The notes beneath the pieces are model-generated. The model made no database searches, was not told the DNA's origin, and saw nothing but the letters and a program-made list of their open reading frames with translations. This document shows positions 1 through 52,237 of a DNA stretch of 52,237 nucleotides, in pieces. Source of the stretch: Candidatus Polarisedimenticolia bacterium (GTDB lineage: Bacteria; Acidobacteriota; Polarisedimenticolia; Gp22-AA2; AA152); NCBI GenBank assembly GCA_035764505.1, contig DASTZC010000288.1, positions 1 to 52,237 of the forward strand, given 5' to 3'. How positions within the stretch are numbered: the stretch's first letter is position 1; each line of letters starts with the position of its first letter. Both the position numbers and the translations under genes were made by a program.

Positions 1-223
1 GCTGCAGGAGCCGGGGGAGGATGCGATGCTCGTTGAAGCGGTGGAAGGAGATCCTGGGCGTCGAAATCTCGTAGCGCGCCAGCAGCCGCGCCGTCAGGCG
101 GGTGTCCTCGCAGGCGACGCGCGAGACTTCGCGCAGGACCCGCACGGCCCGGAACGACAGGTCCTCCAGGTTGCCGATGGGGGTGGCGACGACGAAAAGG
201 GTTCCGCGGCGCCCGGCGCTCAC
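1..223 (-). CDS. rsmI: 16S rRNA (cytidine-2'-O)-methyltransferase RsmI, 5' part (runs off left edge)
   Basis: Only the first 74 residues are in the window; the gene continues beyond the left edge. RsmI methylates the 2'-OH of C1402 in 16S rRNA using S-adenosylmethionine. The start of the tetrapyrrole-methylase-type fold is clear: a beta strand followed by ATPIGNLED, then the family motif ACEDTR and a following RY..ST segment. The GTG start at 221-223 lies 4 bases after the nadE stop, so the two genes are probably cotranscribed and perhaps translationally coupled. The family identification rests on the N-terminal signature alone, but that signature is very characteristic. It is not in frame with any of the longer reading frames that cross this edge on the plus strand. 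Confidence 0.9.
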
Positions 224-227
224 CGTT

Positions 228-1079
228 TCAGTTCCCCCAGTCCCTCGGGTAGCGGAAATCGACGCCGATGGTGCGATCCGAGACCTTGGCGATCAGCGGC
301 ATGCGGCGCTTGTACTGCGAGCGCCGGATCTGCTCGAGGACGCGATCGATCATCTTTGGGGGAAAGCCGGCCGCGATCGCCTCTCGCTTTCCCCCCCGCA
401 CGTCGACGAGGAAGTGCAGCAGGCGATCGACCCGGGCATAGGAGTAGCCCAGCTCGCTCTCGTCGGTCTGGCCCGGGTAGAGGTCGGCGCTGGGCGCCTT
501 CCGGAGAATCCTGGCGGGCACCCCCAGATGCCGGGCGAGCCGGCGGACCTGGGTCTTGTAGAGATCGCCGATGGGATGCAAGGCACAGGCGAGATCGCCG
601 TGGATGGTGCCGTAGCCGAGGAGCATCTCGCTCTTGTTGGAGGTCCCCAGGACCAGCCCCTTCCACTGCGCCGAGAGGTCGTACAGGATCGCCATGCGCT
701 CGCGCGCCATCTTGTTGCCGCGCCGCTGCCGATCGGCGCGGGGAAGGCGGCGGAAATAGCCGTCGACCATCGGAGAGATGTCGACCCGGAGGTGCGGGAC
801 CTTCAATCCCCGCAGGAGCGCGAGCCCGTCGCGCTCGCTCGAAGCGGCGCTCGTGCGGTACGGGAGAAGGACCGCCAGGACCGAGGCCGCGCCCAGGGCC
901 CGGGCGGCAAGGACCAGGACCACGGCGGAATCGAGGCCGCCCGAGACGCCCACCACCGCCCGCCGCAGCCCGGTGCGCCGCACCTCGCGGCGGATGAAAT
1001 CGACCAGCAGGGCCTCGGTGAGCTCCGGCTGGATGGAGAGCCGGGACAAGACGGCGTCTTCCTGAGGGTCTTCTCTCAC
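228..1079 (-). CDS. nadE: NH3-dependent NAD+ synthetase
   Basis: The 283-residue protein has the length of the ammonia-dependent form of NAD+ synthetase, which amidates deamido-NAD+ with ATP as the last step of NAD biosynthesis. The ATP-pyrophosphatase P-loop SGGLDS lies at residues 46-51. Further family signatures are GTSNKSE, the HPIGDLYK segment and [10 protein letters not shown]. There is no fused N-terminal glutaminase domain, so nitrogen must come from free ammonia or a separate amidase; a stand-alone nitrilase-fold protein is encoded at 14773-15690. The start is GTG at 1077-1079 with no clear ribosome-binding site, so a slightly later start is possible. rsmI follows after 4 bases. Confidence 0.92.
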
Positions 1080-1126
1080 GGGATCGGGAGTCTAGGACCC
1101 GCGCGCGGCCGCTGTCAACGTCGTCG

Positions 1127-1156
1127 TTGCGCCCGCCTTCCAGGCGCCGCTATAAT
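1127..1156 (+). promoter_or_regulatory. Putative promoter of efp
   Basis: A perfect TATAAT (1151-1156) is preceded at 18 bases by a weak TTGCGC. The efp ATG is 41 bases further on and has GGGAGGTG at 1183-1190 as ribosome-binding site. The -35 box is poor, so this is a moderate call. Confidence 0.45.
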
Positions 1157-1197
1157 AAGTATTTCAACGACATCGATCGACTGGGAGGTGGGACCGA

Positions 1198-1758
1198 ATG
1201 ATCCCCGCGACTCAACTGCGCACCGGCATGGCCATCCTGCACGAAGGGAATCTGTGCCGCGTCATGAAGGTGCAACACATCACGCCCGGCAACTGGCGCG
1301 GCATGGTTCAGGTGAAGCTGCGGAACCTGAAGACCGGCAACAGCCTCGAGTACCGGTTCCGCTCCGAGGACCGTGTCGAGCGTGCCAGCCTCGAGCAGCA
1401 CGAAGTCGAGTTCCTCTACAAGGACAACGACGGCTATCATTTCATGAACACCGAGAGCTACGAACAATTCGCTCTCGGGGACGACGCGCTGGGAGACAAC
1501 GTCTTCTACCTGATTCCCAACACCCGGATCCAGATGGAATTCAACGACGGCAACCCGGTCGGCATCGAGATGCCCCTGACGGTGGATCTCAAGGTGGTGG
1601 CCACCGATCCCGGCCTCAAGGGGGCGACCGCCACCAACTCGGGAAAGCCGGCGACGCTGGAGACCGGGCTGGTGGTCCAGGTGCCGCAGTTCATCTCCGA
1701 GGGCGAGGTGATCCGCGTGGACACGGCGGATGGGAAGTACCTGGAGCGCGCCAAGTAG
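1198..1758 (+). CDS. efp: Elongation factor P
   Basis: The 186-residue protein has the full EF-P length: an N-terminal KOW-like domain followed by two OB-fold domains. EF-P binds stalled ribosomes between the P and E sites and promotes peptide-bond formation at polyproline stretches. The ATG is preceded by GGGAGGTG with 7 bases spacing. The start choice is firm. The tip of the domain-I loop, where E. coli has modified Lys34 and other bacteria have rhamnosylated Arg32, reads HITPGNWRGM here. Asn32 therefore replaces the usual modified residue, and an Arg follows two residues later. The gene is single and convergent with the metallophosphoesterase-like gene, whose stop is 9 bases away. Confidence 0.95.
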   Translation: MIPATQLRTGMAILHEGNLCRVMKVQHITPGNWRGMVQVKLRNLKTGNSLEYRFRSEDRVERASLEQHEVEFLYKDNDGYHFMNTESYEQFALGDDALGDNVFYLIPNTRIQMEFNDGNPVGIEMPLTVDLKVVATDPGLKGATATNSGKPATLETGLVVQVPQFISEGEVIRVDTADGKYLERAK

Positions 1759-1767
1759 CCGCCCGGC

Positions 1768-2553
1768 TCAGAAGCGCCCTTCGGCGCGCTCCTTGGCCGG
1801 CAGGATCTCCAGGCAGGTGGTCCACCATCCCGTCAGGATCGTCTCCACGAACTCTTTCGGAATCCGCTCCTCTTCCATCTCACGCGCCAGGCGCCGGTGG
1901 TCATAGGCCACCCAGGACCATTCCACGTCCAGCTCCTCCCCTTCGGTGAGCAGCGCATAGACCACCTCCGTCCGCCCATTGTTGGCGGGGCGGCCGATGA
2001 CTCCGACGTTTACCACGTGTCGCCCGTCGGGCAGCCGGCGGTGCCAGGGCAGGCCGGTGTGGGTCACCAGGAGGACCTCGGTGCGGGCCTCATCCAGCAG
2101 CCTGCGGAGAAAGGGAGCCGGAGAGGTCGATCGCCACAGGAACTCGTTCACCTTGCGCGGCGAGCCGTGCGCCATCAGAAGCGAGCGGTGTCCGAAATCC
2201 TTCCGGAGGGCGGCGGGGAGCGATCCCATCCAGTCCTTCGCCGCTTCCGGAGTTTTCTCCGCCGTGTATTCGTAGGCGAGCCGGGCGAAGCGGTTGTCGC
2301 GCGGATCGGTGTAGCCGCACTGGCAATCGTCGCGCCGCGCAGCCAGCGACACTTCGTAGTTTCCCTGGATCGTGACCACGCGGTGGCTGTCGAGCAGCGG
2401 GAAAACGCGCTCGGGGTGGGGGCCGAACGATCCGAGATCGCCCAGGCAGTAAAGGGTGTGGGCGCCCCGCCGGCGGGCATCGCGGCAGACAGCGTCCAGC
2501 GCCAGATAGTTGCTGTAGACCCCGCCGAACACGGCGATCCGATCGGAGGTCAT
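1768..2553 (-). CDS. Divergent calcineurin-like metallophosphoesterase-fold protein
   Basis: The 261 residues follow the YfcE/calcineurin-like metallophosphoesterase plan, but several metal and catalytic positions differ. The first motif (usually DxH) reads FGGVYSN at residues 9-15, so Asp and His are replaced by Gly11 and Tyr13. GDLG (Asp39) is kept. The GNH motif is GNYE (64-67). AHGSP keeps its His. The last GHTH motif is THTG and has lost its second His. A conserved-looking C-terminal stretch, GWWTTCLE, follows. It is the last gene of a three-gene operon with the flavoprotein and radical SAM genes, 6 bases after the latter. Either it is a specialised subfamily with altered metal binding or a non-catalytic binding protein. 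The substrate is unknown. Confidence 0.75.
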   Translation of the reverse strand: MTSDRIAVFGGVYSNYLALDAVCRDARRRGAHTLYCLGDLGSFGPHPERVFPLLDSHRVVTIQGNYEVSLAARRDDCQCGYTDPRDNRFARLAYEYTAEKTPEAAKDWMGSLPAALRKDFGHRSLLMAHGSPRKVNEFLWRSTSPAPFLRRLLDEARTEVLLVTHTGLPWHRRLPDGRHVVNVGVIGRPANNGRTEVVYALLTEGEELDVEWSWVAYDHRRLAREMEEERIPKEFVETILTGWWTTCLEILPAKERAEGRF

Positions 2554-2559
2554 CGCGCC

Positions 2560-3429
2560 TCAGGTCCGGCAGGTGACGCCCTGCACATGGCAGGTGTGGC
2601 AGGCCGGGTAGGCGAGGGAGAAAGGCCGCAGGGAGTCGCGCAGCGTGGATCCCAGCCTGGCGCCCTCGAAATCGATCAGGATGGGACAGACGTAGACGCC
2701 CCGGCTGGTGACCATCCGGCCGCTGGAGCATTGCAGCCTTTCGGGGTCGATGACATCACCGGAGGTGAGCCGCTCCGAGGGAAGATAGCCCCGTCCGCGG
2801 CGCTGCTCCGCGCCCAGGCGAAACAGCGACAAAATCTTGAGGCGGGGTCGGGTCAAGCCGAACGAGCGCAGCCGATCGAGGAAGCGCTCGCGTCCTTCGG
2901 CGCCGGCAACTCCTTCGGCCAGCTCGGTCACCGTCACCACCGGGTTCAGCCCGGCATTCCAAAGGTTGCGCATCCCCGCGACCGCCCGGTCGAAGGCCCG
3001 CGGCCCGCGGATGCGGTCGTGATCTTCCGGACCCCAGCCATCGAGGCTGATGCGCAGATCCAGAGAATACTCGGAGCCCTCGTCCAGCCGCTTCAGCCGG
3101 GCGCAGCGCCGCGGGTCGAGCAGCAGACCGTTGGTCAGGACGGTCGCCGGCCCCGCTCTCAGCGTCGCCTCCAGGATGGCGAACAGCTCGCGATTCATGA
3201 ACGGCTCGCCGCCGGTGAAGTAGTACTCCTGGACGCCGAGCTCCACGGCTTCGTCAAGAGCGCGCAGCACGGTGGGAAGATCGAGCATGCCGTGCGAGTG
3301 ATTGTCGGGCGCGCAGGAGATGAAGCAGTGAGTGCAGCGCAGGTTGCACACCGTCCCCGCGACCTGGAACCAGAGGGTGTCCAGGCCCAGGAAGGGGACC
3401 TGCGGGAAGCCGGGATCCGGGCAGCTCAC
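2560..3429 (-). CDS. Radical SAM protein, uncharacterised
   Basis: The 289-residue protein carries the radical SAM cluster motif CNLRCTHC (Cys28, Cys32, Cys35) and the SAM-binding segment FTGGEP. It therefore should bind a [4Fe-4S] cluster and cleave SAM to a 5'-deoxyadenosyl radical. Extra cysteines near the C-terminus (CSSGR, YVCP, ACHTCHVQGVTC) resemble a short SPASM-like auxiliary cluster site. The GTG start at 3427-3429 overlaps the stop of the upstream flavoprotein by 4 bases (GTGA), so the two are translationally coupled. The metallophosphoesterase-like gene follows 6 bases downstream. The substrate cannot be told from sequence; the tight pairing suggests one pathway that also uses a flavoenzyme. 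Confidence 0.85.
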   Translation of the reverse strand: MSCPDPGFPQVPFLGLDTLWFQVAGTVCNLRCTHCFISCAPDNHSHGMLDLPTVLRALDEAVELGVQEYYFTGGEPFMNRELFAILEATLRAGPATVLTNGLLLDPRRCARLKRLDEGSEYSLDLRISLDGWGPEDHDRIRGPRAFDRAVAGMRNLWNAGLNPVVTVTELAEGVAGAEGRERFLDRLRSFGLTRPRLKILSLFRLGAEQRRGRGYLPSERLTSGDVIDPERLQCSSGRMVTSRGVYVCPILIDFEGARLGSTLRDSLRPFSLAYPACHTCHVQGVTCRT

Positions 3430-4670
3430 GCGGCCGAGCCCGGGCGGACTGCGTAGAGATCGAGGTCGGGTCTCTCCTCGATCAGCTGGAAGGCTCCCCG
3501 GATCTGATCGAACCCGTTGCGCAGCAGGAAGGCGGAGTTGCGACCGTAGCTCTTCGCGCCGAGGATGAAGAATCCCGGCTCCGGATTCTGCAGTGTCTCC
3601 GACTCCGTCGCCGGCTGGGAGAGGCAGTCGGAACCGGCCGCCGATTCGAGCAGGGCCGCGGCCAGCTTCATCGGGCCCGACGAGGCGTAGCAGGAATGGA
3701 TCTGGAGCTCCGAGTAGAGGGACTCGTCGGGGCGATAGCCGACATTCGCCAGAATCCGATCGACTCGAAGCTCTTCGCTCCCCGCGGGCCCCAGCACGCG
3801 CACGCGCCAGCTGCCGTTGTCGCGCCGGAGGGAGTCGACCCGGCGATGCGGCAGATGGCGGATTCCGCCCGTCCGCGCCGCGGCAATCCGGTTGGCTTCC
3901 TCGACCAAGGCGGCCCGTCTCCGCAGAGGGTCGCCGGGAATCGGTGCATAGGGAAGCTCGGCCTCCGTGCGGGTGACCCAGAGGAGGCTCGTCGAAGGAT
4001 CGTCACTTGCCAGAGTGCGCCAGGCGAGGGCCGAGGTGGCGGCCGAAAGTCCGCCGCCCACCAGAAGGGTGCGCCGGCCGGCGTAGCGGCCGCGATCCCG
4101 CTCGAGGGGATCGTCCAGATCGTAGGAGATGATTTCCGCAGCAGCCCGCTCGCCGGGCGCCGGGATCCCGCCGGCGCCCATGTGACGGGGATTGCCGTAG
4201 GTTCCGGTGGCATCGATGACGCGATCGGCGTGAAAGATTTTTTCGCCCGCGGCAGTCTCCACCAGGATGCGGAAAGGGGCTTCCAGCCGGTCGGCGTCGG
4301 CAATCTTCTCTCCCTTGAGGAGTCCTTCCTTGCCCACCGTCACGACCCGATGGTCCTCGAAAATAAGGTTCGCCAGGCGCGGCAGCCGCGCGAGGGGCAG
4401 AAGGTAACGCCGCAGGTGCTCGAATCCGCTCAAGGCCTCCTCGCCGGAGGGAAGGTCATCCATCCCGCCGGCTCCGAGGGCCGCGAGCCCCAGCGCCGTG
4501 CGATTCATCTCGAAAGGGGAAAAGAGCGTGACGTGCCCCCAGCGGGACAGGTTCTCCCCGATCCGACCCTTCTCCAGGACGAAAACGTCGTGGCCGAGCT
4601 CCTGGGCATAGAGGGCCGCTTCTATCCCGATGGGGCCGGCACCCAGGATGGCGATGCGCAATGGCTTCAT
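3426..4670 (-). CDS. FAD/NAD(P)-binding oxidoreductase (flavoprotein)
   Basis: The 414-residue protein begins with a dinucleotide-binding fold: GAGPIG at residues 10-15, after a hydrophobic strand. A second Rossmann motif, VGGGLSAA, lies in the middle. The family-typical ATGTYGNP and a C-terminal segment GAKSYGRNSAF complete an FAD-dependent pyridine-nucleotide-oxidoreductase plan, distantly like flavin monooxygenases. I start it at the ATG at 4668-4670, just before the FAD-binding strand, with GAGGT about 11 bases upstream. An in-frame ATG at 4772 would add 34 residues without domain character. It is the first gene of the operon with the radical SAM and metallophosphoesterase-like genes. The substrate is unknown. 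Confidence 0.8.
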   Translation of the reverse strand: MKPLRIAILGAGPIGIEAALYAQELGHDVFVLEKGRIGENLSRWGHVTLFSPFEMNRTALGLAALGAGGMDDLPSGEEALSGFEHLRRYLLPLARLPRLANLIFEDHRVVTVGKEGLLKGEKIADADRLEAPFRILVETAAGEKIFHADRVIDATGTYGNPRHMGAGGIPAPGERAAAEIISYDLDDPLERDRGRYAGRRTLLVGGGLSAATSALAWRTLASDDPSTSLLWVTRTEAELPYAPIPGDPLRRRAALVEEANRIAAARTGGIRHLPHRRVDSLRRDNGSWRVRVLGPAGSEELRVDRILANVGYRPDESLYSELQIHSCYASSGPMKLAAALLESAAGSDCLSQPATESETLQNPEPGFFILGAKSYGRNSAFLLRNGFDQIRGAFQLIEERPDLDLYAVRPGSAA

Positions 4671-4791
4671 GGGCGGTGTTACCTCACTGTATCCCGCAGG
4701 GGATTCCGGGAGAAGTCCTGTGGCGTGAGTGGAATCGCCAGCAACTCTATCGGCGCGCATGGGATGCGTCAAGCTTCCGACGCGGCGTTCG

Positions 4792-4819
4792 TTGACTTCG
4801 TGCGCGCGCCGCCTATATT
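4792..4819 (+). promoter_or_regulatory. Putative sigma70-type promoter for the DUF4388 gene
   Basis: TTGACT (4792-4797) and TATATT (4814-4819) are separated by 16 bases. The start codon is about 55 bases downstream. This pair closely matches the other strong promoters in the window. Confidence 0.6.
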
Positions 4820-4874
4820 CCTCCGGGGCGGTAATGCCTCGAGCAACTCATGCCGGGGGAACAGCTTGGCTTTG

Positions 4875-6440
4875 ATGCCCAAAGAAGGAGACCTGGCCGC
4901 CTCTTCGTTCTGCGAGGTCCTGGCCGATTTGAGCCTGCGTCACGAGACCGGCGTCCTGCGTCTCAGCGCAACGACCCCTTCCAAATCGGTCTACCTGCAG
5001 GAAGGCAAGATCGTCTTCGCCTCCTCCACCGATCCGGATGATCGTCTCGGTGAACTCCTTCTCATGCGCGGGATCATCAACCGCGAGCAGCTGGACGAGG
5101 CTTCCAAGAGCCTGAAGCCTGGAAAGAGGCTCGGGACGGCGCTGGTGGAGCAAGGATTCCTGCCGGCGTCCGAACTTCCGAAGTGGGTTCGCGAACAGGT
5201 CAAGGAAATCCTCTTTTCGCTATTTTCCTGGACCGAGGGGAAATTCGTGTTCGAGGCAGGACCTTTCCCTTCCGACGAAGCGATCACGCTGCGCCTGTCC
5301 ACGCCCGAGGTTTTCCTGTCCGGCCTGAAGATGGTGCAGAAGTGGTCGGTGCTGCGCAAGGGAGCCGGGGAGATCCGCATCCCGTACCAGCTGGCAGGCG
5401 ATCCTCGCAGCATCCTGAAAGAAGTGTCCCTGGGGGAGGAGGAGGAAAGGCTGCTTCGGCTCCTGGAGTCGCGGCCGGTTACGATGGAGCAGGCGGCGCT
5501 CGAATCGGGGCTTACGACACTGAGGGTCTACCAGCTCTTCTTCGCCTTCCGGGTGCTCGGCGTGGTGGCCCCTGCGAAGTTACCGGCGCCAGCGCCGCCA
5601 CGTCCCGCGCCGCGTGCTTCCGAGACGCCCGCCACGCACGCGCCGCTCGAGGGCGCGCGTCGCGCCGAGGCGCTGCCCGCGACCCCTCCGAGCGATGCGC
5701 CGGTCGAAATCGCACCGGCTCTCGAAATTGAAATCGCTGACGAGACGCCCGTCGTGGCGCGCCCCATAGCCAAACCCCTACCTGCCGCTCGCGCGGCCGA
5801 GAAGCCCGCATCCACGAAGCCCGTGCCGCCGAAGATTGACACGGTGCCGGCGGCACCGACCCTGGAAGTTGGGTCGCAGACCGTCATGCTCAATCTGGCC
5901 GAGCTCCCGGGCGGCGAGCCCGCGGGCCAGGTGGCCGAGGTGGACGACTCTCCCATTCCCATCGTCCCGAATACCGTCGAGCTGGCGACCGACGAGCCGA
6001 TCCAGGCCATTGAGTTTCAGACGAAAGCCGAGGTTCCACCCTCGGCCTCTGTCCGCAGGCCTGCTGCGGTCCCAGAAGCTCCAGCCGTCGCCGTGGCGGC
6101 CAAGCCCAATACCGCGACCAAGCCCCCGATTCCGCGTCCGACCCGGCCGGCGGGCGCCGCCGGGGTCCCTCAAGGGCCGCCCCCCTTGCCCACCGCGGCG
6201 GACGCACCTGCCCTCTCGGCCGCCGCGGCTGCCGCCAAGCGGAACAAGCCCGACCTGAGAGTCGTCAAGCTGGACGATCGGCGGCTTGAAGGAGAGGGGC
6301 CCCAGCATCTCGAGGATCTGGTGCGACAGTGGCTTCTCAAGGGGTATCGCCTGGCGGGGGTCGTCCCGGCGCGTGCCTCGGGTCTGTTCGGCTCCTCCGG
6401 ATCCACCTACCTGATTTTTACGCGCGAAACCTCCGGCTGA
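4875..6440 (+). CDS. DUF4388 (PATAN-type) / MshEN-like protein with Pro-Ala linker
   Basis: The protein is about 521 residues and has three parts. Residues 1-50 match the start of DUF4388 (SFCEVLADLSLRHETGVLRL, then YLQEGKIVFA). Residues 56-125 look like a type II secretion ATPase N-domain (LGELLLMRGIINREQL, then LGTALVEQGFL). A winged-helix-like segment runs to about residue 230. A long Pro/Ala-rich, low-complexity linker (about 235-450) follows. A short folded end (YRLAGVVPA ... YLIFTRET) closes the protein. Such proteins are usually cytoplasmic signalling or motility scaffolds. ATG 4875 is used; TTG 4866 is an alternative because GGGGGA sits 5 bases before it. The gene is monocistronic, with its own promoter. 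Precise function is unknown. Confidence 0.7.
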   Translation: MPKEGDLAASSFCEVLADLSLRHETGVLRLSATTPSKSVYLQEGKIVFASSTDPDDRLGELLLMRGIINREQLDEASKSLKPGKRLGTALVEQGFLPASELPKWVREQVKEILFSLFSWTEGKFVFEAGPFPSDEAITLRLSTPEVFLSGLKMVQKWSVLRKGAGEIRIPYQLAGDPRSILKEVSLGEEEERLLRLLESRPVTMEQAALESGLTTLRVYQLFFAFRVLGVVAPAKLPAPAPPRPAPRASETPATHAPLEGARRAEALPATPPSDAPVEIAPALEIEIADETPVVARPIAKPLPAARAAEKPASTKPVPPKIDTVPAAPTLEVGSQTVMLNLAELPGGEPAGQVAEVDDSPIPIVPNTVELATDEPIQAIEFQTKAEVPPSASVRRPAAVPEAPAVAVAAKPNTATKPPIPRPTRPAGAAGVPQGPPPLPTAADAPALSAAAAAAKRNKPDLRVVKLDDRRLEGEGPQHLEDLVRQWLLKGYRLAGVVPARASGLFGSSGSTYLIFTRETSG

Positions 6441-6577
6441 CGATCGCGCCGCGCTGCCAATGCATCGGCGCGAGGGCGCAGCATTCGTACGCGCGCCTCC
6501 CGGCGCAGCCGTCCTGCTACAATGCCTCCGCGCGATCCTGACCCATCGGACAGGAAGGATTGCGCCGGAGAGCCGTC

Positions 6578-7333
6578 ATGCGCCTCGCGCGTTATCGGGT
6601 CGATGGGAAGGAGATCACGGGGAGGCTGGACGGAAACCTGCTCCATCCCGTGGAGTGGGACGCTCCGGAGGGCGGGGAGGAAGGTGCCCCGGTGGAGATC
6701 TCCGGAGCGAAACTGCTGGCTCCCTGCCGTCCGGGGAAGATCATCGGCGTCGGCCTCAACTACCGCGATCATGCTCTCGAGCGGCGCAAGCCGCTGCCCA
6801 CTGAGCCTCTCCTCTTCCTCAAGCCTCCCTCGGCGATGATCGGACCCGGGGACGCCATCGTGCTCCCGGCGGGAGCGGGCCGGGTCGATCATGAAGCGGA
6901 GCTGGCGATCGTCATCGGCAGGAGAGCCAGGAACCTGGCGGTTGCTCTCGCGGGCGAGGCAATCGCCGGCTACACCTGCTTCAACGACGTCACGGCGCGG
7001 GATCTGCAGGACCGGGACGTCCAGTTCACGCGGGCCAAGGGGTTCGACACCTTCGCGCCGATCGGGCCCTGGATCGAGACCGACGTCGATCCCTCCGATC
7101 TGGTGATCGAGGCGAAGGTGAACGGAGCGCTGCGGCAGCGCTCCTCCACCCGCGAGCTGATCTTTCCGCCCGCCTTCCTGGTGGCTTACATCTCCCGCAT
7201 CATGACGCTCGAGCCCGGCGATCTGATCGCGACGGGCACTCCTTCCGGAATCGGACCTCTCGCTGCCGGCGACACCGTCGAGATCATTCTCGAAGGGATC
7301 GGCACGCTCACGAACCCGGTGCGCGCTCTTTGA
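6578..7333 (+). CDS. Fumarylacetoacetate hydrolase family protein
   Basis: The 251-residue protein has the single-domain FAH fold found in FAHD1-type acylpyruvases, oxaloacetate tautomerases and HpcE-type isomerases. Visible signatures are GVGLNYRDHA, FLKPPSA, the metal-ligand motif DHEAELAIVIG, YTCFNDVTARDLQ, AKGFDTFAPIGPW and the C-terminal LEPGDLIATGTPSGIG. The ATG at 6578 has GGAG 7 bases upstream, which decides it over a TTG 18 bases earlier. A TACAAT at 6518-6523 may be a -10 box. Its stop is one base from the convergent formate dehydrogenase operon. The substrate cannot be fixed by sequence; removal of tautomers of oxaloacetate or of acylpyruvates is the most likely role for such a stand-alone member. 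Confidence 0.88.
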   Translation: MRLARYRVDGKEITGRLDGNLLHPVEWDAPEGGEEGAPVEISGAKLLAPCRPGKIIGVGLNYRDHALERRKPLPTEPLLFLKPPSAMIGPGDAIVLPAGAGRVDHEAELAIVIGRRARNLAVALAGEAIAGYTCFNDVTARDLQDRDVQFTRAKGFDTFAPIGPWIETDVDPSDLVIEAKVNGALRQRSSTRELIFPPAFLVAYISRIMTLEPGDLIATGTPSGIGPLAAGDTVEIILEGIGTLTNPVRAL

Positions 7334-7334
7334 A

Positions 7335-8207
7335 TTATTCGCTGGGTTTCGGCGGATCCTGGACGAACTGCCAGCCGAAGCGACCCTTGATGCAGAGGTG
7401 TCCCTGGGTGACGGAATGGTCGCGAGGGGAGGAGACCTTCACGATGCGGTTCTCCTGGACGTGCAAGGTCAGCGCGCACCCCACGCCGCAGTAAGGACAG
7501 ATCGTCTCGGTGTGCGTCTGCCGCGCCTCATCCCACGTCCCTTCGCGGCGCAGATCGTGCTCGCTCTTGAACATGAGGGCCCCGGTGGGGCAGACGCCGA
7601 TGCAGTTGCCGCAGAAGACGCAGGCTGAATCGGGCAGGGAGTGGTCGAACTCGGTGGCGATGCGGGCGTCGAACCCCCGCCCGGCGACGGCGATGGCGAA
7701 GGTGTTCTGCGCCTCCTCACCGCAGGCGTCGACGCAGCGGTAGCAGAGGATGCAGCGCGACAGGTCGCGCACGTAGAGATCGTTGTCCACCTTCACCGGC
7801 TGGGCCACGGTCTCGGGAGGCGCGCCGGAGCGGGCGTAGCGCTCCGGATCGGCGCCGAACTGCCGCGCGTAGGCGGCGGCCTCGGGAGCGCAGGTGAGGT
7901 CCACCGAGGAGGCCAGGAACTCCATCACCAGCCGGCGCGCCAGAGCCACGCGCTCGCTCTCGGTGCGCACCACCATTCCCGCCTCGACCTGGCGCGAGCA
8001 GGCCGGCGCGAGGGCGCGCGCCCCTTCCACTTCGACGACACAAATCCGGCAGGCATTGGCCGGAGTCATCCCATCCAGGAAGCAGAGGGTCGGAACCGGC
8101 ACGCCCGCGGCCCGGCAGGCCTCGAGAAGCGTCGAGCCGGCCGGCACGGAGCGCCGCTCGTTGTTGAGGGTGAACTCCACGGTCGTGCCCGGCTTGTCGC
8201 TCATCAT
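7335..8207 (-). CDS. Formate dehydrogenase electron-transfer subunit: NuoG-like domain plus FdhA-type [4Fe-4S] module
   Basis: The 290-residue protein is the electron wire of the formate dehydrogenase. It has an N-terminal [2Fe-2S] ferredoxin domain (Cys pattern around CFLDG ... ACRIC ... PACSR). A two-cluster ferredoxin segment follows (CILCYRCVDAC, then CVFCGNCIGVCP). The last 54 residues hold CPYCGVGC (237-244) with GHLCIKGRFGW. That end is the cluster-binding module that normally opens the molybdenum subunit itself. The His-Cys cluster segment usual in NuoG is degraded: only LTC remains in the expected place. The ATG at 8205-8207 overlaps the stop of the upstream subunit (ATGATGA). It is the last gene of the operon. 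Together with the catalytic gene it equals one FdsA polypeptide cut in two. Confidence 0.88.
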   Translation of the reverse strand: MMSDKPGTTVEFTLNNERRSVPAGSTLLEACRAAGVPVPTLCFLDGMTPANACRICVVEVEGARALAPACSRQVEAGMVVRTESERVALARRLVMEFLASSVDLTCAPEAAAYARQFGADPERYARSGAPPETVAQPVKVDNDLYVRDLSRCILCYRCVDACGEEAQNTFAIAVAGRGFDARIATEFDHSLPDSACVFCGNCIGVCPTGALMFKSEHDLRREGTWDEARQTHTETICPYCGVGCALTLHVQENRIVKVSSPRDHSVTQGHLCIKGRFGWQFVQDPPKPSE

Positions 8208-10000
8208 CCGCTGTCCCGGACCAAATCCAGCTTGAGAAGGGCCGATTGGACGGCGGCCGCGGCCGTCTGTCCGAGGCCGCAGATCGACGCATCGCGCATC
8301 GCCTGGGCGATCTCTCTCAGCAGGAGCTCCCGCGCCGCGGCATCGCCGCGCGGCTCCTCCAGCCAGCGCTTGAGGACCTCCTCCTGGCGCACGGTGCCGA
8401 CGCGGCAGGGGACGCACTGGCCGCACGACTCCTCGCGGAAGAAGGCGGCGAGGCGCAGCAGCGAGTCGCGCAGATCGGCGCGGTCGTCGAAAATGATCAC
8501 CGCTCCGGACCCGAGCGTCGCGCCGGCGGCGCGCGTCGCTTCGAAGGATAGCGGCAGGTCCAGATCGCCGGGGCCCAGGAAAGTGCCTGCTGCCCCGCCC
8601 AGCAGAACGGCGCGAATCTTTCGTCCCGGCGGCGGCCCTCCGGCCTCCTCCAGCAGGGAGCGCAGCGGCGTCCCCATAGGGACCTCGTAGATGCCGGGGC
8701 GCTGGATGTTGCCCGAGAGACAGAACAGGCGCGTTCCGGCGGAATCGCGCGTGCCGACGGCGGCGAAGGCGGCCCCGCCTTCCCGCACGATCTCCGGAAT
8801 GCAGGCGAGAGTCTCCACGTTGTTGATCACGGTCGGCTTGCCGAACAGGCCGGCGGTGACCGGAAAAGGAGGCTTGCTCCGGGGCTCTCCCCGGAATCCT
8901 TCGATCGAGTTGAACAGGGCGGTCTCCTCGCCGCAGATGTAGGCCCCCGCGCCTCTCCGCACCTCCAGATCGAAGGAGAATTCCTGCCCGAGGATGCGCG
9001 GGCCCAGCATTCCGGCGGCGTGGGCCTCCGCGCAGGCCTGCTCCAATCTCTCGGCGGCCCGCGGATACTCGCCGCGGACGTAGACGTAGCCACGCTCGCA
9101 GCCGGTCGCGAAGGCGGCAATGACCGCGCCTTCGACCAAGGCAAAGGGATCCTCTTCGAGGAGAACTCGATCCTTGAAGGTCCCCGGCTCCGATTCGTCG
9201 GCATTGCACACCAGGTAGCGGGGATGGACGCTGGAGCGCGCCACAGCTTCCCACTTGCGCGAGGTGGGGAAGGCGGCTCCGCCACGTCCGAGGAGCCGCG
9301 AGGCTTCCACTTCCGCGATGACTCCCGCCGGTCCCAGCTCCAGGGCGCGCGCCAGTGCCTGGCCGCCTCCTTGGGCGCGATAGGCCTCCAGGCTGCCCGG
9401 ATCGATGCGGCCGGCGCGCCGCAGGAGCCGGAGGCCCGGCTTGCCGAACTGCGGAATCCTGGGTTCTCCGCCGGGAGAGGGCGACAGCGAGCGCCCCGAG
9501 ATCGAGGCCATCAGCGTGGAAAGGGAAGCCTGGGGAAGCGCGGCGGTGTGCGGCACGGGTCCCGAGTGGGCCACCAGGGCCGCGGGCGCCCGGTCGCACT
9601 GTCCCAGGCAGGCACTGCGCTGCCACAGGAAGCTCCCTTCGCCATGGTGCGGGGCGGGAGGGCCCAGCCGGCGCTCCAGCTCCCGGCAGATCGAATCCGA
9701 TCCCTGCAGCCGACAGCTCAGGTCTTCGCATACATAGGCCATCACGGGGGGGCGGGGAGAAAGGGCGATCATGCGGTAGAAGCTGGCGACGCCGAAGGCC
9801 TCCGCGGGCGCGACATCGAGGCGCTTGCAGGTGTAGTTGAGCGCCCCTTCGCTCACCCAGCCGATGCGACCCTGGACCGACAGCAGGCAGGGAAGGAGAA
9901 GGTCCCGCCCGGCCGCGGCGCCGGCGGGAGATCCCAGCAGCATGTCGATCGCTTCGCGCTCGGCCGGGGTCTCCTCGGCGCGGCTCAGCTTCAGGTCCAT
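8204..10000 (-). CDS. Formate dehydrogenase diaphorase subunit (NuoE-NuoF fusion)
   Basis: The 598-residue protein fuses a thioredoxin-like [2Fe-2S] NuoE domain (about residues 1-150) to a NuoF flavin domain (about 165-598). The NuoE part has VASFYRM, CEDLSCRLQGS and SACLGQCDRAPA. The NuoF part has the NADH-binding GRGGAAFPTSRKW, the FMN-contacting NADESEPGTFKDR, GEETALFNSIEG and the [4Fe-4S] motif SCGQCVPCRVGT. It should carry FMN and exchange electrons between NAD(P) and the iron-sulfur chain. The ATG at 9998-10000 lies inside the end of the catalytic gene (10-base overlap), and its own stop overlaps the next start. The layout resembles FdsB/HoxF-type subunits. Whether the complex also uses ferredoxin cannot be told. 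Confidence 0.9.
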   Translation of the reverse strand: MDLKLSRAEETPAEREAIDMLLGSPAGAAAGRDLLLPCLLSVQGRIGWVSEGALNYTCKRLDVAPAEAFGVASFYRMIALSPRPPVMAYVCEDLSCRLQGSDSICRELERRLGPPAPHHGEGSFLWQRSACLGQCDRAPAALVAHSGPVPHTAALPQASLSTLMASISGRSLSPSPGGEPRIPQFGKPGLRLLRRAGRIDPGSLEAYRAQGGGQALARALELGPAGVIAEVEASRLLGRGGAAFPTSRKWEAVARSSVHPRYLVCNADESEPGTFKDRVLLEEDPFALVEGAVIAAFATGCERGYVYVRGEYPRAAERLEQACAEAHAAGMLGPRILGQEFSFDLEVRRGAGAYICGEETALFNSIEGFRGEPRSKPPFPVTAGLFGKPTVINNVETLACIPEIVREGGAAFAAVGTRDSAGTRLFCLSGNIQRPGIYEVPMGTPLRSLLEEAGGPPPGRKIRAVLLGGAAGTFLGPGDLDLPLSFEATRAAGATLGSGAVIIFDDRADLRDSLLRLAAFFREESCGQCVPCRVGTVRQEEVLKRWLEEPRGDAAARELLLREIAQAMRDASICGLGQTAAAAVQSALLKLDLVRDSG

Positions 10001-11919
10001 CGGCTCCCTTCCCCTCCGGCAGCCGCAGATGGGAGCCGATCGATGCGGATGGCGCTCGCCTTGAACTCGGAGGTCCCCGACTTGGGATCGCTCGCTTCGA
10101 TCGTCAGCATGTTGGTCTCGACCTGATCGGGGAAGTGCAGCGTCATGAAGGCCAGGCCCGGACGCAGGCCGGGATCGAAGCGCACCGGAACGAGCACCGA
10201 GCCGCGGCGCGAGGAGGCGCGCACCACTTCGCCTTCGGTCACGCCGTAGCGCGCCCCGTCGAGAGGAGAAAGATCCAGCGTCTCCGCGGTCCGCAGGGGC
10301 GACGCGAAGGCGCGGGTCTGGACTCCGGTGTTGAAGGAATCGAGCCGCCTCCCCGTGGTCAGGCGTATGGGAAACTCCTCCGTGATCTCGTCCACCGGCG
10401 GCTCGAAGGCCACAGCGCTGAAGGGGGCCAAAGGACCGCGCACCGGATTCTCCCAGAGCCGGCCATGAAGGAACGGGGTTCCCGGGTGGCTTTCGTCTGG
10501 ACAGGGCCACTGGATGCCGCCCAGCGCCTCCAGCCTCTCGTAGGACATGCCGGCGTGCATCGGCGACAGCGACCGCAGCTCATCCCACACCTGGCGCGCC
10601 GACGGGCGCGGCCAGGGATGGCCGAGGCGGTTCGCCAGATCGGCGAGGATCTCCAGCTCGTCACGCGCCTCGCCCGGAGGCTCCATCGCCTTGCGGACCC
10701 GCTGTACGCGCCGCTCGCTGTTGGTCACCGTCCCTTCCCCTTCGCACCAGGTGGCCGCCGCCGGCAGCACCACGTGCGCCATCTCGGCGGTGCGCGTCAG
10801 CACGAGATCCTGCACCACCAGGTGATCCAGCCGCTCCAGGAGATGGCGCGTCCTGGTCGCGTCGGCCTCCGATTGGGCGGGGTTCTCGCCGATGACGTAC
10901 AGGCTGTGCAGGTCCCCCCGCTCCATGGCATTGAACATGTCGGTCAGGTGCCAGCCACGCCTTGGCGGGATGGGCACACCCCAGGCCTTTTCGAACTTGC
11001 CGCGCGCCGCGTCGTCCTCGACATCCTGGAACCCGGGAAGCTTGTTCGGCAGCGCCCCCATGTCGCCGCCGCCCTGCACGTTGTTCTGGCCGCGCAGGGG
11101 GTTCACCCCGGAGCCGTAGCGTCCGATATGTCCCGTCAGGAGGGCCAGGTTGATGAGCGCCACGACATTGTCCACGGCGTTGTGATGCTCGGTGATGCCG
11201 AGCGTCCAGCACAGCTGTGCCTTGCCGGCGCGGGCGTATTCGTGCGCCAGCTGGCGGATCAGCGAGGCGGGGACCCCTGTAATCCGCTCGCCTTCCTGCA
11301 GCGTATAGGGCTCGACGGCGGCGCGGAATTCCGCGAAGCCGGTGGTGGCATGGGCGATGAATTCCTTGTTCTCCAGCCCCGCGGCCAGGATCTCGCGGGC
11401 CATGGCGTTGGCCAGGGCGATGTCGGAGCCGACCTCCAGCGCCAGATGGCCGTGCGCCCAGGCCGCCGAGGTGGTGCGCCGCGGGTCGATGACGTAGAGG
11501 CGCGCGCCACGGTGGATTCCCTTCAGGACGTGATGGAAGAAGATGGGATGCGTCTCGCGGGCGTTCGATCCCCACAGGAGGATCAGATCCGCTTCCTCCG
11601 CCTCACGATACGAGCTGGTGCCGCCGCCCGCCCCGAAGACCGTCGCCAGACCGACGACGCTGGGGGCGTGTCACGTACGGTTGCAGCTGTCGATGTTGTT
11701 GCTCTGCAGCACCGCCCGTGCGAACTTCTGGGCCAGGTAGTTCAGCTCGTTGGTCGATTTCGAGCAGCTGAACAGCCCGAAGCTGCCGCCGCCGTGCTGC
11801 GTGACCGTGGCCTGGAAACCGGTGGCCGCCCGGTCCAGAGCCTCGTCCCACGTGGCACGGCGCAGCGAGCCTCCCTCGCGTACGAGCGGGTGCGTGAGCC
11901 TGGGAAGATGACTTTTCAT
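9991..11919 (-). CDS. Formate dehydrogenase catalytic subunit, selenocysteine-containing (UGA at codon 83), without N-terminal [4Fe-4S] module
   Basis: Read through the in-frame TGA at 11671-11673, this is a 642-residue molybdenum/tungsten-bis-PGD oxidoreductase; read as a stop, it would be two fragments. The context of the UGA is NIDSCNRT-Sec-HAPSVVGLA, matching the active-site Sec-His pair of E. coli FdhF. No other stop interrupts the join. A SECIS-like hairpin follows immediately. Downstream motifs include LWGSNARETHP, VIDPRRT, GVNPLRGQNNVQG and SVLVPVRF. The ATG at 11917-11919 has GGAGGTGA 9 bases upstream. The CxxCxxxC cluster domain that should precede residue 1 is therefore truly absent; it is on the protein at 7335-8207. 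A TATACT about 60 bases upstream may be the -10 box. The reaction is formate oxidation or CO2 reduction. Confidence 0.92.
11630..11667 (-). promoter_or_regulatory. SECIS element (selenocysteine insertion) in the formate dehydrogenase mRNA
   Basis: Counting from the base after UGA, bases 12-18 pair with 24-30 (one U-G pair), leaving a GGUCU pentaloop at bases 19-23. A second, lower pairing GCCCC/GGGGC (bases 4-8 with 37-41) closes an internal loop. From memory of the E. coli fdhF SECIS, its apical loop also carries GGUCU at the same distance from the UGA. SelB would bind the loop. Confidence 0.85.
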
Positions 11920-12017
11920 CGATCGCTCTCACCTCCGGAATGCCGCGACGCCGCAGCGCGCCGCGCACAATCAGTATCAGTATACGACGGGCCAGCAGCG
12001 GGCGCACTCCGCTCCGA

Positions 12018-12971
12018 TCAAGGCGGGGCGGCGCGCAGGGCCTGCAGCAACCCGGTGAAATCCTCCGGCAGCGGGACCTCGAAGCGCATCCACTCGCCGT
12101 TGATCGGGTGGGTGAATCCGAGCAGGCCGGCATGCAGGGCCTGGCGGGGGAACCGATTCAGGAGGCCGCTGCCGTGGCGGGCATCCCGCCTTCCGTAGAC
12201 CCGATCCCCGACGATGGGATGTCCCCTCCCCGCGAAATGGATGCGGATTTGATGGGTCCGGCCGGTTTCGAGCCTCACCGAGAGGAGCGTCGCTTCCGCA
12301 AAGCGCTCCAGCACGCGGTAGTGCGTCACCGCGCGCTTGCCGGCGCCCCGGCGCGAAGTGCCACGGCGGGCGGAGGGGGCGGAACGCGTGAGTGAATCGG
12401 CAATGGTCCCGGAGTCTTCCATAAAGCGGCCCTGGACCAGGGCGAGATACTCGCGCGCCAGCGAATGGGACCGGAACTGCTCCGCAAGCACCCGGTTGGC
12501 CTCGCCGCGGCGCGAGAACAGGAGAAGCCCCGAGGTATCGCGATCGATGCGATGCAGCAGCCCCAGATAAGGAGAGCGGGCGGCGGGATGGCGCTGGCGT
12601 AAATAGCGACGCAGCAGATCGACGAGCGTTCCTCGATCCCCCTGCGGAGTCGGCTGGACGAAAACTCCCGGTGCCTTGTCGACGACCAGAACGGCGGAGT
12701 CCTCATATACGACCCGATAGGGTGGCAACCCGGCGGGGACGGAAGCGGTGGCCGAGGCGGGCACGTGCACCTCCACCCGGTCGCCGGGGCTCAAGGGACG
12801 GGAGGCGATCTTGACCCGTTTTCCGTTGAGGGTGACCGCCCCTTCCGCCAGGAGGTCGCGCGCCCTCATGCGCGATAGCACGCCGCTGCGGGTGCGCAGG
12901 AAGCGATCCAGCCGCGCGCCCCGATCGCTTTCCGCCGCGATCAGGACCAGCGGCCTCGGACCGCGCTTCAT
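12018..12971 (-). CDS. RluA/RluD-family 23S rRNA pseudouridine synthase
   Basis: The 317-residue protein has an N-terminal S4 RNA-binding domain (about residues 17-75: RLDRFLRTR, LLAEGAVTLNGKRV). The RluD catalytic domain follows, with VVDKAPGVFVQP and the signature HRIDRDTSG at 140-148. Asp143 is the expected catalytic aspartate. Near the end are LETGRTHQIRIHFA and HPIVGDRVYG. It should convert uridines of the large-subunit rRNA to pseudouridine; RluD (positions 1911/1915/1917) is the nearest well-known member, but RluA/RluC specificity cannot be excluded. The ATG at 12969-12971 overlaps the stop of the radical SAM-TPR gene (ATGA). An upstream in-frame extension of 40 residues lies inside that gene and has no domain character. 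Confidence 0.9.
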   Translation of the reverse strand: MKRGPRPLVLIAAESDRGARLDRFLRTRSGVLSRMRARDLLAEGAVTLNGKRVKIASRPLSPGDRVEVHVPASATASVPAGLPPYRVVYEDSAVLVVDKAPGVFVQPTPQGDRGTLVDLLRRYLRQRHPAARSPYLGLLHRIDRDTSGLLLFSRRGEANRVLAEQFRSHSLAREYLALVQGRFMEDSGTIADSLTRSAPSARRGTSRRGAGKRAVTHYRVLERFAEATLLSVRLETGRTHQIRIHFAGRGHPIVGDRVYGRRDARHGSGLLNRFPRQALHAGLLGFTHPINGEWMRFEVPLPEDFTGLLQALRAAPP

Positions 12972-14776
12972 CTCCGGTCCGATCCGGGCCCCGGAGGCTT
13001 GGGCTGTCCGTCGGGAATCGGGTGGTGCAGGAAGGAGGGCCAGGTGCCGGCGGTCAGTGCGGAGCTGGGTTTGCGCCGGTAGGATACCCACCCCTGCGAT
13101 CCCGCCGATCCGATCTGACCGAGCAGAGACAGACCGCGTTTCGCCACCCGGTCCTGCGGATAGAGCTCCAGGGCGCAGCGGAACTCACGCATCGCATCGC
13201 TTTGCCTTCCCATCTTGCGGAGGGCCGAGCCCAGCAGTGAATGGGCCAGGTGCAGGCGCGGGACTGAGCCCACGGCCTGCCGGTAATGCCTTTCGGCCTC
13301 CGAGAGATCTCCGCTGGCTTCCTTCAGGTTGCCGAGGCGGAGGTGGCCCCAAAGGCTGTCGGGACGAAACTCCAGGATATTGCGGTAGATCTCCTCCGCA
13401 GACTCGCGGCGCCCCGCCGCCTCGAGCGCTTCTCCGTAGGTGAGCCAAGGAGCGACGGCGGGTCCAACGATCCGCCGGTGCGCGTCCAGCTCCTCCAGGG
13501 TATAGCGGTTGGAGAGGGCCGATTCCTTCAAGGCGGCATCCACCCGGCGGTAGGCCTGCACGCTGTCGGGATCGTCGCGCACCAGCAGCCCTTCCTGCCG
13601 GCTCGTCTCCCACACCTCGTCGTCGACTCCCTGCAGCTGCTTGGCCTCCTCGTACAGGGCGGTGCCCGGGTAGACCACGAGCGGCGAGACGATGCCGTCG
13701 TGGGGGCGCGCTTTCCGGATCAGACGCAGCGTGTCGCGCACATCGGCACGGGTCTCCCCATGCACGCCGGTGATGAGATACAGCGACAGCTCCATACCCA
13801 CCTTGCGGGTCAGCTCGCACGCCTTCTCCACCTGCTCCAGCTGGATTCCCTTGTTGAGCTTTTGCAGGATCGAGCGCGAGCCCGATTCCACGCCGTACTG
13901 GATGTGCTGGCACCCTGCGCGGCGCATCCAGATGAGACGCTCCTCGTCGACCGCGTTGACTCGCGACTGGCAGTCCCACAGCAGGTGCAGGCCTGAGTCG
14001 AGGATGCGGCGGCAGATTTCCAGCGTGCGCTGCTTGTCGACCGTGAAAGTGTCGTCGCGAAACGACAGCGTCACGTGCCCGAAGCGTTCCTGGAGGGAGC
14101 GAATCTCCTCCAGCACGTGCGCCGGACTCCGGTAGCGCAGTCGTGTTCCCCAGAATTCCGGGGTGGAGCAGAAGGTGCAGCGCGCCGGGCATCCCCGCGA
14201 AGTGATCAGGAACTCGAACTGGGCGAAGCGGTCCACCCCCATGCTTTCGTAGTGGTCGGAAGGATGGGGCAGAGAGTCGAGATCGGCGATGGCCGGGCGT
14301 GCCGCAGTGCGCCGCAGCGCACCGTCGGGTCCGCGTAGGACCAGTCCAGCGATGGAGGCCGGATCGTCGTTCGCCTGCAGGGTGCGCGCCAGCTCCGCCA
14401 GGGTTTCCTCTCCCTCGCCCACCACCACGAAATCGACGGCACGATGCCGGGTGAGAACCTGCTCTGCGAGGTGCGTGGCATGCGGTCCTCCCACGACGAT
14501 CGCCACGTTCGGATCCACCTCGCGGGCGACCCGCGCCAGCTTCAAAGCCGCCCCGCGGTTGAACGTGAACAGGGAGATGCCCACGATACGTGGCGCGAAC
14601 TCGCGCAAGGTGCGGCGGACCTGGTCCCACGTGAAGCGGCTGAAGTTGGCCAGGCGGGCGTCATATCCGGCGCGGCGCAGGACTCCGTTGATGGTGCCGA
14701 GACCCACCGGCATCTGGCGGGTGTAGAAATCGTTGCGTCCCCCGTACTGGCAGCGGTAGGCGAGCAGGATCCTCAT
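12968..14776 (-). CDS. B12-binding-type radical SAM protein with C-terminal TPR repeats
   Basis: The 602-residue protein has three parts. Residues 1-155 form a B12-binding-like Rossmann domain (MRILLAYRCQYGGRN, GISLFTFNRGA, VVGGPHAT, VVGEGEETL). The radical SAM domain follows, with RGCPARCTFC (Cys196, Cys200, Cys203) and SFRDDTFTVD. From about 445 to 545 there are TPR helices (EIYRNILEFRPDSLWGHLRL and two more copies). The enzyme would bind a [4Fe-4S] cluster and SAM; cobalamin is possible but the DxHxxG motif is absent. The ATG at 14774-14776 overlaps the nitrilase stop, and its own stop overlaps the pseudouridine synthase start. The TPR tail suggests a protein partner. Substrate unknown: methylation or sulfur insertion on RNA, lipid or peptide are all possible. 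Confidence 0.82.
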   Translation of the reverse strand: MRILLAYRCQYGGRNDFYTRQMPVGLGTINGVLRRAGYDARLANFSRFTWDQVRRTLREFAPRIVGISLFTFNRGAALKLARVAREVDPNVAIVVGGPHATHLAEQVLTRHRAVDFVVVGEGEETLAELARTLQANDDPASIAGLVLRGPDGALRRTAARPAIADLDSLPHPSDHYESMGVDRFAQFEFLITSRGCPARCTFCSTPEFWGTRLRYRSPAHVLEEIRSLQERFGHVTLSFRDDTFTVDKQRTLEICRRILDSGLHLLWDCQSRVNAVDEERLIWMRRAGCQHIQYGVESGSRSILQKLNKGIQLEQVEKACELTRKVGMELSLYLITGVHGETRADVRDTLRLIRKARPHDGIVSPLVVYPGTALYEEAKQLQGVDDEVWETSRQEGLLVRDDPDSVQAYRRVDAALKESALSNRYTLEELDAHRRIVGPAVAPWLTYGEALEAAGRRESAEEIYRNILEFRPDSLWGHLRLGNLKEASGDLSEAERHYRQAVGSVPRLHLAHSLLGSALRKMGRQSDAMREFRCALELYPQDRVAKRGLSLLGQIGSAGSQGWVSYRRKPSSALTAGTWPSFLHHPIPDGQPKPPGPGSDRR

Positions 14777-15690
14777 CCGAGGCGGCCCCGCGCCAGCGGA
14801 CGCGTCGGGATGGGCTCTCGCGGCGGCGCCGCGGCGGGGGTTTCCTGCAGGCTCCATCCACCCAGGCGCGCCAGCGCCTTGAGCACCAGGTCGGGCTTCT
14901 CGTCGCGCAGCAAGGGGTAGCGGGTGCGGGCGCGCCGAAGCGCCTCTCGGGAGAGGGTGCCATGGACGATCGTCTCCTTAAGCGCCGCGGCCCGCGAGGT
15001 GATTTTCCCCGAAGGATCCACGAGGAGCGAGCCGCCGCTGAAGTGCATGCCTTCTTCCACGCCGACGCGATTGACATAGGCGACATAGACCGTCTGGAAC
15101 TGGGCGGTGACCCGGCTCAGGTCCTGCCAGGAGGAGAGGCTGGCCAGCTCGCGCCCGGAGTCGACGCCCCGGCTGGGGCCGCTCGAGACAATCAGAAGGA
15201 CATCGGCCCCGTCACGGGCGAGAAGGTAGGAGGCGGAAGGGTGCCAGGCGTCCTCGCAAATCAGGATGCCGAAGCGCCCGAAGCGCGTGGCGAAGGCGCT
15301 GAAGCTCTCGCCGGCGGCGAACTCGCGCCCTTCATCGAACATCCCGTAGGTGGGCAGATAGACCTTGCGATGGCGATGGACGATCTTGCCGCGCGACAGA
15401 TACAGGGCTGCATTGTAGAAGCGGTGGTCTTCAGATTCCTCGACGAGTCCCACCACCAGGTCCAGCCCGCGGGACCAGCGCAGAAGTTGATCGACGATGG
15501 GCGAATCGTCAATCCGAACAGCCACCTCCGGAACCAGATCCTGGAGGAGGTAGCCGGTAAGCGACAGCTCGGGAAAAACCAGGAGATCGGCTCCGTCGCG
15601 GACCGCCTGCCGGACATTCTTTCCGTGCAGGCGTAAATTGGCCTCGACGTTGCCGAGCTGGGGAGCAATCTGGGCCAGTGCGATGCGCAA
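14773..15690 (-). CDS. Carbon-nitrogen hydrolase (nitrilase superfamily)
   Basis: The 305-residue protein shows the Glu-Lys-Cys triad of the nitrilase fold: FPELSLTGY (Glu41), HRHRKVYLPTYG (Lys109) and LICEDAWHPS (Cys145). The nearest well-known relatives by motif are the glutaminase domains of glutamine-dependent NAD synthetases and stand-alone amidases. It should hydrolyse a C-N bond of an amide. It starts at TTG 15688-15690, with GGAAAG 8 bases upstream. It is the first gene of a three-gene operon joined by ATGA overlaps to the radical SAM-TPR gene and the pseudouridine synthase. A link to the ammonia-dependent NadE at 228-1079 is a possibility, not a demonstration. Confidence 0.87.
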   Translation of the reverse strand: MRIALAQIAPQLGNVEANLRLHGKNVRQAVRDGADLLVFPELSLTGYLLQDLVPEVAVRIDDSPIVDQLLRWSRGLDLVVGLVEESEDHRFYNAALYLSRGKIVHRHRKVYLPTYGMFDEGREFAAGESFSAFATRFGRFGILICEDAWHPSASYLLARDGADVLLIVSSGPSRGVDSGRELASLSSWQDLSRVTAQFQTVYVAYVNRVGVEEGMHFSGGSLLVDPSGKITSRAAALKETIVHGTLSREALRRARTRYPLLRDEKPDLVLKALARLGGWSLQETPAAAPPREPIPTRPLARGRLG

Positions 15691-15856
15691 AGAAGTTCTT
15701 TCCAGGAGAGGATCGACGTGATGAATCGAGCCTGGCTGATTCGCGAAACCCTGATTCTACCATAGGATAGAAGCCCTCTTTTCCCGGCCGCCCGCGGCCA
15801 GTGGGTTATAATCCGCCGCGGTTTTCGCGCGTCGCACCGTTGCTGCGGAGTCGTCC

Positions 15857-16666
15857 TTGATCCGCCCTCCCGCGGTGGCCGGCCGGTTCTATCCGGGCGA
15901 GCCAGAAACACTCGCCAGAGTTGTGGGAAGCCTGCTGGCTTCTTCTCCTCCGGAAGGAGTTGCGCCGGCCGTCGCGGCCATGGTCCCGCATGCCGGCTAC
16001 GTCTATTCGGGAGGCGTCGCCGGCCGCGTCTACGCCGCGTTGCGGATCCCGTCCCGGGTCGTTCTGCTGGGACCCAACCATACCGGCAGGGGTCCGGCTC
16101 TCTCTCTTTGGGACGGGGGAGCCTGGAGGATTCCCGGCGGCGAGATTTCCATGGACGAGGCAATGGGGAGAGAGCTCCATGAGCGGATTCCGGAGATTCG
16201 TCCCGATCAAGCGGCCCACGCGGCGGAGCATTGCCTCGAGGTCCAGCTTCCCTTCCTGGCGGCGTGCACGGCCGGGCTTCGGATCACGCCTCTCGTGATC
16301 GGGACCTCCCGCCGGGAGGTTCTCGCGCCGCTCGCCGAAGCCCTCGCCGATGCCGTCAAGGTGTCCGGGGAGGAGGTGCTCCTGATCCTCAGCAGCGACA
16401 TGACACATTACGAGCCGGCCGAGGCGGCGCAGCGCAAGGATGCGCTTGCCATTGCGGCGCTGGAGGCGATGGACGATCAGGCGCTGGAGAGAGTGGTCGC
16501 CGCCGAGAGGATTTCGATGTGCGGCTACGCTCCCGTCCTGGCGGGTATTCTCGCGGCGCGCCGGCTGGGGGCATGCGCGGGCCGGCTGGTCAGCTACGAT
16601 CACTCGGGAAGCGTGAGCGGGGACCTGGCTTCCGTCGTCGGCTACGCCGGGATGACTTTTTCGTGA
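15857..16666 (+). CDS. MEMO-family protein (AmmeMemoRadiSam system protein B)
   Basis: The 269-residue protein matches the MEMO family, which shares its fold with LigB-type class III extradiol dioxygenases. Signatures are IRPPAVAGRFYPG at the N-terminus, PHAGYVYSG, LLGPNHTG, AEHCLEVQLPF, LILSSDMTHYEP, and CGYAPV near the end. The conserved His residues of PHAG, PNHTG and MTHYE correspond to the presumed metal ligands. It starts at TTG 15857, with GGAG 6 bases upstream. A TATAAT at 15807-15812 may be its -10 box. Its stop overlaps the lptD start (GTGA). The AMMECR1 and radical SAM genes often found with MEMO are not adjacent. The biochemical function of the bacterial family is not established. 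Confidence 0.9.
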   Translation: MIRPPAVAGRFYPGEPETLARVVGSLLASSPPEGVAPAVAAMVPHAGYVYSGGVAGRVYAALRIPSRVVLLGPNHTGRGPALSLWDGGAWRIPGGEISMDEAMGRELHERIPEIRPDQAAHAAEHCLEVQLPFLAACTAGLRITPLVIGTSRREVLAPLAEALADAVKVSGEEVLLILSSDMTHYEPAEAAQRKDALAIAALEAMDDQALERVVAAERISMCGYAPVLAGILAARRLGACAGRLVSYDHSGSVSGDLASVVGYAGMTFS

Positions 16667-19269
16667 GGCGAAGATCCTCTTCCGCCTCGTGCGCTGCAGT
16701 GATCGCGTCGCGCCGGCTCGTTCTCTGCCTCTCCTGCGGCATCGCCCTGACGGTCGCGGCGATCTTCCCGCGCGGGCTCGCCGCCCAGGAAACGGCCCCG
16801 GCTGCAGGCTCGGAGAGGAAGCAATTCACGGTTCCCGGGGAAGGGGACAAGAAGCTCGAGCTGACCGCCGGCGCCGGCTCGGTCTTCGGGAAGGACGAGC
16901 TCCTCCTGAAGGGTTACGTCGACATTCACTACGGAGACCTGCGGCTGCAGGCCGACAACGTCCGCTACGTTCCTTCCACCAAGGACGCCTTTGCCGAGGG
17001 GACTGTGATCCTCGACAGCGGGCCGACCCGCCTCACAGCGGAAAGAGTGGAGTACAACCTGGGCACCGAGACGGGGGCCTTCTACGGGGCGCGGGGCTAT
17101 GCCGAGCCGTCCTTCTACTTCGAGGCGGCGGAGGTCCGCAAGATCGACCAGGAGCGCTACGTCATCGTGGACGCGACCTTCACCACCTGCACCCAGCCGG
17201 TGCCCTACTGGTCCTTCAAGGTGGCGCGTGGGACCATTCACATCGACAACTATGCCTATCTGCACCATGTGTCGTTCAAGGCGGAGCATGTCCCCATCTT
17301 CTATTCGCCGTACCTCGTCTGGCCGATCAAGGAGGACCGGGCGACCGGGCTCCTGTTTCCCGAGTTCGGCTACTCGCACACTCGCGGCTTTGTATTCTCG
17401 AACGCCTTCTACTGGGCCATCCGTCGGAACATGGACGCCACCTTCTTCCTCGACTACTACGCCAAGGCGGGAGTGGGGGAGGGGCTGGAGTACCGTTACG
17501 TTCCCAACGCCGGCGGGAAGGGACAGTTCACCGGGGCCTACATCCACGATCAGGTGGTGGACCGAAACCGCTATTCCTTCAACCTGAACCATCGCCAGGA
17601 TCTCCCCAGCGACTTCCGCCTGGTGGCGAGTCTGAACGCGCTGAGCGACTTCGATTATCCCCTCGATTTCCAGCGTGATTTCAGGGCCTCGACGAGCCCG
17701 GTCATCCTTTCCTTCGTCTATCTGAGCCGCAACTGGTCGAATTACAACTTCAACGTCCGCGCGGAGCGTCGCAAGCAGCTGTTCAACGTTACCGAGCAGA
17801 TCTTTCCGGTCCCGCCGCTCACGTCCTCGACCTTCGTGACCGTGGAAGAGCCGTTGACCAACCTGATCGAGCCTTCCGTGGAAGGGCGCGGCAGCCGCCA
17901 AAGGCTCGGCCACTCTCCGGTCTACTTCGCTTTCGAGACCTCCCTGGACAACTTCCAGAAGGCGACGACCCTGTTCGAGACCAACTACCAGCGCTTCGAT
18001 CTCTTTCCCACCTTCTCGTCGCCGATCAAGATGGCTCCCTGGCTCGACATCAATCCTTCGGTGGGCCTGCGCGGGACCTATTACTCTAAGAAGCTCGGGA
18101 GCATCGTCACGGAGGACGCCAACGCCAACGGCATCGCGGATCCCGGGGAGGACAACGGACTGGACGGTATTCCGGGAACGGGGGACGAAGGGGAAGGGAA
18201 CGGAATCCTCGATCGGCGGCAGGAGGTGCTGGAGGACAACTTCTTCCGCAAGATCGTCCAGGGCTCCCTGGAGGTGATCGGTCCCAAGTTCTCGCGTGTC
18301 TTCCTGACCCCGGACAATCACTTCTCTCCCGCGTTCAAGCACACCTTCGAGCCGCGCATCTTCTACCTCTACCAGTCGAAGGTTGACAGCCCGGAGGAGA
18401 TCATCCGCTTCGACGAGAAAGACGTGCTTTCGGGAAACCTCAATACCGTCACCTACTCCCTGACCACGCGGCTGTTCGCGAAGCGACCCGGCGCGACGCC
18501 CGGCTCGCCCATGGCCGCCGGAACTCAGATCTTCGCCCCATCGTCCCATCCGCCGCCGCCCGTCAGCGTGGAAGGGCACGACCTGCCGGCCCCCGCCGCG
18601 AACCCGGGAGAGCAGAAGCCCGATCTCAGCACCGTCGAGATCGCCTCCTTCAGCCTGGCCCAGAGCTATTCGTTCCTGGGCGCCCTCAGCTCGCGCACGG
18701 TGCCGATTGAAGCCGGCGGAGTCACGGTGCAGGGAAGCTGCCTGGTGGCGGACGGCGGTTTTGTGGAGAGCGCCGGCTGCCAGACAAGCCACTTCTCCGG
18801 CGTGGACGCCACGGCCCGCTTCAACCCGACGCTGTTCACCAGCCTGGATGCCAAGGCGAACTACGACATCCTGGACCAGGAGATCCGCTCCGGGAACGTC
18901 ACGGCCCACTATCGCAATCCGCAATGGGGGTTTCTCGATTTCTCCTGGTACTTCCAGAAGCCGGCCGACACCTTCAATGTGAAAAGCAGCCAGCTGACGC
19001 TGCAGGCCCAGACCGCTCTCATGAATCGTCGGCTGCTGTTGGGCTTCCAGGGGCACTACGACCTCGTCGTCGGCGAGCTTCAGGATCAGCGTTACACCTT
19101 CGGGTACAACACACAGTGCTGCGGCTTCACTTTCGAGCTCCTGGATCGAAATTACGTCGGCGTGAGCCAGCAGGAGTTCCGCGTCATGGTCAATCTGAAG
19201 GGGATCGGGAACGTGCTGGATCTCAACAGCGGCTCCTCGCCCATCCCCGGCATGCCTGTCACCTTTTGA
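16663..19269 (+). CDS. lptD: LPS-assembly protein LptD
   Basis: The 868-residue outer-membrane protein is the beta-barrel that inserts lipopolysaccharide into the outer leaflet. A signal peptide (RRRSSS..., hydrophobic core LVLCLSCGIALTVAAI, cleavage near GLAAQ-E) precedes the LptA-like jellyroll, with KGYVDIHYGDLRLQADNV and RLTAERVEYN. The barrel starts around PYWSFKVARGTIH. The TTC before it (about residue 176) and a CC pair (819-820) correspond to disulfide cysteines known in E. coli LptD. The earliest cysteine is not seen in the mature part. Residues 485-521 hold an Asp/Asn/Gly-rich insert resembling EF-hand loops. The GTG start overlaps the MEMO gene's stop (GTGA). Confidence 0.9.
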   Translation: MRRRSSSASCAAVIASRRLVLCLSCGIALTVAAIFPRGLAAQETAPAAGSERKQFTVPGEGDKKLELTAGAGSVFGKDELLLKGYVDIHYGDLRLQADNVRYVPSTKDAFAEGTVILDSGPTRLTAERVEYNLGTETGAFYGARGYAEPSFYFEAAEVRKIDQERYVIVDATFTTCTQPVPYWSFKVARGTIHIDNYAYLHHVSFKAEHVPIFYSPYLVWPIKEDRATGLLFPEFGYSHTRGFVFSNAFYWAIRRNMDATFFLDYYAKAGVGEGLEYRYVPNAGGKGQFTGAYIHDQVVDRNRYSFNLNHRQDLPSDFRLVASLNALSDFDYPLDFQRDFRASTSPVILSFVYLSRNWSNYNFNVRAERRKQLFNVTEQIFPVPPLTSSTFVTVEEPLTNLIEPSVEGRGSRQRLGHSPVYFAFETSLDNFQKATTLFETNYQRFDLFPTFSSPIKMAPWLDINPSVGLRGTYYSKKLGSIVTEDANANGIADPGEDNGLDGIPGTGDEGEGNGILDRRQEVLEDNFFRKIVQGSLEVIGPKFSRVFLTPDNHFSPAFKHTFEPRIFYLYQSKVDSPEEIIRFDEKDVLSGNLNTVTYSLTTRLFAKRPGATPGSPMAAGTQIFAPSSHPPPPVSVEGHDLPAPAANPGEQKPDLSTVEIASFSLAQSYSFLGALSSRTVPIEAGGVTVQGSCLVADGGFVESAGCQTSHFSGVDATARFNPTLFTSLDAKANYDILDQEIRSGNVTAHYRNPQWGFLDFSWYFQKPADTFNVKSSQLTLQAQTALMNRRLLLGFQGHYDLVVGELQDQRYTFGYNTQCCGFTFELLDRNYVGVSQQEFRVMVNLKGIGNVLDLNSGSSPIPGMPVTF

Positions 19270-19294
19270 TGGAAGCGCAAGGAGGCACGCGGCT

Positions 19295-20161
19295 TTGGCA
19301 ATGATGATCCTGATCACCGGGGCGGGGGGACGTGTGGGCACGTCGCTGGAGGCTGCCCTGCAGGCGAAGTATCCCGATCGGGTTGTGGCGGCCACCCGGG
19401 AAGAGATCGATTTGACCGATCCTTCCCGGGTGATCCTGGAGCTGGAGCGGCTGGATCCCCGCCCTACGGTGGTGATCAACTGCGCCGCGCGCACCCGACT
19501 CCCGGGCCCGGGCGATTCCCCGGAAGCCCTGGTGGAGGTCAACGCCCTCGGGGTCGAGACGCTGTCGCGCGCCACACGGGAGCTGGGGTGCCGGCTCATC
19601 CACCTGTCGAGCGTCGACGTCTTCTCGGGCAGCCGCAGGGAGGCTTATCGGGAGGAGGATCCACCCGATGCCGTGACCGCCTACGGGAAGAGCCGCGCGC
19701 TGGGAGAGACGGCGGCGGCGCGCGGCAACCCCGACCACCTGATCCTCCGGATGTCGGCGCTGTTCGGCGACGGCGCGGAGAATGACCCCCTGGAGATTAT
19801 CCACCGCTCTGTCCTGCGGGGAGAGCCGATTCCCTGGGAGGATCGGCGAATCACGCCTCTATGGATGGAGGACTTCCTGGGTGCGCTGGGGAGCATCTTG
19901 CGCAGCGAGTGGACCGGCGTGCTTCACCTGGGAAACGCCGAGTCGGCCCTGATCTCGGAAGTGGCTTCCGAAACGGCCCGCCTCCTCGGCGCTCCGCCTG
20001 TTCCCGATCTGATCGGCGGGTCGCCGGGTCCCGCCTCTTTTCATGAGAGCTCGGGACCGAATGCCGCGCTCGAATGTGCCCGGTTCACGTCCCTCAGCGG
20101 ACGCCGGACGAGGAGCTGGCGCCAGGCGCTGGCGGCTTCGCTCGAAAAGCGCGAGGATTGA
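19295..20161 (+). CDS. RmlD-like NAD(P)-dependent sugar-nucleotide reductase (SDR)
   Basis: The 288-residue protein is an extended short-chain dehydrogenase close in plan to dTDP-4-dehydrorhamnose reductase. It has the nucleotide-binding ITGAGGRVGTSL, the NCAARTR strand, the catalytic region LSSVDVFSG and the Tyr-Lys motif AYGKSRALGE. Its C-terminal part is not the usual RmlD end, so the exact substrate is open; the RmlD superfamily also includes non-catalytic subunits. AAGGAGG at 19279-19285 is 9 bases before the TTG at 19295, which I use; ATG 19301 is an alternative. The next gene starts immediately after its stop. It follows lptD by 25 bases on the same strand, so it may share that transcript. 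Confidence 0.75.
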   Translation: MAMMILITGAGGRVGTSLEAALQAKYPDRVVAATREEIDLTDPSRVILELERLDPRPTVVINCAARTRLPGPGDSPEALVEVNALGVETLSRATRELGCRLIHLSSVDVFSGSRREAYREEDPPDAVTAYGKSRALGETAAARGNPDHLILRMSALFGDGAENDPLEIIHRSVLRGEPIPWEDRRITPLWMEDFLGALGSILRSEWTGVLHLGNAESALISEVASETARLLGAPPVPDLIGGSPGPASFHESSGPNAALECARFTSLSGRRTRSWRQALAASLEKRED

Positions 20162-21151
20162 GTGCCTCCTGTCTTCGTCACCGGCGGCACCGGGTACCTG
20201 GGCTCCGCCCTCGTCTCGCGCCTGGCGCGCGAGGGCGAGGAGGTGGTGGTCCTCTGCCGCGATCCGGCCCGCTTCCTGCCTCCCGCCGTCTCGGTCCGCG
20301 CCGTGCAGGGGGATGTCGTCGATCGGGAATCGCTGCGCCGCGGTCTGCGCGGATGCGATCGGATCTTCCACGCCGCCGCGCATGTGAAGATGTGGGATTC
20401 CGACCCGCGGCGATTCGAGGCGATCAACGTCGGAGGATTGCAAAATATTCTCAGCGCCGCCGAGGAGCTGTCCGTCACCCGGATCGTCTACACCAGCTCC
20501 TTCATCGCCCTGGGGCCGACCGACGGCGCGACGGGCGACGAGTCCTGGATTCCCTCCCCGAGGACGTTCCACAACGAATACGAGCGCACCAAGGCCCTAT
20601 CCGACAGGGCGGCTCGTGAAGCCGCCGCGCACGGGGCGCCGATCGTCATTCTCTATCCGGGAGTGATCTACGGGCCGGGGCCGGCCACTGGCGGGAACCT
20701 GGTGGGAAAGACGGTCAGCGATTATCTGGAGCGCCGGCTGCCGGGGATCCTCGGCCCGGGCGACCGGCGCTTCTGCTACGCCTATGGAGCGGATGTCGTC
20801 CAGGGGCATCTGCAGGCGCTCAGATCAGCGCCCCCCGGCGGGCGCTTCATCCTGGGCGGTGAGAACCTGACGATGCTGCAGCTGATGGCGGAGCTGGAGC
20901 GTCTGACCAAGATCCCTCCGCCCCGCCGGCGTATCCCGTACTCCCTCGCGGGGCTGGTCGGTCGGATGCAGCGCTGGCGGGCGAACCTGACCGGCAAGGA
21001 GCCCGAGATCACCGACGAAGTGGTGAGCATCTATCGCCACGAGTGGGCTTATTCCAGCTTGAAAGCCCAGCGCGAGCTGGGGTACACCATCACGCCTTTT
21101 TCCCGGGGACTGGAGGAGACGGTGCGCTCGCTGCGCGAAGGCAGGACATGA
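20162..21151 (+). CDS. NAD(P)-dependent epimerase/dihydroflavonol-4-reductase-like SDR
   Basis: The 329-residue protein is an extended SDR with the Rossmann motif TGGTGYLGSALV at the N-terminus, FHAAAHVKMW, the catalytic strand YTSSFIALGPT, and the Tyr-x-x-x-Lys motif YERTK followed by LYPGVIYGPG. It resembles the dihydroflavonol-4-reductase/HpnA-type epimerases, which act on lipid-linked or nucleotide-linked sugars or on sterol-like substrates. The GTG start abuts the preceding stop with no gap, and the stop overlaps the next start (ATGA). This makes one transcription unit with the RmlD-like gene before it and the prenol-kinase-like gene after it. That context suggests a role in isoprenoid or glycolipid metabolism, but no direct evidence shows it. 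Confidence 0.8.
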   Translation: MPPVFVTGGTGYLGSALVSRLAREGEEVVVLCRDPARFLPPAVSVRAVQGDVVDRESLRRGLRGCDRIFHAAAHVKMWDSDPRRFEAINVGGLQNILSAAEELSVTRIVYTSSFIALGPTDGATGDESWIPSPRTFHNEYERTKALSDRAAREAAAHGAPIVILYPGVIYGPGPATGGNLVGKTVSDYLERRLPGILGPGDRRFCYAYGADVVQGHLQALRSAPPGGRFILGGENLTMLQLMAELERLTKIPPPRRRIPYSLAGLVGRMQRWRANLTGKEPEITDEVVSIYRHEWAYSSLKAQRELGYTITPFSRGLEETVRSLREGRT

Positions 21152-22506
21152 CGGGACGGGGTATCTCGGAAGATCTTCGGAAGTCGATTCACATCCTGAT
21201 GGTCGGCTTCGCGTTTCTTCTGAAGCATCTTCCCTGGTGGGGGGCCGCGCTGCTGGCGGCCGCCGCGGTGGCTTCAAATGCCACCTGGATCCCCCGGCTG
21301 CGCGGTGGAGCGCTCATGCGGGAGGGAGAGGAGCGATCGATCCTGCAGTCGGGGGTATGGCTCTATTCCGTCGCGGTGCTGGCTCTCATCCTCGTCTTCC
21401 CGCATCGACTGGAGATCGTCGCCTGCGCCTGGGGCATCCTCGCCCTCGGGGACGGCTTCGCCACTCTGGTAGGGCGCAGGCTGCCGCATCCGGCCCTGCT
21501 CTGGAACCGGCGCAAATCGTGGTCGGGGTTCATGTCCTTCTGTGTCGCCGGGACGCTGGGCGGCGCGGCGCTGCTGCGCTATGTGTCGGGGGGGGGCTTC
21601 GGAGGGTGGGATCGGACGCTGCTCATCGCGGCGGTCGCCACGGCGGCGTGCGCCGTGGTGGAGAGCCTTTCCCTGAAGCTGAACGACAATCTTTCGGTTC
21701 CATTTCTGGCGGCGGGAATCGTGGTGACGCTCGATTGGGTGAGGCCGGAGGTCTGGTCGGCGAACCGGGGAGTCCTGCAGCGCAATCTCCTCCTTGGACT
21801 GGCGGTGGTCGGGGCCTTCGCGCTGGCCGCGCGCGCGGCCCGGACCGTCTCCTGGTCGGGCGTGGCGGGAGGCATCCTGGTGGGTCTCCCGATCGCGACG
21901 TTCGGAGGGTTGCCGGCCTTCTGGGTCCTGGTCGAATTCTTCATTTTGGGGAGCGCTGCGACGCGGGTCGGCTGGAGCCGCAAGGAGCAGCGCGGAATCG
22001 CCCAGGAAGGGGAGGGGGCGCGCGGCGCGCTGCACGCGCTGGCCAACGTGTCGGTGCCGGCCTACCTCGCCTTTCTCTCCGGCTCGGTCGATGAGCCGAT
22101 GGCCTCGGCCCTGCGGCTCGCTTTCGTGGCCTCGCTGGCCACGGCCGCCTGCGACACGCTGGGATCGGAAATCGGCCAGCTCAGCCGGAGCAAGCCGTTT
22201 CTCATCACCCGCCTGCGCCGTGTCGCGGCGGGGACTCCCGGGGCGGTCTCGCTGCTGGGGACGGCCGCCGGAATCTGCGGTGCGGCGCTGGTGGGGGCCG
22301 CCGCCGCATTGCTGCAGATCATTCCCTGGAGCTGGATTCCCATCGTGACCGCCGCGGCCCTGCTCGGAGCGGTGCTGGAATCTGTGCTCGGCGCCACGGC
22401 CGAACCTGCCGACCTGATCGACAGCGAGACCATGAATTTTCTCAACACTCTGGCCGGGGCACTGGCCGCCGTGGCATTACTCCCTCTCGCAGGGGCCCTC
22501 TCTTGA
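21148..22506 (+). CDS. Fused prenol kinase-like / prenyl-phosphate kinase-like membrane protein (VTE5-VTE6-like fusion)
   Basis: The 452-residue, strongly hydrophobic protein joins two families. Residues 1-200 resemble dolichol/phytol kinases (VTE5 type) with LALGDGFATLVGRR (99-111), RRKSWSGF and VESLSLKLNDNLSVP (171-185). Residues 205-452 are a DUF92 domain (VTE6 type, phytyl-phosphate kinase): FFILGSAATRVGWSRK, HALANVSVPAYLA, CDTLGSEIGQLSRSKP (335-350) and GTPGAVSLLGT (362-372). In plants and cyanobacteria the two activities convert phytol to its diphosphate in two steps. One polypeptide could do both here, feeding the UbiA enzyme that follows. The ATG overlaps the SDR stop (ATGA) and its stop overlaps the UbiA start (TTGA). 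CTP as phosphate donor is family knowledge. Confidence 0.78.
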   Translation: MTGRGISEDLRKSIHILMVGFAFLLKHLPWWGAALLAAAAVASNATWIPRLRGGALMREGEERSILQSGVWLYSVAVLALILVFPHRLEIVACAWGILALGDGFATLVGRRLPHPALLWNRRKSWSGFMSFCVAGTLGGAALLRYVSGGGFGGWDRTLLIAAVATAACAVVESLSLKLNDNLSVPFLAAGIVVTLDWVRPEVWSANRGVLQRNLLLGLAVVGAFALAARAARTVSWSGVAGGILVGLPIATFGGLPAFWVLVEFFILGSAATRVGWSRKEQRGIAQEGEGARGALHALANVSVPAYLAFLSGSVDEPMASALRLAFVASLATAACDTLGSEIGQLSRSKPFLITRLRRVAAGTPGAVSLLGTAAGICGAALVGAAAALLQIIPWSWIPIVTAAALLGAVLESVLGATAEPADLIDSETMNFLNTLAGALAAVALLPLAGALS

Positions 22507-23543
22507 AGCCGACGCAGACCTTGGGCGAGCCGCGGAGCAGCGATCTGGGAATCGTTCCGGCGCGCTGGCGTGTCCTCCTGTCCTTTACGCGCCCCTTCAC
22601 CCTCCTGCCGCCGCTGCTGGGCGTCGTCTCAGGCGCGATCACCGCTTACGGGTCGGCCCACAATCCCGATCCGCTGCGCCGGGTGGACCTCAGCCTGCTG
22701 GCCACCGTGGGGCTCGGGTCGCTGTGCGCGGCGTTCCTGAACGCGGCTTCCAACGGGATCAACCAGGTCTACGACCTCGAGATCGATCGGAAGAACAAGC
22801 CCGGCAGGCCGCTGGTTTCCGGCGCTTTGGGGCTGCGCGAGGGGAAGCGCTTCTCGGCGCTCCTCTACGTGCTGGCCATCATGCCGACCTGGCTCGTCAT
22901 GACCTATCCGCATACCCGATGGTCGGAGCGGGTGTTCGCGCCGCCGCGCGCGCACGAATGCTTCTGGATTTTCGTGGCGGGACTTCTGTTCACGCTGATC
23001 TATTCCGTGCCTTCCTTCGGCAGGACCAAGCGCAACGGCTTCTGGGCCAATCTCACCATCGCCATTCCCCGCGGCTGCCTGCTGAAGGTCGCCGGCTGGT
23101 CCATGGTCGCGAGTGTCGCACATCCCGAGCCCTGGTACATCGGCAGCGTCTTCTTCCTGTTCCTCCTGGGAGCCAGCACCACCAAGGACTTCTCCGACAT
23201 GGAAGGCGACGCGGCGCACGGCTGCATCACGCTGCCGATTCGCTACGGTGTCCGGCGGGCAGCCTGGATGATCACTCCGTTCTTCATCTTTCCATGGCTG
23301 CTCCTGCCCCTTGGAGCCCATCTGCCCGATCCGGTGCACGCCGGCGGCAGGCTGCTTTCGGGAAACCCCACGATCCTCACCGCGGTGGGTCTGCTGCTGA
23401 CGCTGTGGGGATGCCTCACCTCCTACCTGGTCATCCGGCGGCCGGAGGAGCTGGCGACGACGGAGAACCATCCTTCCTGGACCCACATGTACCTGATGAT
23501 GATGCTTGCCCAGGTGGGATTTGCCGTCGCCTACCTGTTCTGA
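22503..23543 (+). CDS. UbiA-family prenyltransferase
   Basis: The 346-residue integral membrane protein has both Asp-rich motifs of the UbiA superfamily: NQVYDLEID (N87, D91, D95) followed by RKNKPGRP, and DFSDMEGD about residue 222. These bind Mg-prenyl diphosphate. Members attach prenyl chains to quinone head groups, chlorophyllide, heme or phenols. The subgroup is not clear, but the NxxxDxxxD(R)xxxK.GRP form fits chlorophyll-synthase/homogentisate-type and general polyprenyltransferases. It starts at TTG 22503, overlapping the previous stop (TTGA). The adjacency to a prenol/prenyl-phosphate kinase fusion suggests that it uses salvaged prenyl diphosphate. No other quinone-biosynthesis gene is in the window. 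Confidence 0.88.
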   Translation: MKPTQTLGEPRSSDLGIVPARWRVLLSFTRPFTLLPPLLGVVSGAITAYGSAHNPDPLRRVDLSLLATVGLGSLCAAFLNAASNGINQVYDLEIDRKNKPGRPLVSGALGLREGKRFSALLYVLAIMPTWLVMTYPHTRWSERVFAPPRAHECFWIFVAGLLFTLIYSVPSFGRTKRNGFWANLTIAIPRGCLLKVAGWSMVASVAHPEPWYIGSVFFLFLLGASTTKDFSDMEGDAAHGCITLPIRYGVRRAAWMITPFFIFPWLLLPLGAHLPDPVHAGGRLLSGNPTILTAVGLLLTLWGCLTSYLVIRRPEELATTENHPSWTHMYLMMMLAQVGFAVAYLF

Positions 23544-23544
23544 T

Positions 23545-24801
23545 TTGCGAAATCGAACGCGTCCACTGAAGCCCTTCCTGCGCTGCGCCCTGATGGCGGC
23601 GCTCTGCGTCCTGCTGTCGGCCGCACGTCCGGCGCCTCCGGCCGATTCAATCCTGGTGCTGATTTCGATCGACGGAATGCGCTATGACTATCCCGAGCGC
23701 GCCCGGGCCGGGACCTTTTCGAACCTCGCCGCGGGAGGCGTGCGGGCGCGCCGTCTGATTCCCCCGTTCCCGGCCTCCACGTTCCCATCCCATGCGACGC
23801 TGGCTACCGGCTGCTATCCGGAGCGCCACGGCATCCTCAACAATCGCTTCCTGGACCGGGACCGCGGCGAGTTCGATCGATCGGAGGATCCCGGATGGCT
23901 GGAATGCGAGCCGCTCTGGGTGACCGCCGAGAAGCAGGGAATCCGCAGTGCCGTGCTGAACTGGATCGGCTCATACGGAGCGTGGCGGGGCACGGCGGCG
24001 TCGCTGCACGCGTCCGGATACCAATCCCTGACCGATCGTGAATCGGTCCGGCGCATCCTGGCGTGGCTGGATCTTCCGCCCCGCGACCGCCCGGGAATGA
24101 TCCTGGCCTATTTCACCGGAGTCGATCATGCCGGCCACGCCGAAGGTCCGGATTCGCCGGAAGTGGACCGCCGGGTGCTTTCGGTGGACCGCACCTTGAA
24201 GCTCCTCCTGACAGAAAGCGCCAGGCGCGGGCTCTCGGAGCGGCTCAACCTCATGGTTGTTGCCGATCATGGCATGGCTGCAATCGTCGGCAGGGTCGAT
24301 CCCGGATCGGCTCTGGCGCGGGCCGGGATCCGGCATCGCCTTCTCCCTTCGGGCGGAACGGCGAATCTCTATCTCGGGCGCGCCGGCGACCGGAGCAAGG
24401 CGCAGGCGCTGCTGGGTCGCCTGACGCACCTCGAGGTTTACCCGGGACCGGAATTGCCCAGAGACCTGCGCTACGGCTTTCCTTCCCGGACGGGGGATCT
24501 GGTGCTGCTAACCTCGCCCGGTTACGAAATCGGGCGGGAAAGGGAGGAGACCTCGAGGGGAATGCACGGCTTCCGTGGTACCGAGCCTTCGATGGCCGGC
24601 ATTTTCTATGCTCGTGGTCCGGCATTCGTCGCGGGAAGTGAAATCGATCGGCTGGAGGCGGTGGATGTGGCGCCGCTGGCCTGTGCCGTGCTCGGGATAC
24701 CGGCTTCTCCCGACACGCAGGGACGCGTTCCCGCAGGGATCCTCAGGAACTTTCACCGTCCGGTCCGAAAGGCTCCCCGACCGTCTGGCGCGCGACCCTG
24801 A
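23545..24801 (+). CDS. Secreted type I phosphodiesterase/nucleotide pyrophosphatase (ENPP-like)
   Basis: The 418-residue protein belongs to the alkaline-phosphatase superfamily. An N-terminal signal peptide (RNRTRPLKPF, then LMAALCVLLSAARPAPPA) sends it to the periplasm. The metal and nucleophile motifs are in order: ISIDGMRYDY; PASTFPSHATLATG, in which the Thr before FPSH is the likely nucleophile; GCYPERHGI; VDHAGH; ADHGM; and MHGF near the end. Such enzymes hydrolyse phosphodiester or pyrophosphate bonds in nucleotides or lipids. TTG 23545 is chosen because it gives a complete signal peptide; ATG 23593 would leave a truncated one. The gene overlaps the convergent grpE by 59 bases. It follows UbiA by one base, so it probably belongs to the same transcript. 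Confidence 0.85.
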   Translation: MRNRTRPLKPFLRCALMAALCVLLSAARPAPPADSILVLISIDGMRYDYPERARAGTFSNLAAGGVRARRLIPPFPASTFPSHATLATGCYPERHGILNNRFLDRDRGEFDRSEDPGWLECEPLWVTAEKQGIRSAVLNWIGSYGAWRGTAASLHASGYQSLTDRESVRRILAWLDLPPRDRPGMILAYFTGVDHAGHAEGPDSPEVDRRVLSVDRTLKLLLTESARRGLSERLNLMVVADHGMAAIVGRVDPGSALARAGIRHRLLPSGGTANLYLGRAGDRSKAQALLGRLTHLEVYPGPELPRDLRYGFPSRTGDLVLLTSPGYEIGREREETSRGMHGFRGTEPSMAGIFYARGPAFVAGSEIDRLEAVDVAPLACAVLGIPASPDTQGRVPAGILRNFHRPVRKAPRPSGARP

Positions 24802-25381
24802 CCTGGGCAGGTCGCAGGATCGCCCCGTCGATCGTATAGCCCCTCCGGATTTCCTCGAGAATCATGTCGTGATCGTCGGGTCCTTCCGCAGGGGTCACCG
24901 CCACCGCCTCGGCGCGCTCGGGGTCGAAGCGGGTCCCGGCCATTTCCATGGGCTGGACTCCCTGTCGCGCCAAAATAGCCAGATACTGCTCGCGAATCTT
25001 GAGCAGTCCGTCCCGCAAGGGGGAGGAGGAACCCTCGAGCTCGGCGGAAAAGACAGCCCGATCCAGGCTGTCGCCCACCTCGAGAAAATCGCGGAGCCGA
25101 CTCTCCAGCTCGGAGCGGGTGCGCCTTTCCATCTCCTTGCGCAGGCGCGCCCGGAAATCGTCGGCCTCCTTCTCGCGGCGCCGCAGGAGGTCCAGCGCCT
25201 CGGCCAGCTTCGACTCCGCAGCCTCGGCGCGACCTTCCAGCTCGCGGAGCATCGAAGGCTTGCGGTCGGTGGGAGGGGGATCTTCATCTCCCGGTTCCGG
25301 GCGATCGAACCGCGGGCGGCGATCGGTGACCCGAATCGGGACCGAATCGGAATCGGGACTCTGTTTCGGGCGCTCGGCCAT
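24743..25381 (-). CDS. grpE: Nucleotide exchange factor GrpE
   Basis: The 212-residue protein is the DnaK nucleotide-exchange factor. A charged, disordered N-terminus is followed by a coiled coil (about residues 44-90, with SMLRELEGRAEAAESKLAEA). The conserved GrpE core follows: DSLDRAVF, REQYLAILARQGVQPM, FDPERAEAVAV, and the C-terminal signature RRGYTIDGAILRPAQVRVA. The ATG at 25379-25381 has GAGG 6 bases upstream. It is the last gene of the clpB-hsp20-htpX-grpE unit; dnaK and dnaJ are not in the window. Its 3' end overlaps the convergent phosphodiesterase gene by 59 bases. Confidence 0.92.
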   Translation of the reverse strand: MAERPKQSPDSDSVPIRVTDRRPRFDRPEPGDEDPPPTDRKPSMLRELEGRAEAAESKLAEALDLLRRREKEADDFRARLRKEMERRTRSELESRLRDFLEVGDSLDRAVFSAELEGSSSPLRDGLLKIREQYLAILARQGVQPMEMAGTRFDPERAEAVAVTPAEGPDDHDMILEEIRRGYTIDGAILRPAQVRVARQTVGEPFGPDGESS

Positions 25382-25389
25382 CGGAAGCC

Positions 25390-26244
25390 TCAGGAGCGGG
25401 CGAGAAGGCGCCGGATGCGCTCGCCGATGGGAGGATGGGTGCTGAACAGGCTCATCCAGCTCGCGGCGGAGAACGGCTTTACGATAAACAGATGGTTCGT
25501 CGCGGGATTGCTCGCGGCGACCATCGGGACTTGACGGGAATACTGCTCGATCTTCTCGAGGGCGCGGGCGAGGCCCTGCGGGCGGCCGATCATCTCGGCG
25601 GCGCTCTCGTCGGCCTGGTATTCGCGCGAGCGGGAGACCGCCATCTGGATGAGCATGGCGGCCAGGGGGGCCACGATGGCTGCGACCAGAAGACCGAGGA
25701 CTCCTCCGCCGCGCTCCCCGTCGCGGCGATCACCCATGCCGCCGAAAATCGCCGCGAACCTCGCCATGTTGGCCAGGAACATGATGGCTCCCGCCAGGGT
25801 CGCGGCCACGGAGCTGATCAGGATGTCACGGTTGCGCACGTGGCTCAGCTCGTGGGCGAGGACGCCCTCCAGCTCCTGGTCGTCCAGAATCTCCAGAATT
25901 CCCTGGGTGACTGCTACCGCGGCGTGCTCCGGATCTCTTCCCGTTGCGAAGGCATTCGGGGCCCTTTCCGGAAGGAGGTAGAGGCGGGGCATCGGCAGCG
26001 AGGCGTTGGCGCACAGCCGCTGCACGATGGCGTGCAGCCGGGGGGCTTCGCCAGGGCTCAGAGGCTTCGCCCGGGTTGCCGCCAGGACCATCTTGTCCGA
26101 GAACCAGTAGCTGAAGAAGTTCATCCCCGCGGCAAGGACCAGCGCCACCAGGGCGCCGCCGCGCCCGCCCAGAAACCCTCCGACACCAACCATGAGGACC
26201 GTGAGCAGGCCCAGAAGGAACGCGGTCTTTACGGAGTTCATCAT
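25390..26244 (-). CDS. htpX: Membrane zinc metalloprotease HtpX
   Basis: The 284-residue protein has the M48 peptidase motif HELSH at residues 131-135, followed by VRNRD. Further on is the third zinc ligand region YQADESAAEM. Four hydrophobic segments are visible: two at the N-terminus (residues 8-24 and about 30-46) and two after the HExxH site. HtpX is a heat-induced inner-membrane protease that works with FtsH in membrane protein quality control. Its place between hsp20 and grpE in a heat-shock operon fits. It starts at ATG 26242-26244; a second ATG follows directly. The grpE start is 8 bases after its stop. Confidence 0.93.
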   Translation of the reverse strand: MMNSVKTAFLLGLLTVLMVGVGGFLGGRGGALVALVLAAGMNFFSYWFSDKMVLAATRAKPLSPGEAPRLHAIVQRLCANASLPMPRLYLLPERAPNAFATGRDPEHAAVAVTQGILEILDDQELEGVLAHELSHVRNRDILISSVAATLAGAIMFLANMARFAAIFGGMGDRRDGERGGGVLGLLVAAIVAPLAAMLIQMAVSRSREYQADESAAEMIGRPQGLARALEKIEQYSRQVPMVAASNPATNHLFIVKPFSAASWMSLFSTHPPIGERIRRLLARS

Positions 26245-26289
26245 CGATTCATCGTCTCCGGCGCTTCTGGCGCGCCTCCACCGGCGCGG

Positions 26290-26730
26290 CTACCGCGCCT
26301 CCACTTTGATCGGTTTAATCGAGCTCGCCGGCTTCTTCGGGAGCACCACTTCGAGTACCCCGTGCCTCAGCTCCGCGCGGATTCCCCCTTGTTCGATGTT
26401 GGGCGGCAGCTCGAAGGAGCGGTGATACCTTCCGCTGGGCCGCTCCCTCAAGAGGGTCTCGGAGCCGCCCTGTCCCGCGTCGGCCCGGCGCTCCCCCTGG
26501 AGCGTGAGGCGGTCTCCTTCAATGCGGAGCTCGATCTGCTCCAGCACGACCCCGGGAAGATCCACCCGCAACACGGTACGGTCCTCCGCTTCGTGGATGT
26601 CCACTGCCGGCACCCATGCGATGCCGTCGGCACCTCGGGCGCCGGTCGGCCCCGGATCCGGTCGATGGGCCGGGTTCATGGCGTCGGGAAATCTTCCCCG
26701 ATCGCTCGGAACATCACGGATGACACTCAT
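26290..26730 (-). CDS. Hsp20-family small heat-shock protein
   Basis: The 146-residue protein has an alpha-crystallin domain. After a short N-terminal arm come WVPAVDIHEAEDRTVLRVDLPGV, a beta-strand region (IEGDRLTLQGERR), the SGRYHRSFELPPNI segment and the end of the domain (AELRHGVLEVVLPKK). A C-terminal SSIKPIKVE carries the I-x-V-type tail, which mediates oligomer assembly. It holds unfolded proteins in an ATP-independent way for ClpB/DnaK. The ATG is preceded by GGAGAGGAG. The gene is second in the heat-shock operon. An 84-base gap separates it from clpB upstream; no clear promoter is seen there. Confidence 0.93.
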   Translation of the reverse strand: MSVIRDVPSDRGRFPDAMNPAHRPDPGPTGARGADGIAWVPAVDIHEAEDRTVLRVDLPGVVLEQIELRIEGDRLTLQGERRADAGQGGSETLLRERPSGRYHRSFELPPNIEQGGIRAELRHGVLEVVLPKKPASSIKPIKVEAR

Positions 26731-26814
26731 CGGCTCCTCTCCACCCCGCGGCTCCGGGTCGCCGCATCGCCTGCAACGGTATCGCAGCGAGTGTAATGGC
26801 GCTCAACCAGGGAA

Positions 26815-29418
<2,604 letters not shown>

Positions 29419-29455
29419 TGGGTTACCCTCGATCGATTTACTTTAGTGCAGCGTC

Positions 29456-29484
29456 AATATAAAAGTTTAGTTAGTTGTTGTCAA
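29456..29484 (-). promoter_or_regulatory. Promoter of the clpB heat-shock operon
   Basis: On the minus strand TTGACA (29479-29484) and TATATT (29456-29461) are exactly 17 bases apart, about 38 bases before the clpB start. This is a near-consensus sigma70-type promoter. No CIRCE or HAIR repeat is visible near it. Confidence 0.8.
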
Positions 29485-29630
29485 GTTAATTCTGCGCGAT
29501 TCCCAGGAAACCCAATGGCTTCGGCTTGATTCGACTTCGATTGATACGCTACCATGCACGTTCCAGGCAGATTGGAATCGAACTCGATTTTCTCCCCTCG
29601 CCCATCCCGCCCGAGCCCCAGGAGGCAGTC

Positions 29631-30908
29631 TTGAAGTCCCTTGCCGTGGTCGATCCCGAAGTCACGCGCGCGCTGGAAGACGAGATTGCCCGACAGGAAA
29701 ACCATCTCAACCTGATCGCTTCCGAGAACTATGTGAGCCTGGCTGTTCTCGAGGCTCTGGGCTCGGTTTTCACCAACAAGTATGCCGAAGGTTATCCCGG
29801 AAAGCGCTATTACGGCGGTTGCGCCCACAGCGACACGGTGGAGTCCCTGGCCATCCGCCGAGCCAGGGAGCTCTTCGCCGCCGAGCATGCGAACGTGCAG
29901 CCGCACTCGGGGGCCCAGGCGAACATGGCGGTCTATTTCGCCGTGCTCAAGCCGGGAGATACCGTCCTGGGGATGAGCCTTCCGCACGGCGGGCACCTGA
30001 CCCATGGCCACCCCCTGAACTTCTCCGGGGCCTATTACAAGGTGGTCCCTTACGGAGTTCTCCGCGACAGCGAGCTCATCGATTACGAGGAGATGGAGCG
30101 GCTGGCCACGGAGCATCGTCCCCGCCTGATTGTGGTGGGAGCGAGCGCCTACTCGAGGGTGATCGATTTCCCCCGGATCGAGCGCATCGCGAAACAGTGC
30201 GGGGCGCTGGTCCTGGCCGACGTGGCGCATTACGCGGGGTTGATCGCGGCAGGGGAATACCCGAGTCCCGTTCCGCATGCTGATTTTGTGACTCTCACGA
30301 CCCACAAGACGCTCCGCGGTCCGCGGGGCGGGATGATCCTTTGCCGGGAGCGTCATGCACGGGACATCGATCGGGCGGTTTTCCCGGGAATCCAGGGTGG
30401 TCCGTTGATGCACGTCATTGCGGCGAAGGCGGTGGCCTTCCGCGAGGCCGCCACGGACGGATTCCGCAGGACCCAGGCGATGACCGTGCGCAACGCCCGG
30501 CAGCTGAGCTCCGAGCTGGCGGCCCGTGGCTACCGGATCATCTCCGGCGGCACGGACAGCCATCTGTTCATGATCGACGTCACCGCGAGGAAAATGACGG
30601 GCCAGCAGGCGGAAGCCATGCTGGGAGAGGCGGGGATCGCGGTCAACAAGAACGCCATTCCGTTCGATCCGCTCCCTCCGATGAAGGCCAGCGGGCTGAG
30701 ACTCGGCACTCCCGCAGTGTCGACACGGGGGATGGGAGAGGATGAGATGTCCCTGATCGCCGGATTCCTGGACACAGTCCTCACGAGCGGCGCGGGCGCT
30801 TCCGATCTCGAAAAGGTGCGCCGTCAGGTCCTCGATCTGTGCGCCTCGTTTCCTGTCTACCGTGCCCTGCTCGAAGGGCGCCCAGCGCTGGGGGCCGGCA
30901 GTCCGTGA
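29631..30908 (+). CDS. glyA: Serine hydroxymethyltransferase
   Basis: The 425-residue protein is a PLP enzyme that interconverts serine and glycine with tetrahydrofolate. Motifs in order are [51 protein letters not shown], the PLP-lysine site [12 protein letters not shown], and INKNAIP-like VNKNAIPFD and [12 protein letters not shown] near the end. TTG 29631 is chosen because AGGAGG ends 5 bases before it and the protein then begins at the usual place. Longer in-frame readings start inside the upstream non-coding region. The gene overlaps polA by 4 bases (GTGA). It is divergent from clpB, with about 210 bases between them that hold the clpB promoter. Confidence 0.95.
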
Positions 30909-33577
30909 CGGAGGAGCGAACGCCGCCGATCCTCTGCCTCATCGACGGAACTTCGAACGTATTTCGCGCCTTCTATGCCATCCGCGGATTGAGCAGTCCT
31001 TCCGGGCGTCCCACCAACGCCACCTACGGTTTCACCCAGATGCTCCGAAAGCTCCTGCAGGAGCGCGCTCCCGCCTATCTCGCGGTGGTCTTCGACCGCT
31101 CCGAGCCGACGCAGCGCCACGCGAGCTACCCGCAGTACAAGGCGAACCGGCTGGCGCCTCCGGAAGATCTGGTCGAGCAGATACCGGACATCAAGGAAGC
31201 CTGCCGGATCCTCGGGGTGCCGGTCATCGACCTCGCGGGATACGAAGCCGACGACCTGATGGCGACGCTGGCCAGGAAAGGCGCCGCGGAAGGCTTCGAA
31301 GTCATCCTGGTGACCTCCGACAAGGATCTCCTGCAGCTGGTGGGGCCCCACGTCACCGTCTTCCATCCGTCGAAAGGGGAGCTGCTGGATCGCGAAGGAG
31401 TCAAGAAAAGCTTCGGCGTCTATCCGGAACAGGTGATCGATGTGCTGGCGCTCATGGGCGATTCGAGCGATAACATTCCGGGTGTTCCGGGCATTGGTGA
31501 GAAGGGGGCGCGCGAGCTGATTACGACCTACGGAGGTCTGGAGAACACTCTGGCGCACGCCGGAGAGGTCACCCGGAAGACGCATCGCGAGGCCCTCCTG
31601 CGGCACGCTGCCGACGCCCGTCTCAGCCGCGAGCTGGTAACCCTGAACACCGATGTGCCGGTCCCCTGGGTGGCGGAGGACTTCCGGCGTCGACCCCTCC
31701 TGCGCGAGGAGGCTCGTTCCTTTTATCAGAAACTCGGTTTCGGCCGTCTTCTCGACGAGCTCGCGGCAGGTGAGACGCCGGGAGAATCACAGGCCGCGCC
31801 TCCGCCGCCGGATCCGGTCTTCACGGTGATCGCGGATCCAGCGGCCCTGGGCGAGATGGTGCGGTCGCTTTCGGCGGCCACGACCCTGGCACTGGCACCG
31901 GAGCTCTCGGAAGAGCAGCCGATGCGAGCCCACCTCACCGGGTTCGCGCTGTCCGCCTCCGCCGAGAACGGCTTCTACGTCCGCCTCGGCGAACCACCCG
32001 TCGGCATCACCCAGCGGCGCTTCGTGGAAACCCTGGGGGAAGTGTTGCGGGCTTCCAGGGCGGGCGTGCTGGCCGAGAATCTCAAGGTGCTGGAAGTCAT
32101 CCTTCGCCGCTGGGGGATTCCCTTTTCCCAGGGGGATCTCGACAGCACTCTTTCCGCCTACCTGGTGGATTCGGAGGCCCGCGACTTTCGGCTGGCGCGA
32201 CTGGAGGAGTCGATCCTGGGAGTCTCTTCAGGGGCTGCTTCGCGAGGGGGTGCAGTGGAAGGGGCGCCGGAAGGAGGTGCCGCGGCGCGCCGCTGCCGCG
32301 CTCTGATGAATCTCGAGCAACCCCTCAAGAATCGCCTCAAGGAGCTGGGACTGGAGGGACTTTACCGTGAGCTCGAGCTTCCTCTGACCTCGGTCCTGGC
32401 GGATATGGAGTTCACCGGGGTGCGAATCGATGCCGGCTTCCTGCGCTCCCTGTCGGAGAAATGGAGGGAGGATCTTCAGGTCCAGGAGGCCCGCGTGCAC
32501 GCGCTCGCGGGCGGCCCCTTCAACATTCAGAGTCCCCGTCAGCTCGGCGAAATCCTGTTTCAGAAGCTTGGGCTGACCCCGGGAAGGAAGACCGAGAAGG
32601 AGCGGGTGTTCTCCACCGGCGTGGACGTCCTGGAATCGCTGGCATCGTCGCATCCACTTCCGGCCGCGGTGCTCGAGTACCGGCAGCTTTCCAAGCTGCT
32701 GTCCACCTACGTCGACGCGCTCCCCGGCCTGGTCAACGCGGAGACGGGTCGCGTCCATGCCTCCTTCAACCAGACCACCGCGGTGACGGGAAGGCTCTCC
32801 AGCAGCGATCCTAATTTGCAGAACATTCCCATCCGCACCGAGAAGGGGAGGGAAATCCGGCGCGCGTTCATCGCGCAGCCGGGATGGAGTCTCCTCACCG
32901 CCGACTACTCGCAGATCGAGCTCCGGGTGCTTGCGCACTTGTCCCAGGATCCGGAGATGATCCGGGCGTTCCGAGAGCTCGAGGACATTCATCGCCGGAC
33001 GGCTGCGGAGGTCTTCGGCGTGGCGCCCGACCTGGTCACGGCCGAGTTGAGGAACCAGGCGAAGGCGATCAATTTCGGCATCCTCTACGGCATGGGCTCG
33101 TTTCGCCTGTCTCGGCAGCTGGGGATTCCCCTGACCGCAGCCAAGAAGGTCATCGAGGAGTACTTCCGGCGCTTCGAGGGGGTCCGGAGGTATCGGGACG
33201 CCGTGATCGAGACCGCGGAGGCCACGGGAAAGGTCTCGACGATGTTCGGGAGGATCCGCAATGTTCCCGAGATCCGCAGCCGCAACCTGAACCAGAGAAA
33301 CCTGGGGATTCGCATCGCCGTCAACACCACGGTGCAGGGAAGCGCCGCCGACCTGATCAAGGTCGCGATGATCGCCCTGCACCGCAAGCTGAAGGAACAA
33401 TCCTTGCGCAGCCGTCTCCTGATCCAGGTGCACGACGAGCTGGTGCTGGAGGCGCCGGCCGAGGAGGTTGAACACTCCGGGACCCTGATGCGCGAGTGCA
33501 TGGAAAACAGCACGCGGCTCGACGTTCCCCTGCTGGCGGAGGTCCGCAGCGGTCCCACCTGGCTGGACACGAAATAA
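30905..33577 (+). CDS. polA: DNA polymerase I
   Basis: The 890-residue protein has the full Pol I plan. Residues 1-290 form the 5'-nuclease domain ([63 protein letters not shown]). The middle (about 310-480) has the shape of a 3'-5' exonuclease domain, but the usual DTET-type metal motif is replaced (TLALAPELS), so proofreading is probably absent. The polymerase domain has [43 protein letters not shown] and the palm motif VHDELVLE. It functions in gap filling and primer removal. The GTG start overlaps the glyA stop (GTGA). Confidence 0.94.
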
Positions 33578-33597
33578 CCTCTCCTCATCCCCCGAGA

Positions 33598-33625
33598 TTG
33601 ACTCCCCTTCCTCCGGGTCTAGATT
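33598..33625 (+). promoter_or_regulatory. Putative promoter for the HD-GYP response regulator
   Basis: TTGACT (33598-33603) and TAGATT (33620-33625) are 16 bases apart, 40 bases before the start codon and just after the polA stop. Confidence 0.5.
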
Positions 33626-33665
33626 ATCCGCAGCGACATTCACCAGTCGGCTGACAGGAGCGGTG

Positions 33666-34814
33666 TTGCCCCAACTGGCTGACAAAAAAGGTCAACCCGA
33701 GGCACCTCCGGAGACGGAAGCCTGGGGAACCACGGCCGGAGTTCTCGTGGTGGACGATGAGCCTGCCATCCGTGACCTCCTGCTCGAAGGCCTGAAGGAC
33801 TCCGGCTTCGAGTGCTCCGTGGCCGCCAACGGCTCCGAGGCCCTGGAGGCTCTCCGCCGCCGTTGTTTCGCCCTGGTCCTGAGCGATATCGACATGCCTG
33901 GCATGGACGGAGTCAGGCTGTTGCAGCGGGTCAAGGAAGCTCATCCCGATGTCGAGGTCGTGATGATTACCGGGGTCGTCGACGTCGAAGTGGCCCTCCG
34001 GGCCATGCGCATGGGGGCCAATGACTACCTCACCAAGCCATTCAACCTGGAAGAGGTGCGGCTCACGGTGGAGCGGGCCCTGGAGAAGCGCCGCCTGGTC
34101 CTGGAGAACCGTGAATACCAGCGGGATCTTGAAGCGAAGGTGGCCGAGCGCACCGTGGAAGTGGTCCTCAAGCGCCGCGAAGTCGAGGAGCTGTACGAAA
34201 AGCTCCAGATCTCCTACGAGACGACGCTGGAGGCGCTGGCCGCCGCCCTGGATACGCGCGACACCGAGACTCAGGGCCATTCGGTCCGGGTTTCCGAATA
34301 CACGGTCGTGATCGCGCGGCGCATGGGGGTGGAGGAGCCCGAGCTCACGGAAATCCGGCGCGGCGCCCTGCTGCACGACGTGGGGAAAATAGGGATCCCC
34401 GACGCGGTCCTGCGCAAGCCGGGAAAGCTCACCGCCGAGGAATGGCGCGAGATGAAGCAACACCCCGAAATCGGCGGGCGCATCCTCTCCGGAATCAAGT
34501 TCCTCGAGAAATCGCTCCCCATCGTGATGGCGCACCAGGAGCGCTTCGACGGATCCGGCTACCCGCAGGGACTGAAGGGGGAGGAGATCCCCCTGGGAGC
34601 GAGGATCTTCGCCGTGGTGGACACCCTCGACGCCATGACCTCGGACCGTCCTTACCGCAAGGCACTGCGCTACGAGGACGCGCGCGAGGAGATCGTCCGC
34701 AATTCGGGAATCCAGTTCGATCCGAAGGTGGTCGAGGTGTTTCTCTCCATCCCGCCCGAGGAGTGGAAGGCCATGCACCGGCGGAATCCCGATCGCAGGC
34801 CGGCGGGCTTCTAG
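33666..34814 (+). CDS. Response regulator with HD-GYP phosphodiesterase domain
   Basis: The protein is about 382 residues. A CheY-like receiver (residues about 25-145) has VVDDEP, the phosphoacceptor in VLSDIDMPGMDG, MITG and DYLTKPFN. A coiled coil (about 145-190) links it to an HD-GYP domain with GHSVRVSEY, LLHDVGKIGIPD, KQHPEIG, HQERFDGSGYP and GARIFAVVDTLDAMTS. HD-GYP domains degrade cyclic di-GMP. GTG 33663 or TTG 33666 may start it; AGGAG fits TTG better (5 bases). No cognate histidine kinase is nearby. The stop codon is directly followed by the stop of the convergent permease gene, with no spacer (TAG/CTA). Confidence 0.93.
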   Translation: MPQLADKKGQPEAPPETEAWGTTAGVLVVDDEPAIRDLLLEGLKDSGFECSVAANGSEALEALRRRCFALVLSDIDMPGMDGVRLLQRVKEAHPDVEVVMITGVVDVEVALRAMRMGANDYLTKPFNLEEVRLTVERALEKRRLVLENREYQRDLEAKVAERTVEVVLKRREVEELYEKLQISYETTLEALAAALDTRDTETQGHSVRVSEYTVVIARRMGVEEPELTEIRRGALLHDVGKIGIPDAVLRKPGKLTAEEWREMKQHPEIGGRILSGIKFLEKSLPIVMAHQERFDGSGYPQGLKGEEIPLGARIFAVVDTLDAMTSDRPYRKALRYEDAREEIVRNSGIQFDPKVVEVFLSIPPEEWKAMHRRNPDRRPAGF

Positions 34815-35699
34815 CTACCTGCCGGGATCGAGGCTGCGCTGCAGCCGTGGATCCAGCCAGTCGCGGATCGAATCCCCAAGAAAATTGAAGCTCAGGACCG
34901 CCAGCATGATGGCCAGCCCGGGATAGACGATGAGATGGGGGGCGTCGAAGAGGTGCTGGCTGCCGCTGCGCAGCATGCTGCCCCAGCTGGGATGAGGCGG
35001 AGGGAGCCCGAGGCCCAGGAAGCTCAAGCCGGCTTCCGCGAGGATTACCCCGGCCATTCCGACGGTGGCCTGGACGATGATGGGGCCCGCGATGTTGGGC
35101 AGAAGATGCCGCACCAGAATGCGCTCGGACCTGGCACCGGCCGCCCGGGCGGAGAGCACGAACTCGAGCTCGCGCGATCGCAGGATCTGCGCGCGAGAAA
35201 GTCTCGCGTATCCGACCCAACCGATCAGGCACAAGGCCAGCACCAGGTTTCCGAGCCCCGGGCCGAGGACGGCGACCAGGGAGATGGCGAGCAGGATGTT
35301 GGGAAAAGCCAGGAGGATGTCGATCCCTCGCATCACCAGGTCGTCGAGCCAACCTCCCCAGAAGCCGGCCATCGTGCCGATCGCGAGTCCCGTCAGGGCG
35401 GAGAACAGCACGACGACGATGCTCAGGAAAAGAGAAATGCGGGCGCCGAACATGAGCCGGCTGAGGATGTCGCGGCCCAGCTCGTCGAGACCCAGAGGAT
35501 GCGCCAGTGACGGGGCCGCGAAGCGTTGCGCGAGGTCCTGCGAAGAGGGGGCGAAAGGCGCGAGCACCGGAGCGGCCACGGCAACGAGTCCCATGAGCAG
35601 CAGCAGCGTGGCCCCCGACAGAGCGAACGGGTCGCGCCGCAGGTGGGACCCCAGCGATCGCAGGGCGCCGGAGGATCCCGGCCGCGCCTTCTCAGCCAA
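34815..35699 (-). CDS. Peptide/nickel-type ABC transporter permease (DppC family)
   Basis: The 294-residue protein is the second permease of a dipeptide/oligopeptide/nickel-type ABC importer. It has an N-terminal segment with one membrane helix (LSGATLLLLMGLVAVAAP) and the OppC-typical HPLGLDELGRDILSRLMFGAR. Five more helices follow, and the EAA loop ARAAGARSERILVRHLLPNI couples to the ATPase. The C-terminus ends SFNFLGDSIRDWLDPRL. It starts at TTG 35699, with GAGG 7 bases upstream and an 8-base overlap with the first permease; ATG 35732 is an alternative. The substrate-binding protein and ATPases are not in the window, so the substrate is unknown. Confidence 0.9.
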   Translation of the reverse strand: MAEKARPGSSGALRSLGSHLRRDPFALSGATLLLLMGLVAVAAPVLAPFAPSSQDLAQRFAAPSLAHPLGLDELGRDILSRLMFGARISLFLSIVVVLFSALTGLAIGTMAGFWGGWLDDLVMRGIDILLAFPNILLAISLVAVLGPGLGNLVLALCLIGWVGYARLSRAQILRSRELEFVLSARAAGARSERILVRHLLPNIAGPIIVQATVGMAGVILAEAGLSFLGLGLPPPHPSWGSMLRSGSQHLFDAPHLIVYPGLAIMLAVLSFNFLGDSIRDWLDPRLQRSLDPGR

Positions 35700-36612
35700 G
35701 ACGGATCCTCGGATCGAAGAAGGCATAAGCAAGGTCGGTCATCAGGTTCACGAGCACGTACGAAAAGGCGATGCTCAGGATGCACCCCTGCACCAGGGGA
35801 TAGTCACGCGTCTCGATGGCCTGGATGGTGAGCCGGCCCAGACCCGGCCAGCCGAAAACGGTCTCCGTGATCACGGCACCCGTCAGCAGCACTCCGAGCT
35901 GCAGCCCCAGGATCGTCAGCACTGGAATGAAGGCGTTTTTCATCGCATGGCGCAGGACGATCTTCCAGCGTCCCAGACCGCGGGCGGCGGCGGCGCGGCT
36001 GTAGGGGCCGGAAATCTCCTCGAGGAGGCTGGCCCGGATCATGCGGGCGAGGATGGCCGCCAGCGCCGATCCGAGGGCGATGGAGGGCAGGACCAGGGCG
36101 GCCGGCTCTTCCATTCCGGAGACGGGAAACCAATCCAGGTGGACGGAGAAAATGAGGATCAGCAACGGCCCCACCCAGAAGCTCGGAAGAGACAAGCCGA
36201 GAAGCGCCAGGGTGGAGGCGATGCGGTCCCACGCCGTGCCCGGGTGGACGGCGGCCAGGATCCCGGCGGGAAACGAGATCAGGCAGGCGAGGAGCAGACT
36301 GGCTGTCGCCAGCAGCAGGGTGGCGGGATAACGCTCGCGGATGAGGTGGGCCACCGGCTCGCGATAGCGCAGCGACGTTCCGAGATCGCCGGCGGCCAGC
36401 CGGGACAGATAATGTCCGTACTGCTCCATGAGCGGCCGGTCGAGGCCGAGTCTTGCTCTGAGATCCTTCACGTCGGCTGACGAGGCGCCTTCTCCGAGCA
36501 TGACCTGGATCGGGTCGCCGGGAATCAGGTGGATCAGCGCGAAGACCAGGGTGCAGACCCCGAGCAGCACGGGGAAGGAGAGGAGCAATCTGCGCAGCAG
36601 GAAGGACTTCAA
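35692..36612 (-). CDS. Peptide/nickel-type ABC transporter permease (DppB family)
   Basis: The 306-residue protein is the first permease of the same importer. It has the typical start KSFLLRRLLLSFPVLLGVC, HLIPGDPIQVMLGEGAS, LGLDRPLMEQYGHYL, DLGTSLRYREPV and several membrane helices. The EAA loop reads RAAAARGLGRWKIVLRHAMKNA, and the protein ends in DLAYAFFDPRIRLG. I start it at TTG 36612 because DppB proteins begin just before the first helix; an ATG at 36651 would add 13 residues and has no ribosome-binding site either. It is divergent from lolA. The two permease genes stand alone here, without the binding protein and ATPase genes. Confidence 0.88.
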   Translation of the reverse strand: MKSFLLRRLLLSFPVLLGVCTLVFALIHLIPGDPIQVMLGEGASSADVKDLRARLGLDRPLMEQYGHYLSRLAAGDLGTSLRYREPVAHLIRERYPATLLLATASLLLACLISFPAGILAAVHPGTAWDRIASTLALLGLSLPSFWVGPLLILIFSVHLDWFPVSGMEEPAALVLPSIALGSALAAILARMIRASLLEEISGPYSRAAAARGLGRWKIVLRHAMKNAFIPVLTILGLQLGVLLTGAVITETVFGWPGLGRLTIQAIETRDYPLVQGCILSIAFSYVLVNLMTDLAYAFFDPRIRLG

Positions 36613-36683
36613 CGTGTATGGCACCGTCTGAAAAGCGCCGCATGATAGCACAGCCGGCGCGGCCCCCCGGCGCGGTCCGATTC

Positions 36684-36712
36684 TTGACTCGGAGGAGAGG
36701 ATTTCCTATATT
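36684..36712 (+). promoter_or_regulatory. Promoter of lolA
   Basis: TTGACT (36684-36689) and TATATT (36707-36712) are separated by 17 bases, 74 bases before the lolA ATG. Both boxes are near consensus. Confidence 0.7.
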
Positions 36713-36786
36713 GCGCGCCCCTTTGACCTTATAATTGCCGTCGAGGATGTACACGTCGACGGTCGGACGCGGGTGGGAGTTTTGAA

Positions 36787-37500
36787 ATGAACAAGGGCTT
36801 CGCCCTCGTGGGCTGTTTGCTGCTTTGCTTGGGAGTGTCGATTTCCAGGACTCAGGGGCAGGACGTCCCGGCGCTCCAGCTCCCCGATCTACTGAAGCGG
36901 TTCAATGAGAGCCAGCAGTCGGTCGCCAGCCTCACGGCCAGCTTCACCGAGCGCAAGAACCTCAATCTGCTGGCCAAGCCGCTCGTCTCCAACGGCACGT
37001 TTCTTTATTCCAGGCCTTCCCGGATCAAGTGGGAGTACACCGAGCCGGAGCCGCGCGTCTTCCTCATCACGGAAGACCGCTTCATCGCCTATTACCCCAA
37101 TCAGAAGCGCGCCGAGGAGGTTCCGCTGAGCAAGCTGGCGGGACGCCGGGTGTTCCGTGTGTTCGGAATCGGGCAGACTGCCGAGGATCTCGGGAAGTTC
37201 TTCGACATCAGCCAGGACGATCCGGGCGATGAAAAGGGGGCCTACCTGTTGATACTGACTCCCAAGCGCCAGCGGGTGAAGGATCGCCTGCAGCGGGTCC
37301 GCTTCTGGGTGGACGCAAAGACGTTCCTGCCGCGGAAGCTCGAATACGTCGAATCGGACGGCGACTCCACGCTGCTCAGCTTCAACAATATTCGTCTCAA
37401 CCCCGAGATCGCCGAAGCCCGGTTCAGCGTGGACATCCCGAAGGACGTTCCGGTCAGCAACACCTTCTCAGGGTTCTCGGGCTCCAGCCTGAGCCGCTGA
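36787..37500 (+). CDS. lolA: Outer-membrane lipoprotein carrier protein LolA
   Basis: The 237-residue protein has a signal peptide (MNKGFALVGCLLLCLGVSIS, cleavage near TQGQ-D) and the LolA fold of strands around a hydrophobic cavity. Recognisable stretches are SLTASFTERKNL, the SNGTFLYSRPSRIKWEYTEP region, and LTPKRQRVKDRLQRVRFWVD followed by FLPRKLEYVESDGD. LolA carries lipoproteins from the LolCDE exporter across the periplasm. The ATG has GGGAG 7 bases upstream, and a promoter is seen before it. It is monocistronic and ends at the bidirectional terminator shared with groEL. Confidence 0.88.
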   Translation: MNKGFALVGCLLLCLGVSISRTQGQDVPALQLPDLLKRFNESQQSVASLTASFTERKNLNLLAKPLVSNGTFLYSRPSRIKWEYTEPEPRVFLITEDRFIAYYPNQKRAEEVPLSKLAGRRVFRVFGIGQTAEDLGKFFDISQDDPGDEKGAYLLILTPKRQRVKDRLQRVRFWVDAKTFLPRKLEYVESDGDSTLLSFNNIRLNPEIAEARFSVDIPKDVPVSNTFSGFSGSSLSR

Positions 37501-37528
37501 AATCGATTCATCCCGGCCTGAAAAGAAA

Positions 37529-37562
37529 AAGCCCCTCCGGGCCGTGCGGTCCGGAGGGGCTT
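37529..37562. terminator. Bidirectional intrinsic terminator between lolA and groEL
   Basis: A 12-base perfect stem (AAGCCCCTCCGG with CCGGAGGGGCTT) encloses a 10-base loop that can itself pair partly. It is flanked by an A-rich run on the left and a T-rich run on the right, so it can terminate transcripts from both convergent genes. Confidence 0.9.
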
Positions 37563-37580
37563 CCTGTTTCTGGGCCCTGA

Positions 37581-39284
<1,704 letters not shown>

Positions 39285-39297
39285 TTAGTTTCCAGGA

Positions 39298-39585
39298 TTA
39301 GCTGACGATCCCGAGGACTTCGTCCTCTTTCACGATCACGTGCTCGGCGTTGTCGATCTTGACCTCGGTGCCAGCGTACTTTCCGATGAGGACCTTGTCA
39401 CCGACCTTCACCTGCATCGGGATTTGCTTGCCCGATTTATCCAGCCTTCCCGATCCCACGGCCACCACCTTTCCCTCCATCGGCTTCTCTTTGGCGGTGT
39501 CGGGAATGATGATTCCCCCCTTGACTTCCTCCTTCGCGTCGAGCCGGCGAACGATGATTCGATCGTAGAGCGGCTTCACCTTCAT
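39298..39585 (-). CDS. groS: Co-chaperonin GroES
   Basis: The 95-residue protein is the GroEL lid. It has KPLYDRIIVRRLDAKEEVKGG at the N-terminus (including the start of the mobile loop), IIIPDTAKEKPMEGKVVAVG, and VGDKVLIGKYAGTEVKID, ending in DEVLGIVS. The length is the family norm. The ATG at 39583-39585 is preceded by GGAGGCAACC. It is the first gene of the groESL operon, under a near-consensus promoter overlapped by CIRCE. Confidence 0.97.
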   Translation of the reverse strand: MKVKPLYDRIIVRRLDAKEEVKGGIIIPDTAKEKPMEGKVVAVGSGRLDKSGKQIPMQVKVGDKVLIGKYAGTEVKIDNAEHVIVKEDEVLGIVS

Positions 39586-39635
39586 GGTTGCCTCCGCAAG
39601 CTATGTGTTGTCATTGATTTACGTATTGGACGCTG

Positions 39636-39662
39636 TTAGCACTCGCCTTGGACGAGTGACAA
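39636..39662 (-). promoter_or_regulatory. CIRCE operator (HrcA binding site)
   Basis: TTAGCACTC (39636-39644), nine bases, then GAGTGACAA (39654-39662). The left half is a perfect match to the CIRCE consensus; the right half matches 7 of 9. It lies directly downstream of the groE -10 box. hrcA itself is not in the window. Confidence 0.93.
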
Positions 39663-39689
39663 TATATCCAATTATGACGCGTGAGTCAA
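39661..39689 (-). promoter_or_regulatory. Promoter of groESL
   Basis: On the minus strand TTGACT (39684-39689) and TATATT (39661-39666) are 17 bases apart. The CIRCE overlaps the -10 box by two bases and covers the transcription start, as expected for repression by HrcA. Confidence 0.85.
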
Positions 39690-39763
39690 TACTGTCCTTG
39701 AAGTTCTTCGGGCGTGCTGTATATATGAACGCGAGCCCCGTAACGAGTGGGCCGGGAGATTTC

Positions 39764-41587
39764 ATGGATAACCTGAAACCGCCGCTGGAGGATCTCGACC
39801 AGAAGCGTCTCGAAGCGAGGATTCGCGATCTCTCGCGACGCTTCTTTGCGGGTCGCAAGGTCGACGACCTCGAGACCTGGCACCTGGTCCAGGTGGTCGA
39901 ACACTGCTCGCGGGCGATTTCGGATGTCTACCGCACGGTAGATCTGGAGCAGATTCTCAGGGGCAGCGTGCGCCGCCCGCAGGATCTTCAGGACCTGCTT
40001 GCTCCCGAGTCGAAATCCGCGTCTGGCCCGCTGCACCGGGTCACCCGGGTGCCGGACGAGGTGCGGGGTATCGGCGATCGATGCCTCTACGACGTCGGCA
40101 TGGCCGGCGTCAAGGATTACCAGGGATTGTCGCTCGAGAAGCTGGGAGTGCGCTCCTATCGGATGGCGGCGGACATCCTGGCGATTCTCGCCAATGAGCG
40201 TGAGCTGCGAGAGATCTTCCAGCAAAACCGCGTGCGCTCGCTGCCTATCGAGGAAGAGGTGGCCTTCCTGCGCCAATGCGCCACCCGCTTCAATCTTTAC
40301 GCGCGACTACTTGCGAGCCTGCGCGAAGAGACGCTGGTTCCTTCGACGTCCACGATGATCCCGGCAGCTCTTCCCGGGGAGCCGGATGAGCCAGAGGAGG
40401 AGTCGGAGAACCCGGAGACGACGTCCTCCGCAAAATCTTCCGCAAGGTTGAGCCAGCCCGACGAGTCCCGTGACACCGTGCTCTCTCGATATGAGCGGAT
40501 TCTCCTGTTTGCCGGGACCGATATCGAATCGCTCCGGCGCGAGCTGAACCACCTCGTCGTCGATCAGCCCGCGGCGGTCGAGGCCTTGTGCGACGACCTG
40601 CTGCTCAACGGCACCGGGACCCAGGTCAAGGGAGCACCGCAATGCTATTTCCTGGTGGGGCCGACCGGAGTTGGAAAGAATCACCTCATGGAATCCCTGG
40701 CGCGTGTCCTGGGGCGGCTCTGGGGGCTCGAGATTCCTTTCCTGATCATCGAGGGGCCTCAGTACACCCACCCGTCGGACGTCCATGACCTACGCGGCGC
40801 CACCCGCGGGTTCATCCGCAGTGACGAGCCTGGAATCCTCGCCGAGTTCCACGAACGTTCCTCGCAGTCGCCTTTATCGATTCTCCTGGTGGACGAGGTC
40901 GAGAAAGCCGATCCTCAGCTGCAGAGATTCTTTTTGCCGATCATGGACCGCGGTTTTTTTCACGACAATCGCGGCCGGCGCCTCGGGTTCGAAGGAAGCC
41001 TAATCGCCTTCACCTCCAACCTCGGTTATTCGACTTCCGATCTGACGATGGATCCCATCGGGTACCGCGGCGGAACCGAGGAGCGCCTCCGTCGACGAGG
41101 GACCGAAGCCGAGAGACACATGAGGAAGAATCTGGCGCCTGAGTTCCTGGCGCGTCTCCGAACCATCCGGTTCGCCGGCCTGTCGCGCGAATCCATGGCG
41201 GCCATCCTCGAGCTTGAAACCGCGCGGGTCTTCCAGCGATTCAGGGAGCTGCACGACCTGGAGATCGTGCTGACGCCATCGGCCCGCGAGGCGCTGCTGA
41301 GCGAGGGCTTCAGCCCGGCCCATGGGGCGCGGCGTCTGTCCGCGGTCATCCGCCAGCACTGCAATGTCGAGGTCAGCCGGCGGATCAAGAGAGACGATCT
41401 GTCGGGCTCCGGAGAGCGGCACGACACGATCCAGTACGTCCGCGAGCTCAGGAAAGGAGAGAGAGCCTTCGAGCGGTCTGCGGTGGAAGCTACAGTCCGG
41501 GAGATCGCCAGGGCCGTCCTGCCCTATCGCCGGCTGCAAATCGACCACGACGGGGAAGCCTTCCGATACGAGGGACTCGCCGAGTGA
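39764..41587 (+). CDS. HSP100/Clp-type single-module AAA+ ATPase, uncharacterised
   Basis: The 607-residue protein has an unfamiliar, helical N-terminal part (about residues 1-205). It includes YDVGMAGVKDYQGLSLEKLGV and an acidic linker (EPDEPEEESENPE). One AAA+ module of the ClpA/B/X type follows. Walker A is GPTGVGKN (299-306), with Asn where Ser/Thr is usual. Walker B/following is LLVDEVEKAD. Then come the RGFFHDNRGRRLGFEGS insertion, SLIAFTSNLG, the sensor region NLAPEFLARLRTIRF and sensor-2 HGARRLSAVIRQH. It should remodel proteins with ATP if the Walker A change is tolerated. ATG 39764 has GGGAG 5 bases upstream. It is divergent from groES; its stop overlaps the next gene (GTGA). Confidence 0.8.
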   Translation: MDNLKPPLEDLDQKRLEARIRDLSRRFFAGRKVDDLETWHLVQVVEHCSRAISDVYRTVDLEQILRGSVRRPQDLQDLLAPESKSASGPLHRVTRVPDEVRGIGDRCLYDVGMAGVKDYQGLSLEKLGVRSYRMAADILAILANERELREIFQQNRVRSLPIEEEVAFLRQCATRFNLYARLLASLREETLVPSTSTMIPAALPGEPDEPEEESENPETTSSAKSSARLSQPDESRDTVLSRYERILLFAGTDIESLRRELNHLVVDQPAAVEALCDDLLLNGTGTQVKGAPQCYFLVGPTGVGKNHLMESLARVLGRLWGLEIPFLIIEGPQYTHPSDVHDLRGATRGFIRSDEPGILAEFHERSSQSPLSILLVDEVEKADPQLQRFFLPIMDRGFFHDNRGRRLGFEGSLIAFTSNLGYSTSDLTMDPIGYRGGTEERLRRRGTEAERHMRKNLAPEFLARLRTIRFAGLSRESMAAILELETARVFQRFRELHDLEIVLTPSAREALLSEGFSPAHGARRLSAVIRQHCNVEVSRRIKRDDLSGSGERHDTIQYVRELRKGERAFERSAVEATVREIARAVLPYRRLQIDHDGEAFRYEGLAE

Positions 41588-42297
41588 CCCCCGCGCCCAC
41601 TCTCATCGTGCGGCTCCAGCGTCTCATCGAAATCAGCTATGACTGGCGCACCGGCATCGCCGATCTCACGCCGTTCCTGATTGGGGATCAGGGATACCAG
41701 GCCTTGTACGGAGAGAGGGAGATCCTCGAGGAGGTTCCCGGTCCCGAGGTCGGGCCGCGGACGCTCGTCACCAGCCGCGACGGGGCCGTGCGTCTCGGAA
41801 TCTACTATCCCGATGCCATGGTCCGCCGCCTCGAGGCTGCTTCCCCGCTCCTCGGGCTCAACGAGCAGAACCTCGTCCCCTTCACCCACCTCGTGGAAGA
41901 GCTCGACCATTTTCTCATGCTGGCCTGGTGTATCCGTCGAGGCCGCGGGGTGAGCCTGTTGGAGCTGGAGTTTCACGCGAACGTGACCAAGTACCTGGTC
42001 CTGGCTCATTTCCTCGGACGCCTGCGCTCCCAGAACAGACTGCTGCAGAGCGAGCGCGACTGGCTGGTGCACTGCCTGTTCGAGGATGCGGGAGACGGTC
42101 TGCCGGAGCCTTTTCGGTGGCGCTACCGCGTGGCCGCGCAGATGGGAGTCCGTTTCTTGCGGCAGCTGGAGACACTGAGCCCGGCGGCGAGGGTGAGCGC
42201 TCTGAGGAGGCTGGGTAGGAAATCCTGGAGTGAGGTGAGGCGGAGCCTGGAATCGTCGCGGGGCGGGGAGACTCTAGGGCTTCTTCTGGCGAGCTGA
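41584..42297 (+). CDS. Hypothetical protein coupled to the AAA+ ATPase
   Basis: I do not recognise this 237-residue protein. It is soluble, apparently alpha-helical in the second half, and has no signal peptide. Visible patterns are VEELDHFLML and LELEFHANVTKY, an Asp-His and a Glu-x-x-His pair that could bind a metal, and a basic C-terminal helix (RVSALRRLGRKSWSEVRRSLE). The GTG start overlaps the ATPase stop (GTGA), so the two are made together, and a role as adaptor or substrate of the ATPase is a reasonable inference. Its last 24 bases overlap the convergent protease gene. Codon usage looks like the neighbours. Confidence 0.65.
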   Translation: MTPAPTLIVRLQRLIEISYDWRTGIADLTPFLIGDQGYQALYGEREILEEVPGPEVGPRTLVTSRDGAVRLGIYYPDAMVRRLEAASPLLGLNEQNLVPFTHLVEELDHFLMLAWCIRRGRGVSLLELEFHANVTKYLVLAHFLGRLRSQNRLLQSERDWLVHCLFEDAGDGLPEPFRWRYRVAAQMGVRFLRQLETLSPAARVSALRRLGRKSWSEVRRSLESSRGGETLGLLLAS

Positions 42298-43860
42298 GGC
42301 GTCGGGAGAATCCTCCCCGAGATGCGCGAGCTGGCGTGCCTCGGGGAAGCTGTCGAGCGCCTTTTGAATCTGCGGGTCCACTTCGGCGAATGCCTTGAAG
42401 CCTTCCTCGTTGCCCCAGCGCGCCGAGCTGATTTCCTTCCGGATCGAAGCGCGCAGATAGGCATCATCCTTCTGCAGGTCGGCGTCCGTGTAGGGGATCT
42501 TCCTCTCGTCGAGATACTTCTTGAACTCCGACAGGGTCGTGTCGTCGACGGCGAAGGTGCGATCCAGATCCTTGTGCTTCACGTTGAACTGTATGGCGAA
42601 GCCGAAGAAGGCCTGCTCGTTCTCGAGATGCCGGAGGAATTTATCGAGCTGCAGCGCCTCGACCGAAATGTCCGGCGTGATGCCGCCTCCTCCGAGAACC
42701 ACGCGGCCAGAATCGGTGCGGCGCGTCTCCCGCTCCGCCGGGGCCGGCTCCGATTCCTCGTCCTGGGACAGGTAGAAATAATCCTCGAGGGACTCGTAGT
42801 CCCGCTGGATGAGGCGGCCGCTCGGGGTGTAATAGTGCGCCGTGGTGAGCGCCAGCGCGGAGCGCTGGCTCAAGGGATAGACGGTCTGGACCAGTCCCTT
42901 GCCCCAGGTCGTCTTGCCGACGATCAGCGCGCGATCATGGTCCTGAAGCGCGCCGGCGACGATCTCGGAAGCGCTGGCACTGTATTTGTTCACGAGAACC
43001 ACGACGGGAAAGTCGATATGCGTGCCGCTGCCGGTTGCCGTGTATTCCTGATCGGCGCCCTTCACCCGCCCACGCGTGTAGACCACTTTCTGGCCCTGGG
43101 ACAGGAACTTGTCCGCCATGCGCCACGCCTGCTCCAGCAGCCCGCCCGGATTGCCGCGCAGGTCAAGGATGAGCTTGTTCATACCGGCCTTCTTGAGGGC
43201 CTGCAGCTTCTCCTCGAGCTCGCGGTCAGTGGTCTGCGTGAAGTTGCTCACGCGGATGAACCCGACATCAGGGCGAATCATGAAGGCGTAAGGAACGGAG
43301 CGTGTCGGTATGTCGTCGCGGACGATGGAGAATTTGAGCGCCGCATCCTCGCCGGGCCGGACCACGGTGATATTCACCGGGGTCCCTTTGGGGCCTCGCA
43401 GCTTCTTGAGGGCGTGATCCACCGACATGTCGAGCGTATCGACTCCCTCGATTTGTGAAATGACGTCGCCGGGTCGAATCCCGGCACGGTACGCGGGCGT
43501 GCCCTCGATGGGAGCGATGACCGTGAGCGGCTTGTCCAGGGTAGGCTTGGAGATCACGATCCCGAGGCCGCTGAAGCTGCCATGCTGCTCCTCCATCATG
43601 TCCTGGTACTCGGAGGAATTCAGGAAATGTGTGTGTGGATCGAGGGTCTTGAGCATCCCGTCGATGGCCCCTTCGATGGCCACCTCAGGAGAGACTTCCT
43701 CGACGTACTGGTCCTGGATGATTCCGAGAATTTGACTGAAGTTCTTGAGGCGGTCGTTGGAGCGATCCGAGGCGGCGTCGACGCGCGGGCTGAGAAACCC
43801 TCCGGTCAGGGAGCCGGCGGCGAGAATCGCGACCCCGAATGCCAGCTGCCTACCCTTCAC
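42274..43860 (-). CDS. Carboxyl-terminal processing protease (S41 family)
   Basis: The 528-residue protein has a signal or anchor segment (GRQLAFGVAILAAGSLTGG). An S41 N-domain follows (FSQILGIIQDQYVEEV, LDPHTHFLN), then a PDZ domain with GLGIVI, GTPAYRAGIRPGDVI and GVDTLDMSVDHALKKLRG. The catalytic domain has LRGNPGGLL, the nucleophile in KYSASASEIVAGALQD and the general-base lysine in VGKTTWGKGLVQTV. The C-terminal region beyond it (about 150 residues) is longer than in minimal CtpA. It cleaves periplasmic proteins from their C-termini. GTG 43860 is used because GAGGTG lies 6 bases upstream; an earlier GTG overlaps that site. Confidence 0.92.
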   Translation of the reverse strand: MKGRQLAFGVAILAAGSLTGGFLSPRVDAASDRSNDRLKNFSQILGIIQDQYVEEVSPEVAIEGAIDGMLKTLDPHTHFLNSSEYQDMMEEQHGSFSGLGIVISKPTLDKPLTVIAPIEGTPAYRAGIRPGDVISQIEGVDTLDMSVDHALKKLRGPKGTPVNITVVRPGEDAALKFSIVRDDIPTRSVPYAFMIRPDVGFIRVSNFTQTTDRELEEKLQALKKAGMNKLILDLRGNPGGLLEQAWRMADKFLSQGQKVVYTRGRVKGADQEYTATGSGTHIDFPVVVLVNKYSASASEIVAGALQDHDRALIVGKTTWGKGLVQTVYPLSQRSALALTTAHYYTPSGRLIQRDYESLEDYFYLSQDEESEPAPAERETRRTDSGRVVLGGGGITPDISVEALQLDKFLRHLENEQAFFGFAIQFNVKHKDLDRTFAVDDTTLSEFKKYLDERKIPYTDADLQKDDAYLRASIRKEISSARWGNEEGFKAFAEVDPQIQKALDSFPEARQLAHLGEDSPDASARQKKP

Positions 43861-43894
43861 GATGTGCACCTCGACCGGTGGAAAAAGTAATCTA

Positions 43895-43944
43895 CATCAA
43901 GTAAATAATGCATCAAGTATAGGGTGGCGGCAACGTGAAGTAAA
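43895..43944 (-). promoter_or_regulatory. Putative promoter of the S41 protease gene with a repeated 9-mer
   Basis: On the minus strand TTTACT (43939-43944) and TATACT (43916-43921) are 17 bases apart. A direct repeat TACTTGATG occurs at 43911-43919 and 43895-43903, 16 bases apart, one copy overlapping the -10 box. It may be a regulator site. Confidence 0.5.
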
Positions 43945-44011
43945 GATAATCGTGGCCCCGAGGGCGCGATTCCGTCAGACGATCGTGCTTCGGACAGAGC
44001 CTGTCGGAACT

Positions 44012-44041
44012 TTGACTTGCGCCCCTCACGCAAATTAGCAT
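44012..44041 (+). promoter_or_regulatory. Putative promoter of tatA-tatC
   Basis: TTGACT (44012-44017) and TAGCAT (44036-44041) are 18 bases apart, about 65 bases before the tatA start. Confidence 0.55.
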
Positions 44042-44106
44042 ACCTCCGCCTGGTGACACATCGCCGGGTGCGGCCGCACCGTCTTCTATACGAATAAGGA
44101 GCGACT

Positions 44107-44385
44107 TTGTTCGGTTCCCTGGGGGCTCCGGAGCTCCTGGCTATCTTCGCCGTGGCGCTCCTCTTGTTCGGCCCCAGAAAACTTCCGGAGCTTGGCAGGG
44201 CCCTCGGAAAGAGCCTGGCCGAGTTTCGCAAAGCCACCTCGGAGCTGAAAGCCACGCTCGACCGTGAGATTGCCGAGGCCGCCCCGGCCCCGAGCGCTCC
44301 GCAGCCTGCCGTCGAGCCCCCCGCGGGAAGTCTGGCCCGGAACGACTCCAATCCTGGGGAGGATGGTGGGCGAAACTCCACCTGA
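44107..44385 (+). CDS. tatA: Sec-independent translocase subunit TatA/TatB
   Basis: The 92-residue protein has the TatA/B pattern: a single N-terminal membrane helix (GAPELLAIFAVALLLFG), then PRKLPELGRALGKSLAEFRKA as amphipathic helix, and a disordered Pro/Ala-rich tail. It forms the protein-conducting part of the twin-arginine pathway with TatC, exporting folded proteins. The TTG start at 44107 has AAGGAG 5 bases upstream. The tatC start lies inside its 3' end. Only one TatA/B-type gene is present here, so it may serve both roles. Confidence 0.92.
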   Translation: MFGSLGAPELLAIFAVALLLFGPRKLPELGRALGKSLAEFRKATSELKATLDREIAEAAPAPSAPQPAVEPPAGSLARNDSNPGEDGGRNST

Positions 44386-45103
44386 CCGGGGGCGGATGTC
44401 GTTCCTGGAGCATCTCGACGAGCTCCGCTCCAGGTTGTTCAAAGCGGTTCTCGCGCTGGCGGTTGCCTTTGCCCTGGCCTGGACCCAGTCCGAACGTCTC
44501 TTCCGGTACATGGTCGAGCCGCTCACCCCTTTCCTGGGTGGCCGCAAGCTGGTTTTCCTCGAGATTACCGAGCCCTTCATTCTGTACATGAAGGTGGCCC
44601 TGCTGGCGGGCATCTTCGCCGCCGCACCGGTCATTCTCTACCAGGCCTGGGCCTTCGTAGCGCCCGGACTGTACCCTCGGGAGAAGCGGTATGCCGCACC
44701 CTTCATCGTGTCGGCTTCTCTCCTTTTCCTGGCGGGCGGAGCCTTCGGCTACAAGGTAGCCTTTCCCTACGCCGCCCGCTTCCTCCTGTCGATCGCGGGG
44801 GACTTTGAGCCCGCGTTGACGGTCAAGAGCCTATTCGGTTTCGAGAGCAAGATCGTTCTGGGGATGGGCCTGGTCTTCGAAATGCCCGCCGTGATATATC
44901 TGCTCGCGAGCCTGGGCATAGTGTCGCCGCGATTCCTCCTCCGACATCTCAAGATGGCAGTCCTGATCAGCTTCATCGTCGCCGCCATCATCACGCCGAC
45001 CCCCGATGTCGTGACCCAATGCGTGTTCGCCGTTCCCATGATCGGACTTTACCTGCTGGGGATCGGCGCCTCTTACCTGGTCCCGCGGCGCGATGGTCGC
45101 TGA
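44363..45103 (+). CDS. tatC: Sec-independent translocase subunit TatC
   Basis: The 246-residue membrane protein has the six-helix TatC plan. It has MSFLEHLDELRSRL at the start of the conserved region, LVFLEITEPFILYMKVALLAG, YQAWAFVAPGLYPREKR, the GKVAF-like AFGYKVAFPYAARFL, FGFESKIVLGMGLVFEMP and AAIITPTPDVVTQ. TatC recognises twin-arginine signal peptides. ATG 44363 lies directly after GGGGAGG, so GTG 44366 or ATG 44396 could be the true start; all keep the conserved part. It overlaps tatA by 23 bases and the following kinase gene by 11. Confidence 0.94.
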   Translation: MVGETPPDRGRMSFLEHLDELRSRLFKAVLALAVAFALAWTQSERLFRYMVEPLTPFLGGRKLVFLEITEPFILYMKVALLAGIFAAAPVILYQAWAFVAPGLYPREKRYAAPFIVSASLLFLAGGAFGYKVAFPYAARFLLSIAGDFEPALTVKSLFGFESKIVLGMGLVFEMPAVIYLLASLGIVSPRFLLRHLKMAVLISFIVAAIITPTPDVVTQCVFAVPMIGLYLLGIGASYLVPRRDGR

Positions 45104-46004
45104 GGCGAGGAACGACCTGCGCTTCGGCTCCTTGCCGGCAGCCTTCAGGCTAGAGGACCACCCTCCCCGCTCCTGGTGGATCCTGCGAGCCGGTTTCGCG
45201 GTTCCACGCGATCGGAGGATCTGGGAGAGCTGGATTCGGGGCGAACGGGGAGACAGGCTCGCCGTTCGGGGCGGGCGTGAACCGGCGCGTCTGCTTTCCC
45301 TGGAGTTGGGACAAGCCGTGCTGCGCCACACCAGGCATGGCGGGGCTCTGCGAGCCATCCGAGGCGACAGGTTCTGGGGGGCGGGCCGCTTCCTCGCGGA
45401 GGTGCGGGCTTCGGAAGCGTTGCGTGCCGCAGGGGCCCCCACCCCGGAAATCCTTGGCATTTTCCTGAAAAGGGTTGGAGGCCCCTTTTTCCAAGGGTGG
45501 GTCATCTCGCGCTACATCGGGGATGGAGTGAACCTAAGGGATTGGATCCACCAGTGGTTCTTAAATCCGCAGGAACGCGCTCGTGCCCTGCGCCTGTCCG
45601 CCCGGAGCATCGCGGCGATGCACGCAGCCGGCTGCAGCCATCGCGACCTCAATCTCGCCAATCTTCTCCTTGCCGGCGAGACGGTTTACATCCTGGACCT
45701 GGACGGTGCCCGAATTCGGACCGTCGTGTCCCTTCACGAGCGATGTGCCAACCTGTTGCGTCTGTATCGCTCGCTGGCCAAAGAGACCGGGCGAAACGAG
45801 CCGCTCTCGAGAGGGGAGCGCCTCTTCTTCCTGAAGAGCTACTGCGAGGGAAATCCCCAAATGTTCAGAGAAGCTTGGCGCATCCTGTCACGCCGCTGGG
45901 GCGCTGCGGGTTTTCGAAGGCGGCTGAGCCGGAAATTCCGAGGACGGAGCGCGGCGCCAGACCCAGGAGGTCCTGCGACGCCGCCACGACTTCCGCAGCG
46001 GTGA
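45093..46004 (+). CDS. LPS core-type kinase (Kdo/WaaP kinase superfamily)
   Basis: The 303-residue protein has the eukaryotic-like kinase fold of KdkA/WaaP-type sugar kinases. The catalytic loop is CSHRDLNLANLLL and the metal-binding motif is ILDLDGAR. An ATP-binding basic segment (GAGRFLAEVRASEAL) and ISRYIGDGVNLRDW precede them. Such enzymes phosphorylate Kdo or heptose of the LPS inner core, on the cytoplasmic side. It overlaps tatC by 11 bases at its start. Its last 140 bases overlap the 3' end of the convergent waaF on the other strand; both reading frames look genuine up to there. Substrate (Kdo or heptose) is not decided. Confidence 0.82.
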   Translation: MVAEARNDLRFGSLPAAFRLEDHPPRSWWILRAGFAVPRDRRIWESWIRGERGDRLAVRGGREPARLLSLELGQAVLRHTRHGGALRAIRGDRFWGAGRFLAEVRASEALRAAGAPTPEILGIFLKRVGGPFFQGWVISRYIGDGVNLRDWIHQWFLNPQERARALRLSARSIAAMHAAGCSHRDLNLANLLLAGETVYILDLDGARIRTVVSLHERCANLLRLYRSLAKETGRNEPLSRGERLFFLKSYCEGNPQMFREAWRILSRRWGAAGFRRRLSRKFRGRSAAPDPGGPATPPRLPQR

Positions 46005-47016
46005 TCTCTTCCAGACAAAAAGGCTTTCCCGATTCGGCCGGCTGGCACTCGCGGAAGAAATCCTGGCGACACGGTGAGCAGGGAAAGCGACGGGTAAGGA
46101 CTCGCACCAGCGCCGGATCGGTGAAGGGTCCTGTGCGCTCGGGAGATCCCGGTCCGAAAAGGGCCACGATGGGAATGCGGAGTGCCGCTGCCACGTGCAT
46201 GGGACCGCTGTCGTTGCACACCACCAGATGGCAATGCTCCATCAACGCCGCCATGACCTGAAGACTCTGGCCGCGGGGCGGGGGCAGGCAGACGTCTCCC
46301 GATTCGCGGCGGATGGTTTCCAACAAGGGAGCATCGGCGTCGGAGCCGAACAGCAGGACGCGTGCCCCCAGCTGGCTGGCCAGCGAGGTGGCGACTTCGG
46401 CGAAACGGGAGGCATGCCAGGCACGAGGGGCCTTGGAGGCTCCGGCGTGGATGCCGACGCGAAGCGGCGCCTCCAGCAGCCCTTGCTGGCGCATGAAGCG
46501 GTAGGCTGCGTCCCGTGCGGCAGGCGTTACGTGGAAGCTCAAGCGGCGATCGCTGGTATCGCACCCAGCCGCTTCGGCAATTTGCAGGAAATGCTCCACG
46601 TGATGCCCCTCTTTTGGGAGCGGCAAGGCATCGGTCAGGAGCCATCCGCGGGCGTCGGTGGAAAAGCCGATGCGGCGCGGAATCCGGGCCATCGATGCGA
46701 ACAGCGCGGCCTCGAAGGCCTTCTGGAAAAGTAGGGCCATGTCATAATGCTCCCGGCGAAGGCGCTGGATGAGCTTCCAGCGTCCCCACCCTCCTGCATG
46801 CGCTCCCTTCCGGTCGTACTCGATGAGTCGGTCGAAGTATGGGGAGCCCCGCAAAGAGTCGATGACCCAGCTCCTGGCGAGCAGAGTAACCTCCGCGTGG
46901 GGATAGGTCCGGCGCACCGCTCGCAGCGCGGGCGAAACCATGACCACGTCTCCTATCCAGTTATTGACCCGAATCAGGATCTTCGCCACCCCGTGCCCTG
47001 CGGTGCGCTCATTCAT
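45865..47016 (-). CDS. waaF: ADP-heptose:LPS heptosyltransferase II
   Basis: The 383-residue GT9 glycosyltransferase has the WaaF N-domain start AKILIRVNNWIGDVVMVSPALRA. It continues with YDMALLFQKAFEAAL, RRIGFSTDARGWLLT, HVEHFLQIA, the ADP-heptose domain with VGIHAGASKAPRAW, VCNDSGPMHVAAAL and ALFGPGSPERTGPF, and a CSPC...C cysteine cluster near the end. It adds the second heptose to the LPS inner core. The ATG overlaps the stop of the other heptosyltransferase (ATGA). It runs about 30 residues past the usual domain end, in the 140-base overlap with the convergent kinase gene. Confidence 0.9.
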   Translation of the reverse strand: MNERTAGHGVAKILIRVNNWIGDVVMVSPALRAVRRTYPHAEVTLLARSWVIDSLRGSPYFDRLIEYDRKGAHAGGWGRWKLIQRLRREHYDMALLFQKAFEAALFASMARIPRRIGFSTDARGWLLTDALPLPKEGHHVEHFLQIAEAAGCDTSDRRLSFHVTPAARDAAYRFMRQQGLLEAPLRVGIHAGASKAPRAWHASRFAEVATSLASQLGARVLLFGSDADAPLLETIRRESGDVCLPPPRGQSLQVMAALMEHCHLVVCNDSGPMHVAAALRIPIVALFGPGSPERTGPFTDPALVRVLTRRFPCSPCRQDFFRECQPAESGKPFCLEEITAAEVVAASQDLLGLAPRSVLGISGSAAFENPQRPSGVTGCAKLL

Positions 47017-48110
47017 GGCCGACCCGCCTCAGGCAGCGGGATCTTGGGCGTCGCCAGAAGCTCTCGGGCGGCCGCCAGAACAAGATCGGGAGTGATCCAC
47101 CTGATGCTCTCCGCATCGCCGCGGCGCGGAGTGGGCTGCCCGTCAGCCCAGGCCGGAGCAAGGATCCGGCGAGCTTCCCCGAGCGGCCCGTTGATTTGTG
47201 GGTCGGTGCTGCCGAAGAGGGCCACGACTGGCACGCCATGGGTCCAGGCAAGGTGCATCGGGCCGGTATCGCCGCCAATGAAAAGTCGGCATCTTGTGAG
47301 CAAATTCCGCATCTCGGGCAGATCCATCGGGGGAGCCATGATCCCCGCTCCGTGGGAGCCGGAAGCAATGGCTTCGACGATTTTTTCTTCACCCGGCCCC
47401 CAGGTGAGGATTGGCGCGCAGCCCTCCGCCGCCAGGTAGCGAGCCAGAACGGCGTAATTGGCTTCGGGCCAGCGCTTGTGAGCCTGTTTTCGGCTCGTTC
47501 CGGGGTGAATTGCGATCGGCGATCGTCCTTCGAGCGAATCCAGGAAGCGGAACACTCCGGGAGAGAGATTGGCAGGCGCGAAAGGAAAAACTAGCTTCTC
47601 CGGACGAATGCCGAGGGGTTGGAGCAGCTCCAGGTTCTTGTAGACGCGGTTAAGTCGAGGGGAAGAAGGCGCGACCCGACGATTATAGAAGATGAAGCTG
47701 CACTCCCGGGAGCCCCTTCTATCGAAACCGAGCCGCATCGGAGCCCCCGAAAAGAGGGTGAGCAGCCCGCTTTTCAGCGATCCCTGGAAATCGAGGGTCA
47801 AGCGTGGCCTGAAAGCTCTCAAGGAATCGAGAAAGTCAGGCAGGAGATCGGGAAAGCTCGCCGGATCCGAAAGCATTGCCCGGGTGGACAGCCGGCGGCG
47901 CGGAAACACGAAGACCTCATCCAGCCAAGGAGCTGCCGGCAGCAGAGAGCGGGAACCGGGCTCTACCAGCCAGCCCAGGCGGACGCTCGGAAAGGCCGTC
48001 CGCAGAGCCGCGGCGCTGGGCAGGGTCCGAATTACGTCGCCCACAGCCCCGAGGCGCACAATGAGGACGCCGTCGCCCGAACGCAGGTCTGTGTTGAAAG
48101 GCATGGGCAT
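47013..48110 (-). CDS. waaC: ADP-heptose:LPS heptosyltransferase I-like (GT9)
   Basis: The 365-residue GT9 protein starts with DGVLIVRLGAVGDVIRTLPSAAAL, the donor/acceptor Rossmann start. It continues with LTLDFQGSLKSGLLTL, RLGFDRRGSRE, AIHPGTSRKQAHKRWPEANY, IGGDTGPMHLAWTHG and ALFGSTDPQINGP. These fit WaaC, which adds the first heptose to Kdo, though WaaF- or WaaQ-like roles are possible. It starts at ATG 48110. A TATAAT on the minus strand (48120-48125) ends 9 bases before it and no ribosome-binding site is seen, so the mRNA may be leaderless. waaF follows with an ATGA overlap. Its promoter region is shared with the divergent Trm112-like gene. Confidence 0.83.
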   Translation of the reverse strand: MPMPFNTDLRSGDGVLIVRLGAVGDVIRTLPSAAALRTAFPSVRLGWLVEPGSRSLLPAAPWLDEVFVFPRRRLSTRAMLSDPASFPDLLPDFLDSLRAFRPRLTLDFQGSLKSGLLTLFSGAPMRLGFDRRGSRECSFIFYNRRVAPSSPRLNRVYKNLELLQPLGIRPEKLVFPFAPANLSPGVFRFLDSLEGRSPIAIHPGTSRKQAHKRWPEANYAVLARYLAAEGCAPILTWGPGEEKIVEAIASGSHGAGIMAPPMDLPEMRNLLTRCRLFIGGDTGPMHLAWTHGVPVVALFGSTDPQINGPLGEARRILAPAWADGQPTPRRGDAESIRWITPDLVLAAARELLATPKIPLPEAGRP

Positions 48111-48163
48111 GGGGGTCCGATTATAGCGGTCCCGAGGATCACTGGGATCCCGTAGCCGGTTCG

Positions 48164-48193
48164 TTGACACCGCCGAGAGCGCTGTGCTAGAAA
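48164..48193 (+). promoter_or_regulatory. Putative promoter giving a leaderless or near-leaderless mRNA
   Basis: TTGACA (48164-48169) and TAGAAA (48188-48193) are 18 bases apart, and the GTG start of the Trm112-like gene is at 48201. The expected transcription start is at or next to the start codon. Confidence 0.5.
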
Positions 48194-48200
48194 ATGCCGC

Positions 48201-48389
48201 GTGGCGGTCGATCCAAAACTCCTAGAGATTCTCGCCTGTCCCGTATGCAAGACCTCCGTGGAGCTACTGCCGGACGGATCGGGACTGTTGTGCCGCCAGT
48301 GCAGGCTGGTCTACCCAATCGAAAGCGACATCCCGGTGATGCTCGTGGATGCCGCCCGTCAGGTAGCTCCCTCCCAGGATCTTCCTTGA
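48201..48389 (+). CDS. Trm112-like/YcaR zinc-binding protein
   Basis: The 62-residue protein matches the Trm112/YcaR (UPF0434) family. It has DPKLLEILACPVCK, LLCRQCRLVYPI and SDIPVML; two CxxC pairs form a zinc-ribbon. In several Gram-negative genomes such a gene sits next to kdsB and LPS genes; here it is next to the heptose kinase and heptosyltransferases. The GTG start has no ribosome-binding site, and a promoter ends 7 bases before it. Its stop overlaps the next start (TTGA). The molecular role of the bacterial protein is not established; eukaryotic Trm112 activates methyltransferases. Confidence 0.85.
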   Translation: MAVDPKLLEILACPVCKTSVELLPDGSGLLCRQCRLVYPIESDIPVMLVDAARQVAPSQDLP

Positions 48390-49372
48390 AAAACCGGCTG
48401 GAGCCGGCCAGGTCTTCCCAGCTCATTCCACGCATGGCAGGGTCCCGCATCCTGGTCGTGGGCGACCTGATGGTAGATCGGTTCCTCTGGGGCAAGGTCC
48501 ATCGCATCTCACCCGAGGCGCCGGTGCCGGTGGTTCGCCTCGGTTCCGAGACCTCACTTTTGGGAGGAGCCGGCAACGTCGCACGCAACCTTCGGGCGCT
48601 CGGCGCGGAAGTGAGCCTGGTGGGCGTCGCGGGCTCCGATCGGGCCGGCGACGAAATTCTTCGCCTCTTGTCGGAGGCTCGGCTGGACGGGGCCGGCATC
48701 ATCCGCGAGGAGGGAAGGACCACCACCGTGAAGTCACGCGTCATAGCCCATCAACAGCAGGTCGTTCGAATCGATCGCGAGACCTCGGACCCTCTGCACG
48801 AAGCTTCGCAGGCCGCACTGGCCCAGCGTTGCCTCGATTCTCTGGAAGGCACCCAGGGGATCATCGTCAGCGATTATGCAAAGGGGGTGATCACGCAGGG
48901 TCTGCTCTCCAGCCTCATGCCCGCAGCCCGAAAAGCCCGAGTCCCGGTGGCGGTGGATCCGAAGCCAGCGCATTTCAAGCACTACCGCGGGGCAACCATC
49001 GTCACCCCCAACCTTATGGAAGCCATGGCAATGACAGGTCTTCCCGGCAGCTCCCCGCTTGAAGTTCTCGCCTTGGGAGAGGCTCTTATAGGGCTCCTTG
49101 ATTGTCGGGCCATCCTGCTGACCCAGGGAGAAGAGGGGATGACCCTGTTCGAGAAAGGCCAGTCACCTCAGCTGATACCCGCTACCGCCAGGGAGGTCTA
49201 CGATGTGACCGGGGCCGGCGATACGGTGATTGCGGTCCTTACACTTGCGATAGCCGCAGGGGCGACCCTCAGCGAGTCCGCCATCCTGGCTAATCGCGCC
49301 GCAGGCATCGCGGTCGGAAAGCTCGGAACCGCGACTGTCACTCCGGAAGAGCTCCTCAGAACAAGTATCTAG
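48386..49372 (+). CDS. hldA: D-glycero-beta-D-manno-heptose-7-phosphate kinase
   Basis: The 328-residue protein is a PfkB-family carbohydrate kinase of the HldE N-domain/RfaE1 type. It has ILVVGDLMVDRFLWGKVHRISPEAPVPVV, GGAGNVARNLRALG, VDPKPAHFKHYRGATIVTPNLMEA and the PfkB anion hole with catalytic Asp in DVTGAGDTVIAVL. It makes heptose-1,7-bisphosphate for ADP-heptose, the donor for the two transferases on the other strand. The nucleotidyltransferase domain that is fused in E. coli HldE is missing, so a separate HldC must exist elsewhere. It starts at TTG 48386, overlapping the previous stop (TTGA); ATG 48434 is an alternative. The protein is full-length. Confidence 0.88.
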   Translation: MKNRLEPARSSQLIPRMAGSRILVVGDLMVDRFLWGKVHRISPEAPVPVVRLGSETSLLGGAGNVARNLRALGAEVSLVGVAGSDRAGDEILRLLSEARLDGAGIIREEGRTTTVKSRVIAHQQQVVRIDRETSDPLHEASQAALAQRCLDSLEGTQGIIVSDYAKGVITQGLLSSLMPAARKARVPVAVDPKPAHFKHYRGATIVTPNLMEAMAMTGLPGSSPLEVLALGEALIGLLDCRAILLTQGEEGMTLFEKGQSPQLIPATAREVYDVTGAGDTVIAVLTLAIAAGATLSESAILANRAAGIAVGKLGTATVTPEELLRTSI

Positions 49373-49478
49373 AATATCGATTCCCGGGAAGAAGTTATTT
49401 GAGCTCAGGTGGTTGGGCCGCAGAGGTGTCTTCACGAGGGCTGCGGTGCGAATACAGCAGCGAGGCGGAAAGTTTTCC

Positions 49479-49507
49479 TTGACGGCCCCTGGGCAGGGTG
49501 GTAATTT
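49479..49507 (+). promoter_or_regulatory. Putative promoter of the HTH-TPR regulator
   Basis: TTGACG (49479-49484) and TAATTT (49502-49507) are 17 bases apart. This leaves an untranslated leader of about 110 bases; a perfect palindrome CCCGATCGGG (49610-49619) lies just before the start codon. Nothing else is seen in 49373-49626. Confidence 0.5.
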
Positions 49508-49626
49508 CCAAGACGTAACGGCATTCCAGCGTGCATCGATCGTTCGAAAGCTCTTGAAAAATGCGGTAGATACCGGTCCCGGGTCGGCGGGCTCGTTATT
49601 AACCCACATCCCGATCGGGAGAGACA

Positions 49627-50820
49627 GTGGAACAACCGAGAGGAAGCGCCAGGTTGGGCTCCTACCTGAAGCGGCTCAGGACGGGATACGGATTCTCCCT
49701 GCGCCGCGTCGAGTTGAAAGCCAAGGCCGAAGGCGCGGAAATCGATAATTCGCAGCTCTCGCGATACGAGCGCGGACGCTGCTATCCTTCCTTCGACAAG
49801 CTCTGTACCCTCGCCAACATTTTCAGCGTATCGGTCCAGAATTTCTCCGACGTCCTGGAAATGGAGAAGTTCGATACTTTCAAGCCCCCTGTTTCACTCG
49901 GCTTCGACGGGCTGCAGGCCCAGGGAAACGCGGAGCTCGAGACCGGAAACTTCGGTCGCGCCTATGTTGCCTTCGAGTCGGCCCTGCAATCAGCCGAGCG
50001 TCACCTGGGTCCCGAAAGAGACGATATGCGGGCACGGGCGCGTTACAAGATGGCGTTCTCACTGTTCCGCCTCGGAAAAATCAATCTGGCCGAAAGCGAG
50101 TTGAGGCTCATCCTTCGCGATCACCGTAAGATCTCTTCAAGAACCCGCTTCCTGACTCTCCTGATGCTCTCGAACGTCCATGACGAGCGAGGAGACCGCT
50201 ATCTCGCCCTCATGGAGGGAGAGCGCTGCCTGGACCTGGCGCGGGAAAGCGGTGACATCGCCGATCAAGCCTACGCGTTGCACGCGATCGGCCGGACGTG
50301 CTTCGAAGAGGGGGAATACGCGCGCGCCGCGGAGTTCCACTCTCAAGCCCTGGAGATGGCACGCGAGACCGCCAGCGCCCAGGAAGTGGTGCTTCTGCAA
50401 GCCAACCTCGGCTATTGCCAGGTGATGCTGAATCGCACCGAAAAGGGACTCAAGGAGATCCGCGAAGGCCTCGCCTTGAGCCGCAAGGAAGGATTGCGTC
50501 GGGGCACCGCTTACTGCCTGCGCATCCTCGGGCAGGTCTACTACAAGGAAGAGAAGCTGGCTCGGGCCCGAGAGTATTTCGAGGAAGCCCAGACGGTGGC
50601 CCATGGCGGCGATGCACCCTATACCGACATTCTCTTCCAGGCGGCCTATTACCTGTGGGAGATTGCCCGCCGGGAAGGGAACGCGGTGCAGGAGAAGGTC
50701 TACTTCGGCCGTCTGCGGCACCTGCGATCGTCTCTAGAACGTCATTTCGACGAGGTGGCTCAGTTCGATGCGTACATCGAGAAGGGAGGTCGCGGTGAAG
50801 AAGTGGCAGCCCGTACCTGA
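49627..50820 (+). CDS. XRE-family HTH regulator with TPR repeats
   Basis: The 397-residue protein begins with an XRE-type DNA-binding helix-turn-helix (residues about 8-60: LGSYLKRLRTGYGFSLRRVE, then IDNSQLSRYERGRCYPSFDKL). At least six TPR-like helix pairs follow from about 95 to 360, for example AQGNAELETGNFGRAYVAFE, AYALHAIGRTCFEEGEYARA and AYCLRILGQVYYKEEKLARA. This plan is that of regulators whose TPR part senses a peptide or protein. The GTG start has GGGAGA 5-6 bases upstream. The next gene starts inside its last 26 bases. It probably controls itself or the neighbouring secreted-protein gene, but no operator is proved. Confidence 0.85.
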   Translation: MEQPRGSARLGSYLKRLRTGYGFSLRRVELKAKAEGAEIDNSQLSRYERGRCYPSFDKLCTLANIFSVSVQNFSDVLEMEKFDTFKPPVSLGFDGLQAQGNAELETGNFGRAYVAFESALQSAERHLGPERDDMRARARYKMAFSLFRLGKINLAESELRLILRDHRKISSRTRFLTLLMLSNVHDERGDRYLALMEGERCLDLARESGDIADQAYALHAIGRTCFEEGEYARAAEFHSQALEMARETASAQEVVLLQANLGYCQVMLNRTEKGLKEIREGLALSRKEGLRRGTAYCLRILGQVYYKEEKLARAREYFEEAQTVAHGGDAPYTDILFQAAYYLWEIARREGNAVQEKVYFGRLRHLRSSLERHFDEVAQFDAYIEKGGRGEEVAART

Positions 50821-51613
50821 GCCGGTGCACGCACGTCTCGGCAACTTCGCCCGGGCGGCTTGCCTCCTGCTCGCGGCAGGCATTGCCACGCCGGCGCGAT
50901 CCGAGGTATCGATCGTAAATGACGCCCCGGGGCGTACGCCGCGGCTTCTGGTCATGCCCGATTTCAACAAAGGGAAGCCGCTCTACTGGAAGACCGTCCG
51001 CAGCGGAGTCGACTCGCGATACGTGTTGAACCCGCAGGGAGACCGGCTGGGGGATGGAATTCCTAATGTGGGGACCCGGCCCGGTGCGCGCCAACCCTGG
51101 GTGGTCTGGTCCGCGAACGACGGCGCCGATTTGGAGATAGCGTACGCTTTCTGGACGGGAGGTCGGTGGGAAGGTCCCCACCTGCTCGAGCGCGTCGACA
51201 ATACCCTGGACGACCTGGATCCTCGGATCGCCTTCGATGCGAACGGGAATCCCGTGGTCACCTGGTGGCGTAACGAGCCGATACCCCGCGTCTATCTCAG
51301 TACCTTCCGCAACGGGATCTGGTCGGCTCCGCTGGCCATCTCCGACGCTTCTGTTCCGAGCCGCTTTCCCTCGCTCAGAATCCAGGACGGCAAAGCAGTC
51401 CTGACCGTTCGCACTCCTCGCGGCCAGAGCATTCTCTACCAGAGTCTGTCGGAAATCAGGATCGAGGGGGAGGGTCCACTCGACGGCCCCGTGCCGCCTC
51501 CCGGTCAGGAGTTCCCCGACCCGGGGGCCAGCTTGACTCCGCCCGTGAACTGCGGCAACAGCTGCTCGGAGATCATCCTGGTCCGTCCCACGCCAAACGA
51601 CGGACGCAACTAG
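50795..51613 (+). CDS. Secreted hypothetical protein with beta-propeller-like repeats
   Basis: I do not recognise a named family. The 272-residue protein starts at GTG 50795, with GGGAGG 5 bases upstream, inside the end of the HTH-TPR gene. An N-terminal signal peptide (basic, then FARAACLLLAAGIATPARS) sends it out of the cytoplasm. The body repeats short motifs like PWVVWSANDGADLEIAYAFW, PRIAFDANGNPVVTWWRN and STFRNGIWSAPLAISD. These resemble blades of sialidase/BNR-type propellers. Two Cys near the C-terminus (NCGNSC) could form a disulfide. It may be an envelope or exported factor controlled by the HTH-TPR protein. The stop is 9 bases from the convergent lapA. Confidence 0.6.
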   Translation: MKKWQPVPEPVHARLGNFARAACLLLAAGIATPARSEVSIVNDAPGRTPRLLVMPDFNKGKPLYWKTVRSGVDSRYVLNPQGDRLGDGIPNVGTRPGARQPWVVWSANDGADLEIAYAFWTGGRWEGPHLLERVDNTLDDLDPRIAFDANGNPVVTWWRNEPIPRVYLSTFRNGIWSAPLAISDASVPSRFPSLRIQDGKAVLTVRTPRGQSILYQSLSEIRIEGEGPLDGPVPPPGQEFPDPGASLTPPVNCGNSCSEIILVRPTPNDGRN

Positions 51614-51622
51614 CTTCCTGGC

Positions 51623-51955
51623 TCAACCGGCGAAATCCTGGGGTGGTGTCGCTGGACGCTCGGAAGCCATCTTTTCCATCATCGGCCTACGACGCTTCTC
51701 CAGCTCTCCTTCCAGCCTCCCCACGTCCTTGCGAAGCCGGCGGTTCTGCAACCTCAGTCGGAGTCCGTCCAAAAAGCTGATGAGCGAGGCAAACCCCACT
51801 CCCGCCGCCAGGCAGGCCACCATGATTAGGGAAACCGAAACTTGCTGGTAGGAGCTGAACAGCAGATTGACGTCGACCCTCGCATCATTCTGGGTCACGA
51901 GCATGAGGACCGCGCCGAAAAAAAACAGGCAGAGGGCGACGATGAACAGGCTCAT
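51623..51955 (-). CDS. lapA: LapA-domain (DUF1049) membrane protein
   Basis: The 110-residue protein has two N-terminal membrane helices (FIVALCLFFFGAVLMLV and SLIMVACLAAGVGFASLISF), with the LapA-typical TQNDARVDVNLLF between them. A cytoplasmic coiled coil follows (LRLQNRRLRKDVGRLEGELEKRR). In E. coli, LapA works with LapB to control LpxC and LPS synthesis; the LapB gene is not visible here. The ATG overlaps the kdsC stop (ATGA), so it is translated after kdsC. The position in an LPS gene region agrees with the assignment. Confidence 0.82.
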   Translation of the reverse strand: MSLFIVALCLFFFGAVLMLVTQNDARVDVNLLFSSYQQVSVSLIMVACLAAGVGFASLISFLDGLRLRLQNRRLRKDVGRLEGELEKRRRPMMEKMASERPATPPQDFAG

Positions 51956-52237
51956 TGAGGAGGATTCCCACCGGCGGGACCGGCCGACAGCGAGCGCCCT
52001 TTCGCGGCCAGGATGAAATCGGCGACTTCCCGAACCGCTCCCTTTCCACCTGGGGCTCGGGTTACGAATCGCACCCTTTTCCGCACCGCCGGATGGGCGT
52101 CCGCCGGCGCCGCCGAGAATCCCACTTCCTCCAGGACCTCCAGGTCCACCACGTCATCCCCGATGAAGCAGACCGATTCGGCAGCGATCCGCCGACGCGC
52201 CAGGATCTCGCGGTAAATCTCAACCTTGTTGCTGACC
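51952..52237 (-). CDS. kdsC: KDO-8-phosphate phosphatase KdsC, C-terminal part (runs off right edge)
   Basis: Only the last 94 residues are present; the N-terminus with the HAD nucleophile lies beyond the edge. The visible part has SNKVEIYREILARRRI, the HAD motif IV VCFIGDDVVDLEVLEEVG, and the KdsC-typical ADAHPAVRKRVRFVTRAPGGKGAVREV. KdsC removes phosphate from KDO-8-P on the way to CMP-KDO, the first LPS core sugar. The stop overlaps the lapA start (ATGA). Confidence 0.9.
   Translation of the reverse strand, partial: VSNKVEIYREILARRRIAAESVCFIGDDVVDLEVLEEVGFSAAPADAHPAVRKRVRFVTRAPGGKGAVREVADFILAAKGRSLSAGPAGGNPPQ

Follow-up and report, generated by a model that had tools for sequence, protein, structure and literature searches.

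A fused SEC59-like and DUF92 membrane protein encoded beside a UbiA-superfamily enzyme is a candidate dual prenol kinase in Acidobacteriota

The locus described here raises the question of whether one bacterial membrane protein could phosphorylate a free prenol twice and supply the resulting diphosphate to a prenyltransferase encoded directly behind it. We analyzed the window, the whole stretch of 52,237 nucleotides from a Candidatus Polarisedimenticolia bacterium, in which the following features lie side by side.

19295 to 20161, + strand: RmlD-like SDR, the first of two SDR genes (PF04321, E = 4e-43); probable operon member
20162 to 21151, + strand: extended SDR oxidoreductase (PF01370, E = 1e-31); candidate prenal/prenol oxidoreductase
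21148 to 22506, + strand: fused membrane protein of 452 aa, predicted to join a SEC59-like prenol-kinase half and a DUF92 prenyl-phosphate-kinase half
21148 to 21801, + strand: its N-terminal half, SEC59/VTE5/FOLK-like, residues 1–218 (alignment, and profile comparison with a stand-alone SEC59-like protein)
21805 to 22425, + strand: its C-terminal half, DUF92/COG1836, VTE6-like (PF01940; alignment with cyanobacterial and archaeal DUF92 proteins)
22503 to 23543, + strand: UbiA-superfamily prenyltransferase on the DGGGP-synthase/ChlG-like side of the family (PF01040, E = 6e-32)
23506 to 24801, + strand: PF01663 phosphodiesterase/alkaline-phosphatase-like protein, 3′ of UbiA (E = 2e-69)

The fused gene starts with ATG at 21148 and ends with TGA at 22504–22506, and the TTG start codon of the UbiA reading frame, at 22503, overlaps this stop. 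The ORF coordinates and the overlap agree with the original prediction, and the same TTGA junction was kept in a same-genus relative (locus L003). A second overlap, omitted from that prediction together with the gene that forms it, was observed at the other end of the fusion, where the stop of the upstream extended SDR gene overlaps the fusion start in the ATGA at 21148–21151. The position of the RmlD-like SDR was conserved in part of the relatives. At the 3′ end, the listed PF01663 frame overlaps UbiA and its true start lies further downstream; this gene, found in only part of the relatives, is possibly the last of the operon. LptD adjoins the operon.

That both halves reside in one polypeptide, as had been predicted, was confirmed. 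A near full-length, single-match fusion was encoded in 34 of 60 related genomes, and the AlphaFold model was confident over both halves (pLDDT 90.7, pTM 0.90). Because the fusion recurs in so many genomes, an assembly artefact or a chance fusion was excluded. The architecture itself is not new; a SEC59-like plus COG1836 fusion has been reported in archaea, where Mbar_A3310 is an arCOG02245 protein carrying an additional domain at its N terminus (PMC5898192). The archaeal fusion has the same two-domain order and, as here, a predicted kinase step in isoprenoid metabolism. However, the reported neighbor of archaeal COG1836 genes is uppS (PMC5898192), whereas the genes found here are SDR and UbiA.

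Assignment of the second half to DUF92 was borne out by PF01940, which matched residues 220–424 at 167.6 bits, far above the gathering score of 27.5 (E = 4e-49), while the NCBIfam model TIGR00297 stayed below its cut-off (160.4 versus 205.85 bits). Conserved residues of this half are K279, R292, D336-T337, E341, G362-T363, S368, S412, and N430, and the alignment showed that those which never vary among DUF92 sequences of Acidobacteriota, cyanobacteria, and archaea are present in the window protein.

The first half was predicted to be dolichol/phytol-kinase-like, and this family assignment was supported. Pfam and NCBIfam searches with the window protein, including PF01148, gave no match over the N-terminal half, but 3 of 21 orthologous N-terminal halves matched CTP_transf_1 (best E = 1.5e-4). 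The fusion and the profiles of its two halves had no match among PDB sequences. Foldseek comparison of the whole model and of the N-terminal half alone with the PDB also gave no significant match, CdsA (4q2e) appearing at E = 2.6. The assignment is instead favored by the N-half profile, which matched a stand-alone SEC59-like protein (L123) over the catalytic core with 96.1% probability (E = 3e-9), a partner whose own assignment comes from its motif and a PF01148 match below threshold; this protein was matched better than the genome’s own CdsA. It is also favored by the conserved positions, which in the alignment comprise R11-K12..H15, G101-D102, W119-N120..K123, E172-S173, and D180-N181. Among the aligned fusions R11, H15, and E172 are invariant, and K12 is mostly conserved (K or R). 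PfPolK, a prenol kinase that has been tested by experiment, has an Arg-Lys-His clamp and a conserved Glu (PMC10849223), to which the RK..H triad and E172 of the N-terminal half would correspond in an inferred residue-by-residue mapping. Comparison of the two halves gave weak similarity (E = 0.004) with D102 opposite D336, which is suggestive, but not proof, of a relationship between them.

Gene order and co-occurrence link the fusion to its neighbors. Of the 48 genomes that matched the fusion, 42 had the UbiA, as against none of the 12 others (Fisher test, 1e-8, ignoring phylogeny), and in 10 of the 42 it lay on another contig than the fusion. The UbiA was missing from six genomes that had a fusion or DUF92 match. 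No SDR orthologue occurred in the 12 fusion-less genomes; 36 of the other genomes had one, in 35 of them next to the fusion. The order SDR, fusion, UbiA recurred at many loci of Acidobacteriota, including Vicinamibacteria; in Glassbacteria the order SDR, kinase, UbiA was kept with the two halves as separate adjacent genes. Our literature search turned up no publication that connects bacterial DUF92 fusions with SDR or UbiA genes. Neither the parts nor the fusion is of a new kind; it is the trio in non-photosynthetic bacteria that is little explored.

The UbiA protein scored 111.3 bits against PF01040 (gathering score 34.2), and its translation contains two Asp-rich motifs, NQVYDLEID and KDFSDMEGD. 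Among solved structures it comes closest to DGGGP synthase, the best match, and chlorophyll synthase (PDB 6m31, E = 4.5e-18; 9sas, E = 3e-14). These are also the closest curated relatives, with scores far under the NCBIfam cut-offs (ChlG, 92.2 versus 313 bits; DGGGP synthase, 68.1 versus 296 bits). This side of the UbiA family uses C20 donors. A quinone role, which the original prediction had implied, fared worse. The window protein missed the quinone-type models (MenA, 21 versus 277 bits; MqnP, 17 versus 430 bits), and it is the fifth UbiA-type protein of a genome that also encodes a 4-hydroxybenzoate/MqnP-type protein beside a UbiX-like gene, heme-o synthase, and two DPPR-synthase-like proteins. 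As a separate UbiA of the genome fits the quinone group, the quinone role was dropped as the default; the window UbiA is unlikely to be the enzyme of quinone synthesis and stands nearer DGGGP synthase and chlorophyll synthase.

Several specific routes were also considered for the UbiA. The archaeal-type ether lipid route was rejected since no PcrB/GGGP synthase was found in 21 related genomes; in contrast to the DGGGP synthase route, the present genome is without GGGP synthase. The tocopherol route was rejected for lack of a tocopherol cyclase match, PF14249 being absent from 16 genomes in a search whose control set held no positive over the cut-off and whose sensitivity is unproven. The ebo operon resembles the locus in having a UbiA-family gene (EboC) near a PF01663 gene (EboF; PMC5133447), but none of its other genes was among the immediate neighbors examined, and membership was rejected as the EboC model gave 28.5 bits against a cut-off of 250. 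For the extended SDR, the nearest model was that of the hopanoid-associated epimerase HpnA (TIGR03466) at 235 bits, below the cut-off of 367.65. The SDR matched PDB 3wj7, a “putative oxidoreductase” (E = 5e-35). In Arabidopsis, the farnesol/farnesal dehydrogenase FLDH is a Rossmann-fold NAD enzyme acting before the prenol kinase in farnesal salvage (PMC13415981); by analogy of proposed role, the window SDR may supply prenol from its aldehyde.

We give somewhat better than even credence to the explanation that the fusion is a dual prenol/prenyl-phosphate kinase feeding UbiA, with the SDR carrying out a prenal/prenol step. The 452-aa protein would be a bifunctional membrane kinase, probably CTP-dependent; the plant kinases VTE5, VTE6, and FOLK favor CTP (PMC9782597). 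In archaea, DUF92 is tied to isoprenoid genes (PMC5898192). Its SEC59-like half would convert a free allylic prenol, most likely C15–C20, to the monophosphate, and its DUF92 half would convert this to the diphosphate. The translationally coupled UbiA would use the diphosphate to prenylate an acceptor other than a respiratory quinone. The upstream SDR probably converts prenol and aldehyde into each other, as FLDH does with farnesal. On this reading the three genes would form a cassette for the salvage and attachment of prenals and prenols, with a counterpart in plant FLDH, VTE5/FOLK, VTE6, and a VTE2/ChlG-type transferase. The phytol kinase VTE5, phytyl-phosphate kinase VTE6, and farnesol kinase FOLK of plants and cyanobacteria belong to the same two families with the same two proposed steps, and in plants the kinase product feeds UbiA-superfamily phytyl transferases. 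However, VTE5 and VTE6 are separate proteins in plants, whereas here one polypeptide occurs in a bacterium without a tocopherol cyclase match. Two-step phosphorylation followed by UbiA transfer, as originally predicted, is thus favored by the families, kept residues, gene order, and co-occurrence, but without the quinone role and with the addition of the overlooked SDR. Predicted from sequence are the activities of the two kinase halves, their substrate, the direction in which the SDR works, the handover to UbiA, and the acceptor. Three polyprenyl-synthase genes in the genome count against salvage, since prenyl diphosphate could be obtained without it. The explanation is further weakened by the kinases of other lipids among SEC59 relatives, by the missing PF01148 and structural matches of the N-terminal half, by the low TIGR00297 score, and by the six genomes without the UbiA.

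Alternatively, the kinase might recharge a long-chain polyprenol carrier of the undecaprenol or dolichol type for envelope glycans, with the SDRs and UbiA modifying a polyprenyl-linked sugar. SEC59 is the dolichol-kinase family, LptD and the RmlD-like SDR adjoin the operon, the PF01663 phosphatase-like gene comes next in some relatives, and archaeal DUF92 genes neighbor uppS (PMC5898192). Nevertheless, the DUF92 half would yield a diphosphate, a form not required when a carrier is recharged from the alcohol. Moreover, the window UbiA does not belong to the DPPR-synthase type, two of which are encoded elsewhere in the genome, and the RmlD-like gene does not always lie beside the fusion. We regard this explanation as unlikely.

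It is more doubtful still that the halves were joined without joint function, one being no longer catalytic and the link to UbiA reflecting shared operon regulation only. The Methanosarcina and ANME-2 fusions that were read have lost the N-half catalytic residues (in Methanosarcinales, both aspartates and the clamp Arg-Lys), so fusion is no guarantee of two working halves; the aspartates are reported to be conserved in Mbar_A3310 (PMC5898192), a protein outside the Methanosarcinales loci compared here. In contrast, acidobacterial and Heimdallarchaeota fusions keep the residues, and R11, H15, D102, K123, E172, D180, D336, T337, and E341, from both halves, were kept in 29 of 29 aligned fusions of the phylum. 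Moreover, fusion and UbiA co-occur even if unlinked, and Glassbacteria retain both halves as separate adjacent genes.

In the least probable explanation, the N-terminal half would use CTP to phosphorylate some other lipid, e.g., with a diacylglycerol-kinase-like activity, and UbiA would produce a membrane lipid such as an isoprenoid ether. This explanation draws on the superfamily shared with CdsA and CTP-dependent lipid kinases, including diacylglycerol-kinase-like activity, and on DGGGP synthase as best solved UbiA relative. Against it, GGGP synthase/PcrB is missing from the 21 related genomes, and fusion to DUF92 favors prenols, since in plants this family is associated with prenyl phosphates.

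According to recent reviews, few prenol and prenyl-phosphate kinases have been identified, most of them from plants and cyanobacteria (PMC9782597, PMC13415981). A bacterial enzyme that seems to retain both steps in one chain, and that is coupled to the enzyme likely to use its product, would be a convenient test system for the second kinase step. The predicted dual kinase and its neighbors would also serve the study of bacterial isoprenoid salvage, and could lead to a new prenylated metabolite made by the orphan UbiA. More tentatively, the cassette might let non-photosynthetic Acidobacteriota recover phytol- or geranylgeraniol-type alcohols, possibly from decaying plants, and attach them to a membrane metabolite.

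The fusion is encoded in a genome of 4.46 Mb, whose named relatives are Acidobacteriota metagenome bins, and overlaps its neighbors on both sides.

Genes of the cassette
20162-21151, + strand, upstream SDR gene, overlapping the fusion start in ATGA
21148-22506, + strand, fusion, open frame of 452 residues
22503-23543, + strand, UbiA gene, with a TTG start overlapping the fusion stop

The TTGA junction between the fusion and UbiA was kept in a congeneric relative (L003). Furthermore, the end of an RmlD-like gene directly abutted the SDR gene, and LptD was located just upstream. Because these genes overlap or lie close together, we infer that LptD, the RmlD-like gene, SDR, the fusion, and UbiA form a single transcription unit; a scan of the region, which is weak evidence, found no sigma-70-like promoter. 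After the operon, on the opposite strand (24743-29418), frames resembling GrpE, HtpX, Hsp20, and ClpB were recognized by eye, and their order was kept in many relatives.

In the C-terminal half, PF01940 matched residues 220-424 well above its cut-off (E 4e-49), and the TIGR00297 score was below the curated cut-off. No second DUF92 is encoded in the genome. Alignments showed that it retains the residues invariant across acidobacterial, Glassbacteria, cyanobacterial, and archaeal DUF92. For the N-terminal half, Pfam and NCBIfam searches of the window protein gave no match, and CTP_transf_1 weakly matched 3 of 21 orthologous N-halves. Its profile matched a stand-alone SEC59-like protein from a Methanosarcina genome (L123; 96.1%, E 3e-9), aligning GD, K..G, ES, and DN, compared with a poorer match (28%, E 6e-4) to the genome's own CdsA, the only PF01148 protein found there. 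Among the aligned fusions, R11 and H15 were invariant and position 12 was K or R in nearly all, matching the Arg-Lys-His clamp reported in PfPolK (PMC10849223), which was assayed as a prenol kinase using labelled farnesol, geranylgeraniol, and CTP. The AlphaFold model of the fusion was confident (pLDDT 90.7, pTM 0.90; 89.7 for the N-half alone). A Foldseek search of the AlphaFold models against solved structures gave nothing significant, the hit to CdsA (4q2e) at E 2.6 being no evidence.

The fusion was then followed across genomes. A protein match was found in 48 of 60 related genomes, 34 of them with a single hit of near whole length, one of which carries an internal TAG. In a phylum-wide draw, DUF92 was above cut-off in 116 of 297 genomes; by our own count, more than two thirds of the open frames listed exceeded 400 aa, the length the fusion needs, open-frame length being an upper bound only. 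The short frames came mostly from one family. The original observation of a two-half protein beside UbiA was borne out by the 452-residue frame, the PF01940 match, the start/stop overlap, and the single-hit relatives.

The order SDR-fusion-UbiA recurred in Vicinamibacteria loci and many other Acidobacteria. A Thermoanaerobaculia locus carried SDR and the fusion up to the contig end, and Polarisedimenticola had the two together with no UbiA nearby. A UbiA orthologue was present in 42 of the 48 genomes with a fusion match versus none of the 12 without (Fisher P 1e-8, in a test that ignores shared ancestry), within ~3 kb of the fusion in 32 and on a separate contig in 10 (own count). Likewise, all 36 genomes with an SDR orthologue had the fusion, as a same-contig neighbor in 35. 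The PF01663 gene downstream of UbiA was present in part of the relatives only. In Candidatus Glassbacteria (L084), the halves are two separate genes (4876-5460 and 5495-6226, ~30 bases apart) in the same order, SDR, the two kinase halves, and UbiA. Some relatives showed a ~2-3 kb insert with other frames between the fusion and UbiA (L059 9300-11246, L066 9291-12057), one frame resembling an anti-sigma-factor-type zinc finger by eye. Downstream of the fusion in a Candidatus Polarisedimenticola locus (L060 10426-13111), frames resembling type III polyketide synthase, isoprenylcysteine methyltransferase, and FAD-dependent geranylgeranyl reductase were also seen by eye.

In the most likely mechanism, the SDR would reduce a prenal to the prenol, by analogy with plant FLDH, whose reduction of farnesal precedes farnesol phosphorylation by FOLK (PMC13415981). 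The N-half would add a phosphate, with CTP as the probable donor; CTP is preferred by plant VTE5, VTE6, and FOLK (PMC9782597). The DUF92 half would add the second phosphate, giving a prenyl diphosphate that UbiA would consume. For the substrate, our guess is an alcohol of C20 length, for example phytol or geranylgeraniol, since related UbiA enzymes use C20 donors and phytol is probably common at sites of plant-matter decay.

The nearest curated models of UbiA were PRK12884, ChlG, and DGGGP synthase, every score being far below cut-off, and among solved proteins DGGGP synthase came closest (E 4.5e-18), followed by chlorophyll a synthase (E 3e-14). PcrB/GGGP synthase was absent from the 21 genomes searched; no tocopherol cyclase was found in 16 genomes, with a control set lacking a sound positive. 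The genome holds four further UbiA proteins. One is of the 4-hydroxybenzoate/MqnP type and adjoins a gene that resembles UbiX by eye, one is a heme-o synthase, and two, at L055 (1312-2262) and L056 (1027-2370), are DPPR-synthase-like, resembling decaprenyl-phosphate phosphoribosyltransferase, with L055 above a curated cut-off. A quinone role is thus more likely to belong to another gene than to the window UbiA. The original reading of a two-step prenol kinase feeding UbiA is partly supported, by the families, kept residues, and gene linkage, but the quinone role it implies is not, as another UbiA fits better.

A SEC59-like and COG1836 fusion has been published from Methanosarcina as a predicted kinase in isoprenoid synthesis (PMC5898192), and COG1836 was earlier predicted to act in phytol-phosphate metabolism (PMC3223725). 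Six Methanosarcina/ANME-2 type fusions had an N-half lacking the two aspartates as well as the clamp Arg-Lys, and a Methanoperedens fusion retained the aspartates with the clamp and the lysine at 123 gone, the alignment of these divergent archaeal N-halves being uncertain. A Heimdallarchaeota fusion and the Acidobacteriota retained all of these. In archaeal loci L082, L083, L085, L086, L089, and L091, the SEC59-like half has apparently lost its catalytic aspartates and clamp Arg-Lys, and the DUF92 half is intact; one of these genomes has the stand-alone L123 elsewhere. In the Methanosarcina/ANME-2 type loci read, which do not include the published protein, these N-half residues look lost, whereas both acidobacterial halves look catalytic. 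Moreover, the published fusion neighbors uppS (PMC5898192), in contrast to SDR and UbiA here. No published description of the SDR-fusion-UbiA cassette was found in the literature library searched. Because residues are kept in both halves and the neighbors differ, the acidobacterial cassette is, as judged from sequence, a variant of the known fusion, set apart by two apparently catalytic halves and by its SDR and UbiA neighbors.
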